Shown here piece after piece: positions 1-50,311 of a DNA stretch of 50,311 bases. The position numbers and the translations under genes were made by a program. Origin of the DNA: Clostridiaceae bacterium (GTDB taxonomy: Bacteria > Bacillota > Clostridia > Peptostreptococcales > T1SED10-28); assembly GCA_003553525.1 (NCBI GenBank), contig PWEO01000119.1:1-50311 (forward strand). Reading direction: 5' to 3'. The notes beneath the pieces are model-generated. The model was given only the letters and a program-made list of their open reading frames with translations. It made no database searches and had not been told where the DNA came from. Every line of letters begins with the position of its first letter. Position 1 is the stretch's first letter.

Positions 1-1229
1 ATCTTATAAGCAAAATCAATGGGTGTAGATCCTATGGGTAAATTTATTACTCTTCCCTTCGGAGTAAAAGTATATACCTCATTGGTAAACAAATCTACTT
101 TAAGGGCTTCCATAAATTCTTGAGGATCTTTTGTTTCTTTTTCCCATTCCAACATTTGCCCAAGCCAGGTAAGCTTATTTTCAATATCTTCGCTTGTTTC
201 TTTTGATTCCTTATACTTCCAGTGAGCTGCAATACCGTATTCTGCAATCCTGTGCATATCCCATGTTCGAATCTGTATTTCCAAAGGCTCACCAGTGTCA
301 CATATCACCGTAGTATGAAGAGACTGATACATATTTGGTTTAGGCATGGCAATATAATCCTTAAACCTACCGGGAATCGGCTTCCACATTGTATGAATTA
401 CTCCAAGAACCCCATAACAATCCTTAACATTATCGACGATTACCCGTACAGCAAGGAAATCAAAAATTTCTTCAAAACTTTTATTCTGATTCATCATTTT
501 TTTATAAATACTATAAAAGTGCTTTGGACGGCCGCTGATCTCACTGTTGATATCAAAGTCCTCTAATTTTTCGTCAATACTTTTAATAACATTATTGATT
601 AAAACTTCCCGATCCTTTCGCTTAATCGAGACCTTTTCGACTAAATCATAATAACCTTTCTCATCAATGTAGCGAAGGCAAATATCCTCTAGTTCCCATT
701 TGATTCTGGAGATCCCTAACCGATGGGCAATGGGAGCATATATTTCTAAGGTTTCAATGGCTTTTTCCGTCTTTTTATTTTCACTTTGGTATTTCAAAGT
801 TCTCATATTATGGAGTCTATCCGCCAACTTGATTAAAATAACCCGAATATCCTTTGCCATGGCTATAAACATTTTTCGAAGATTTTCCGCTTGGCGCTCT
901 TCACGGGAATTAAAAGAAAAACGGGTTAATTTTGTAACCCCTTCCACGAGCATTGCAACTTCTTCGCCAAACTTTCCGCTGATATATTCATAAGTATAGT
1001 CCGTATCTTCAATAACATCATGTAAAAGTCCTGCGGCAATAGTGCTGCTGTCCATCTTTAGTTCAATCAAAATTTTTGCCACTTCTACGGGATGAATAAA
1101 GTATTTCTCTCCGGATTTTCGATATTGTCCCTCATGAGCACTTTCTGCAAAATTATAAGCCTCAATGATTAGTTCCACATCACATTGAGGGTTGGATTCT
1201 TCAATTATCGAGATAAGATTTTCTAACAT
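1..1229 (-). CDS. relA: Bifunctional (p)ppGpp synthetase/hydrolase Rel, partial (C-terminus cut by window edge)
   Basis: Makes and degrades the stringent-response alarmone (p)ppGpp. About 409 codons are visible in one open frame from the ATG at 1229 to the window edge. The N-terminal hydrolase domain has the metal-binding HD pair in HDVIEDT (residues 70-76). The synthetase domain carries RFKD at about 288-291, which is the form found in bifunctional Rel enzymes rather than the EFDD of synthetase-only RelA, followed by the conserved PKPNMYQSLHT. A TGS domain starts near residue 390 and runs off the window. The start is supported by an AGGGTGA ribosome site. It follows apt closely, the usual apt-rel arrangement of Firmicutes, and probably shares its promoter. 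Confidence 0.96.
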   Translation of the reverse strand, partial: MLENLISIIEESNPQCDVELIIEAYNFAESAHEGQYRKSGEKYFIHPVEVAKILIELKMDSSTIAAGLLHDVIEDTDYTYEYISGKFGEEVAMLVEGVTKLTRFSFNSREERQAENLRKMFIAMAKDIRVILIKLADRLHNMRTLKYQSENKKTEKAIETLEIYAPIAHRLGISRIKWELEDICLRYIDEKGYYDLVEKVSIKRKDREVLINNVIKSIDEKLEDFDINSEISGRPKHFYSIYKKMMNQNKSFEEIFDFLAVRVIVDNVKDCYGVLGVIHTMWKPIPGRFKDYIAMPKPNMYQSLHTTVICDTGEPLEIQIRTWDMHRIAEYGIAAHWKYKESKETSEDIENKLTWLGQMLEWEKETKDPQEFMEALKVDLFTNEVYTFTPKGRVINLPIGSTPIDFAYK

Positions 1230-1272
1230 TATAATCACCCTTTAAGTAGCAAAATTCATTTCCTATTGGTCA

Positions 1273-1788
1273 CTAATACTCAACTAAGCTTTCAACTTTA
1301 TAGCTCTTCAGGATTTCTTTCCCTTCCAAGAAAGAAAGGATCATTAAAAAATTAATTGATACTACTTCTCCACCGAGTTCTTCGATCAGTTTTGTAGTAG
1401 CAAGAACCGTCCCCCCTGTGGCTAGTAAATCGTCTACGATCGCAACCCGCTGACCTTTTTCAATAGCGTCTTTATGTATTTCAATAATATCAGTCCCATA
1501 CTCCAGGTCATATTCATAAGATAAGGTTTCAGCCGGTAATTTATTGGGTTTACGAACCGGGACAAATCCTGCTCCGATTTTATAAGCAATAGGAGTACCC
1601 ATAATAAAACCTCTTGCTTCCGGTCCGACAATAATATCAATGTCTAAATCCTCTAATTGCTTTGCCATTTCATCCACAACATATTTAAATGCATCTTTAT
1701 CCTTTAGCAACGTAGTAATATCTTTAAAATTAATTCCTTCTTTTGGAAAGTCTTGAATCTCGCGTATTTTACTTTTAATATCCAACAT
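1273..1788 (-). CDS. apt: Adenine phosphoribosyltransferase
   Basis: Cytosolic purine salvage enzyme that converts adenine and PRPP to AMP. Its 171 residues are the full family length. The PRPP-binding motif VDDLLATGGT lies at residues 118-127 and the adenine-site region GPEARGF at 55-61. The ATG is preceded by AAAGGAG at good spacing. It is the first gene of a two-gene unit with rel, whose start is 43 bases downstream. A consensus sigma-A promoter lies just upstream. Confidence 0.97.
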   Translation of the reverse strand: MLDIKSKIREIQDFPKEGINFKDITTLLKDKDAFKYVVDEMAKQLEDLDIDIIVGPEARGFIMGTPIAYKIGAGFVPVRKPNKLPAETLSYEYDLEYGTDIIEIHKDAIEKGQRVAIVDDLLATGGTVLATTKLIEELGGEVVSINFLMILSFLEGKEILKSYKVESLVEY

Positions 1789-1831
1789 AATCGCTCCTTT
1801 AAATGAATTTCATTTATAATAGAATAGTACC

Positions 1832-1860
1832 ATTATATCTTCTCTACTAGTTTTTATCAA
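1832..1860 (-). promoter_or_regulatory. Sigma-A promoter of apt-rel
   Basis: On the minus strand TTGATA (1855-1860) and TATAAT (1832-1837) are separated by exactly 17 bases. Transcription would begin near 1825, leaving a short leader before the apt start at 1788. Confidence 0.75.
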
Positions 1861-1867
1861 CATCTAG

Positions 1868-3517
1868 CTAGTCATTCATGAAAATTTGTTTAAAGACATA
1901 TAAACCAATTAATAGGAACCCTAACCAGCTCAGAAGTGGAACAGAAAACAGGGTTCTACCATAGTCCGCGATTAAGATCATTGTTGCAGCGATTATTAGG
2001 GATGCGACTATAATACTGTTTCCCGTTTTTTTCGTTTGTTTTAGTATTTCTCTTGAGATCTCCTTAGATTCTTCGTCGCGCACATGAACCGTGAATTTTT
2101 CGTCCTCCATTTTTTGCAGAATGCTTTTTACCTGTCTTGGCATATATTTAAGACTGAAAAGTACATCCTGTGAGTAACTAAGATATTCCTTTGTGAGATT
2201 TTCAGGATGATACTTTCGCTTATAAATCTCTTTCATAAAATCCTTAATTACCATCGCAATGCTAAACCTCGGTGATAGTTGATTTACTGTGGATTCTAAA
2301 GAAATTAAGGCCTTCAGTAATAAAATATATTGACTTGGAAATTTCACACCATTGTTATAAGCAATATCCATAAATTGTCGTAACGCAGTTCCCAACTTTA
2401 GCTCCTTCAGTGGCTTGTCATAATACTCAGTAATAAAAAAAGAAATATCCTCTTTCAATCGTCGAGTATTGGTTTCGTAACTGATGGCGTCAATTTCTCG
2501 AATAATGTTGAAAATTCGATCTACATCTTTTTTTCCAACGGCGATAAATAAATTGGTAATAAAGTTAATACTATCCTTATCTAAAAATCCAACCACCCCA
2601 AAATCAATATAAGCAATCTTTCCTTCGGGAGTGATGAAAATATTTCCGGGATGTGGGTCACCATGAAATAGACCGTAAATAAAAACCTGTTCCAAGAAAA
2701 GATTTGTGTTATCTAAGGCTAATTGGTGATGATCCAGCTTGGGATTTTCCAAAGTTACTTTATGTATAAGTTTGTGTCCTTTGATTTTTTCCATCGTTAG
2801 TACTCTTTTATTACTTAGTTCCCAATAAATTTTCGGAATATATAATTCATTATTCTGTTCAAAATTATTACCAAAACGTTCCGCGTTTTTCCCTTCCAGG
2901 GTATAATCCAGTTCCCGTTGAATGCGAAAACGAAACTCTTCTACGATATCTTGAAAGCTGTAGGCTTTATTTTTATAGAAATGTTCGTCGGTAATTTTTG
3001 CCAGAGTGTTTAGTATTTCTAAATCATCTTTAATTAGGCTTTCGATTTTCGGTCGTTGAATTTTCACAACCACTTCTTCTCCTGAGGTTAATACAGCTTC
3101 ATATACTTGACCAATAGATCCCGAAGCAATGGGTTTTTCGTTGAAAGAATGAAATGTGCCTTCAATAGATTGCTTAGAGTTGCGCTCAAACACTTCCCTA
3201 GCTTCATCAAAGGAAAATTCTTCAACTTGATCCTGGAGTTTTTCCAGTTCTTCAATAATTTCCGCTGACAATATATCCCGACGTGTCCCCATAATTTGTC
3301 CGAGCTTAACAAAGGTCGGTCCTAATTCTTCACAAGCCTTTCGAATTCTAACTCCCCAGTTATCATATGAAGGATTTTTCCGTACTTTTAAAACTCTTTT
3401 AGGAATATAACCCTTCTTTCGCATGCTATCGGCTAAAAATGTGAATCCATATTTAACCAATACTTCGCCGATTTTTTTGTATCGCCGAAGAGTTCCATAC
3501 TTTCGATTAATGATCAA
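1868..3517 (-). CDS. ubiB: ABC1/UbiB/COQ8-family atypical kinase
   Basis: Member of the ABC1/UbiB protein-kinase-like family (AarF/UbiB/COQ8), linked in other organisms to isoprenoid quinone metabolism; its role in a clostridium is unknown. Visible family marks are the KxGQ segment in TFVKLGQIMGTRRD, the Ala/Gly-rich nucleotide loop IASGSIGQVYEA, GDPHPGNIF and the metal-binding YIDFG. The C-terminus has two hydrophobic segments that likely anchor it to the membrane. I chose the TTG at 3517 (549 residues) because GGGGTGG sits 5-6 bases upstream; the longer frame from a GTG at 3526 has no ribosome site. It stands alone between the secF terminator and the apt promoter. Confidence 0.88.
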   Translation of the reverse strand: MIINRKYGTLRRYKKIGEVLVKYGFTFLADSMRKKGYIPKRVLKVRKNPSYDNWGVRIRKACEELGPTFVKLGQIMGTRRDILSAEIIEELEKLQDQVEEFSFDEAREVFERNSKQSIEGTFHSFNEKPIASGSIGQVYEAVLTSGEEVVVKIQRPKIESLIKDDLEILNTLAKITDEHFYKNKAYSFQDIVEEFRFRIQRELDYTLEGKNAERFGNNFEQNNELYIPKIYWELSNKRVLTMEKIKGHKLIHKVTLENPKLDHHQLALDNTNLFLEQVFIYGLFHGDPHPGNIFITPEGKIAYIDFGVVGFLDKDSINFITNLFIAVGKKDVDRIFNIIREIDAISYETNTRRLKEDISFFITEYYDKPLKELKLGTALRQFMDIAYNNGVKFPSQYILLLKALISLESTVNQLSPRFSIAMVIKDFMKEIYKRKYHPENLTKEYLSYSQDVLFSLKYMPRQVKSILQKMEDEKFTVHVRDEESKEISREILKQTKKTGNSIIVASLIIAATMILIADYGRTLFSVPLLSWLGFLLIGLYVFKQIFMND

Positions 3518-3554
3518 ATATACCACCCCAGTTATTATAGTTTTCTCTAACTAA

Positions 3555-3595
3555 GAAAAAAAAGGGAATAATACTTATTATGTATTATTACCCTT
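3555..3595 (-). terminator. Terminator of the secDF operon
   Basis: On the minus strand an AT-rich hairpin of about 13 base pairs with a one-base bulge (arms around 3583-3595 and 3561-3574) runs straight into eight U residues. It lies between secF and the kinase gene and probably ends the long queA-tgt-scf-secDF transcript. Confidence 0.8.
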
Positions 3596-3627
3596 ATATA
3601 TCTAAGCTTAACTTTAAAATTCAACCC

Positions 3628-4518
3628 TTAAGAGGATTTCGCCCCTTGATAGGATTTTTTAGCCACCTGCTTTTCTTTAATCATTACCCAAACTGGAGTA
3701 GCAATGAAAATCGATGAATACGTACCGCTGATAATACCGGCAATTAAGGGTAGAGCAAAGGTTCGAATCTGCTCAACACCTAAAATATACAAAGCAACAA
3801 TGGTCATTAATGTCGTAATCGAAGTGATAATCGATCGTTTAAGAGTTTGTGATATACTTTTATTTCCAAGTTCAACGTAATTATTCTTCTTTAAAAAAGG
3901 AATGTTTTCCCGCACACGATCAAATACCACAATACTATCATTAATAGAATAACCGAGGATTGTCAATACTGCTGCAATAAAAGGGTTGTTAATAGGAATA
4001 TTTAAAATCGCATAAACGGATAAAACAATTAAAATATCATGTAATAACGCGGTTAATGAAGCAATTCCATAGGATAGCTCAAAACGAAAGGTAATGTAAA
4101 TGAGCATTCCAATGGCAGAAATCAGAATTGAAAGCAGGGCTCTTTGCTGAATTTCTTGACCGATGGAAGGTCCGAATTGATCGACTCTAAGTGGTTGATC
4201 CGAAGAAAGATTATACTCTGCTTGTAAGTCGTTAAACAATTCTCGTCGCTGTTCACTACTAAGATCCTCCGAAGTTCTAATCACGATATTATTCTGATCT
4301 CCTCCAATATGATTGATGCTTGCTGCAGGGTCGTAATCATCCAGAACCTCACGAATTTCCGATGCTTCAATGTATTGTTCCATATCAATTTCTATTTCTG
4401 TACCTCCGGTAAAATCAATACCCAATTCCACCCCCTGTATTAAGGTAAAAATCCCACCGGTTAAAATAATCAAGGCAGAAATAATAAAAAAGTATTTTTT
4501 GTTCTCAACAATTTTCAT
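3628..4518 (-). CDS. secF: Protein translocase subunit SecF
   Basis: Membrane subunit of the SecDF accessory complex, which uses an ion gradient to help pull proteins across the membrane after SecA/SecYEG translocation. The 296 residues fit SecF. An N-terminal membrane segment is followed by GVELGIDFTGGTEIEI, the conserved extracytoplasmic entry motif, and then five C-terminal membrane segments with the conserved NDSIVVFDRVREN near residues 192-204. It begins 11 bases after the secD stop, so the pair is translated together. Firmicutes such as Bacillus fuse SecD and SecF; here they are separate genes. Confidence 0.97.
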   Translation of the reverse strand: MKIVENKKYFFIISALIILTGGIFTLIQGVELGIDFTGGTEIEIDMEQYIEASEIREVLDDYDPAASINHIGGDQNNIVIRTSEDLSSEQRRELFNDLQAEYNLSSDQPLRVDQFGPSIGQEIQQRALLSILISAIGMLIYITFRFELSYGIASLTALLHDILIVLSVYAILNIPINNPFIAAVLTILGYSINDSIVVFDRVRENIPFLKKNNYVELGNKSISQTLKRSIITSITTLMTIVALYILGVEQIRTFALPLIAGIISGTYSSIFIATPVWVMIKEKQVAKKSYQGAKSS

Positions 4519-4529
4519 AATTAGCCTCC

Positions 4530-5789
4530 TTACTTTAACCCGAATAGAGTTTTGCTTTTTCGAGTATTAATTTTAACGACCAGTCGAAGTAATAATCGGG
4601 TAATAATAATCGCCGTAAACATGCTACAAAGTATTCCAATAATTAGAAGTATCGCAAAACCTCGTATCGGGCCAGTACCGAATTGATAAAGCACTACACC
4701 AGCAATTAACGTGGTTACATTCGCATCCAGTATAGTCTTAAAAGCACGTTTAAAGCCTGACTCAATAGCTACCCGAACAGTCTTTCCGGTACCAATGTCC
4801 TCTTTTATCCGTTCAAAAATGATTACATTTGCATCCACGGCCATACCTATAGATAGTATTAACGCAGCTATCCCCGGTAGGGTTACTGTAGCATTCAGTA
4901 AAACGATAACCCCGAATACTAGCAAAATATAGATGGTTAGTGCAATATCCGCAACCAAACCTGGAATTCTATAAATAAACAACATAAAAAGCATTAATAA
5001 AGAAATTCCTATAATTGCCGCTTGTACACTTCTTTCCAACGCATACTCGCCTAAGGTTGCGGTAATTGTTGATGTTCGTATTTCTTCAAGTTCCACCGGA
5101 AGGGCTCCTGCTCGAATAAGAGCTGCAAGCTCTGAGGCTGACTCTATGGTAAAATTACCGGAAATTGTAGGTCTTCCGTCACCTATTCGATCCTCTACAG
5201 TCGGTGCGGAGATGACTTCTCCATCAAGAATGATTTCTATGATCCGGTCTTCCTCAGGAAACTGTGGCAATTGAGCTAATCGTCCCGTAGCTTCGGCAAA
5301 GGCCTCTCTGGCACCGGAATCTAGCTCTAAGCTTACATAAGGGCGGTTCCCATCCACCATGACTCGAGCATCATTTACATCATTTCCTGAAATCACCACA
5401 TTCCCATCGGGATCCACAAATTCCAGCCGAGCAGTGGTCCCAATCATTGCTATAGCTTCTTCTGCTTCTTCAACCCCAGGAAGTTCAACCCGAACCCGAT
5501 CATCTCCTTCTCGAACAATAACCGGCTCCGTAAGCCCCATGCTGTCTACCCTTAAACGAAAGATTTCTATAACCTGTTCCATTTCCCTGTCCAATTGTGC
5601 TCCAGTAGAATCTGTATCCGCTTCATAAACAAGGTATACCCCCCCCTGTAAATCAAGTCCTTGATTTATAGATTCTGTTAACGGAACAATGTTAACTCCA
5701 GCTAGGTTAATACCAAAAAAAGCTGTAAAAGCTGTTGTAACTACTAGTAAAATGATAAAAATGAAGGCTACTAAACTTTTTTTATTCAT
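4530..5789 (-). CDS. secD: Protein translocase subunit SecD
   Basis: Partner of SecF in the export-motor complex. The 419 residues match the short SecD of Clostridia, which lacks part of the periplasmic domain of proteobacterial SecD. Visible features are an N-terminal membrane segment, the GLDLQGGVYLVYEAD motif near residues 44-58, a P1-type head domain, and five C-terminal membrane helices with the conserved VDANVIIFERIKED. Its start overlaps the stop of the preceding gamma-carbonic-anhydrase-like gene by four bases, showing translational coupling. Confidence 0.97.
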   Translation of the reverse strand: MNKKSLVAFIFIILLVVTTAFTAFFGINLAGVNIVPLTESINQGLDLQGGVYLVYEADTDSTGAQLDREMEQVIEIFRLRVDSMGLTEPVIVREGDDRVRVELPGVEEAEEAIAMIGTTARLEFVDPDGNVVISGNDVNDARVMVDGNRPYVSLELDSGAREAFAEATGRLAQLPQFPEEDRIIEIILDGEVISAPTVEDRIGDGRPTISGNFTIESASELAALIRAGALPVELEEIRTSTITATLGEYALERSVQAAIIGISLLMLFMLFIYRIPGLVADIALTIYILLVFGVIVLLNATVTLPGIAALILSIGMAVDANVIIFERIKEDIGTGKTVRVAIESGFKRAFKTILDANVTTLIAGVVLYQFGTGPIRGFAILLIIGILCSMFTAIIITRLLLRLVVKINTRKSKTLFGLK

Positions 5790-6307
5790 CGATGGACCTC
5801 CTTATTTCCTTTATGTTCCAGCCCGTATTCGGCATACTTCAAAGCAGAATCTTTAATCCCTTCAATTTCTTCATCACTTAACTTACGAACTACCTTACCG
5901 GGAGATCCCAGAACTAATACCCCTGAAGGGATTTCCTTCCCCGAGGTTACCATAGCACCGGCACCGATAATCGTATTGTCTCCTATTTTTGCTCCATCAA
6001 GAATAATAGATCCCATACCAATTAAACAATTGTCACCAACGGTACAAGCATGGACGATAGCATTATGTCCTACAGTAATGTAATCCCCTAGAATTGTCGG
6101 ATACAAATGACTGATATGCAGTATACTGTTATCTTGAATGTTTGTATATCTTCCGATTTCAATCCTGTTATAATCTCCACGAAGCACCACATTATACCAG
6201 ATACTTGCCTTCTCTTTTATCGTTACTTTCCCGATAATGGTTGCGTTCGGAGCAACATATGCATCATCATGAATATTTGGCACTTCATTAAGATGTTTTA
6301 TAATCAT
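5786..6307 (-). CDS. Gamma-carbonic anhydrase-family protein (left-handed beta helix)
   Basis: 173 residues made of hexapeptide repeats (for example IGKVTI, VGDNCLIG, IGDNTIIG), which fold as a trimeric left-handed beta helix. The three zinc ligands of gamma-class carbonic anhydrases are present as H64, H81 and H86. It could hydrate CO2, but many homologues (YrdA/PaaY type) have weak or unknown activity, so I call the family only. It sits between scfB, whose stop is two bases from its start, and secD, which it overlaps by four bases, and is therefore co-transcribed with them. Confidence 0.9.
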   Translation of the reverse strand: MIIKHLNEVPNIHDDAYVAPNATIIGKVTIKEKASIWYNVVLRGDYNRIEIGRYTNIQDNSILHISHLYPTILGDYITVGHNAIVHACTVGDNCLIGMGSIILDGAKIGDNTIIGAGAMVTSGKEIPSGVLVLGSPGKVVRKLSDEEIEGIKDSALKYAEYGLEHKGNKEVHR

Positions 6308-6309
6308 GA

Positions 6310-7677
6310 TTAATCACTCTCCAATTTTTTTTTAGCTTCTATAATAATTGAGCTTTGAATGCGTTTCTTTTCCATTTCACAGCCTAAGTCATAAGGTTCT
6401 AATAAACTACCGTTTTCATGATAAGCATTAGCATGGCAGCCGCCACTGCAGTAATATTTGGCCCAGCAGTTCCTGCATTCCTTTTTATTCTCTACACTGG
6501 CATTTCTAAAATTGTTCCTAATTTCTGAATCCAGATTTTGTTTATCCCAGATACTCCCCATCTTAAAATCCTGATTTCCGGCAAATTGATGACATGGATA
6601 AATTTCCCCCTCCGGTGTTATAGAAACGTATTCTACTCCGGCACCACAGCCTAACGCTCGTTTCTCCTGGCAAGGATTTTTTTTCAGATTCATTTTAAAA
6701 TGAAAGAACTCAAATTCTTCTTTTGTACCTATTTTCTTAAAATACTCTTTTTCCAGAATATCGTACTGTTCGTTGATTTCTGCTAAATCTTCAACACCTA
6801 ATGCGTAATCTTCGTCCTTTGGTGCTACCACAGGTTCCACCGAAATATTGCTAAAACCCTGTTCCGCAAGATGAATTACATCCTTGGCAAAATCTTTATT
6901 AAAATTCGTAAAGGTACCTCTTACGTAATAAGGTTTATTTCCACGCTTTTCAACCATCCGTTTGATTTTTGGAAGGATAAGGTCGTAAGTCCCTTTATTG
7001 TTTACCGTATAGCGCATGCGATCATTGGTTTCTTTGTTTCCATCGATACTTAGTACTATATTTTCCATATTTTCATTGATATAATCCATCTTTTCCTCAT
7101 CTAACAAGGTTCCGTTAGTAGTTATGGTAAAGCGAATATTTTTATTCCATTCCATAGCTTTGTTTTTCCCATAATCCACTAAATCCTTTACTACTTGGAA
7201 GTTTAATAGGGGTTCTCCTCCAAAAAAGTCCACTTCCAAATTCCGTCTGTTCCCGCTATTCTCTATTAAATAATCCAAAGCTTTTGCTCCGGTATCGAAA
7301 TTCATTAACAGATTCTCCCCTTTGAAATTCCCTTGGGAAGCAAAACAGTATTTGCATCTAATATTGCAATCGTGGGCAATGTGAAGACACAGAGCCTTAA
7401 TTACATGTTCAAAATTCCCACCACGTTTGACAGCCTTTGTAAATAGCTGTTCTTCTTCAATCAGTTGATCTAACTCTTCCAGCGCAGCGTTTAAATCCTC
7501 TATAGGGTACTGTTCCTTTAAAGCTTCTAATATTGAATCTTTATGAACCTTGGCATCTCTCATACCTTGCGGATAATACTCTAAAATATCGTAAATTATT
7601 TTATCTACTATATGAACCGCTCCGCTGTTCACGTCTAATACAACTGGTATACCATCTTTTTCAAACTGAAAAATCAT
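6310..7677 (-). CDS. scfB: SCIFF peptide radical SAM maturase (SPASM family)
   Basis: Radical S-adenosylmethionine enzyme that installs a thioether crosslink in the small Cys-rich SCIFF peptide (the ScfB/CteB family). The N-terminal part resembles the peptide-binding RRE fold. The [4Fe-4S] SAM cluster motif is C104xxxC108xxC111 in CNIRCKYCF. The C-terminal SPASM region has several further cysteines, including CGAG, YPCHQF, CRNCW and CSGGC, for auxiliary clusters. Its 455 residues are full length. The partner peptide gene lies 75 bases upstream and is separated by a terminator-like hairpin. Start ATG at 7677 has AAGGGTGA upstream. Confidence 0.95.
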   Translation of the reverse strand: MIFQFEKDGIPVVLDVNSGAVHIVDKIIYDILEYYPQGMRDAKVHKDSILEALKEQYPIEDLNAALEELDQLIEEEQLFTKAVKRGGNFEHVIKALCLHIAHDCNIRCKYCFASQGNFKGENLLMNFDTGAKALDYLIENSGNRRNLEVDFFGGEPLLNFQVVKDLVDYGKNKAMEWNKNIRFTITTNGTLLDEEKMDYINENMENIVLSIDGNKETNDRMRYTVNNKGTYDLILPKIKRMVEKRGNKPYYVRGTFTNFNKDFAKDVIHLAEQGFSNISVEPVVAPKDEDYALGVEDLAEINEQYDILEKEYFKKIGTKEEFEFFHFKMNLKKNPCQEKRALGCGAGVEYVSITPEGEIYPCHQFAGNQDFKMGSIWDKQNLDSEIRNNFRNASVENKKECRNCWAKYYCSGGCHANAYHENGSLLEPYDLGCEMEKKRIQSSIIIEAKKKLESD

Positions 7678-7706
7678 TATTTCACCCTTCTTTCTGATTC
7701 TCTCAT

Positions 7707-7738
7707 TAAAAAACAGCAGTAAGAATCGACTGCTGTTT
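7707..7738 (-). terminator. Terminator/attenuator between scfA and scfB
   Basis: On the minus strand the arms at 7729-7738 and 7711-7720 form a perfect 10-bp stem with an eight-base loop, followed by a U-run. Partial termination here would yield more precursor peptide mRNA than maturase mRNA, as is common for RiPP loci. Confidence 0.75.
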
Positions 7739-7751
7739 ACTATGATGATGT

Positions 7752-7898
7752 TTACCGATTGGGATTCTCACAATCCTGATTTCCCACGGTGCATGAAGTT
7801 TTGCATGCGGATTGGCAAGATGTTTGACATTCTCCACATCCGGCGATGTTTTCATCCTTTGTTGTGGTTCCTCGTACAAGCGTTGTAATAAAAGTCAT
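7752..7898 (-). CDS. scfA: SCIFF ribosomal peptide precursor (six Cys in a 45-residue region)
   Basis: 48-residue peptide from the ATG at 7898 with AAGGAG upstream. The N-terminal leader begins MTFITTLVRGTTTKDENIAG and the core has six cysteines at residues 21, 24, 28, 32, 36 and 43. This matches the SCIFF family (six cysteines in forty-five), which is near-universal in Clostridia and always beside its radical SAM maturase. The maturase ScfB follows immediately. In studied relatives one Cys forms a thioether to a Thr; here several Thr lie among the cysteines. The biological role of the mature peptide is not established. Confidence 0.95.
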   Translation of the reverse strand: MTFITTLVRGTTTKDENIAGCGECQTSCQSACKTSCTVGNQDCENPNR

Positions 7899-7930
7899 TT
7901 TCTTACTCCTTTCCTTATAATTTCTTATCA

Positions 7931-7936
7931 ATTATA
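7931..7936 (-). promoter_or_regulatory. Possible -10 box of scfA
   Basis: TATAAT on the minus strand, placed to give a leader of about 25 bases before the scfA start at 7898. I see no good -35 hexamer at 17 bases, so this is tentative. Confidence 0.35.
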
Positions 7937-7979
7937 TCACAAAAAAAGTCTTTAGAAAAACATTAAAGATTCTATCGAT

Positions 7980-9101
<1,122 letters not shown>

Positions 9102-9112
9102 CTAAATAAGTG

Positions 9113-10138
9113 TTATTTAATAAACATTGCGTCCCCAAAACTATAAAATCGGTATTCCTGTTCAATTGCTTCTCTATAAGCATTCATGGTATTTTCTCTC
9201 CCAGCAAAAGCGCTCACCAGCATAATCAAAGTTGATTTTGGTAAATGAAAGTTGGTAATTAATCCATCGATCCCTTTGAATCGGTAGCCGGGATAAATAA
9301 ATATGTCGGTCCAGCCACTTCCCTCTTTCATTTTACCATCTTCACCAGCGATGGATTCCAGGGTTCTACAACTCGTTGTGCCTACCGCAATAACTTGGTT
9401 TCCATTAATTTTTGTTTGATTAATAATATCAGCAACCTCAGCACTGATATGATAAAACTCCGAATGCATTTTATGGTCCAGGATGTTTTCCGCCTCTACC
9501 GGTTTAAAGGTTCCAAGTCCCACATGCAGAGTTATATATACAATGTTGATTTCTTTATCTTTTAGTGCCTGCATAACCTCTTCAGTAAAATGAAGGCCGG
9601 CGGTTGGTGCTGCCACGGACCCTCTGTTTTTTGAGTAAATTGTTTGGTATCGATCGGGGTTTAGTAAAGTTTCACCAATGTAAGGGGGTAAAGGCATTTC
9701 CCCTAATTGATCCAATACTTCGTAAAAGTCTCCTGTATATATAAACTCAATTAATCGAAGTCCTTCCGCCCGTTCTTCTATAACGCGTCCTTCTAAGAGT
9801 CCCTCTTTAAAAATAATTTTTGTCCCTATTTTTAATTTTTTAGCAGGTCTGGCCATAACCAACCAAGTCTTGTCCTGCTCTTCTACTACAAGAAGCACCT
9901 CGACCTTTCCTCCGGTTTCTTTCTTCTTACCATATAATCGGGCAGGAATCACCTTTGTATCGTTTAATACTAATGTATCACCCGGTTCTAAATTTTCGCT
10001 GATCTCATAAAACTTTTTATGATCAATTTCTCCAGTGCTGCGATTTAACAGAAGCATTTTCGAGTTGTCCCGCTTTTCAATAGGGTGCTGAGCAATTAAA
10101 TCTTCCGGAAGATTAAAGTTGAATTCATCTGTTTTCAT
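9113..10138 (-). CDS. queA: S-adenosylmethionine:tRNA ribosyltransferase-isomerase
   Basis: Transfers the ribosyl part of SAM to preQ1-modified tRNA, forming epoxyqueuosine. 341 residues is the family length. Conserved blocks include FNFNLPEDLIAQHP at the N-terminus, LNDTKVIPARLYG, SVAAPTAGLHFTEE and the C-terminal LITNFHLPKSTLIMLVSAF. It belongs to the ruvA-ruvB-queA-tgt order common in bacteria. The 147 bases upstream contain a weak hairpin but no riboswitch I can recognise. Confidence 0.97.
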   Translation of the reverse strand: MKTDEFNFNLPEDLIAQHPIEKRDNSKMLLLNRSTGEIDHKKFYEISENLEPGDTLVLNDTKVIPARLYGKKKETGGKVEVLLVVEEQDKTWLVMARPAKKLKIGTKIIFKEGLLEGRVIEERAEGLRLIEFIYTGDFYEVLDQLGEMPLPPYIGETLLNPDRYQTIYSKNRGSVAAPTAGLHFTEEVMQALKDKEINIVYITLHVGLGTFKPVEAENILDHKMHSEFYHISAEVADIINQTKINGNQVIAVGTTSCRTLESIAGEDGKMKEGSGWTDIFIYPGYRFKGIDGLITNFHLPKSTLIMLVSAFAGRENTMNAYREAIEQEYRFYSFGDAMFIK

Positions 10139-10285
10139 ATTTGTTCTTTCACCTCTGTTTTATTAATACCGATGTAAGTAGTACGCGTAGTAACTTCGGT
10201 TCTTATTTTTTATTATTTTAGTTGGATAGTTCTTTTTTTTTATTACCGATTCTTCAAAAGTCTAACATCTTAGATTTTCTCTTCG

Positions 10286-11311
10286 CTAGCATTTGGTGAA
10301 ACCAAAGTGATCATATGCCTTAACCGATGCGATCCTTCCCCTTGGCGTACGACTAAGGAATCCTTTCTGTAGTAAAAATGGTTCATAGACATCTTCAATA
10401 GTATTCTTTTCTTCTCCTGTGGAAGCGGCTAAGGTGTCAATTCCGACAGGGCCCCCTCCAAAATTTTGTATAATCACTTCAATAATTTTCTGATCTACTT
10501 TGTCCAGTCCAAGTTTGTCTATTTCCAGTAGCTCCAGGGCCTTATAGGCAATTTTTAAGGTAATCTCTCCATTTCCCTTTACCTCCGCATAATCCCGGAT
10601 TCGTTTTAACAAGCGATTGGCAATTCTAGGCGTTCCACGAGAGCGTAGTGCAATTTCTTCTGCTCCCTGATCATCGATGGGAATGTTTAAAATTCCTGCT
10701 GATCGAAGAACAATTAACTTTAACTCTTCCATGGAATAATGCTCAAGTTTATTGATGATACCAAAACGATCCCTTAGAGGAGAGGTTAATAAACCGGCTC
10801 GAGTGGTGGCTCCAATCAATGTGAACTTCGTTAAATCCAATCGAATGCTTCTTGCACTGGGGCCTTTCCCAACAATAATATCAATAGCGTAATCCTCCAT
10901 TGCCGGATACAGTATTTCTTCAACTGCACGATTCAGTCTGTGGATCTCATCAATAAAAAGGACATCTCCATTTTTTAAGTTTGTAAGGATCGCTGCTAAA
11001 TCACCAGGGCGTTCTATGGCAGGCCCGGAAGTAATTCGGATGTTCGCAGACATTTCTGTAGCAATGATACTGGCCAAAGTGGTTTTACCCAACCCCGGGG
11101 GGCCGTATAAAAGCACGTGATCCAAAGATTCCTGTCGAAGCTGAGAAGCTTTTAAAAAAATCTCCAGTTTTTCTTTCACCTTTGTTTGTCCTATATAATC
11201 TTGTAAAAGTTTAGGCCTCAGTCCTCGATCCATTTCCTGATCTTCTTCTTTTTTTAAGGATGAAACCAACCGGTCTTCTAACTCAAATTCCAAATCATTA
11301 TTAAATTCCAT
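10286..11311 (-). CDS. ruvB: Holliday junction branch migration helicase RuvB
   Basis: Hexameric AAA+ motor that drives Holliday junction branch migration with RuvA. 341 residues. Walker A is GPPGLGKTT (70-78), Walker B and the DEIHR box are at about 117-125, sensor 1 is LIGATTRAG, and the C-terminal winged helix contains [13 protein letters not shown]. It starts 13 bases after ruvA, so the two are co-translated. Confidence 0.98.
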
Positions 11312-11324
11312 ATTATTGACTCCT

Positions 11325-11918
11325 TTACGATTTCATAAGAAGTTTTAATGATTCTTTTATCATTTCATCAAGGGATAAATTCTTATCATCTAAAGACTTC
11401 ACCGCCTTTTGACCTTCTTGTTTAGTATATCCTAAAGACATTAATGCATCAACGGTTTCCTGGTGAACAATATCCTCTTTATGATCCGCTGGCAAGGGTA
11501 GGTCTGAGGAAAAATCCATAACCGAAAGCTTATCTTTCAACTCTACAATCATACGTTCAGCGGTTTTTTTACCTACTCCTGGTGCTTTAGAAATATTGCC
11601 GATGGAACCTTCATAAATATTTTTCGTGAGTTCATTCGGCGTGAAATACGAAAGTATCCCACAGGCAACTTTGGACCCGATTTTTGAAACCGATCGTAGT
11701 TGATGAAACATCCTTAGTTCTTCTTTTGTATTAAAACCAAATAGGACCATCTCATCTTCTCGAAGAGCCAAATGGGTATAAATTGTAGTTTGCTCTCCCA
11801 CCTGCACTTGATTTATAGTGTTTTCAGTGGTGTTTACTTTATATCCTATCCCATTTACTTCTAGTACGATGAATCCAAGATCTTTACTGTGTATTTTTCC
11901 ATCAATAAATTCAAACAT
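11325..11918 (-). CDS. ruvA: Holliday junction DNA-binding protein RuvA
   Basis: Tetrameric junction-binding partner of RuvB. 197 residues with an N-terminal OB fold, two helix-hairpin-helix segments ([14 protein letters not shown] and [19 protein letters not shown]) and a C-terminal domain III ([16 protein letters not shown]) that contacts RuvB. ruvC, often upstream, is not in this window; the preceding gene is a Fur-family regulator separated by a terminator. Confidence 0.97.
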
Positions 11919-11996
11919 ATTTATTCCTACCTTCTTTCATTATTGTGTAATCCCAATATTTAAATATGGAACTCTACATTAATCCATAAATTGCCT

Positions 11997-12030
11997 AAAC
12001 AAACAAAGTAGGGCTATTAATCCCTACTTT
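11997..12030 (-). terminator. Terminator after the fur-family gene
   Basis: Perfect 9-bp stem (12022-12030 with 12005-12013) overlapping the last codons of the regulator gene, followed on the minus strand by a T-rich but interrupted run. It separates the regulator from ruvAB. Confidence 0.6.
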
Positions 12031-12451
12031 TACGTGTGCAGCTTTGACAATATCCTAAAATCTCCAATTTATGCTCTATTGGTGTAAAACCGGTTTTGTT
12101 GATTAGCGTTTTTTCAATATGTGCTACCGGACAATCTTTAAAAATTTCACTTCTACCGCAGGAAACACAAACAATATGATGATGATGTTCATTTGTTACG
12201 CTTAGTTTATATTGATCTGCGTGATTATCCAAGGATATTTTTTTTAAAACACCAATATTCATCATGATTTCTATATTTCTATAAATTGTTGATAGATCAA
12301 TGCTTTTTTCATGTTCATTAATCCATTCATAGACCTTTTCTGCAGATAAAAGATGGTTTTTAGCCTTTGCAAAGGCTTTAATGATGGTTTTGCTCTGTGC
12401 TGTAATCTTGTAACCTTCTGCTTTCAGTTTATATTCAATAGAATCTTGCAT
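12017..12451 (-). CDS. Fur-family metal-dependent transcriptional regulator
   Basis: 144-residue Fur/Zur/PerR-type repressor. The winged-helix DNA-binding part contains LSTIYRNIEIMM. A His-rich metal site (NEHHHHIVC) follows, and two CxxC pairs (CVSC and CQSC) form the structural zinc site. The second domain ends GFTPIEHKLEILGYCQSC, typical of Fur and Zur; I cannot tell which metal it senses. A consensus promoter precedes it, with the direct repeat AATGATA spaced by 14 bases over the -10 region, a possible autoregulatory site. The ribosome site is GAGGAG. Confidence 0.9.
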   Translation of the reverse strand: MQDSIEYKLKAEGYKITAQSKTIIKAFAKAKNHLLSAEKVYEWINEHEKSIDLSTIYRNIEIMMNIGVLKKISLDNHADQYKLSVTNEHHHHIVCVSCGRSEIFKDCPVAHIEKTLINKTGFTPIEHKLEILGYCQSCTRKSRD

Positions 12452-12555
12452 AGTTCTATCTCCTCACTTAATCTTATAATCCCGTCTCGGATTCTATTAC
12501 TTTGAAATCTATTTTCTTGCTTCTATCCATCATTTTATTTAATGATATCTATACA

Positions 12556-12584
12556 ATGATAAAACACCCATTCCCATCTGTCAA
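12556..12584 (-). promoter_or_regulatory. Sigma-A promoter of the fur-family gene
   Basis: TTGACA (12579-12584) and TATCAT (12556-12561) on the minus strand with a 17-base spacer. It starts just past the end of the 202-residue unknown gene, so the regulator can be transcribed on its own. Confidence 0.75.
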
Positions 12585-12596
12585 GTAAGGATAATT

Positions 12597-13205
12597 TTAA
12601 AGTTTAATCCCCATTTCTCTCCTTCTAAGAGTAAAACCGGCGATTCCATAAAACCGAAGAATTCTATCAAGAACATCTTCTTCAAGTAACGTCTTAGGGA
12701 ATCCAAATTTATATAATTTTTCTTTTAACTTATCTACGGACTTCCCAGAAGCTTTTCCAAGATTTCCAATTCCCTCGGAAAAGGAGTTATTGTCGAATCC
12801 TAAAATATACATAATCCACATTTGATAGAGTTTATATTTATCTTCAAGTTCTGCAGGCCTTAAAACTTCTTCGTACAGTAAAACATGTGTAAAATACCCA
12901 ATATATAATAATTCTTTGAACAGCTTTTCTAATTCGAATATTTCATCCCTGTAAAGATAATTGATATTCCTGCGATAATACCCACCAAAACGAGGAGGAT
13001 GGTCGGTGACTCGACCAACACCTCGAAGCCCGGAACTCTGTAAATTCATTTCAGACTTTATGAATTTATCAAAACAGTACTCCGAAACTGCAAAGCCGTG
13101 ACTTTTCTTAAGATTGTTTACTTTTGTATCTACCACTTCCGCTTCCTCTTTAGAAATCAAAGGCTTAATTCTTTCGATACTATTGTTCAAAATTAATGGA
13201 TCCAT
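12597..13205 (-). CDS. Protein of unknown function, 202 residues
   Basis: I do not recognise this family. The product is soluble by appearance, with no signal peptide or membrane segment. The middle has SSGLRGVGRVTDHPPRFGG followed by YYRRNINYLYRDEI, then mostly helical, charged sequence and a basic C-terminus (LRRREMGIKL). One cysteine (in SEYCFDKF) is visible. The ATG at 13205 has a strong AAGGAGGG site and a TATAAT box upstream. It lies between the selenoprotein W-like gene and the Fur-family gene, all on the minus strand. Coding status is well supported by length, ribosome site and codon use. Confidence 0.8.
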   Translation of the reverse strand: MDPLILNNSIERIKPLISKEEAEVVDTKVNNLKKSHGFAVSEYCFDKFIKSEMNLQSSGLRGVGRVTDHPPRFGGYYRRNINYLYRDEIFELEKLFKELLYIGYFTHVLLYEEVLRPAELEDKYKLYQMWIMYILGFDNNSFSEGIGNLGKASGKSVDKLKEKLYKFGFPKTLLEEDVLDRILRFYGIAGFTLRRREMGIKL

Positions 13206-13337
13206 ACTTACCCTCCTTTATAATTTAGACTGAGCCTTATGTAAAGAAAGATTATAGATGCTATTATTTTATTATGTAATCAAAATACTTACAACTTTTT
13301 TCTTAAAATACTATGACTCCATAACAAAATTCATGTA

Positions 13338-13376
13338 AAAAGAAAAAACTCTGCAAAAAAATCTACAGAGTTTTTA
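13338..13376 (-). terminator. Terminator of the selenoprotein W-like gene
   Basis: Stem AAAACTCTG pairing with CAGAGTTTT around a 12-base loop, flanked by A-runs on one side and T-runs on the other, so it can act in both directions. It lies just after the stop codon at 13391. Confidence 0.75.
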
Positions 13377-13390
13377 TATGAATTTTACAA

Positions 13391-13630
13391 TTATATTTCT
13401 GGATGTAATTGTATTCTTCGTATTACTTCTTCTACAGGAAATTTTACATTTTCCTTTTTGTTATTGAAAACTTCATGACCATCAACAGAAACCGTAAATA
13501 TCCCTCCACTGCTCTTAATAAGTTCCACGCTGGCTCCATGAATTTCCTTATTGATCTTAGCCTCTAAACTAGAGGCTTTATCTTGGTAGCCTCAGGAACC
13601 ACAATAAGTGATATTAATTTCCTTTGTCAT
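13391..13630 (-). CDS. SelW/SelT/SelH (Rdx)-family selenoprotein with in-frame UGA
   Basis: 79-residue product if the TGA at codon 13 (13592-13594) is read as selenocysteine. The N-terminus reads MTKEINITYCGSU, so the redox motif is CxxU, the hallmark of thioredoxin-like SelW/Rdx proteins. The rest (for example GASVELIKSSGGIFTVSVDG and a C-terminal helix) fits that fold. A hairpin with the geometry of a bacterial SECIS element starts just after the UGA. The window also encodes tRNA-Sec, SelA and SelB, so UGA readthrough is expected. The ATG at 13630 has GGGGGAG upstream and the gene ends in a terminator. Likely a thiol/selenol redox protein; its partner is unknown. Automatic callers split or miss it. 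Confidence 0.9.
13560..13594 (-). promoter_or_regulatory. Bacterial SECIS element (selenocysteine insertion hairpin)
   Basis: On the minus strand a perfect 7-bp stem GCCTCTA/TAGAGGC (13570-13576 with 13560-13566) closes a three-base GUU loop. The loop G lies about 23 bases after the UGA. This agrees with the known bacterial rule of a small apical loop with a G in its first positions, 16-37 bases from the UGA. It should bind the SelB C-terminal winged helices. Confidence 0.85.
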
Positions 13631-13800
13631 TTTAACTCCCCCTACAGTATAATTTTATATGATTCACTTTAACTATTATATATCCAAATAATAAAAAAAC
13701 AAACAATAGAATTTTTATGGATTGGTTTAAAAACTTTACGACTAGGTATAAATAATAGAAGTGCTTTATCATCAATTAAAAATGAAAAGGGGGGTTTGTT

Positions 13801-14829
13801 TTGTCTGGTAAAATTAGAAAAGTATCGAAATTTAATTTTCGTGAAAACCCTGAAGATCCGTATTTAGCTAGAATGCATCATTTAGATTTATATCCTAAGG
13901 GCAATGGAAACATGGGTGTTCCTAAGGAACTACTTAAAGATCGAAACCTGGGAGAAGATTTTGATTTCAGCAAGGACTGGAAAATGTACTACGGAAAAGA
14001 AATTCCGGGATTTCCGGCCCATCCTCATCGAGGATTCGAGACCGTAACCATTGTTCTCCAAGGATTTGTTGACCATGCAGACTCCGCAGGACAATCAGGG
14101 AAGTATGGATCCGGTGATGTACAGTGGATGACTGCGGGAAAAGGAATGCAGCACTCGGAAATGTTTCCTCTTGTTCACGAGGATCAAAACAATACCTTAG
14201 AGTTGTTTCAAGTATGGCTGAACCTTCCGGCAAAAGATAAATTTGTAGAACCGAGTTATAAGATGTTATGGAATGAGGAGATTCCTAAAGTGATTATTGA
14301 AAATAAACAAAATCAAAAGGCAACTATTAATGTTATTTCAGGATGTATTAACGGTACGAAAGGTTTAAAACCAAATCCTGACTCCTGGGCAAATAATGGA
14401 GAAAATCATGTAGGGATCTATACTGTGACAATGGAACCTGGTTCAAGTTTTACCCTCCCGAAGGTATCCTCAACCTTAAATCGGAATTTGTATTTTTATC
14501 GTGGGGAAAGCATATATATTGATAATGAAGAAGTGGGTGTAAAAAGCAGTTTGAAACTGGTTGGTGACGAAGCCATCACCGTCACTAACGGTAATACAGA
14601 AAGTTATTTGTTGGTATTGGAAGGGGAACCGATTAATGAGCCCGTAGTAAACTATGGTCCCTTCGTAATGAACACCTTTGAGGAAATACAACAGGCATAT
14701 CGGGATTACAAAGAAACCCAATTTGGAGGATGGCCTTGGGATGTTAATTATCATGTAACACCTATCGAAGTTGGGCGATTCGCAAAACATGAGGAAAAAG
14801 ATGATCGCCCCCCTGAAAAATTCTTTTAA
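13801..14829 (+). CDS. Pirin-family cupin protein
   Basis: 342-residue two-domain cupin. Metal ligands of the pirin N-terminal domain are all present: H74 and H76 in HPHRGFE, H118 and E120 in GKGMQHSEM. Bacterial pirins are variously reported as quercetin dioxygenases or redox/metabolic regulators; the substrate here cannot be read from sequence. It starts at a TTG, supported by AGGGGGG seven bases upstream. It is transcribed away from the selenoprotein gene from a shared AT-rich intergenic region. A strong GC hairpin with nine C residues follows the stop. Confidence 0.93.
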   Translation: MSGKIRKVSKFNFRENPEDPYLARMHHLDLYPKGNGNMGVPKELLKDRNLGEDFDFSKDWKMYYGKEIPGFPAHPHRGFETVTIVLQGFVDHADSAGQSGKYGSGDVQWMTAGKGMQHSEMFPLVHEDQNNTLELFQVWLNLPAKDKFVEPSYKMLWNEEIPKVIIENKQNQKATINVISGCINGTKGLKPNPDSWANNGENHVGIYTVTMEPGSSFTLPKVSSTLNRNLYFYRGESIYIDNEEVGVKSSLKLVGDEAITVTNGNTESYLLVLEGEPINEPVVNYGPFVMNTFEEIQQAYRDYKETQFGGWPWDVNYHVTPIEVGRFAKHEEKDDRPPEKFF

Positions 14830-14831
14830 TT

Positions 14832-14885
14832 CCCCCCCCCGGACTCTATACTAGCATAAAGTCCGGGGATAATTTGATATAAATT
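14832..14885 (+). terminator. Terminator after the pirin gene, with a nine-C tract
   Basis: Nine consecutive C (14832-14840) lead into a hairpin CCCCGGACT/AGTCCGGGG (14837-14845 with 14860-14868). A T-run follows only after a gap (near 14880), so termination may be imperfect on the plus strand. Confidence 0.6.
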
Positions 14886-14947
14886 TTTTTACAGAAAACT
14901 TCGCCTTGGACATTTGATTTGCTCAAAAAGGATTCGCAATCCTTTCA

Positions 14948-15388
14948 TCATTCTTTATTAGTTTGCATTTGCTTTCTAACAATCTCATAAGGGGGAACAA
15001 CCATCCCTTTATAATTTTTCATTCTTCCTGTTAGATTTTGAATTTGTTCCGTGACATAAGGCCAGATATGAAAATTCAGTTGATCCCTTAGGTCAGTATC
15101 TGAAAGCTCCAGCTCTTCTAATCCTTGAAAATAAATAAAAGAATTTAGTAATGCTGTGATTTCAAAGTGTCCCTGTACTATAAAATTAACTTGGGTTATA
15201 TATTTTATTTCTGAGGACTTGTCTTTATTTCTCAGGATATTACTGCTGATACGAATTGTCTGCTTTAATTTTTTTTTCGTATCTCCCTCAGTGACATCCC
15301 CTTTTTTAGAAGCATAAACATCCTTTTTCAAAGAAACTTCTTCTAAAAATACACCTTTTACAATAATCTCATAATCCATTACTCCCAT
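14948..15388 (-). CDS. Possible SecB-like chaperone, 146 residues
   Basis: Weak but consistent resemblance to SecB-family proteins: an N-terminal beta-rich part (YEIIVKGVFLEEVSLKKDV), a central VQGHFEI strand, and a C-terminal FHIWPYVTEQIQNLTGRM followed by a hydrophobic VVPPYEI, which mirrors the 'PYxRxxIxxLTxxxxxPPLxLPP' end of SecB-like proteins. SecB proper is a tetrameric export chaperone of proteobacteria; relatives in Firmicutes often pair with toxin-antitoxin modules or have no known role. No toxin gene is adjacent. It stands alone, reading towards the pirin terminator. Confidence 0.5.
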   Translation of the reverse strand: MGVMDYEIIVKGVFLEEVSLKKDVYASKKGDVTEGDTKKKLKQTIRISSNILRNKDKSSEIKYITQVNFIVQGHFEITALLNSFIYFQGLEELELSDTDLRDQLNFHIWPYVTEQIQNLTGRMKNYKGMVVPPYEIVRKQMQTNKE

Positions 15389-15527
15389 CCTTTCTATAAG
15401 TTTTATACATAAAACTTTGACTATGCAATTACCTTAAGAATTTATCTCGCATCCTATTTCTCAATTTGATATATTTATAATATAATTTTACCGCAAATTA
15501 TTCAACCATTCCATATTCTTTTTAGTT

Positions 15528-15893
15528 AAGTTAAATTTTGCCTATGGTACCGGCTGGAATGAACATGTTTACTCAAAATCCCAAGCTTTAGCTCTTTTTA
15601 AGAGAGACATTGAAAACGCCTCTAATCCAATGTGCTATCCTTTTCTTGAAAAAGCTTTTCGCCCATTAAATGATTTTACTGCAATTTTTCAAGGGGAGCT
15701 GAAAACTGAAACAAAAATTCTTGGAGAATATTTTTCCTTCAAACACTTACGGCTAACTTTGGTTTTCCACCAAGACCAGAAAGATAAAGAAGTAAAGCTT
15801 GTTGCTAAACATATCTCACTTCCTACTGCAGAACACGAAGAAGGAGAGTCTTATCCATTAAAGGAACTGAAAGAACGAAGAAAAAGCAAGTAA
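15528..15893 (+). pseudogene. Remnant of an NTF2/SnoaL-like sensory domain gene
   Basis: An open frame runs from 15486 to 15893 but has no usable start before an internal ATG at 15630 that falls in mid-domain. Recognisable NTF2-like (SnoaL_3-type) sequence begins at about 15528 (LNFAYGTGWNEHV) and ends with HISLPTAEHEEGESYPLKEL, a pattern that in diguanylate cyclases and kinases is followed by a coiled coil and signalling output. Here the frame stops right at that linker (ERRKSK). Both the N-terminal helix of the domain and any output domain are gone, so I read it as a decayed fragment. A short 87-residue product from 15630 is possible but has no clear ribosome site. Confidence 0.6.
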
Positions 15894-15913
15894 GAGGGTA
15901 TTGAAATCTGTTT

Positions 15914-17173
15914 TTAACCTCCAAATAACTGATTTTTATACTTTCCTGTCCCCATAAAAAATGTTATAGAGACTATCAATATCACAAAGGCAAGAAGAAG
16001 CCAACTAGCTTGGTAATTCCCTCTTATATCAGCTATAAAACCCACAATTGGCGGGCCGATAACCACTCCAGTGCGAATAAAGACTAATGTAATCCCGGTA
16101 GCCGTACCGATCAGGCGATCCTCGACAACATCGCCAATTGTTGTAAACACTAAGCCCGGAATGGCCAGAGCAAATATTCCGAATATAAAGGATATCCCTA
16201 AAATCAAAGCCAGCCCTAAGTTTCCTCCAAACACAATAATCCCTAAAATGAATAACATAACCGCTGAAATAATACCCAACATAAACAATCCCAAACGACG
16301 ATTGCTCTTAAAAAAACGATCATTCACATAACCCATAGTCGGTTGTCCAATAATACCTCCAAACATAAAAGAACTTAATGATATACCTGCAAAGGCTGGG
16401 GTTAATCCAATATCCCCCGTGAGAAACAAGGTGTAATGAATGGTCATATTGCCCATGGTAAATCCGAAAACCAAACCCATAAAACAGACAAAAATCAATA
16501 TTGGATTTCCAATTAGTTCTTTAAAATCATCTTTGAACGAACTGGGAAGCTCCGTCGAGTTATCTTTGGCTTCTTTTTTTTTGTCTTTTGAGGGATGATA
16601 GAACTTTGCTAAAACCAAGGTCATCACTAAAGCTACTAGTGCTGCAAACAATAAAGCTCTTCTCCATCCAAGAATACTTCCTAAAAAGGGTAACAAGCTG
16701 GCTCCTAAGATTCCTCCAATGCCACCACCTGCTTGGGCAATCCCTATGGAAACCGCTCTTTTTTTCGGAGGAACAAGATTTATTACGCCTTTGTTAATTG
16801 CTGGAGTAATAATACTAAAACCGATCCCTGTTAAAAAGGCTAATGAAAGAATCAGGGTAAACGCAGGCATCAAGGTATGTAAAAACATCAGACTAGCAAT
16901 AATTACCGTTGCACCAATTAAAGACTTCCTGGGTCCTATGCGGTCAACAACTCTCCCACTGGTTATGGCAAGCAAGGTTCCGCTTAAAAAGAAGGCCGTA
17001 GCATAGAGACCCGCTTGAGTTCCGGTAATTTGGAAGTCTACACTTACTAAAGGAAGCATAGCCTTAAAACCCTGTACGTTTATACCTACTGCTATATATG
17101 CTGTGGACATAATTAATAGTGTCAATATATAACTTTCTTTTCTTTTATGGACATTCTTTGTAGAGTCTTTCAT
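15914..17173 (-). CDS. Major facilitator superfamily transporter
   Basis: 419 residues with about 12 hydrophobic segments. The loop 2-3 signature appears as GRVVDRIGPRKSLIG near residues 73-87, and a matching loop 8-9 pattern (GYVNDRFFKSNRR) marks the second half. A charged cytoplasmic loop with KDKKKEAKD sits between the halves. Substrate unknown; the general pattern resembles anion or oxalate/formate-type and drug MFS carriers. It is a single gene facing the NTF2 remnant. The ribosome site AAGGAGACT precedes the ATG. Confidence 0.9.
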   Translation of the reverse strand: MKDSTKNVHKRKESYILTLLIMSTAYIAVGINVQGFKAMLPLVSVDFQITGTQAGLYATAFFLSGTLLAITSGRVVDRIGPRKSLIGATVIIASLMFLHTLMPAFTLILSLAFLTGIGFSIITPAINKGVINLVPPKKRAVSIGIAQAGGGIGGILGASLLPFLGSILGWRRALLFAALVALVMTLVLAKFYHPSKDKKKEAKDNSTELPSSFKDDFKELIGNPILIFVCFMGLVFGFTMGNMTIHYTLFLTGDIGLTPAFAGISLSSFMFGGIIGQPTMGYVNDRFFKSNRRLGLFMLGIISAVMLFILGIIVFGGNLGLALILGISFIFGIFALAIPGLVFTTIGDVVEDRLIGTATGITLVFIRTGVVIGPPIVGFIADIRGNYQASWLLLAFVILIVSITFFMGTGKYKNQLFGG

Positions 17174-17326
17174 AGAAGTCTCCTTTCAATTACTTATCAA
17201 TAGTATATCATAAAGTAAAGAGACCGACTAACATCAAAATAAGTATTTTAACTTCGTCAAAAGTCTTAAAATTACCAATATTATATTATTGTAAATATTC
17301 ATTTCATATTGAAATACTTTCCATTT

Positions 17327-17376
17327 CATGTTATTTTATAAGTATCATAATCATGTTATTTTATTAGTATCATAAT
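17327..17376. repeat. 25-bp tandem duplication upstream of the FMN-binding gene
   Basis: Two adjacent 25-base units, 17327-17351 and 17352-17376, starting CATGTTATTTTAT and ending GTATCATAAT, differ at one base. The second is followed by a short palindrome ATCATAATAATGAT. It lies about 55 bases before the start at 17433, where a promoter or operator is expected. Confidence 0.85.
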
Positions 17377-17432
17377 AATGATTCCATTAGTCTTATGTTG
17401 ATCAAAAATACTATCTATGGGAGGGTGGTGTG

Positions 17433-17819
17433 ATGAGTGGGAAAAATCATCGCAAAGAAATCATAACGGGATTTGTAATAATCACCATACTTGCAATAGT
17501 TATATTAAGCGCCAACCATTTTACTCAAGGTCTCGGAAATGATCAGGAACTCTCCGAAGAAATGATTATCGGTTCCGGAGAAGGCTACAAAGGAGAAATC
17601 GTGATCCAAATCATAATGGAGGAGCATAACTTAAAAGGATTAAAAGCTATTGAGTTTCATGATACGTCTCAGGTATTTAATGAAGTGCTAAAAAGTATAG
17701 AAAAAGATCTGCTGGATGGAAAGTCTTTAGAGGAAATCGAAGTGATTACTGGTGCCACAGACACTTACCATGGCATTATAGAAGCTCTTGAAGAGGCATT
17801 TTTTAAGTTAGAGCATTAA
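17433..17819 (+). CDS. Membrane-anchored FMN-binding domain protein
   Basis: 128-residue protein with one N-terminal membrane segment (GFVIITILAIVIL) and a single extracytoplasmic FMN_bind domain like that of RnfG and NosR. The flavinylation motif is ITGATDT, where the Thr after GA would carry FMN covalently, attached by an ApbE-type transferase that is not in this window. GYKGEIVIQI is the usual start of the domain. I chose the ATG at 17433 with GGGAGG eight bases upstream; a GTG at 17430 is also open. Likely an electron carrier on the outer face of the membrane. Confidence 0.85.
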   Translation: MSGKNHRKEIITGFVIITILAIVILSANHFTQGLGNDQELSEEMIIGSGEGYKGEIVIQIIMEEHNLKGLKAIEFHDTSQVFNEVLKSIEKDLLDGKSLEEIEVITGATDTYHGIIEALEEAFFKLEH

Positions 17820-17867
17820 ATCATGGTCGTTTCAGTTTTAATATTACTAAACACAAGCTACATAAAA

Positions 17868-17912
17868 AACAAAAACCTCACAAAATCATTTGCAGGGTTT
17901 TTGTTTTTTTAT
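17868..17912 (+). terminator. Terminator of the FMN-binding gene
   Basis: Stem CAAAAACC with GGTTTTTG around a loop of about 20 bases, then a run of T residues with one interruption. Confidence 0.75.
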
Positions 17913-17972
17913 TATTTCCGAGTTTCCGAGTATTTCAAAGGTTTATTCATGGCGCAATTAACGAGTATTTGT

Positions 17973-18146
17973 TTATAAAATGTCATGATCCTCTACTAGT
18001 TCTAGTTTGTTTTCTATACATATTTCCTGAGTTGCCAAATTCACGTGTTGCATCTCTAGTAGTTCCTCAGGGGAGAATCCGCTCCAATAACCAGGGACTT
18101 GGTGCATGAATCCACATTCCGGACATTTATAATATGTTAATTCCAT
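17973..18146 (-). CDS. Small CxxC protein, 57 residues
   Basis: Frame from ATG 18146 (upstream AAGGGGG, spacing about 10) to TAA at 17973. The product starts MELTYYKCPECGFMHQVPGY and ends in an acidic tail. One CPEC pair with a nearby histidine suggests half of a zinc ribbon, possibly binding metal as a dimer. No family recognised. Codon use and a good ribosome site support it being real; it is too short for usual gene lists. Confidence 0.65.
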   Translation of the reverse strand: MELTYYKCPECGFMHQVPGYWSGFSPEELLEMQHVNLATQEICIENKLELVEDHDIL

Positions 18147-18244
18147 AATAAAAAACCCCCTTTTAAAAATCTCTTCATTCTTCGTACTTTAATTATACCA
18201 TTTCTGTTTATCAATAACAATTTATTACTATTATTTAAAATTAT

Positions 18245-19936
18245 TCAACGTCTTATCTGATAGTGTTCTTCTTTCGTATAGGGGGCGTCAATAATAAAAT
18301 AGCCCGGTTCTAAGGGCCTATCATAATAGGAAAGCGTAAAGTGCAAATGGGGACCTGTTGAAAATCCTGTTGTACCCACAGTACCTATAACGTCTCCTTT
18401 ATCTACCCAATCGCCTTTCTCAACATGGATTTCATGTAAATGCAAGTACGTACTGAAAAATCCATGTCCATGATCTAGTACAATCGTATTTCCCATTAAA
18501 ATCATTTCTCTTTCAAAGACAACTTCACCATAATTTGTTGCAAGAACTTCCGTGCCTGTGGGAGCTGCAATATCAATGCCATTATGTCTATAAGATGTCA
18601 GTTCATCATTAACATATCTACGTTCACCAAATTCCGTAGTAAGTCTTCCCTCAGTGGGTAAAATAAACTCACCCTCATAATATTGTTCTTCGCTGCTTGA
18701 TATAAAAACCGGAGTAAAATACTGATCTCTTTCTTCGTAAGCCTCTTCATTTCTTGTTCGCTCTTCTATGGAGGGATCTATTGATAGATACTGAATCTTA
18801 TAATCCCTAGGTAAAACTTCGATTTCATAGATATGAAAAATGCCATGGTTCAAGTCTATTAGTTCCAATGAATAGGTCCCAGGATCTGTATGGTAGTTGG
18901 TTGCTATAACCGCCCTTAATTTCTGATCTTCTCTATGCCATTGAATGTGCTCCGCGAAATCTCCTTTGGTTAAAATATCTTCTGCGCTAGCCGCTCGTTT
19001 TGCTGTAATTTCAATAAAATCATCTTGTACTATAGTTGTCTGATCAACGGTAAAGGTAATTGGAAGTGTAACCTCCACGTTAAAAGACATTAGAGACTCT
19101 ATATGGATTCCATCATCCCAAAAGGCCTCCAGTTGATAGTGGTATTCCCCATTTATTTTCGGCCTTGGTAAAAATCCAATTTCGAAATCATCAAAGATGC
19201 CTTTCTCCAACTTTTTTTGAGTATTGATATCAACAATTGTATAAGTGATTTTATCAGGAGCCTCATTAAATAATACTTTTAGTTGATCGTCTGCTCCCTC
19301 AAGAATTAGAAAAGCTTCATTTTTTCTTGATGAATTTTTTTCAGATTCCTCCCGGTTACTCTGGGCCAAACTACCATCATAGCGTTTTGTACGCCAATTA
19401 CTCTTAGAGTGAAGTGGGTCAAAAAAAACATCCATACCTAATTCTATTTTGGGCAAATACTTTATCTTATAGTATCTATCAAAACCCCGATGGCTATAGT
19501 AAAAGTCACGATTCTCTATTTCATAGAAAGAACTCTTATACTCTATAAATGCTGTATTTCTATTTTTCAAATATACGTTATACTTTTTCTCTTGATTGAA
19601 CTTATTGACTAGTCGCACAGAAAAGGGCACTACAGTTTTCTGATCAATTTGGTTTACATCATCAATTACTGCAAAACTACCATTATCTACAAGTTTATCT
19701 GATTTCAGTTCGATACTTTGAAAAAAAAGTGCTTCTTCTTCATCTGATAACCGATACTTTTCAGATTGAATATTATTTGGCTCTAGATCAGAATCCATTG
19801 TATTCCCTAAGTATTGAATCTCAATAAATGATAAAGTATTCTCAGTAAAACTGTTGTAAAATGCAAAGTAGAAGATTCCAAACAAACTGATCAATAAAAC
19901 GGTAACCACTGTAAGTATTGTTTTAATATTTTTCAT
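18245..19936 (-). CDS. M23 (LytM-type) peptidoglycan endopeptidase, membrane anchored
   Basis: 563 residues. An N-terminal membrane segment (TILTVVTVLLISLFGIFYFA) is followed by a long extracytoplasmic beta-rich region of unknown function and a C-terminal M23 domain. The zinc ligands and catalytic His are visible in HNGIDIA (about residue 440) and GPHLHF (about 530), with YLHLHEI between. All active-site residues appear intact, so it should cut cell-wall cross-bridges. The family's usual partners (FtsEX, spore genes) are absent; it is a single gene with its own promoter. Confidence 0.92.
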   Translation of the reverse strand: MKNIKTILTVVTVLLISLFGIFYFAFYNSFTENTLSFIEIQYLGNTMDSDLEPNNIQSEKYRLSDEEEALFFQSIELKSDKLVDNGSFAVIDDVNQIDQKTVVPFSVRLVNKFNQEKKYNVYLKNRNTAFIEYKSSFYEIENRDFYYSHRGFDRYYKIKYLPKIELGMDVFFDPLHSKSNWRTKRYDGSLAQSNREESEKNSSRKNEAFLILEGADDQLKVLFNEAPDKITYTIVDINTQKKLEKGIFDDFEIGFLPRPKINGEYHYQLEAFWDDGIHIESLMSFNVEVTLPITFTVDQTTIVQDDFIEITAKRAASAEDILTKGDFAEHIQWHREDQKLRAVIATNYHTDPGTYSLELIDLNHGIFHIYEIEVLPRDYKIQYLSIDPSIEERTRNEEAYEERDQYFTPVFISSSEEQYYEGEFILPTEGRLTTEFGERRYVNDELTSYRHNGIDIAAPTGTEVLATNYGEVVFEREMILMGNTIVLDHGHGFFSTYLHLHEIHVEKGDWVDKGDVIGTVGTTGFSTGPHLHFTLSYYDRPLEPGYFIIDAPYTKEEHYQIRR

Positions 19937-19970
19937 AGTTATCCCCTATTTCTTTTTTTACTTATCTAAT

Positions 19971-19998
19971 ATTATAACATTGCCTCACTACCCGTCAA
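19971..19998 (-). promoter_or_regulatory. Sigma-A promoter of the M23 peptidase gene
   Basis: TTGACG (19993-19998) and TATAAT (19971-19976) on the minus strand with a 16-base spacer, about 35 bases before the start codon. Confidence 0.65.
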
Positions 19999-20050
19999 AA
20001 TTAATCTGAAAATCTAACATGATCTTCCATTTCGGCAATTAGTTATAAAT

Positions 20051-20079
20051 AAAAAAAAAGCTATAGAAATCTATAGCTT
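20051..20079 (-). terminator. Terminator of the comEA-selA-selB-tRNA-Sec unit
   Basis: Perfect 10-bp stem AAGCTATAGA/TCTATAGCTT with a 2-base loop followed by nine U, 12 bases beyond the tRNA 3' end. Confidence 0.9.
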
Positions 20080-20091
20080 GAAATATAAGTT

Positions 20092-20188
20092 TGGCGGGAG
20101 TACATAGGAATCGAACCTACCCAAGAGGCTACTAACCCCTCGTACTGGTTTTGAAGACCAGAGGGCACACCAGTACCCATCTACTCCC
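20092..20188 (-). tRNA. selC: tRNA-Sec (anticodon UCA)
   Basis: 97 bases including an encoded CCA. The anticodon loop is CTTCAAA within a 5-bp stem CTGGT/ACCAG, giving UCA that reads UGA. The acceptor arm GGGAGTA pairs with TACTCCC with discriminator G; the eighth acceptor pair expected for tRNA-Sec looks like G-G here. A long variable arm (stem GAGG/CCTC) and a T-arm with GGTTCGATT are present. It lies 65 bases after selB and is probably co-transcribed. Confidence 0.95.
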
Positions 20189-20253
20189 TCTTTTTTTCAT
20201 ACTAGAAAATTATAACATAATTATCGAATATCAGCAATAGTTTTATCAACCAA

Positions 20254-22158
20254 CTACTGATTTATAACACGCCGATCTCCCTCACGACGAGTAACACCTT
20301 CTACATCATATTTTTCAAGTAGAGACACCGCAATCTTGCGGTTACTGCCAAGCATATCGCGAAATTCTGCAATGGAAACCACTCCATTTTTTTGTAAGTA
20401 TTCGATTAAAACAGCTTTAGCCTTTTCGTAATTTTCACGAGTTATATAGATATCCTCCTGAATATTAACAAGCTTCCGAGCCATCAGCAGTTGAAAAACT
20501 TGTTGTACGGTAGTTTCATCATAGCTTTTGCTAACTGCCGATTCAATTTCTTTCTTCTTTGGAGGATTAAAAGGATCCTCGTTTATCTTGTCTAAAATTA
20601 AATCCATAACATTCTCCTGATCTTTTGTAAGAAGAACTTCGAATTCTTTTAATGAAAGATACTGTTCCTTGATAGTAATTAGCCCTTCTTTTTCAAAGAG
20701 CTTGTAGAGCACATCAGTTACCTTTGTACGAAAGTTTTTTTCTAACTTACTTTTTAGCTCTTCTTTTAACATTCCCGGTTGCAAGGGGTATTCTTTATGG
20801 AATTGGTTGAGTTTATCCAATGTATAAATTTTAAGTTTCTCATAAAAGCTTCGATGAATATAGCCCTCTTTTCCTACAGAAAATATTTTCTTTTCAATGT
20901 TCAGTTTTTCGACATTGTTTTGAATTGTTTTCTTATCTTCAGATAGTTTTACTGTCAAAAAATCGACAGTCGGAAGCTGAGGACTATGTTTTTCAATCAT
21001 TTTCTCCAGAACAAAAATAAAATCTCCGCTTTCCTTTAATTTTAGTTCTTCCAACACATTCTGTTCAAAACGTTTATGTTTTTCCGGATAGGGATCAATA
21101 ACCAGCAACCCTCCTATAGTTTCCATAGGAGAATACAACCTTACAATGATTTTATCTTTTTTCTTGATCGCAATTTTTTCTTCGAGACGTAGTTGAACAT
21201 ACACTTGATCTTCCGATTCCGCCTCTTCCTTATCCAAGAGTACGATTCTTCCGACGACTTCATTGGAATCGCAATAAACTTTAACGCGGGTCCGATTTTC
21301 AATCAGGCGCTGATAATTTTTCAACACGGTAAGTTTTCCATCGATCATCATGGTTGTATCCATCGAGCCTTTTTCAACCAAGACGTTTCCTCTGTTAATA
21401 TCTTCTTTCTTTACGTTTGAAATATTTAACGCTACCCGTTGACCTGAAAATGCCTCTTTTGCATCTTCTCCATATGTTTGTACTGAACGAATACGCACCT
21501 CCTGATGTTGAGGAAGAAGTTCTAAGATATCTTCCGCTTTAACATGGCCTTCAAGTAGTGTTCCGGTAATTACAGTCCCGAAACCCTTAATAGAAAAAAC
21601 CCTATCGATTGGTAGTCTCACAGCCCGTTGGTCTTTATTTTTTTCAATCTCCTCCGATAATTGATCAATTTCTTCAATCAGCTCCGGGATCCCTTCTTTA
21701 CTAATAGAATCCACGGGAAGAATTTTAGCATTTTCCAAAAAAGTACCCTTTACAACCTCTTTAACCTCATCTTTTACTAATTCTAAAAATTCATCATCCA
21801 CCATGGACTTCTTTGTAATAACAATAACCCCTACTTCCACATCCAATAGTGATAGAATGTCAAGATGTTCCACGGTCTGAGGCATGACTCCTTCATCAGC
21901 AGCCACAACAAACATGACGATATCCATTCCTCCAACACCGGCAAGCATATGTTTGATGAATTTTTCGTGACCGGGAACATCAATAATTCCCGCTCGCTTT
22001 CGATTTGGTAAATCAAAATAGCTAAAACCTAACTCAATAGAAATTCCTCTTTTTTTCTCTTCTTTCAGGCGATCAGTATCCCGATTGGTTAAGGCTTTTA
22101 TTAAGGTGGTTTTACCATGATCTATGTGGCCTGCCGTTCCTATGATGATATTTTCCAA
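20254..22158 (-). CDS. selB: Selenocysteine-specific elongation factor SelB
   Basis: Delivers Sec-tRNA to ribosomes paused at UGA next to a SECIS hairpin. 634 residues: an EF-Tu-like GTPase (P-loop GHIDHGKT at 10-17, DVPGH at 60-64), beta-barrel domains, and four C-terminal winged helices that bind SECIS RNA. The G4 motif, normally T/NKxD, reads TKKS at residues 115-118, an unusual change at the guanine-specificity Asp; MVD follows directly. It lies 21 bases after selA and before tRNA-Sec. A local client mRNA is the SelW-like gene at 13391-13630. Confidence 0.97.
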   Translation of the reverse strand: MENIIIGTAGHIDHGKTTLIKALTNRDTDRLKEEKKRGISIELGFSYFDLPNRKRAGIIDVPGHEKFIKHMLAGVGGMDIVMFVVAADEGVMPQTVEHLDILSLLDVEVGVIVITKKSMVDDEFLELVKDEVKEVVKGTFLENAKILPVDSISKEGIPELIEEIDQLSEEIEKNKDQRAVRLPIDRVFSIKGFGTVITGTLLEGHVKAEDILELLPQHQEVRIRSVQTYGEDAKEAFSGQRVALNISNVKKEDINRGNVLVEKGSMDTTMMIDGKLTVLKNYQRLIENRTRVKVYCDSNEVVGRIVLLDKEEAESEDQVYVQLRLEEKIAIKKKDKIIVRLYSPMETIGGLLVIDPYPEKHKRFEQNVLEELKLKESGDFIFVLEKMIEKHSPQLPTVDFLTVKLSEDKKTIQNNVEKLNIEKKIFSVGKEGYIHRSFYEKLKIYTLDKLNQFHKEYPLQPGMLKEELKSKLEKNFRTKVTDVLYKLFEKEGLITIKEQYLSLKEFEVLLTKDQENVMDLILDKINEDPFNPPKKKEIESAVSKSYDETTVQQVFQLLMARKLVNIQEDIYITRENYEKAKAVLIEYLQKNGVVSIAEFRDMLGSNRKIAVSLLEKYDVEGVTRREGDRRVINQ

Positions 22159-22179
22159 AACTATCCTCTCCTTCGATGA

Positions 22180-23586
22180 CTACTTATCTATTAAAGTGTC
22201 CTTCAATGTTGAAGCAATATAAGCAAAATCTCTTTCCTTTATCGTTCGAGGGTCCAAAATCATGCTGTCTTTGTGAATTCTTGGTATAATCGGAATTCGG
22301 GCTTCTCTCAATTGTTTTTCCACAGCAGAGATTGCCTTGTTTTGAAAATCAATAACAACTATTTCTGTTTTTAACTTTTCTAAGGGTAGTGAACCTCCAC
22401 CTACTTTAGAGTAGTCTTCCTGTGTAGTTATAATTACTGAATCACCACATTTCTTCTCAATTAGATCCTTTAGATTTTTCGCTTTTATTTCCAAAGTTTT
22501 ATAGTTTATTGTTAACATTTCCAAACTAGGAATTTTACTCATGATCGAGTCTTCCTGTAAATAATAGGACAATATCATTTCCAGAGATGAAACGGTCATT
22601 TTATCAATGCGAAAAGCTCTCGTTAATGGATTATTCTTCATCTTATCAATCCATTTTTTCTTTCCTATAATAATACCTGCTTGAGGACCTCCTAGGAGTT
22701 TGTCCCCGCTAAAAGTAATAATATCAGCTCCTGATTTAACACTTTCCTGTACTGTAGGTTCATGGGCTAAACCATATTTTTCGAGATCAATCAGCACGCC
22801 ACTGCCTAGATCTTCAATCACTGGTAGGTTCTTTGCTTTACTTAGATTCACAAGTTCCTCTAAGGAAACATCTTTTGTAAATCCAACAATTTTATAATTG
22901 CTCGTATGGACTTTTAACAAAGCTCCGGTTTCATCTCGAATATTTTCTTCATAGTCTCGTAAATGTGTTTTATTTGTAGTACCTACATCTACTAAAGTTG
23001 CTCCACTTTGCTCCATCACATCGGGAATGCGAAAGGCTCCCCCGATTTCAACTAATTCTCCCCGGGATACAATAACTTCTTTACCCTTAGCAATGCTACT
23101 GAGAACCAATAGTACTGCTGCGGCATTATTGTTTACAACTAATGCGTCTTCCGCTCCGGTTAAAAATTTGATTTTTTCCACAAGGTGACTGTAGCGGCTA
23201 CCTCTTTTGCCGGTAGTCAGGTCCATCTCCAGGTTTGAATAGTTCGATAGAATTTTAAAGAAATCTTCTTTCATTTCTTCTGAAAAAAAAGCCCTTCCTA
23301 AATTAGTATGAAGTACGGTTCCTGTTCCATTAATTACTTGTTTTAAATTCATTTCTATAAATTGACTGATCTGTTTTATCAGCATTCCAATGACCTTTTC
23401 CTCTGTTAAAGGAGTTAATTCCGGATCTTGTTGCTTTAATACAAGGTTGCGGTATTCACCGATTATTGAGCGAAGTATATGAGTTACAAGATCGAACGAA
23501 GCTTTTTTAATAAGGACTTTAGTCTCGCTTCGTTGTAACAATCGGTCGATTGATGGAATTTCTCTTAACAGTTGATTTTTATCCAT
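22180..23586 (-). CDS. selA: L-seryl-tRNA(Sec) selenium transferase SelA
   Basis: PLP enzyme that turns Ser-tRNA(Sec) into Sec-tRNA(Sec) using selenophosphate. 468 residues, full length, with the conserved INGTGTVLHTNLGRA near 85-99 and the PLP lysine K296 in FSGDKLLGGPQAG. Selenophosphate synthetase (SelD) must be elsewhere. It follows comEA by 17 bases and is followed by selB, so the whole insertion machinery is in one transcript. Confidence 0.97.
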   Translation of the reverse strand: MDKNQLLREIPSIDRLLQRSETKVLIKKASFDLVTHILRSIIGEYRNLVLKQQDPELTPLTEEKVIGMLIKQISQFIEMNLKQVINGTGTVLHTNLGRAFFSEEMKEDFFKILSNYSNLEMDLTTGKRGSRYSHLVEKIKFLTGAEDALVVNNNAAAVLLVLSSIAKGKEVIVSRGELVEIGGAFRIPDVMEQSGATLVDVGTTNKTHLRDYEENIRDETGALLKVHTSNYKIVGFTKDVSLEELVNLSKAKNLPVIEDLGSGVLIDLEKYGLAHEPTVQESVKSGADIITFSGDKLLGGPQAGIIIGKKKWIDKMKNNPLTRAFRIDKMTVSSLEMILSYYLQEDSIMSKIPSLEMLTINYKTLEIKAKNLKDLIEKKCGDSVIITTQEDYSKVGGGSLPLEKLKTEIVVIDFQNKAISAVEKQLREARIPIIPRIHKDSMILDPRTIKERDFAYIASTLKDTLIDK

Positions 23587-23603
23587 GTTATCACCTCTTA
23601 TGA

Positions 23604-24260
23604 TTACTTTGTTATTTGTTCTTTGATATTCTCGAAAGTAACATTTCCAATACCTGAGATCTTCATAATATCTTCTACGGATTGGAAGGCTCCGTTCGCC
23701 GTTCGATAGTCAATAATTCTTTGGGCATATACCTCTCCGATCCCGGACAGTGTCATTAACTCTTGCTGGTTTGCCGTATTAATATTTACAAGTACCGTTG
23801 TAGGATCATTTCCCTGGTTCTTGGAATTGTTATCTGCCTTTACTTCTTCCGTCGGTTCCCACTCTTCCCCTACCATGGGGATGTAAATAAAGGCTTCGTC
23901 ATAGATCTTTTTCGCTAAATTAATTCTAGTACGATCAGCACCTTGTTGTAAACCGCCAGCTTTTTTTACTGCATCATCATAACGACTATCTTCGTCTAGA
24001 TAGTAAAATCCGGGATTTTGGATCGCGCCTTCGATATGTATTGCTATTTTCTCAGATATGCCGGAGTTCGATGATTCTTCGATGAATTCCGTATTGTTCA
24101 TTGTCGGGGGATAAAATGATGAATCGGAGGTCTCATCGATTAACACGTAGCGAGAGCTAAGACGATTTTGGTCTTTAACATAACTTATAATAGATATGCT
24201 TCCTAAGATCGTTAGTACCAGTAAAATGACAATCATTTTTTGTTCTTTTGTAAAAGTCAT
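23604..24260 (-). CDS. comEA: ComEA-like SLBB/helix-hairpin-helix DNA-binding protein
   Basis: 218 residues. An N-terminal membrane anchor (MIVILLVLTILGSISIISYV) is followed by a SLBB domain (IAIHIEGAIQNPGFYYL onwards) and a C-terminal pair of helix-hairpin-helix motifs (VNINTANQQELMTLSGIGEV and IMKISGIGNVTFENI). ComEA binds incoming DNA on the cell surface during transformation. No comEB/EC gene follows; instead the selA-selB genes do, which is a recurrent accident of order rather than a functional link. Probable first gene of the transcript. Confidence 0.9.
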   Translation of the reverse strand: MTFTKEQKMIVILLVLTILGSISIISYVKDQNRLSSRYVLIDETSDSSFYPPTMNNTEFIEESSNSGISEKIAIHIEGAIQNPGFYYLDEDSRYDDAVKKAGGLQQGADRTRINLAKKIYDEAFIYIPMVGEEWEPTEEVKADNNSKNQGNDPTTVLVNINTANQQELMTLSGIGEVYAQRIIDYRTANGAFQSVEDIMKISGIGNVTFENIKEQITK

Positions 24261-24440
24261 TATCCTACTCCTTCCAAGATATTTAATCTTTTTAACAGGA
24301 TTAGTCCGGTTACGATACCCTCAAGTATTTTCTGTTATCTATTTATCATTATATATGGTTTAGGCCTCACAGAAAAGCCTTTTCCATAATAAAGTTACAA
24401 TATAATTTTCTAAGCCGAATTAAGTTATAAAATTTCAATG

Positions 24441-24482
24441 TTAAAAAATAAAGGAGACAATATTGATGATTTATTGTCTCCT
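24441..24482 (-). terminator. Terminator of the serine dehydratase operon
   Basis: Perfect 11-bp stem AGGAGACAATA/TATTGTCTCCT around a nine-base loop followed on the minus strand by TTATTTTTT, shortly after the sdaAA stop. Confidence 0.85.
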
Positions 24483-24493
24483 GGCTGATTTTT

Positions 24494-25372
24494 TTAATTA
24501 TCGTGAATTTCTTCTTTAATACGTCGTCCAGTTTCCGTGTCTGCCAGTCCTCCTAAAGCGGTTTCTTTGAGTTCGAAAGGTAGGGCTCTTCCGATTTTAT
24601 ACATGGCCTCTACCACCTCATCAAAGGGAATGAGGCTCTCTACGCTACACAAAGACATCTCTGCAGAGATTAAAGCATTAGAGGCCCCGATAGCATTCCG
24701 CTTCTCGCACGGTGCTTCTACAAGGCCGGCAATGGGATCACATACGAGTCCTAGTATGTTTTTCAGACTGGTGGCGGCTGCATGAAATGATTGTTCTACC
24801 GAACCTCCCATCATTTCCACTATGGCACCAGCTGCCATTGCGGCAGCAGTTCCGGTTTCCGCCTGACATCCTCCTTCAGCACCTGCTACTGTTGCATTTT
24901 TGCTTACTATCAAACCGATTGCACTAGAAGTAATTAGTGCATTAATGATATCAGTATCCGATAGATCATGTTCCTCTTGAAGTGCGATTAATGTCCCGGG
25001 GATAATTCCACTTGAGCCAGCTGTGGGCGCTGCAACGATCTTACCCATGGAAGCATTTACCTCTAGCACTCCCATGGAGTAGGCAATCGCTCTTTTCATT
25101 ATGGAGCCGCAAATCGATCCACCTTTAATACTCTCCCTATGATAAATCTTTTTCGCATCACCACCAATAAGACCGCTGATAGATTTTATATCCTTCGTAA
25201 TACTATCTTCAATGGCTTTTTTCATAATTTGTAAACTTATTCCCATATCTTCTCGAATTTTTGCTTCGGTAGTATCTTTAAGTTCTATTTCCCGTTCAAT
25301 CATTAACTCATATATCTTTTTGTCCTCAATTTTACATAAATCAATAATTTCTTTTCCACTATTAAAATTCAA
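24494..25372 (-). CDS. sdaAA: L-serine dehydratase, iron-sulfur-dependent, alpha subunit
   Basis: Catalytic subunit of the oxygen-sensitive enzyme that deaminates L-serine to pyruvate and ammonia. 292 residues. Cluster-binding cysteines are visible in GGSICGSIMKRA, GLVCDPIAG and EAPCEKRNA, together with the conserved AAPTAGSSGIIPG and GCQAETGTAAAM. It starts 18 bases after sdaAB. Serine use as energy source fits an amino-acid-fermenting clostridium. Confidence 0.96.
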   Translation of the reverse strand: MNFNSGKEIIDLCKIEDKKIYELMIEREIELKDTTEAKIREDMGISLQIMKKAIEDSITKDIKSISGLIGGDAKKIYHRESIKGGSICGSIMKRAIAYSMGVLEVNASMGKIVAAPTAGSSGIIPGTLIALQEEHDLSDTDIINALITSSAIGLIVSKNATVAGAEGGCQAETGTAAAMAAGAIVEMMGGSVEQSFHAAATSLKNILGLVCDPIAGLVEAPCEKRNAIGASNALISAEMSLCSVESLIPFDEVVEAMYKIGRALPFELKETALGGLADTETGRRIKEEIHDN

Positions 25373-25390
25373 AATCTTACCTCCTTTCTT

Positions 25391-26098
25391 CTATTTTAAA
25401 TTGATGCTGTACGTATTCATTACTCCATCTATGGTTTTTATTTCATCCATAGTGGCTTGGTTCACAACATTATCGGATTCGATAATCATAAAAGCTTCTT
25501 TCCCCCGATTATGACGATAAACCTTCATGAAAGCAATATTAATCTCATGTTTTGCTAAAGCAGCCGTCACCTTCGTTACAATGCCAGGACGATCAATATG
25601 CGGCACCACTAGAGTAAAGTACTCCCCGGTAAACTCCAAATCCAAACCATCGATTCTGGTAATGATAATATTCCCTCCGCCGATAGAGGAGCCCATAATT
25701 TCTACGGTTTCACCACTGCTTTTTTCAATTTCAATTTTTACCGTATTACTATGAACGTCTCCTAAATCCGCTTTGATAAACTCAAATCTAATGCCTACGT
25801 CCTTGGCAATACTGAAGGATTCTACGATTCTCTCGTCGTCGGGGTCAAATCCTAAGATTCCTCCCACTAAAGCTCGATCAGTTCCGTGGCCTTTATAGGT
25901 TTGGCTGAAAGAACCATGGAGAAAGAATTTAACATAGGAAATATCCCCTTTGGACATTTTATTTCCAACTTTTCCGATTCTACATGCCCCTGCAGTATGA
26001 GAACTGGAAGGTCCAATCATGTTCGGTCCGAGTACATCAAACATACTTAACTCACTCAAAGCATTCCCTCCTTTATTTGAAAAAAGATGGTTTTGCAA
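25391..26098 (-). CDS. sdaAB: L-serine dehydratase, iron-sulfur-dependent, beta subunit
   Basis: 235 residues: the serine-binding domain with LGPNMIGPSSSHTAGACRIG near residues 24-43 and a C-terminal ACT domain (YFTLVVPHIDRPGIVTKVTA) that often senses serine. The frame starts at MQNHLFSNKGGNALSELSMFDVLG; an internal start before LSMFDVLG is closer to the usual family N-terminus and has AAGGAGGGAATG upstream (near 26060), so the true product may be about 12 residues shorter. Forms the enzyme with SdaAA. Confidence 0.95.
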   Translation of the reverse strand: MQNHLFSNKGGNALSELSMFDVLGPNMIGPSSSHTAGACRIGKVGNKMSKGDISYVKFFLHGSFSQTYKGHGTDRALVGGILGFDPDDERIVESFSIAKDVGIRFEFIKADLGDVHSNTVKIEIEKSSGETVEIMGSSIGGGNIIITRIDGLDLEFTGEYFTLVVPHIDRPGIVTKVTAALAKHEINIAFMKVYRHNRGKEAFMIIESDNVVNQATMDEIKTIDGVMNTYSINLK

Positions 26099-26118
26099 CC
26101 ATCTTTAACATCAGTCTA

Positions 26119-26496
26119 TTATTTTACCGCAATTGCTTCAATTTCCACTTTAACATCCTTCGGCAGTCTTGCTACCTCTACGCAGGCTCTTGCCGGTTTA
26201 TTATCTTTAAAAAACTCGCCGTATATTTCGTTAATTAACCCGAATTCATTCATGTCTTTTATGAAGATAGTAGTTTTTACTACATCATCGAGTCCATATC
26301 CAGCTTCTTCTAATATTGCCAAAAGATTTATCAATGACTGCTGGGTTTGTTCCTGCACATCCTCAGATACTAGCTCCATGGTTTCAGGCACAAATGGGAT
26401 TTGTCCGGAAACAAATAACATCCCATTGATTTCAACCCCTTGTGAATAGGCACCAATCGCTGCAGGAGCTTTTGTTGTGTTGATCAATTTTTTCAT
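26119..26496 (-). CDS. ridA: RidA-family reactive enamine/imine deaminase
   Basis: 125 residues, trimeric RidA/YjgF fold. Hydrolyses 2-aminoacrylate and related enamines, toxic intermediates of serine/threonine breakdown. The substrate-binding Arg lies in ARACVEVARLP near residue 105, and the family ending KVEIEAIAVK is present. Its place directly upstream of the serine dehydratase genes is functionally coherent: 2-aminoacrylate is the first product of serine dehydration. Confidence 0.95.
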   Translation of the reverse strand: MKKLINTTKAPAAIGAYSQGVEINGMLFVSGQIPFVPETMELVSEDVQEQTQQSLINLLAILEEAGYGLDDVVKTTIFIKDMNEFGLINEIYGEFFKDNKPARACVEVARLPKDVKVEIEAIAVK

Positions 26497-26513
26497 AATT
26501 ATCCTCCTTTCAA

Positions 26514-27158
26514 TTATCCATTTATTCTTATTTCATCTAAATAATTATAGATGGTATATCTTGAAACACATAAAATCTTGGCTACATAATCGATGGCCCC
26601 TTTAATTAGGAAAGCTCCCTGGTCATCAAGCTTCTTTACGATTTTTACTTTTTCGTCTTTATTCATATAGGCTACCGGTCGACCAAAAGCCTCTAATGTG
26701 TCCGATACGATATTTACTAAAATATCATTAACATTATTATTTTCGAAATCTCCAAGTTTTGTCTCTCCTTCGATGTCGGTTTTAACCAACTCTTCAAGAG
26801 CCTTTTGCGCTACAATGAATTCCGATACATTAATATTGATACAAAGACATCCAATTATCTCATCGTTTTCATCTCGAATAAACATCGTGGATGATTTTAA
26901 CACTTTACCATCAGAACTCTTATTTTTATAATTCAATATATTATCTGCTTTTTTACCCCTTCGAATTGCTTGAATACCCACATCTAACATAGGGCTCCCC
27001 ACACTTCTTCCCGTTACATGACCGTTGTAAATCGCAATTATGGATTTGTTGGAGTGTTTGATTTCATGAAGTACAACTTCGCAGTTTTTTCCAAAGGTTT
27101 TTCCTATCCCTTCAATTAATGGAATCATACGCACTAAAACTGGATGGACATTTTTCAT
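26514..27158 (-). CDS. YheO-like PAS/HTH transcriptional regulator
   Basis: 214 residues. The N-terminal part is a YheO-type PAS domain (LIEGIGKTFGKNCEVVLHEI onwards, and GRSVGSPMLDVGI), and the C-terminal DauR-like helix-turn-helix is at GAIDYVAKILCVSRYTIYNYLDEI. Relatives regulate D-amino acid or amino acid catabolism. It lies 18 bases upstream of ridA as first gene of the ridA-sdaAB-sdaAA unit, so it probably controls serine breakdown in response to an amino acid or intermediate. Direction of control unknown. Confidence 0.88.
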   Translation of the reverse strand: MKNVHPVLVRMIPLIEGIGKTFGKNCEVVLHEIKHSNKSIIAIYNGHVTGRSVGSPMLDVGIQAIRRGKKADNILNYKNKSSDGKVLKSSTMFIRDENDEIIGCLCININVSEFIVAQKALEELVKTDIEGETKLGDFENNNVNDILVNIVSDTLEAFGRPVAYMNKDEKVKIVKKLDDQGAFLIKGAIDYVAKILCVSRYTIYNYLDEIRING

Positions 27159-27195
27159 GGACGATCGCTCCTATTCTTGAAAATTTACTGGTTAA

Positions 27196-27567
27196 TTATA
27201 GGGGGAAATCCGTTATTCCGTCAGTAACGGGGATAAGTTTAGCATCTTGCCAGATTTTTTCAAGATCATAAAATTTCCGAGTCTCTTTTTCAAATATATG
27301 CACAACTACATCCCCATAATCAATTAGGATCCAATTCCCTGTTTGATGACCTTCTTTATTCCGAACAAATACCTCTTCAGCTTCCATTGCATCGATTACA
27401 TCCTCTGCAAGAACCTTCGTTTGTCGTAAAGACTCTCCGTTTGTTAGAATAAAATAATCTGCAATAGTGGATACCGAACTTAAATCGATTACAACAGTAT
27501 CCTTCCCAATCTTATCATCAATTACTTGTACCATTTTTTCTACTAGTGCTTTTGAACTTTCAGTCAT
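27196..27567 (-). CDS. rsfS: Ribosomal silencing factor RsfS
   Basis: 123 residues. Binds ribosomal protein uL14 on the free 50S subunit and blocks joining when nutrients are short. Conserved marks are VIDLSSVSTIADYFILTNG and HQTGNWILIDYGDVVVHIF. It follows yqeK by about 110 bases, the standard nadD-yqeK-rsfS order. Confidence 0.96.
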   Translation of the reverse strand: MTESSKALVEKMVQVIDDKIGKDTVVIDLSSVSTIADYFILTNGESLRQTKVLAEDVIDAMEAEEVFVRNKEGHQTGNWILIDYGDVVVHIFEKETRKFYDLEKIWQDAKLIPVTDGITDFPL

Positions 27568-27678
27568 ATTTTCCCTCCTTGTTTTATTATGGAATTCATA
27601 CCCAATATAAGCATCTACCAGTTGATTATAATTCTCTCTATAAAATAAAAACTAATACTGATGGTTATCATTGGAGAT

Positions 27679-28275
27679 TTATTTAGTTTTGTTGGATTGT
27701 AATTTTCTTAAAATTTGATTCCTAGCTTCAACTGTGTTGCTGTGTAAAACTTTATCGGTTTTTAATAGAAACTTTATAGTATTATTGAACCCCTGTAGTA
27801 GCCCACAGTCTAAATCTTTGTAAGCCAATTCCCGAAGAGAGTTCACCCCGGGAAACTCCCTATTCTCTTCAATAAAATCCGAAAGATAAATAATTTTCTC
27901 TAAGGGTCTCATATCAAGCCTGCCTGTAGTATGGTATTTTATGGCTTGCAAAATATCTTCATCTTCAATTTGAAACTCTATTTTTGCCATATGGGCACCT
28001 ACAATTCCATGTAAGAGTTGATAAGTTTCTAGAAGACTTTGATCTACCTCTAAGTTATGACTGCGGATATAGCTTTTCAATTCCTCTTCTGTTAACTCTT
28101 TTGCATAATCATGAAGCAAAGCTGCTATTCGAGCTTTTTCTATTGATAGACCATAATGATTTGCTAAATTACAGGCGGCTTTAACTACCCCAAGGGTATG
28201 TTGATATCTTCCCTGAGGTTGTCGTTCTTTCAGGCGTTCTTTTATTTTTTCTACTAAAATGTCTTCTTTCTTCAT
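27679..28275 (-). CDS. yqeK: HD-domain hydrolase YqeK (Ap4A hydrolase family)
   Basis: 198 residues with the HD metal site in RYQHTLGVV, ALLHDYAKE and LLHGIVGAHMA. Members hydrolyse diadenosine tetraphosphate symmetrically to two ADP. It follows nadD by 14 bases. Full-length, with all metal ligands of the family visible. Confidence 0.94.
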   Translation of the reverse strand: MKKEDILVEKIKERLKERQPQGRYQHTLGVVKAACNLANHYGLSIEKARIAALLHDYAKELTEEELKSYIRSHNLEVDQSLLETYQLLHGIVGAHMAKIEFQIEDEDILQAIKYHTTGRLDMRPLEKIIYLSDFIEENREFPGVNSLRELAYKDLDCGLLQGFNNTIKFLLKTDKVLHSNTVEARNQILRKLQSNKTK

Positions 28276-28289
28276 ATTGCAACCTCGCT

Positions 28290-28895
28290 CTACTTATAAA
28301 GTCCAAGTTTCGAAATGTAGTCGTCTACATCATTTGGAAGTAAATACCGTACACTCTTACCGCTTTTTACTAATTTACGTATGGATGTTGCAGAAATATT
28401 CAAGGTTTTTGCATATATCGTTTTAATGTTACAGGAATAATTTTCTTGATAACTTTTGATTTTTTCTTCTACTTTACTGGTTTTGTAGTAACTTCTTGAT
28501 AATATAATTAATTCAACCATGGATAAAAATTCCTCTAAATCCTTCCACTCATCCATGTCCAAAAAAGCATCCGCTCCAAGTATAAACGAGAAGACTGTCT
28601 CCTTTGGATATTGCTTTTGTAGCTCTTTAATAGTCAAAATGGTATAAGTTATCCCCGCTTCATATATTTCATAATCACATACTTTAAAGTATGAATTGTC
28701 TTTTACTGCGAGTTTTACCATATTTAAGCGATCCAAGGCAGGGGACAGATCCTTTGTATTTTTATGAGGAGGATTCCCCGATGGGATAAATAAAATCTCT
28801 TTTAAGTTTTGTTCCTCCAAAGCAATTTGAGCAATCCGTAAATGTCCAAAATGTATAGGATCAAAGCTTCCGCCAATGATACCGACTTTATTCAT
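28290..28895 (-). CDS. nadD: Nicotinate-nucleotide adenylyltransferase
   Basis: Makes nicotinate adenine dinucleotide in NAD synthesis. 201 residues from the ATG at 28895, which has GAGGGTG at good spacing; a longer frame adds seven residues without a better site. The nucleotidyltransferase HxGH motif is in GGSFDPIHFGH (8-18) and the second signature is NISATSIRKLVKSG. It lies 31 bases after yhbY. Confidence 0.96.
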   Translation of the reverse strand: MNKVGIIGGSFDPIHFGHLRIAQIALEEQNLKEILFIPSGNPPHKNTKDLSPALDRLNMVKLAVKDNSYFKVCDYEIYEAGITYTILTIKELQKQYPKETVFSFILGADAFLDMDEWKDLEEFLSMVELIILSRSYYKTSKVEEKIKSYQENYSCNIKTIYAKTLNISATSIRKLVKSGKSVRYLLPNDVDDYISKLGLYK

Positions 28896-28926
28896 TTTTT
28901 CACCCTCTTGTAACAAATTTACATCC

Positions 28927-29223
28927 CTAAGCTTTAGGAAGCTTTATTTTCTTGCTTTCTTCCGACTCCTTGTAGATTACAAATTTTTTTCCAATGGCTT
29001 GAACAAATTCTGCCCCGGATCTCTCCGCAACTATTGAAGCCGCTTCCTTTGTGTCTAAATCACAGTTATCCAAAACTGTTATTTTTACCAATTCCCTCGC
29101 CTCTAAAGCATCTTTTAACTGCTCTATAAAATTATCATTGATCCCTGCTTTTCCAATTTGAAAAATCGGATCCGAATCATGGGCTAATTTTTTTAAATAA
29201 CTTCGTTGTTTTCCCTTTAACAT
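28927..29223 (-). CDS. yhbY: CRM-domain ribosome assembly RNA-binding protein YhbY
   Basis: 98 residues, one CRM/KH-like domain: LKGKQRSYLKKLAHD at the start, then PIFQIGKAGINDNFI with the GxxG-type loop and LIK-type strand. Associates with pre-50S particles. It sits between obgE and nadD, as in many Firmicutes. Confidence 0.94.
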   Translation of the reverse strand: MLKGKQRSYLKKLAHDSDPIFQIGKAGINDNFIEQLKDALEARELVKITVLDNCDLDTKEAASIVAERSGAEFVQAIGKKFVIYKESEESKKIKLPKA

Positions 29224-29234
29224 GTTGTACCTCC

Positions 29235-30563
<1,329 letters not shown>

Positions 30564-30584
30564 TTACACAATTTTTTGAAGTGT

Positions 30585-30614
30585 TAAAAAAAAACCGCCA
30601 TCAAAGGCGGTTTA
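30585..30614 (-). terminator. Terminator after rpmA
   Basis: Perfect 8-bp GC-rich stem AAACCGCC/GGCGGTTT with a six-base loop and nine U. It lies between rpmA and obgE, so obgE either relies on read-through or has its own promoter. Confidence 0.9.
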
Positions 30615-30632
30615 GATAGCTTTTCTTAAGTA

Positions 30633-30911
30633 TTAGTTTGGATAGATACTCACTTGCTTTTTGTTTTTACCTATTCGCTCAAATTTTACTGAACCATCGG
30701 CTGTTGCAAAAAGAGTGTCATCGCCACCTCTTTTAACATTGTGTCCGGGATGGAACTTTGTACCTCGTTGTCGAACAAGAATGTTTCCGGCTAGAACATG
30801 TTGGCCATCACCTTTTTTCACACCCAGTCGTTTTGAAACACTATCACGACCATTTTTTGTACTTCCTACACCCTTTTTACTTGCAAATAGTTGTAAGTTC
30901 ATTTTAATCAT
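30633..30911 (-). CDS. rpmA: Large ribosomal subunit protein bL27, with cleavable N-terminus
   Basis: 92 residues. The N-terminus [18 protein letters not shown] carries the Firmicute extension LQLFA that must be removed by the protease Prp, whose gene directly precedes. GGAGGTG lies six bases before the ATG at 30911, so the extension is translated. Conserved RRGTKFHPG-type core is visible as [13 protein letters not shown]. Confidence 0.97.
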
Positions 30912-30914
30912 TTT

Positions 30915-31244
30915 TTACACCTCCAGTTCGTTTATTTCCATAAATTCAGAATAACTATGTTGGACGCTTTTCATACCTAAATACATGGTATTTACGATAA
31001 TATCCGCTTCTCTTGCCTTTGCTACTGTAAGTCCCATTGGGATTTCGCAGGTCAGATGACCAGGCTCAATCTGATGTTTTACAGGTATAGCAGCAACTTC
31101 CGTGAGACCTATAATACAGGTCTGTCCTAACACGGATATTGCTGAACAAACGATGTCTTCGCCATATTCTGCAGCATTGGCATGTCCTTTAATTTCAAAA
31201 TAATAAATGCGATTATTCTTTTTTTTAATATTTATCTTTACCAT
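30915..31244 (-). CDS. prp: Ribosomal-processing cysteine protease Prp
   Basis: 109 residues (YsxB family). Catalytic H21 (KGHANAAEYGED) and C33 (DIVCSAISVLG) are present. It trims the N-terminal extension of bL27, encoded three bases downstream. The gene is placed between rplU and rpmA as in other Firmicutes with extended L27. Confidence 0.95.
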   Translation of the reverse strand: MVKINIKKKNNRIYYFEIKGHANAAEYGEDIVCSAISVLGQTCIIGLTEVAAIPVKHQIEPGHLTCEIPMGLTVAKAREADIIVNTMYLGMKSVQHSYSEFMEINELEV

Positions 31245-31255
31245 AATGCGATATA

Positions 31256-31567
31256 CTACCCGTTAATTTTTTCAATTAATAGTCTTGTATATGGTTGTCT
31301 GTGTCCTTGCTTTTTTCTGTAAGCTTTTTTAGGCTTATATTTGAAAACTGTAATTTTCTTGGCTTTTCCTTGCTTTTCTACTTTAGCTTCTACGGTTACA
31401 CCATCTAAAAGTGGGGTTCCGAATGTAAAGTTTCCGTCTTTAGAAACTCCAAGAACTCGATCTAAAGTAACCTTTTCACCTTCGTCAACTTCTAACTTTT
31501 CAACAAAAACAGAATCTCCTTCTGTTACTTTATACTGCTTTCCACCAGTCTCGATAATTGCATACAT
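31256..31567 (-). CDS. rplU: Large ribosomal subunit protein bL21
   Basis: 103 residues, full length: [20 protein letters not shown] at the start and [19 protein letters not shown] at the end. First gene of rplU-prp-rpmA-obgE, with a strong promoter and an 80-base leader. The ribosome site is GGAGGTG. Confidence 0.98.
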
Positions 31568-31648
31568 CTATCAAGCACCTCCTCTTATCAAACTCGCCAA
31601 ATATAGGCAACATCTCTGTTTTAAACCTTATTTGCGCGGCTACTACAA
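31568..31648 (-). ncRNA. Putative L21 leader region of rplU
   Basis: About 80 bases between the predicted transcription start and rplU. L21 leaders with autoregulatory structure are known in Firmicutes, and this position and length fit. I could not confirm the consensus fold by eye. Confidence 0.35.
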
Positions 31649-31654
31649 ATATAA

Positions 31655-31683
31655 ATAATATCATATTTCAGAAACAAAGTCAA
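31655..31683 (-). promoter_or_regulatory. Sigma-A promoter of the rplU operon
   Basis: TTGACT (31678-31683) and TATTAT (31655-31660) with exactly 17 bases between. The -35 box overlaps the stop codon region of the upstream rng gene. Confidence 0.8.
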
Positions 31684-33125
31684 TCAGTATTCATAAGAAT
31701 TTCAAAGTCTCCGTAGGAAATTTTCGGTTCTTCTTTAAATAGAATGTTCACTTTATAAAAAGCTTGAAATTTTTCCATACGATTATAATTAGACTCTAAT
31801 TTTTCCACCAAATCCGGATGCACCTTAAAAACAAAGGTTTTTCTAGAGGTATGTTCAACACTTCTTTGTATTGCCTTTTCAACTTTCAATAAAAAGAAGT
31901 CCAAAGACATCCTTCTTCCGGTACCGTCACAGCAATTACAGTTGCTGTATAAATACCTCTCTAAGGTTTTGTTCTCTCGCTTTCTGGTAAGCTCTACGAG
32001 ACCTAAATTTGTCACCCCTAAAACTTTGGTTTTTGTTTTATCTTTGTTTAAATATTCTTGGAAAGTTGCCAGCAGTTCTGTGTAATGCTCCTGCTTTTTC
32101 ATATCAATAAAATCAATAATAACAATGCCGCTGATATCCCGCAACTTCACTTGCTTTGCAATTTCCTTACATGCTTCTACATTAATTCTAAAAATTGTTT
32201 CTTCAAACTCATTTTTGCCTGTGTATTTCCCAGTATTCACATCGATGACTGTTAACGCCTCTGTATGATCTATTACGATATACCCTCCACTATTTAGCCA
32301 AACTTTTGATTTATAGAGCTGTTCTAGTTGAGATATAACATTGAACTCAAGTAACATAGGCGTTTTTTTTTGATAAAACTTCATACGAGTTGCTAAACTC
32401 GTATTGAATTTTCTCATTAAAGATAAACTATTATGATATTCCTCTTTTGAATTAATGTATAACTCCTTGATGTCCTTAGTGAAATAATCACGGAGTACCT
32501 TATGAGTAATACCCCATTCTTCAAAAATGCATTTTGGAGGATATTCATAGGTGCCTACCCGTTCGATATCTTCCCAAAGTTTAATTAAATATTGCAGTTC
32601 CGCCTCAAATTCTTTTCCGGAATAGTCCTTTGCTGCGGTTCGAACGATCAATCCGTAGCCATCTGGAAGGAATTTTTCAATTTCATTTTTTAACAATTTT
32701 CGACTTTCAGGATTTCGAATTTTTCTGGATATCCCTATTCCCTGTTCGTAAGGAAGCAATACCAAATTTCGTCCGGGAATAGCCACTTTTCTTGTGATTT
32801 TGGCACCCTTATCTCCAATCTCTTCTTTAGTCACCTGAACAATAATTCCCTGTCCTTTTTTCAATAGTTTCTTAATTTCCTGTTCTTTCTTTTCCCCGGG
32901 TATTGTCGCATCATGGATATGGAGATAGGCATTTTTCTCACGACCGATGTCAACAAAAGCCGCTTGCATACCGGGTAAAACATCCGTCACTTTTCCTAGG
33001 TAAATATTATTCAAAATTCTGACGGATCCCTTTTTTTCTACATAATATTGACTGAGATCATTTTTATCATCGAGGATGGCAATACGATCTTCTTCAAAGC
33101 CAATATCTATTAAAATAGTTTCCAT
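31680..33125 (-). CDS. rng: Ribonuclease E/G family protein (RNase G)
   Basis: Endoribonuclease for rRNA and mRNA processing. 481 residues: an S1 RNA-binding domain (NIYLGKVTDVLPGMQAAFVDIG near 41-62), a catalytic DNase I-like part with the Mg-binding VIDVNTGKYTG and VIIDFIDMKK, and a zinc-link-like CNCCDGTG near 400. Length suits RNase G rather than the long RNase E. It lies upstream of rplU and follows the DUF2344/radical SAM pair, the standard clostridial order. Confidence 0.95.
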   Translation of the reverse strand: METILIDIGFEEDRIAILDDKNDLSQYYVEKKGSVRILNNIYLGKVTDVLPGMQAAFVDIGREKNAYLHIHDATIPGEKKEQEIKKLLKKGQGIIVQVTKEEIGDKGAKITRKVAIPGRNLVLLPYEQGIGISRKIRNPESRKLLKNEIEKFLPDGYGLIVRTAAKDYSGKEFEAELQYLIKLWEDIERVGTYEYPPKCIFEEWGITHKVLRDYFTKDIKELYINSKEEYHNSLSLMRKFNTSLATRMKFYQKKTPMLLEFNVISQLEQLYKSKVWLNSGGYIVIDHTEALTVIDVNTGKYTGKNEFEETIFRINVEACKEIAKQVKLRDISGIVIIDFIDMKKQEHYTELLATFQEYLNKDKTKTKVLGVTNLGLVELTRKRENKTLERYLYSNCNCCDGTGRRMSLDFFLLKVEKAIQRSVEHTSRKTFVFKVHPDLVEKLESNYNRMEKFQAFYKVNILFKEEPKISYGDFEILMNTD

Positions 33126-33150
33126 TGAATCCCCCCTTTTGTCCTACGCC

Positions 33151-33906
33151 TCATTTTACTGCATCAATCAGGTTTTTCAATTCGCCGTCTACCTCATGGT
33201 ACAAGTCCTTACGCATAATTTTCATGGATTTGATTTCTAAAGGAAATTCTTTTTCTAAACTTGTATCTTGACTACATAAATAGTTTCCAAAAAGTATAAT
33301 GAGATCCTCGGGCTTTAAATTGCCCTTTGAGCCGGTAACCAGTAAGGTGTCAAATATGAAACTATTTTCATGCTTTCTCTTAAATACGAAGGTTTTTATC
33401 AAAGGTTTTATATCAACGTCTTTATATTCTTGATGACGTTGACGCCGTTTTTTCTTTTTTTTACGGGTAATCATTATCGTCTCTTGTTTCAGGAAACCGT
33501 TTATCCATTCATTAAGTAACAACTCATCCATTTCTTCCGATGAAAATTCCAGTGCAATTTCATAATCCGAATACTCTACCATAGACATTAAAGAGTCTTC
33601 TTTGAGATCAATATATTTCCCTTCTAAAATTTCTATTCCCCTCGGCAAATGCTCGTTAATTTTCTCTTTAAACTCCTGGAAAGGAATTTCTTCATTAAGT
33701 TTTACATCAAAGTACTCTCCCTTGCTTTCGACTCCTAGACTCAGTGCTGTGGCAAAGGAAATAATAGGATGTGGATTGAATCCCTGGGTGTAAGAGGGGC
33801 TGATTCCTGCTCTTCTCATAACTCTATGGAATAATCTTACCAGATCCAAATGAGAGATATACTTCATCTCATCGGTTTTTGAAAATTTCCCTCGTAACAA
33901 TGCCAT
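33151..33906 (-). CDS. TIGR03936/DUF2344 radical SAM-linked protein
   Basis: 251 residues, family of unknown function named for its constant pairing with the neighbouring radical SAM protein. The conserved N-terminal block RGKFSKTDEMKYISHLDLVR and GFNPHPIISFATALSLGVES are present. I start it at the ATG at 33906, which shares a TAATG with the stop of the upstream gene and has GAGGTG seven bases ahead; a TTG at 33912 is less likely. The pair may modify tRNA or rRNA, but that is speculation. Confidence 0.9.
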   Translation of the reverse strand: MALLRGKFSKTDEMKYISHLDLVRLFHRVMRRAGISPSYTQGFNPHPIISFATALSLGVESKGEYFDVKLNEEIPFQEFKEKINEHLPRGIEILEGKYIDLKEDSLMSMVEYSDYEIALEFSSEEMDELLLNEWINGFLKQETIMITRKKKKKRRQRHQEYKDVDIKPLIKTFVFKRKHENSFIFDTLLVTGSKGNLKPEDLIILFGNYLCSQDTSLEKEFPLEIKSMKIMRKDLYHEVDGELKNLIDAVK

Positions 33907-35756
33907 TAACAAACACCTCGCTTGGTGGTAAAGTTTTGATTAACCCCACAACCGGAACAATTCAGCCGGCAGTCAGCAGTGACCTCTTCGGATTTCGCCT
34001 TTTCATTTTCTTTTATTAAATAAGATTTATCAACACCAATTTCGAAGTGTTCCCATGGAAGAATTTCATCATAATTCCTAATTCTGTTGTTGTAGAATTT
34101 CAAGGGTAAATCTTCAAGATGAAATGCTTCCATCCATTTTTGAAAATTAAATCGGTCACCCCATCCGTCGAATTTGCATCCTAATCTAAAGGCACGATGG
34201 AGAACCTTTGACAGTCTACGGTCGCCTCTGGCGAAAGCGCCTTCCACAATACTGGTTTTACCATCATGATAATTATAGTTTATACTCCGATGGGCGAGAC
34301 TTTCTTTTAAGAGGGTTTGTCGTCGATGAATTTCTTGTAGACTAATCTGTTCTTCCCATTGAAAAGGAGTAAAAGCTTTCGGTACAAAGGTGGAAGTACT
34401 TACCGTAATCTTCAAGCCGCCGGCTCTTTTCTCTTTAGGTATACCGTGATATTGATTAAGTACTTTATACACCAAGTCTTTAATCCCTAAAATATCTTCA
34501 TCCGTTTCCGTGGGAAGTCCGATCATAAAATATAGTTTAATATTGTTATAACCCATTTCAAAAGCTTCTTTAGCTGAGGTTAGAAGATCCTTCTCTGTAA
34601 TGTTTTTATTGATCACGTCACGAAGCCTTTGTGTACCGGCTTCCGGCGCAAATGTCAGTCCAGTTTTTCGTACTTTTTGAATTTCTTCAATCATTTCTTT
34701 CGAAAAATTATCTAACCGCAGGGAAGGTAACGAAACTCCGATATGATCCTGTTGGTTAATTTCAATAAGATGATTTATCAAGGCCTCTATTTCTGTATAA
34801 TCTCCGGAACTCAAAGAAGCCAGGGAAATTTCTTCGTATCCCGTGTTTTGAAGTAAATCATGAGCCATTCTTTTTAGTTTTTCCAGGCTACGTTCTCTAA
34901 CCGGTCGATAAATCATCCCCGCTTGGCAAAAACGACAACCTCGAATGCAGCCACGAAAGATTTCCAAGACTACACGATTATGAACGGTATCAATATAGGG
35001 CACCAGAATTTTATCCGGGTAGTAAGCTTCATCAAGATCTTCAATAATTCTCTTCTTCAAAAACTTACTTCCCATGTGCTCTTCAATTAAACGAATTTCT
35101 TTGACGGTTCCATCCATATGATAGTCTACAGCAAAATGACTCGGGATGTAAACTCCTTCAATTTTAGAGGCTTCTTTTAAAAATCCCTTACGTTTCCACT
35201 TTTTATTTTTTTTCATTTCTTTATAAAGATTTACAATTTCAAGGATGACTTCTTCCCCCTCACCTAACACAATAATGTCGGCAAAATCGGCAATTGGTTC
35301 GGGATTATAGGAGCAGGGGCCTCCTAAAATAACAAAAGGATCCCCCTCACCCCGATCTTTTTGTAGAAGGGGGATCTCACCCATATCAAGGATGTTTAAA
35401 ATATTGGTATAACTCAACTCATACTGCAGTGTAAATCCGATAAAATCAAAAACTTTCAAGGGGGCTTTGGTCTCTAATGCAAAAAGTGATCGCTCATTTT
35501 CTCTAAGTAAACTTTCCATATCCTCATTCGGAGAAAATACACGTTCACAAAATATATCCTCTTGTTCATTCAATAAGTGATAAAGTATTTGCATCCCTAA
35601 ATGACTCATTCCTATTTCGTAAGTGTCGGGGAAAGCGAAGGCAAAACGCACCATCCCATCTTTTAAGTCTTTATGAGCAGAGTTCATTTCATTGCCCAAA
35701 TACCTTGCGGGCTTTTCAACTTTTAAAAGCAGATCATCTATCTGTACATTCATCAT
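33906..35756 (-). CDS. TIGR03960 family radical SAM protein
   Basis: 616 residues from the ATG at 35756 (AAGGAT upstream). The longer open frame adds a hydrophobic stretch that does not fit the family, whose N-terminus is normally LLxKVEKPARYLGNE, found here right after the chosen start. An N-terminal B12-binding-like region (LGEGEEVI, FTLQYELSYTNIL) precedes the radical SAM cluster motif in FRGCIRGCRFCQAGMIYRP. Function unknown. The C-terminus has CRLNCSGCG. Overlaps the DUF2344 gene, so both are translated together. Confidence 0.92.
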   Translation of the reverse strand: MMNVQIDDLLLKVEKPARYLGNEMNSAHKDLKDGMVRFAFAFPDTYEIGMSHLGMQILYHLLNEQEDIFCERVFSPNEDMESLLRENERSLFALETKAPLKVFDFIGFTLQYELSYTNILNILDMGEIPLLQKDRGEGDPFVILGGPCSYNPEPIADFADIIVLGEGEEVILEIVNLYKEMKKNKKWKRKGFLKEASKIEGVYIPSHFAVDYHMDGTVKEIRLIEEHMGSKFLKKRIIEDLDEAYYPDKILVPYIDTVHNRVVLEIFRGCIRGCRFCQAGMIYRPVRERSLEKLKRMAHDLLQNTGYEEISLASLSSGDYTEIEALINHLIEINQQDHIGVSLPSLRLDNFSKEMIEEIQKVRKTGLTFAPEAGTQRLRDVINKNITEKDLLTSAKEAFEMGYNNIKLYFMIGLPTETDEDILGIKDLVYKVLNQYHGIPKEKRAGGLKITVSTSTFVPKAFTPFQWEEQISLQEIHRRQTLLKESLAHRSINYNYHDGKTSIVEGAFARGDRRLSKVLHRAFRLGCKFDGWGDRFNFQKWMEAFHLEDLPLKFYNNRIRNYDEILPWEHFEIGVDKSYLIKENEKAKSEEVTADCRLNCSGCGVNQNFTTKRGVC

Positions 35757-35904
35757 TTTATCCTTCATCCTTTCGCTCTTTAAAGAAATTTTAAGCGCAT
35801 TTATGTTATATATTATAATTATAACAGTTTTTTTGACTCTTAAGTTTACCACATTAATATATACAAATCAATATCTCTCCCGCCTCTATCTTATTAAGCA
35901 CACG

Positions 35905-35950
35905 TAAAAAAGCAGAACTTTTAATTGATTATTCAACTAAAAGTTCTGCT
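35905..35950 (-). terminator. Terminator of the min/mre operon
   Basis: Perfect 13-bp stem AGCAGAACTTTTA/TAAAAGTTCTGCT around a 14-base loop with a U-run on the minus strand, just after minE. Confidence 0.9.
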
Positions 35951-35972
35951 AATCATAAGTATATAATGAGAG

Positions 35973-36266
35973 TTAGTCTGTTCTTTTTCGATCTTTCATT
36001 TTCTTGATAGGAATGTTGGCAACTAAAGCAGGTTTCCCTCTAGAATTTGAATCGTCATCGGTTTGAACCAATTTCACATCAAAACAGCTTTCATCAATTT
36101 CAATGTACTTTGAAATAACCTCTAAAATATCACTTTTCAAGCTATTAATGAACTCCGGCGATGAATTACTTCGATCATGAATCAGAACAAGTTGTAATCG
36201 TTCCTTTGCCACGTTTTTACTTGTTTTATCTTCTTTATTAAACCACTTAAATATATTGAGATTCAT
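35973..36266 (-). CDS. minE: Cell division topological specificity factor MinE
   Basis: 97 residues. Drives release of MinD from the membrane and so confines MinC/D inhibition to the poles. The amphipathic N-terminus (MNLNIFKWFN) precedes the contact helix with KNVAKERLQLVLIHDRS, and a C-terminal dimer domain follows. It is the last gene of the cell-shape operon, 20 bases after minD. MinE rather than DivIVA alone implies oscillating Min control. Confidence 0.96.
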   Translation of the reverse strand: MNLNIFKWFNKEDKTSKNVAKERLQLVLIHDRSNSSPEFINSLKSDILEVISKYIEIDESCFDVKLVQTDDDSNSRGKPALVANIPIKKMKDRKRTD

Positions 36267-36286
36267 AATATGCCCCCTCTCCTATT

Positions 36287-37087
36287 TTAATTTGAATTGA
36301 TCTTAAAGAAACTCCTTAAACGTTCCATAATTCCATTTTCCACTTTATACTCTTCAAAGGGTACATCTTCACCGTCAATCCGACGGGCAATATTTCTAAA
36401 CGATGTTCCTGCAAAAGATTCGTCCTGGTTCACTACAGGATCTCCTCGATTAGTGGAAATTACAATGTTTTCATCGTCAGGTACTACTCCGAGTAAATCA
36501 ATGGCTAATATGTCAAGCATGTCCTCTGTATTCATCATATCCCCCCGTTTTACCATATCATAACGAAGTCGATTAATAATCAGTTTTGGGTCATGAATTT
36601 CTGCCGCTTCTAATAAACCGATGATTCGGTCCGCATCCCGAACTGCTGAAACCTCCGGAGTGGATACTACTATAGCTTCATCCGCCCCTACGATAGCATT
36701 TTTAAACCCTTGCTCAATTCCTGCAGGACAGTCGATTACCACATAATCAAAGTGTTCCTTTAGTTCATCAATCAAAGTTTTCATTTGTTCTAAAGCAATG
36801 GCATTTTTATCCTTAGTTTGTGCCGCCGGAAGTAAGTGTAGTCCCGGATGCTTTTTATCTTTAATTAAGGCTTGTCGAAGTCTGCAAACTCCTTCTACAA
36901 CATCCACAATATCATATACAATTCTGTTTTCTAATCCAAGAACCACATCTAAATTACGAAGTCCAATATCTGCATCCACTACTACTACTTTCTTTCCTAA
37001 TTTCGCTAAAGCAGTCCCAATATTTGCAGTAGCTGTGGTTTTTCCAACGCCACCCTTGCCTGACGTGATTACGATTACTTTGCCCAT
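36287..37087 (-). CDS. minD: Septum site-determining ATPase MinD
   Basis: 266 residues. Deviant Walker A KGGVGKTTATANIG at 10-23, VVDADIGLRNLDVVLGLENR, and VIDCPAGIEQGF for Walker B. The C-terminal amphipathic helix GIMERLRSFFKI binds the membrane. Its ATG shares one base with the minC stop (TAATG). Confidence 0.98.
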   Translation of the reverse strand: MGKVIVITSGKGGVGKTTATANIGTALAKLGKKVVVVDADIGLRNLDVVLGLENRIVYDIVDVVEGVCRLRQALIKDKKHPGLHLLPAAQTKDKNAIALEQMKTLIDELKEHFDYVVIDCPAGIEQGFKNAIVGADEAIVVSTPEVSAVRDADRIIGLLEAAEIHDPKLIINRLRYDMVKRGDMMNTEDMLDILAIDLLGVVPDDENIVISTNRGDPVVNQDESFAGTSFRNIARRIDGEDVPFEEYKVENGIMERLRSFFKINSN

Positions 37088-37722
37088 TATCTTTCCCCCT
37101 TCTTCTTTCCTTTATTATAATTAGATTCTACATATACCGATTTATTTTTTACTTTTGCAACTTCTGGATTCACTGAATCCGGTATTTTTTCATCCGGAGA
37201 TCGGGCGATAATATCAGCTATTCTTAATTGCGTTGGATTTAGTACATGAGCGGAAACGATTGCTTGTATATTTCCGTTAGCACCTGCGTGAGCAATCCCT
37301 CTTAAACTTCCAAGTACAATAATATTTCCATTGGCTTTAACAACAGCGCCAGGGTTTACATCCCCAAAGATCACCAGGTTCCCTTCATAAAATAGAACTT
37401 GTCCGGAGCGCAGTGTTCCGTTGTGAAACTTTGTCATACCTTCTTTTAGTCCATCAAAAATTTGATCTTTCGGCTCTTCTACCACTTCTATAAAACTCAG
37501 ATCATATTTTTCCATAACAAGAGTTTTAAGTTCTAAACGTTCCTCTTCGTTAATATAAGGACACTCAATATCTAAGAGCTTTGCTCCGGTAAAAAAATTT
37601 CCCGCTTTTTCAAACTGAGCTATTAAAGCACTTTTTATATTCTGAAAATCTTGGTGCTCTTTAATTTTGATGATCAGTCCATCTTTGGTTCCCTTAAATT
37701 CAATTAAGCTTTGACTCACCAT
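37087..37722 (-). CDS. minC: Septum site-determining protein MinC
   Basis: 211 residues. FtsZ-inhibiting N-terminal domain (VSQSLIEFKGTKDGLIIKI) and C-terminal beta-helical MinD-binding domain (RSGQVLFYEGNLVIFGDVNPGAVVKANGNIIVLGSLRG). Recruited to the membrane by MinD. Follows the PBP2 gene by about 85 bases. Confidence 0.96.
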   Translation of the reverse strand: MVSQSLIEFKGTKDGLIIKIKEHQDFQNIKSALIAQFEKAGNFFTGAKLLDIECPYINEEERLELKTLVMEKYDLSFIEVVEEPKDQIFDGLKEGMTKFHNGTLRSGQVLFYEGNLVIFGDVNPGAVVKANGNIIVLGSLRGIAHAGANGNIQAIVSAHVLNPTQLRIADIIARSPDEKIPDSVNPEVAKVKNKSVYVESNYNKGKKKGER

Positions 37723-37807
37723 ACTGAAACCTCCATACTCAATTTCTTCTACCTAATATACTATTCTATATAAATTAGGAATCTCCTGCTTAATTAATGA
37801 AAAAAGT

Positions 37808-40675
37808 TTAATTTTCAGGTTCTTCAAGATCTTCCTCGTCATTCTCAAGATCTTCATCCTCTGAATTCCCGTATTCTTGAGTCTCATTCATTCCTAAATA
37901 TTCCGCCACAATTTCTCTGAAAATCGGTGCTGAGTACCCACCGGTTCCTCCTTGGTGAATAACGACTGCAACAGCAATTTCCGGGTCCTCATAAGGGGCA
38001 AATCCGATAAACCAGGAGTAATTATCATAATCCTCTTTAAATTGATCCAACTCTTGATTCCCGATATTAGAATTTAATGCCTTGATTGCTTCTCTCATGG
38101 CGAATCCTTCATCCAAAAGTCTAAGCTGGTTCGGGTTAGCATCTCTTAATTCTTCCATTTTTCCATAAACTTGTTCTTCGGTTACACGAAAACGGCTTAG
38201 ATGATCCAGAAGATACTCTACTTCATCCGGCGGTGGAATTTTACCTGTTAACTGAGCTGTACCGGTTTTACCAGCAACCTTTAATGGGAAGTCTTGAAAA
38301 TATCTCCAAGGAGTTCCTTCTTCCGTGGTCCTAAGCATCCCCTCGTTAATTATGTCAAGATGACGGGGGTTATTTAGTTCCAATTGGTTAAGTATCGCTG
38401 GTTCTTTTTTTTCATATTCTCCCGTCAACGGATCTTCTATTCCATCAATTACAGAAACTTTATACCTAGTTCCGCCATTCGCAAGAATTGCCATGAAATT
38501 GGCCATTTGAATCGGAGTGTATTGGTGCTCCCCTTGACCTATAGAAAGATTTAGTACGTCCATCTCTGTCCAGTATGCCTGATTAAAATAGCTATACTTA
38601 ATGATATCCACCCAGCCTTCACCGTTGTCAATTTTTTCAATGTATTCTCTTTTTATACCGATTTCCAGTAAACGGTTATACAGCTCTCCTCTGGAAGGAT
38701 TTTCATCGGTCCATGAGATAATCTGATCAATTATCTCTTCCCTTGGATCTTCGGAAAGATCCACAATTTCCGGATCTAAATGTTCCATGCGTAAATCATT
38801 AAAGAGTTTCCATCGAAGAGAACGTTCAATACCTCTGGTTTTGGACTCTTCGCTGGGGATTATACCAGATCTTTCTCTCGGTACTCTAATTTCAATTCCC
38901 GACGCCTCATTGAGCCCAAGTTCTTTGGAAAACTCCAACATCTGACCCACACTCATACTAAAGGGCAGTGCTCGTTCCCTAGAATAGTCCCAATTATTAA
39001 GTACTGATGCAAAATAAATATTATTGGAATCCGCAATGGCCTCTACTAGATTTTGACTTCCCAGCAACCCTCTATTCTGATTCCAAAGCCAGTTACCAAA
39101 AATCTGATTGCCATCTCTCCCCAATTCTATATAGCCGGTATCACGCATACGATAATTGGGATCGAGTCCATGTTCCAGGGCAGCAAGTCCCACAACCATT
39201 TTATACACGGATCCGGGCTGTACCGCAGAGCTCAAGGCCGTATTTCGCAATGGAGCCGGCGAAAGACTGTTATTCGGATTTTCCGGCTGCAGTGATTGCC
39301 AGTCTTCACTGCTGATACCCGTTGTAAATAGATTCGGGTCAAAGTCCGGATAATTTGCCATTGCCAAGACTTTTCCTGTTTTTACATCCAGTACAACTGC
39401 TGATCCACTTTGGGCTTTATCATAAATCCTACCCTGAGTATTTTGAAAGGTGTCTGTCCCCCAGGCAGTTTCATAGGTCCCTCCCCGTTGGATGGTATTG
39501 ATTACCTCTTCTAATATATCTTCCGTTTTTCTCTGTAAATTTTTATCAATGCTAGTATGAATATTTTTACCGGGGATCGGATTTATGGTTTCAAGGGTCT
39601 CTTGTCTGCGCCCTCTAGAATCCACTAAAACCTCTTCTAACCCTCGTTTCCCTTGAAGATCAAGCTCAAAAGCATGTTCAAGCCCGACTTTACCAATGAT
39701 ATCACTTTTTTCATAGCCTAATTCATCAACATAATTCTCAATCTCTGTTTCCGTTGCGATTCTACCCACGTGGCCGATAATATGAGATGCTAAGGACTCA
39801 TTGGGATAATGCCGGATAGGTTCTATTACTATGTTCACACCGGGGAATCTATGAATACGTTCTTCAATAGCAATAACCGATTCCTTGCTAATATCTTCCA
39901 TAATTGTAACCGGCTGATATTGAAAATAAGACCCTTGCCGTTGAATCTGATCTCTAAGTATCATTATATCTCGGGCCTCTTCATTAGAAAGCTGATCATC
40001 AAGGTCAAAAACTTCCTTTCGAATATATTCAAAAGACTCTTCTGCACTCAAATCATAATCAGTAATCCCGTAGTTGCCCATCCATCGCTCTTTATGCAAT
40101 TCTTCCCGAAATTTCCAGCTACTGATGGATATCGGAACCGAAATTTCAGTTGCTTCACGAATAAAATATTGTTGTGCATCGCCATCATCAAGATCTTCTA
40201 TTCCGTATCGATATTTAAGGACTTCGAAGGCTTCTTTCGCATTTTCCGTTTCCTCTAAATCATATCGTTCTTTCCATTGGTCCACGTTTTGATCGTAAAT
40301 AAAGTAAGGTTTCCTATCCTCATTAAAAACAATTGGAAAATCATCTTCTTCTAGATCTTCATTTTTTCGAAGAATTCTCATCAATTCAAATGCAAGTTCA
40401 TTGATATCCGTATCCACAGTTTCGTTTCTCATAATTTGGATATTGTAACTGGGATTGTTCCCTGCCAAAATTTCTCCATCCCGCGAATAAATTTCTCCTC
40501 GCGGAGCTGGTGTAGAAACAGTTTTCAATATACTGTTTGCAGCACGATTTCGATAAGTTTCCCCTTCCACAATCATTAAGCCCGCCAACCGAAAAATAAT
40601 TAATGCAAAAACTACTAAGATTGCTACCGTTAAAATTATATATCTTCGTGTGATTTTCTTATCCATTGTCATCAT
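37808..40675 (-). CDS. mrdA: Penicillin-binding protein 2 (elongation transpeptidase), unusually long
   Basis: Class B PBP that cross-links peptidoglycan in the elongation complex. 955 residues, well above the roughly 600-720 usual for the family. Features in order: N-terminal membrane helix (14-35), PBP dimerisation region with TPAPRGEIYSRDG, transpeptidase with SxxK at S489-K492 (PGSVYK), SNN at 550-552 and KTG at 803-805. Extra sequence lies around 95-250 in the N-terminal domain, between SNN and KTG (about 615-705) and after KTG (about 815-880). The tail is strongly acidic. Active-site residues are intact. Start is ATG 40675 or the ATG one codon later. Lies between mreD and minC. Confidence 0.93.
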   Translation of the reverse strand: MMTMDKKITRRYIILTVAILVVFALIIFRLAGLMIVEGETYRNRAANSILKTVSTPAPRGEIYSRDGEILAGNNPSYNIQIMRNETVDTDINELAFELMRILRKNEDLEEDDFPIVFNEDRKPYFIYDQNVDQWKERYDLEETENAKEAFEVLKYRYGIEDLDDGDAQQYFIREATEISVPISISSWKFREELHKERWMGNYGITDYDLSAEESFEYIRKEVFDLDDQLSNEEARDIMILRDQIQRQGSYFQYQPVTIMEDISKESVIAIEERIHRFPGVNIVIEPIRHYPNESLASHIIGHVGRIATETEIENYVDELGYEKSDIIGKVGLEHAFELDLQGKRGLEEVLVDSRGRRQETLETINPIPGKNIHTSIDKNLQRKTEDILEEVINTIQRGGTYETAWGTDTFQNTQGRIYDKAQSGSAVVLDVKTGKVLAMANYPDFDPNLFTTGISSEDWQSLQPENPNNSLSPAPLRNTALSSAVQPGSVYKMVVGLAALEHGLDPNYRMRDTGYIELGRDGNQIFGNWLWNQNRGLLGSQNLVEAIADSNNIYFASVLNNWDYSRERALPFSMSVGQMLEFSKELGLNEASGIEIRVPRERSGIIPSEESKTRGIERSLRWKLFNDLRMEHLDPEIVDLSEDPREEIIDQIISWTDENPSRGELYNRLLEIGIKREYIEKIDNGEGWVDIIKYSYFNQAYWTEMDVLNLSIGQGEHQYTPIQMANFMAILANGGTRYKVSVIDGIEDPLTGEYEKKEPAILNQLELNNPRHLDIINEGMLRTTEEGTPWRYFQDFPLKVAGKTGTAQLTGKIPPPDEVEYLLDHLSRFRVTEEQVYGKMEELRDANPNQLRLLDEGFAMREAIKALNSNIGNQELDQFKEDYDNYSWFIGFAPYEDPEIAVAVVIHQGGTGGYSAPIFREIVAEYLGMNETQEYGNSEDEDLENDEEDLEEPEN

Positions 40676-40688
40676 TAATCACCTGGCC

Positions 40689-41186
40689 TTAGTATTTTAC
40701 TTCTTTAATTCTTCTATTATAGAACTTCCCAAACAAAGTGTATATCAACAACATAAAAACGCTGTTATATCCAATTTCAATAAAAGTATTCAAACTAAAA
40801 TAATGAGCGAGTCTCACCGTATAACCCAATAAATAAACAAAAAACAAACTAAAAAAGTTATATATCAGAATGGAAGCAATCCCCAGTAATATAGGAGTTA
40901 AATAACTCTCCTTTACCATTTCTTCTTGAATAATGGAAATACCATAAGCAATCAGTAAAAATATAAATGTATTCAACCCGATAAACACCCCTGTTACAGT
41001 ATCTAAAAGCAGTCCCGTATAAAGGGCATATAAAAGACTCTCCCTGGGTTTCATATAAACACTGATAGCGATGATAAGCATCAGACTGGTGTTCAATGTT
41101 GTCCCATTAATAGTTGTAATATTTAATATCGTAGTTTGAAGTATAATATTTATTGTTAGAATTCCAAGTATTATTATTCTATTCAT
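40689..41186 (-). CDS. mreD: Rod shape-determining protein MreD
   Basis: 165 residues, five to six hydrophobic membrane segments, consistent with MreD, the integral membrane part of the elongation complex. Sequence is poorly conserved in this family; the call rests on size, hydrophobicity and its place between mreC and the PBP2 gene. Confidence 0.9.
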   Translation of the reverse strand: MNRIIILGILTINIILQTTILNITTINGTTLNTSLMLIIAISVYMKPRESLLYALYTGLLLDTVTGVFIGLNTFIFLLIAYGISIIQEEMVKESYLTPILLGIASILIYNFFSLFFVYLLGYTVRLAHYFSLNTFIEIGYNSVFMLLIYTLFGKFYNRRIKEVKY

Positions 41187-41214
41187 AATATCTCCTTTAA
41201 TAGATGGAGAAAGC

Positions 41215-42066
41215 TTAATTCATATCCTCCAGACCTAATATTAAAACGCGGTTAATTTTTTGAAAATCTACCGCGGGCTGAACCGTAACGGCATCTAACA
41301 GTTGTTCTCTTGATTTTCCAATTTCTGTTACTTCTCCTATTAAAATTCCCTCTGGAAAAATTCCTTGTCCTGAAGTAACGAGTTGATCCCCTTTTTGTAT
41401 TTCCATTCTCGGGTCAAAGAGGTATCCTTCCAATTCTTCTGTGGCACTGCCTTGTACAATTCCTTCCACATTAGCATCCCGAAGTACTTTAAAGCTGACG
41501 GAACTGTTACTGTCAGAAATGGACATTACCCTTGCCCAATTGTCTCCCGCTTCGATAATTCGACCTACTAATCCTCTTTCGCTGAGTACCACACTGTCGA
41601 GATTAATGCCATGATTTTCGCCGGCATTAATTGTGAATACATTAAACCAGTCCGCATTGGACTTGGAAATAATGCGGGCAGAGATTGGTTCACCGTGGGC
41701 TTCAGCCGATACATAATTCAAAGCTTCTTGCAGACCTCGAAGTTCTTCCAACTCGCTCTCTGAAAGGCGGGATTGAATAATCTCCTGTTCTTTATCGATT
41801 AATTTTTGTTGAAGTTCTTGATTTTGTTGATTCAGTTGGGCAAAATTGGCAATATCATATACCCGGTCCTGCACAGCATGAATAGGAGTCATTACAGCAC
41901 GCTGGATGGGAGTCACAATATTTCCCACCCATCTTTCTACCACACTGACTTGCTCTCTATCTCCTGAGGTAATACCCATAAAGATTACCATAAGAATTAA
42001 AAGAACCGTGGTTATTATTGCTATTTTTCTATTTAGAAAAGGTTTGCTCATTGTTGTCACCATCAC
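41215..42066 (-). CDS. mreC: Rod shape-determining protein MreC
   Basis: 283 residues. N-terminal membrane anchor (IAIITTVLLILMVIFMGIT), coiled coil (NQQNQELQQKLIDKEQEI), then beta domains with ISKSNADWFNVFTINAGENHG and VVLSERGLVGRI. Links the wall synthases to the cytoskeleton. The frame begins at a GTG (42066) and has further ATGs at 42063 and 42051; it overlaps the end of maf by up to 38 bases. mreB, normally just upstream, is absent here. Confidence 0.95.
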   Translation of the reverse strand: MMVTTMSKPFLNRKIAIITTVLLILMVIFMGITSGDREQVSVVERWVGNIVTPIQRAVMTPIHAVQDRVYDIANFAQLNQQNQELQQKLIDKEQEIIQSRLSESELEELRGLQEALNYVSAEAHGEPISARIISKSNADWFNVFTINAGENHGINLDSVVLSERGLVGRIIEAGDNWARVMSISDSNSSVSFKVLRDANVEGIVQGSATEELEGYLFDPRMEIQKGDQLVTSGQGIFPEGILIGEVTEIGKSREQLLDAVTVQPAVDFQKINRVLILGLEDMN

Positions 42067-42709
42067 TTCTTAATTTTCTAATCGCGTTTTCATGTTTTTT
42101 AATTAATGTCTTTGTTGAGATTTCTCTATTATAGTATATTTTGAAGTACTCTAGAAATTTTGCAACAGAAATACCCATAACATTAAAATAATCACCTTCA
42201 ATATTTTCAATTAACCAGTCTCCGTTATTTTGGATTCCGTAGGCACCCGCTTTATCCAAATACACATTTTTATCAAGATATTCAAGGATCACTTCTTCCT
42301 TAAGCTCCTTAAAGTTTACTATAGTTATACTCGCTGCCTCATAATAGGATCCTCTATTATTATCAATAATTACGGTTGCAGTTATGACTTCATGCTTATT
42401 GCCCGACAATTTATTGAGCATTTCGATCGCTTCTTTACGATTTTTAGGTTTTCCTAAGATCTCTTCACCTAAACAAACAGCTGTATCAGAAGCAATTATA
42501 ATATCTTTTGAATCTTTCATATCGATTTGTACGACAACAGCCTTAGCTTTTTTTCTTGCAATGCTGATAATCTTCTCTTCCAATGTGCGACTGTCGGGAT
42601 CACTAGTTTCCTCAATATTACTATGAAAAACCTGTATCTGAAATCCCAAATCTTGGAGTATTTCTTTTCTTCTGGGAGATTTCGAAGCCAGAATAAGAGG
42701 AGGATTCAT
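42029..42709 (-). CDS. maf: Maf-family nucleoside triphosphate pyrophosphatase
   Basis: 226 residues. House-cleaning phosphatase of dTTP/UTP and modified nucleotides. The Maf signature ASKSPRRKEIL is at the N-terminus, with IASDTAVCLG and KAGAYGIQ later. The C-terminal tail beyond GDYFNVMGISVAKFLEYF is about 35 residues longer than usual and runs into mreC. Confidence 0.95.
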   Translation of the reverse strand: MNPPLILASKSPRRKEILQDLGFQIQVFHSNIEETSDPDSRTLEEKIISIARKKAKAVVVQIDMKDSKDIIIASDTAVCLGEEILGKPKNRKEAIEMLNKLSGNKHEVITATVIIDNNRGSYYEAASITIVNFKELKEEVILEYLDKNVYLDKAGAYGIQNNGDWLIENIEGDYFNVMGISVAKFLEYFKIYYNREISTKTLIKKHENAIRKLRSDGDNNEQTFSK

Positions 42710-42724
42710 TATTTAGCACCTCAT

Positions 42725-43252
42725 TTATGAGTATTTCGTTAAATTCACGGTTACAGTATTCTTGATTTTAGACAAGGTCAAATGAGATGTTAGTCCTATA
42801 AATATCCCTGTAAGAATACTGGCAAACATTAAAATTGGTAGATAAATAAAAATTCGTATATTGTTAATAATCAATGCAGCTACCAATAGCTGTGCAATAT
42901 TATGGGCAAGGGCTCCAAAAACGCTTACTCCGATTAAACTGAACTGGCGCTTAAAGTATTTGTAAATAAACCACATAGCCAATGTGCTAAGAAAGGCTCC
43001 AGCCATACTATAAAACATGGAAGTAACCGCTCCGGTTGCTAAACCGCCTAAAAAAGATCTTAAAATATTAACGGTTAAAGCACTTTTCAGTCCTAATATT
43101 ACTAAGGTTATTAAACCAATAATGTTAGCCAAACCTAGTTTTGCACCAGGTGCAAGGCCAACAAAAGGATTCGGAATAAAACCTTCAATAATATGCAGTG
43201 CTAATCCAAGGGACACCAGAATTGCTAAATAAATCATTTTTTTTAATTTCAT
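42725..43252 (-). CDS. Gx transporter family membrane protein
   Basis: 175 residues, about six membrane helices rich in glycine (for example GLAPGAKLGLANIIGLITLVI and RSFLGGLATGAVTSMFYSM). This family was once annotated as heptaprenyl diphosphate synthase component I and is often linked to Rnf and FMN-related genes. Substrate unknown. It lies between rnfB and maf with its own promoter after the rnf terminator. Confidence 0.85.
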   Translation of the reverse strand: MKLKKMIYLAILVSLGLALHIIEGFIPNPFVGLAPGAKLGLANIIGLITLVILGLKSALTVNILRSFLGGLATGAVTSMFYSMAGAFLSTLAMWFIYKYFKRQFSLIGVSVFGALAHNIAQLLVAALIINNIRIFIYLPILMFASILTGIFIGLTSHLTLSKIKNTVTVNLTKYS

Positions 43253-43338
43253 TCATCCTCACTCGTTTCTTTACTGATCTTATTTATAGTTCAACAGACC
43301 TACTTAAAGGTATTTATTTCTATTATGAATACATTAAG

Positions 43339-43367
43339 ATTTTAACACTTTCAACCATACCTTACAA
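43339..43367 (-). promoter_or_regulatory. Probable sigma-A promoter of the Gx-maf-mre-min unit
   Basis: TTGTAA (43362-43367) and TAAAAT (43339-43344) on the minus strand with a 17-base spacer, between the rnfB hairpin and the Gx transporter gene. Confidence 0.55.
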
Positions 43368-43397
43368 GCTAATTTTATATAAAAGAATCATCAGAAA

Positions 43398-43438
43398 CCC
43401 CTTGCCATAATGAAAAACTGCTGCATTATGGCAAGGGG
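43398..43438 (-). terminator. Perfect 15-bp hairpin at the end of the rnf operon
   Basis: CCCCTTGCCATAATG (43398-43412) pairs fully with 43424-43438 around an 11-base loop. The following U-run on the minus strand is short (TTT), so it could act as a terminator or as an mRNA-stabilising 3' hairpin. Confidence 0.7.
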
Positions 43439-43458
43439 CTCTTAAAGGTTTCTAAGGT

Positions 43459-44451
43459 CTATTTTCTTTTTTTCATTTCAATTGCATCTTTAGGACATTT
43501 TTCAGCGCATATACTGCATCCAATACATTTGTCTTCAAGAACCAAGTGTTTTTCTTTTACCTCTCCTTCGATGGCATCCACCGGACAGGCTTTCGCACAG
43601 ATGTTGCACTTGATACATTTATTTTGAATAATTTCCGCTTTTTTTCTTTTATTAATATCTCCTTCTATGGCCTGGGTGGGACATTTTTCAACACAAACAT
43701 GACAGTTGGTACATTTGTCATAGTCGATAAAGGCCAGATTGTTCTCAAAGTCAATAGCATCAAATGGACAGGCTTTAACGCAGATTTGACAACCGATACA
43801 TCCGACGTCACATTTTTGTCGGACGACCTTTCCTTTTTCTTCATTCTTACATGTGATCACGACTTCCTGACTTTCAGGAACCATATCGATTACATCTTTC
43901 GGACATACTTTTACACACTTTTCGCAACTTATACAAAGGTCCGGATCAACTTTTGCAATTCTATTATCTGTAATATGAATAGCATCCACAGGACACTCTC
44001 TCACACAGGTTGCAAGACCAAGACATCCAAAGTTACAGGACTTGCTACCGCCGTTAAATTTACTGGCAGCTTTACAGTCAATAATACCCTGATAATCAAA
44101 ATCTTCTTTCGCTTTCTTGTTATCCGCATTGCAAATAACCTTAGCCACCTGCCGCTCTCCTACATTTGCTTCAACACCCATGACATCAGCTACCGCCTCG
44201 GCTGTTGATTTCCCTCCAACCGGACAGCCATCCACTGAAGCAACTTCTTCGACAACAGCTTTAGCAAAACTTGAACAACCCGGGTATCCACAGGCCCCGC
44301 AATTAAGACCAGGAAGGGCGTCATTAACTTCTTGAACCAGGGGATCCAGTTTTACTGAAAATTTTTGTGATGCAAAAGCCAGTCCGCCTCCAAAGATCAA
44401 TCCTAGTCCACCTAGACTTACTACGGGATATATTATATCACTGATATTCAT
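43459..44451 (-). CDS. rnfB: Rnf complex subunit RnfB (polyferredoxin)
   Basis: Entry point for electrons from reduced ferredoxin. 330 residues: one N-terminal membrane anchor, a CGACGYPGC cluster site, then ferredoxin-like CxxCxxCxxxCP repeats ([60 protein letters not shown]), for about six or seven [4Fe-4S] clusters. This long form is typical of Clostridia and Acetobacterium. Last gene of rnfCDGEAB. Confidence 0.97.
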
Positions 44452-44463
44452 AAAATCACCTCT

Positions 44464-45054
44464 CTACACTAGACCGGAGAAACCTAGAAATGCTAATGAC
44501 ATCAATCCTGCTGTAAGTAGGGCGATTGGAAATCCTTTAAAAGGTTCCGGTACATTTGCAATCTCCAATTTTTCTCGAATGGCAGCGAATAATACAATGG
44601 CCAAGGAGAAACCTACCGCAGCACCAATAGCATGAACAATGGTTTCAACGATGTTATAATTTTCTTGAATATTTAATATTGTAAGACCTAATACTGCACA
44701 GTTTGTGGTAATCAGCGGTAGGAACACTCCCAGAGACTGATATAATGCGGGACTGGTTTTTTGAATCACCATTTCCACAAGTTGAACCAATGAAGCAATA
44801 ACTAAAATAAACATAATGGTTTGCATATACTGAAGTCCCAAAGGGTTCAATATATAGTTTTGCACTACAAAAGTGATTATTGAGGCTAAACTCATAACAA
44901 AAGTTACGGCCATCCCCATCCCGAAAGCAGTTTCCACTTGTTTTGAAACGCCCAAGAAAGGACATATTCCAAGAAATCTAGATAACACAAAGTTGTTTAC
45001 TAAAATAGCACTTACAAGAATTGCAAATAACGATGAAACTGATAAATCTAGCAT
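44464..45054 (-). CDS. rnfA: Rnf complex subunit RnfA
   Basis: 196 residues, six membrane helices; homologue of NqrE with the conserved [13 protein letters not shown] near residues 26-38. Forms the inverted-repeat pair with RnfE around an intramembrane iron-sulfur site. ATG preceded by TAGGAGG. Confidence 0.97.
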
Positions 45055-45070
45055 ATTCCTAACCTCCTAT

Positions 45071-45667
45071 CTATTTGATTCGTTTCAAAATCACTACATT
45101 GAAAAGTGCGGTTAACAAGCCTAAGGCTAAGAAAGCACCTGGAGGTTGGATCATAATTCCCATTGCAGGATAAGCCTCTCCTAATAAATCCACACCGAAA
45201 ATTGAACCGCTTCCAAATAACTCTCTTACTCCGCCTAAAACCACCAATGCTAAAGTGAATCCTAACCCCATGCTGATACCGTCAACTATCGAAGATGAAG
45301 TAGGATTTTTTGAAGCAAAGGATTCAGCTCGTCCTAAAATAAGACAGTTTACTACAATCAATGGAATAAAAATTCCTAAAGCATTATATAAATCGGGTAA
45401 ATAAGCATTCATGATCATACCAATCATGGTTACAAAAGTTGCAATAACAACAATAAAGCTTGGAATTCTTATTTTTGTCGGTATAAAATTTTTCATTAAA
45501 GCAATTACTGTATTTGAACCTAAAAGAACGGCAGTAGTAGCAAGACCCATGCCGAGTCCGTTGGTAGCGGTACCGGTGACAGCTAATACCGGACACATTC
45601 CCAGAAATTGAATGAATACCGGGTTTTCTCTTACAATACCATTTTTTACTATATTGCCCATGTTCAT
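45071..45667 (-). CDS. rnfE: Rnf complex subunit RnfE
   Basis: 198 residues, six membrane helices, with NPVFIQFLGMCPVLAVTG matching the RnfA motif. I start it at the ATG at 45667 with GGAGGTG at the right spacing; the open frame extends further upstream into rnfG but that extension overlaps rnfG and has no site. Homologue of NqrD. Confidence 0.96.
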   Translation of the reverse strand: MNMGNIVKNGIVRENPVFIQFLGMCPVLAVTGTATNGLGMGLATTAVLLGSNTVIALMKNFIPTKIRIPSFIVVIATFVTMIGMIMNAYLPDLYNALGIFIPLIVVNCLILGRAESFASKNPTSSSIVDGISMGLGFTLALVVLGGVRELFGSGSIFGVDLLGEAYPAMGIMIQPPGAFLALGLLTALFNVVILKRIK

Positions 45668-45683
45668 GTTAACACCTCCATCT

Positions 45684-46217
45684 CTAGTTTCTGAGTTCAC
45701 CTTCGAAAACATCGGTTGCTGCACTTACTCCGTTCACTACAGCATTTCTTGAAACAGTTGCACCGGAAAGTGCATCTACTTCCAGTTCCGAGTCAGAAGA
45801 TTGTCCTGCAAATTGTTCTTTGAAGTCTTCTTCCGTTATTCTGTCTCCTAGACCTGGAGTCTCTGTTTGACTTAATATTTCAATGCCAGTAATTTCTCCG
45901 TCCATGTTTATTCCGGTCAAAATCTCTATCGGACCGTCGTAACCGTTTGCTACTGTTTTTATTGTATAGCCGATTACATTCTCTCCCTCTAAAACTTCAT
46001 AGACTTCCTCCACAAGTTCGTAGGCCAGTACATCGCCATCGTCAACAACATTTGCATCATCTGAATCCGGGAAAAAGGTTTCAATGGCTTCCAGACTTTC
46101 TTCAATAGCTCTTTCTTCAATTATTTCCGCAGTCATAGAGTTTACTCCACCTAATATTAAACCTGCCACTGAGGTAATGACTAATAAAATCAAGCCTAAT
46201 TTAATAATCTCACGCAT
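45684..46217 (-). CDS. rnfG: Rnf complex subunit RnfG (FMN-binding)
   Basis: 177 residues: N-terminal membrane anchor (LGLILLVITSVAGLILGGV) and an extracytoplasmic FMN_bind domain. The flavinylation motif is LSGATVS near residues 153-159, where the Thr carries FMN. Overlaps rnfD by eight bases. Confidence 0.97.
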   Translation of the reverse strand: MREIIKLGLILLVITSVAGLILGGVNSMTAEIIEERAIEESLEAIETFFPDSDDANVVDDGDVLAYELVEEVYEVLEGENVIGYTIKTVANGYDGPIEILTGINMDGEITGIEILSQTETPGLGDRITEEDFKEQFAGQSSDSELEVDALSGATVSRNAVVNGVSAATDVFEGELRN

Positions 46218-47163
46218 TTTGCTTTTTCACCTCCCCAAACACTTTCGGAGCTGTATAACGGTCTATAAGTGGAACCATAGTATTCATAAGTAGTATTGAG
46301 AACCCTACCCCTTCAGCATAACCGCCGAACAATCGAATGGTAGCGGTCAAAATTCCACATCCCAGAGCAAAATAAATTCTTCCTCTTGGTGTAACCGGTG
46401 TTGAGGCATAATCCGTGGCCATATAAATAGCACCGATCATCAATGAACCGGAAAGTAAATGGAAAGTCATATATTGAATATCAAATCCGCTGTAAAGCAA
46501 GGTTGCAATGGCAACGGTTAAAATGTATACTCCTGGAATTTTGACAGTAATGACATTGCGATATACTAAATAAATTCCTCCGATAATTAATAAGAGGGCC
46601 GAAGTTTCACCCATACTTCCACTAACATTACCAATCAAAAGATCAACAAAGCTTGGAGCTCCTTGCTGAATCGCGGTAAAGTCTTTAACATAGGTTAGTG
46701 GTGTAGCCGTGGATACTGCATCTACTCCCGGTTCTACCCATCCGGTCATTCGATCTGCATAGGAAATAGTCAGCATGATTCTTGCGGCTAACGCAGGATT
46801 CATGAAGTTTTGCCCCACGCCACCGAATAATTGTTTTACAATTCCTATAGCAAAGACTGATCCTAAAACCGGTAACCACAAAGGAACGGTTGCCGGTAAA
46901 TTTAATGCCAGCAACATTCCTGTTACTAAGGCACTACCATCATGAATTGTTACAGGCACTCTTCTGATTTTTTGAACCACAATTTCTGTTACCAGACAAG
47001 AAATGATACTAATTAGTAGAATCATTGCAGCTGGTGCTTTAAAAAAATATATTGAAGCAATTGTTGCCGGTATCAAGGCAATGGCAACATCAAACATGAT
47101 TTTTTGAATCGAGGTATCTTCTCTTAGATGTGGAGAAGAAGATACAATTAATCGATCACTCAT
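46210..47163 (-). CDS. rnfD: Rnf complex subunit RnfD
   Basis: 317 residues, about ten membrane helices; carries a second covalent FMN on the Thr of STATPL (DAVSTATPLTY). Homologue of NqrB and thought to be part of the ion path. The N-terminus SSSPHLREDTSIQKIM is typical. Confidence 0.97.
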   Translation of the reverse strand: MSDRLIVSSSPHLREDTSIQKIMFDVAIALIPATIASIYFFKAPAAMILLISIISCLVTEIVVQKIRRVPVTIHDGSALVTGMLLALNLPATVPLWLPVLGSVFAIGIVKQLFGGVGQNFMNPALAARIMLTISYADRMTGWVEPGVDAVSTATPLTYVKDFTAIQQGAPSFVDLLIGNVSGSMGETSALLLIIGGIYLVYRNVITVKIPGVYILTVAIATLLYSGFDIQYMTFHLLSGSLMIGAIYMATDYASTPVTPRGRIYFALGCGILTATIRLFGGYAEGVGFSILLMNTMVPLIDRYTAPKVFGEVKKQNA

Positions 47164-47197
47164 TGATTTCCCTCCTTATACGATCTATCGTATTTCT

Positions 47198-48514
47198 CTA
47201 CTTTCTATTTCTTGCTTGTATCTCACCTTTGGCGATTCTAATACTTTGCAACAAGGGTCGCTTTGATGGGCATACGTAGGAACAGGATCCACACTCTATA
47301 CAATCCATCGGCCGATATTTTTCAGCCATATCGAAATTATCAATTAAAGAATATGCGCTGATATATAATGGCTGTAAATACACCGGACAGATATCCACAC
47401 AGGCAGAACATCTAATACAGTTTTCAGGCTCCGGTATGGTTCCTTCTTCACGATTGAAAAACAACACCCCGGATGAACCTTTTGTAATCGGCAGCTTATC
47501 CGTACTCACCGCCATACCCATCATAGGCCCTCCCATGATGATCTTCCCAACGGGCTCAGTAAATCCACCGCACTGTTCTACTAGTTCGTTGATCTGAGTA
47601 CCTATTTTTACCCATAGATTCTTAGGTTCTTTCAAAATCCCTCCACTTAATGTTGTTACTCTTTCAACAAGAGGCATTCCGGTTTCTATTGATTGATGGA
47701 TCTGATATGCCGTTCCGATATTATTGACCACAACTCCAACTTCCATCGGTAAAGCCCCTGAAGGGACAATTCTACCGGTGCAAGCGTCGATCAACTGCTT
47801 CTCTGCGCCTTGAGGATACTTTGTTTGTAATACTACTATCTGAATATTTTCTTCGCTTTCAACTGCTTTTTGCATAACTTCAATCGCATCAGGCTTGTTA
47901 TTCTCAATACCGATATACCCCGTAGTTACATCTAAGACTTTCATAATGGCTTTTAAGCCGCTTACAGTCTCATTTGGATGTTCCAGCATTAAACGATGAT
48001 CCGCGGTTAAATAGGGTTCACATTCCGCCCCGTTTAATATAACCGTATCAATGGTTTTCTCCGGCGGCGGTGATAATTTAACATGGGTAGGGAAAGTAGC
48101 TCCTCCCATTCCCACAATACCTGCTTCCTTAATAATTTCTTTGATTTCATCCCCACTAAGGGTTTCAATACTTCCCTTCTTTTGAACCGATTCATGCACT
48201 TCGTTCTTTCCATCAGACTCGATAACAACAGATAAAACTTCCCCGTTAACACCCGGTTTCATCGATATTTCCTTTACTGTACCAGAAATACTAGAATGTA
48301 CAGGTGCAGATACAAATCCTCCAGCTTCACCGATCTTTTGTCCAACTTTCACTAAATCTCCAACATTAACTATGGCCTCACAGGGAGCACCAATATGTTG
48401 TTGAAGTGGAATTGTTGCAAAATCAGGATCCTTTGCTTTTTCTAATGCTAAATGAGCGGTATAGTCCTTTCTTTCCGGTGGATGTATACCTCCTTTAAAT
48501 GAAAACACTTTCAC
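47198..48514 (-). CDS. rnfC: Rnf complex subunit RnfC (NADH-binding)
   Basis: 438 residues, site of NAD reduction. N-terminal Rossmann-like flavin/NAD domain (GIVGMGGATFPTHVKL, NGAECEPYLTADHRLM), a SLBB-type domain and two [4Fe-4S] motifs near residues 372-415 (CIRCSACVDICP and CIECGSCSYVCP). Starts at GTG 48514 with GGGGTGA upstream. First gene of the operon rnfCDGEAB. The complex couples ferredoxin:NAD electron flow to Na+ or H+ export. Confidence 0.97.
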   Translation of the reverse strand: MKVFSFKGGIHPPERKDYTAHLALEKAKDPDFATIPLQQHIGAPCEAIVNVGDLVKVGQKIGEAGGFVSAPVHSSISGTVKEISMKPGVNGEVLSVVIESDGKNEVHESVQKKGSIETLSGDEIKEIIKEAGIVGMGGATFPTHVKLSPPPEKTIDTVILNGAECEPYLTADHRLMLEHPNETVSGLKAIMKVLDVTTGYIGIENNKPDAIEVMQKAVESEENIQIVVLQTKYPQGAEKQLIDACTGRIVPSGALPMEVGVVVNNIGTAYQIHQSIETGMPLVERVTTLSGGILKEPKNLWVKIGTQINELVEQCGGFTEPVGKIIMGGPMMGMAVSTDKLPITKGSSGVLFFNREEGTIPEPENCIRCSACVDICPVYLQPLYISAYSLIDNFDMAEKYRPMDCIECGSCSYVCPSKRPLLQSIRIAKGEIQARNRK

Positions 48515-48567
48515 TTTGTTTCACCCCTATCATTTTATTATATTTTGTAAGACTTTCGCGGCTAAGT

Positions 48568-48585
48568 TTGTTAATGTTACTACAA
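48568..48585. promoter_or_regulatory. Degenerate Rex-like site upstream of rnfC
   Basis: An 18-base segment with one perfect half-site TTGTTAA and an outer ACAA match to the known Rex palindrome TTGTTAANNNNTTAACAA; the inner part of the second half is not conserved. Rex senses NADH/NAD and is known to control rnf genes in some Clostridia. Confidence 0.3.
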
Positions 48586-48624
48586 TCTTAACCATAGATA
48601 CTAATAGATAATAATTCTACTTAA

Positions 48625-48640
48625 ATATATTATAATATAT
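48625..48640. repeat. 16-bp perfect AT palindrome
   Basis: ATATATTATAATATAT, directly downstream of the HATPase stop codon and upstream of rnfC. It contains TATAAT on both strands and may be a promoter element. Confidence 0.5.
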
Positions 48641-48641
48641 T

Positions 48642-49217
48642 CTAAGATTTAACAAGTCTTTCTAGGTTTTCTTTCAAGTAATCTTTAATCCATTCTAAAA
48701 CTGCGAGGTCATTTATCGGTGTCCCCTCTAAAATTTTTTTTACTTCCCTGGTATCAAATATAAAGGATTGATCATTCACTTGATGCTTATAAATGTAATC
48801 TACCGTTCTTTCATTTTTAACCTCTCCGCTTTCTTCTTCACTTTCGATTAACAAAGTAATTAATGTGTCTACCATGCTTCCTAAAGGGGCACGATCAATA
48901 TGGCTATGCTGAAAAGTTGTGTGTATTTTTGTACCCATGCCTTCTTCCGACTCAACTAACATATTTCCTTCGCACTGTTGGGCAGTAGCCTTAAGTAAAG
49001 AGAGGCCTAAACCGACTCGCCTTGTAACTCTCGTTGTCACAAAAGGATCCGTTGCTTTTTTTAACAGATCCTTGTTCATCCCCTTACCATTATCTGTAAT
49101 TTCTATAGTTAATAGATCTTTCTTTAAATCTTCTATTATTATTATCTCAATTAATGTTGCTTCAGCTTTAATAGAATTTTGGACAATATCTAAGATGTGC
49201 AATGATAATTCCTTCAC
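48642..49217 (-). CDS. HATPase-domain protein of the hydrogenase-associated type
   Basis: 191 residues. GHKL-type ATP-binding domain: LHILDIVQNSIKA (N box), EITDNGKGMN (G1), and VGLGLSLLKA (G2), without a histidine-phosphorylation domain or sensor. In Clostridia such proteins sit beside NuoE-like and HydA genes, but no role is established. It lies 21 bases after the PHP gene. Confidence 0.85.
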   Translation of the reverse strand: MKELSLHILDIVQNSIKAEATLIEIIIIEDLKKDLLTIEITDNGKGMNKDLLKKATDPFVTTRVTRRVGLGLSLLKATAQQCEGNMLVESEEGMGTKIHTTFQHSHIDRAPLGSMVDTLITLLIESEEESGEVKNERTVDYIYKHQVNDQSFIFDTREVKKILEGTPINDLAVLEWIKDYLKENLERLVKS

Positions 49218-49237
49218 ATCGTCACTCCTTCATCGGT

Positions 49238-49945
49238 TTATTTTAATGATTGAAGTATAGATTTATGTTGTTCTATATTGAAATAATTAGCCCCTTCCCT
49301 TTCTAAAATAGCAGTCAATTGGTGGGCATCTGAATTTTGTAGAAGATGGTATTTCTTCATAGCAGGATGTGTGTTATAAAAAGCTTCTTTACTAGTACCA
49401 ATACTGACTTCTAAAAATTTACCTTTGAACTCCGGAGGTATAAAGCCAAGGTTGCTCAACACACTAAAACTCTTTCGATCCACATGAGCTGGAATTAACA
49501 CCCCGTCAATTTCCTTTGCTAAGTCTAAGGTATCTCCAAAAGACAATCTTGTAGCATTGGTCAGTAACTTTGTTTCTTCTGTAATAACCTTATCGTCCAT
49601 ACCATAGATAAGTTGACTGCCAAAAATTTCTCTTCGATTTTCTATATCAGGTAAGTTTCTTTTTAAGACTTCACGTAAGTAATCCAGCGGTGTTAGATCT
49701 TCAAAAAAAATAAGCACATGTATTTCTTCACGGGTAGTTATCTCTACTCCCGGAAGAAACCCTATGTCTTTATTTTTCGCCAGATGATAAAATGAGTTCA
49801 AGTTTTCAACAGAGTTATGGTCCGTAATGGCAACCCCATCTAATTCCTTGATTAAAGCCATATTTAGAATATTATTCGGTGTCATTTCATCCAGCGCACA
49901 AGGAGATAATCCGCTGTGTATATGAAAATCCCATAAACTATCCAT
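49238..49945 (-). CDS. PHP-domain phosphoesterase
   Basis: 235 residues. Metal-binding motifs of PHP: WDFHIHSGLSPC (HxH), ITDHNSVEN, LPGVEITTREEIHVL, PAHVDR and a C-terminal NSDAHQL. The family cleaves phosphate esters; here the substrate is unknown. Its start overlaps the DRTGG gene by eight bases, so the two are coupled. Confidence 0.9.
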   Translation of the reverse strand: MDSLWDFHIHSGLSPCALDEMTPNNILNMALIKELDGVAITDHNSVENLNSFYHLAKNKDIGFLPGVEITTREEIHVLIFFEDLTPLDYLREVLKRNLPDIENRREIFGSQLIYGMDDKVITEETKLLTNATRLSFGDTLDLAKEIDGVLIPAHVDRKSFSVLSNLGFIPPEFKGKFLEVSIGTSKEAFYNTHPAMKKYHLLQNSDAHQLTAILEREGANYFNIEQHKSILQSLK

Positions 49946-50279
49946 TTTTTTTCATCAACTCATTTAATTTAACGGCAAGCTCATAAGCACTCATAGTGGT
50001 TTTAATAACTGCTAAATTTTCTTGATCCGCTTTAATTTTCGCATCCTCATCCAAATAAGCACCTTCCGCAAGTAAGATACATGCTGCATCATTTAATACT
50101 GCCACTGCAATAACGTTCACATGACTCTGAATTGTTATCCAGGCTTCATTTTCTTGAAGGTGAGCCATTACCCAGCTAAGCAGATCTCCAATATATACCC
50201 CCTCAAGTTCTCTATCTATTCCTTCTTCTCCGGCAATAACAGAAAAACCTTCTTCCTTTAATAAGTCTTTTACTTTCAC
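49938..50279 (-). CDS. DRTGG-domain protein
   Basis: 113 residues, a single DRTGG domain (DRELEGVYIGDLLSWVMAHL is the usual core). DRTGG domains are small-ligand-binding regulators found in phosphotransacetylases and hydrogenase clusters. GTG start at 50279 with AAGGAGG six bases upstream. First of the DRTGG-PHP-HATPase set in this window. Confidence 0.9.
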   Translation of the reverse strand: MKVKDLLKEEGFSVIAGEEGIDRELEGVYIGDLLSWVMAHLQENEAWITIQSHVNVIAVAVLNDAACILLAEGAYLDEDAKIKADQENLAVIKTTMSAYELAVKLNELMKKNG

Positions 50280-50311
50280 AAGATCCCTCCTTAAATATTA
50301 TTTAATATGGA

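Follow-up and report, generated by a model that had tools for sequence, protein, structure and literature searches.

We found that the 50,311-nt stretch of Clostridiaceae DNA analyzed here (hereafter, the window) carries, on its minus strand at 13391..13630, a gene that we are highly confident encodes a bacterial Rdx-family SelW-like selenoprotein, in which UGA-13 would be decoded through SelB and a downstream hairpin to give a thioredoxin-like CxxU product. The selW-like gene comprises 79 codons and a TAA stop, running from an ATG at 13630-13628 to the TAA at 13393-13391, and its translation (MTKEINITYCGSUGYQDKASS...) contains a single in-frame TGA at codon 13 (13592..13594, minus strand), the predicted selenocysteine of the motif C10-G-S-U13. 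A first-pass annotation of this DNA had described an open reading frame interrupted solely by TGA at codon 13, within YCGSU, without giving a strand; the description is true for the minus-strand frame 13630..13391, and a plus-strand reading of 13391-13630 was rejected since that frame has stops. The gene had also been credited with its own ribosome site and terminator. The former is a strong ribosome binding site, AGGGGGAG (13636..13643, minus strand), read directly from the sequence 5 nt upstream of the ATG, while the latter is better described as a terminator-like A/T-rich hairpin with a T-run, located 3' of the gene at 13344..13375 on the same strand. Calling the selenoprotein overlooked is fair for this gene, although the family and its annotation misses are already in print (PMC1088965, PMC1794560, PMC4607533).

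When the TGA was read through, the protein matched PF10262 (Rdx) over its whole length (E 6.8e-15; 55.5 bits against a cut-off of 22.6) and TIGR02174 at 49.3 bits (cut-off 34.2), and it scored 70.5 bits (E 1e-19) with NF041051, the SelTWH_Campy equivalog, which is under that model's cut-off of 88. C10 and residue 13 are invariant in 21 homologues, and the CxxU redox motif sits after strand 1. An AlphaFold model of the protein (pLDDT 85.5) predicts the order strand-helix-strand-strand-strand-helix, and the best 22 structural matches returned by Foldseek were all SelW-family structures, mouse SelW included, with TM values of 0.81-0.90 to 2obk, 2fa8, 2p0g, 2ojl, and 3dex and of 0.64 to mouse SelW. 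The two profiles passed and the resemblance of the model to SelW-family crystal structures bear out the SelW/Rdx-like CxxU identity proposed at first pass. We regard this homology across the TGA, as judged from sequence, rather than the stem alone, as the decisive evidence for the gene. In this reading, the product consists of one thioredoxin-like domain whose CxxU redox pair lies where strand 1 ends. CxxC and CxxU proteins on this fold have a thiol/selenol redox role and, because this is established knowledge, the same function is likely, by analogy, for the SelW-like protein; it would most likely be a cytosolic thiol/selenol oxidoreductase, whose redox activity and partners we infer.

To follow codon 13 across relatives, we compared genomes at two depths. 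An Rdx gene is present in 26 of 98 relatives, each with exactly one TGA inside the match, and with the protein as query a homologue was found in 38 of 297 genomes of the order, with one TGA in every match listed (one G004 match also extends over its final TAA); the window's own genome is counted in both figures. No Cys form of the selW-like gene occurred among the homologues in these 297 genomes, which agrees exactly with the 2006 survey, where Cys forms were noted as rare in Sec-using organisms (PMC1794560), and the 35 distinct homologue sequences that we inspected by eye keep [YF]CxxU[G]. Values of dN/dS could be calculated against two near relatives and, downstream of the UGA, came to ~0.09 and 0.10, indicating purifying selection. 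A scan of the genome contigs of close relatives yielded one further locus, in the G001 record, and no relatives were encoded among phage records. One genome (G130; L041, G130:C1) has two different SelW-like genes, both with a TGA.

A lone in-frame TGA would look alike if the gene were a pseudogene or a sequencing error, with a former Cys codon (TGC or TGT) turned into a stop. However, the same TGA is found in all homologues recovered from the order, there is no nearby Cys version from which the gene could have decayed, and both the reading frame and the low dN/dS continue beyond the TGA. The first-pass annotation had proposed that close relatives lacking Cys or Sec at this position would mark a pseudogene, and all homologues carry TGA there. 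The common TGA and the purifying selection downstream of it refute the pseudogene reading at the level of sequence comparison, and we give it next to no credence. We consider it equally improbable that the TGA is read as another residue under a changed code (Trp or Gly) or passed by low-level suppression: we found no specific support for such a reading, and the TGA occupies the position of Sec in the CxxU of SelW, in a genome where tRNA-Sec, SelA, SelB, and SelD are all present. Moreover, of the 30 TGA-containing read-through frames with at least 70 codons listed for the window, only the selW-like frame has a known-family redox motif at the TGA; when the window's TGA-interrupted frames were judged by eye, no other one stood out as a selenoprotein candidate by a family motif at that codon.

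The machinery for selenocysteine lies in the same window, as had been claimed. The genes for tRNA-Sec (anticodon UCA; 20092..20188), the Sec-specific elongation factor SelB (20254..22158), and the Sec synthase SelA (22180..23586) were all located on the minus strand, at 6.5-10 kb from the selW-like gene. Since SelD and GrdA, also present in the genome, each contain their own TGA, Sec decoding is in use in this organism. Across the order, SelB was found in 37 of the 38 genomes with a SelW-like gene and in 173 of the 259 without one (Fisher P 1.3e-5, a test that ignores the kinship of the genomes), and the sole SelB-less genome with a SelW-like gene, G004, is 79% complete. Together, these findings suggest that the UGA at codon 13 is almost certainly read as selenocysteine, which would be inserted when SelB with Sec-tRNA binds the hairpin just downstream.

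This bSECIS-like hairpin, AGCCUCUA-GUU-UAGAGGCU, occupies 13559..13577 on the minus strand. It had been described as a 7-bp stem with a GUU loop 23 bases after the UGA; the GUU apical loop and the spacing stand, with the loop beginning after 22 nt and its G being nucleotide 23, but the stem is 8 bp long. Published limits for bSECIS elements comprise a loop of 3-9 nt, an upper stem of 4-16 bp, a G in the first two loop positions, a spacing of 16-37 nt, and an MFE of <= -7.5 kcal/mol (PMC13188914). With an energy of -10.3 to -12.5 kcal/mol, the window's hairpin falls within every one of them, so the known bacterial SECIS geometry proposed for it holds; the -7.5 kcal/mol criterion was applied with a home-made filter rather than bSECISearch. 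When the same peptide was synonymously recoded, an equally good stem arose in 0.2% of trials (P about 0.002). In chance rates drawn from the window only, stems at least as good follow 8 of 1828 TGAs (both strands, the selW-like gene counted) and 1 of the 56 TGAs with at least 60 open codons downstream, this one being the selW-like gene itself, and ~4% of random TGAs (10/250) pass when the published limits are applied strictly. On its own, the stem is weak evidence and does not rise above chance.

Comparison with homologues showed where the hairpin is conserved. In a gap-free alignment of 12 near relatives, the covariation score was 0.307 compared to 0.194 in shuffles (0/500), 87.5% of cells were paired compared to at most 46% when the partners were slid, and three pairs had changed on both sides. 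The stems of two near relatives, G002 and G004, contain mismatches. Beyond the near clade, the loop moves to +17 to +20 and many homologues fail the energy limit, such that 11 of 35 pass the strict published limits; variability of bacterial SECIS elements has been described before (PMC13188914, PMC12013277). Conservation across species, put forward at first pass as a check on the hairpin, is thus seen with covariation in the near clade and is not uniform in the wider family, where position and strength vary. This wide variation in strength and loop position, together with the overlap of the stem with conserved codons, is what would be expected if the selenoprotein were real but the hairpin incidental to the KASSLEAK codons, the true signal being another or looser structure. 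On the other hand, the synonymous-recoding P of 0.002 for the window's gene speaks against an incidental stem, as do paired changes that maintain the stem while also altering amino acids, such as UCU/GAG to GCU/GCA, which replaces S-E with A-A. We therefore consider an incidental hairpin quite unlikely and favor SelB-dependent decoding through the hairpin at 13559..13577.

The selW-like gene holds the same position in four species of its genus, flanked by a divergent pirin gene on one side and a fur-type regulator on the other, and selB-selA is a few kb off (G004 is without the sel part in this comparison only because of a contig end). Outside the genus, the neighbors of SelW-like genes differ. 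Because this synteny does not extend beyond the genus, proximity to selAB characterizes the genus and does not mark a conserved unit. No conserved gene partner emerged, with lineage-specific neighbors only, such as GAPDH in 7 of 49, and context therefore does not pin down the function of the SelW-like protein. Elsewhere on the minus strand of the window, the genes at 12597-13205 and 14948-15388 are conserved in the genus without a Pfam or NCBIfam match, and the former is fast-evolving (~51% identity to G001 and G002, compared to >80% for its neighbors). A 955-aa penicillin-binding protein is encoded at 37808-40675 (minus strand), and the match of its transpeptidase and dimerisation domains in several separated pieces suggests that its sequence contains large inserts.

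In five genomes from one family of the same phylum, we observed Rdx (CxxU) fused to DUF2703 in genes whose penultimate codon is a second in-frame TGA (fusion loci L066-L069 and L071, in G507, G307, G457, G482, and G393; also L091 and L092). Just 3' of the second TGA lies CCCGCA-GTT-TGCGGG followed by a T-run, with SECIS geometry and a loop at about +19. This hairpin could double as SECIS and transcription terminator; a plain stop and terminator explain the second TGA equally well. In another family, a fusion (L070/L094; G443:C12) has Arg in place of the first TGA and apparently Gly at the last, and G443 retains SelB despite this. We found no literature joining DUF2703 and selenoproteins. The fusion gene of G457 adjoins ArsR, an SBF/ACR3-type transporter, ArsD, and two ArsA genes, and that of G507 adjoins ArsR, an SBF/ACR3-type transporter, and another DUF2703 gene. 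The proximity of double-TGA fusions to genes for ArsR, an ACR3-type transporter, ArsD, and ArsA hints at a role for the small SelW-like proteins of Clostridia in metal(loid)/arsenic thiol chemistry and not in general redox defence, a reading that we consider unlikely; the neighborhood of the window's own selW-like gene holds no arsenic-related hint.

Our findings correct the annotation at a gene that standard gene calling would cut short or pass over. They contribute a Clostridial SelW that is well supported and has a covarying bSECIS, together with 38 or more homologous genomes that use TGA only; knowledge of selenoprotein W is unchanged by this gene. SelW-like proteins were the most abundant selenoprotein family in Sargasso Sea data (PMC1088965), and the 2006 survey reported them in Alkaliphilus, Desulfotomaculum, Geobacter, Desulfotalea, and Symbiobacterium (PMC1794560). 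In Epsilonproteobacteria, SelW genes were missed in genome annotations (PMC4607533), and full-length translation of Campylobacter jejuni SelW was demonstrated by Ribo-seq and proteomics (PMC11955535). The C. jejuni protein (CJnc60; PMC11955535; NF041051) is likewise ~80 aa, annotation-missed, and made from a UGA read by tRNA-Sec, but it has experimental proof, while the window's protein is a relative rather than the same equivalog (70.5 < 88), with Sec predicted. Mouse SelW (2npb) shares the thioredoxin-like fold and a CxxU at the same place at ~27% identity, but the SECIS of eukaryotes is located in the 3' UTR and the window's in the coding region. The closest likeness is to the bacterial SelW-like selenoproteins (PMC1088965, PMC1794560, PMC9312934, PMC13188914), which have the same PF10262 domain, CxxU, Sec position, and downstream bSECIS, and whose listed Clostridial members already include Alkaliphilus metalliredigenes and Desulfotomaculum reducens. 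The window's gene differs from these in its species and its GUU loop at +22, with structure and mechanism no different; since bacterial SelW-like selenoproteins, a family known from anaerobic species, were described in 2005-2006, Clostridia included, it is a real but ordinary addition to them.
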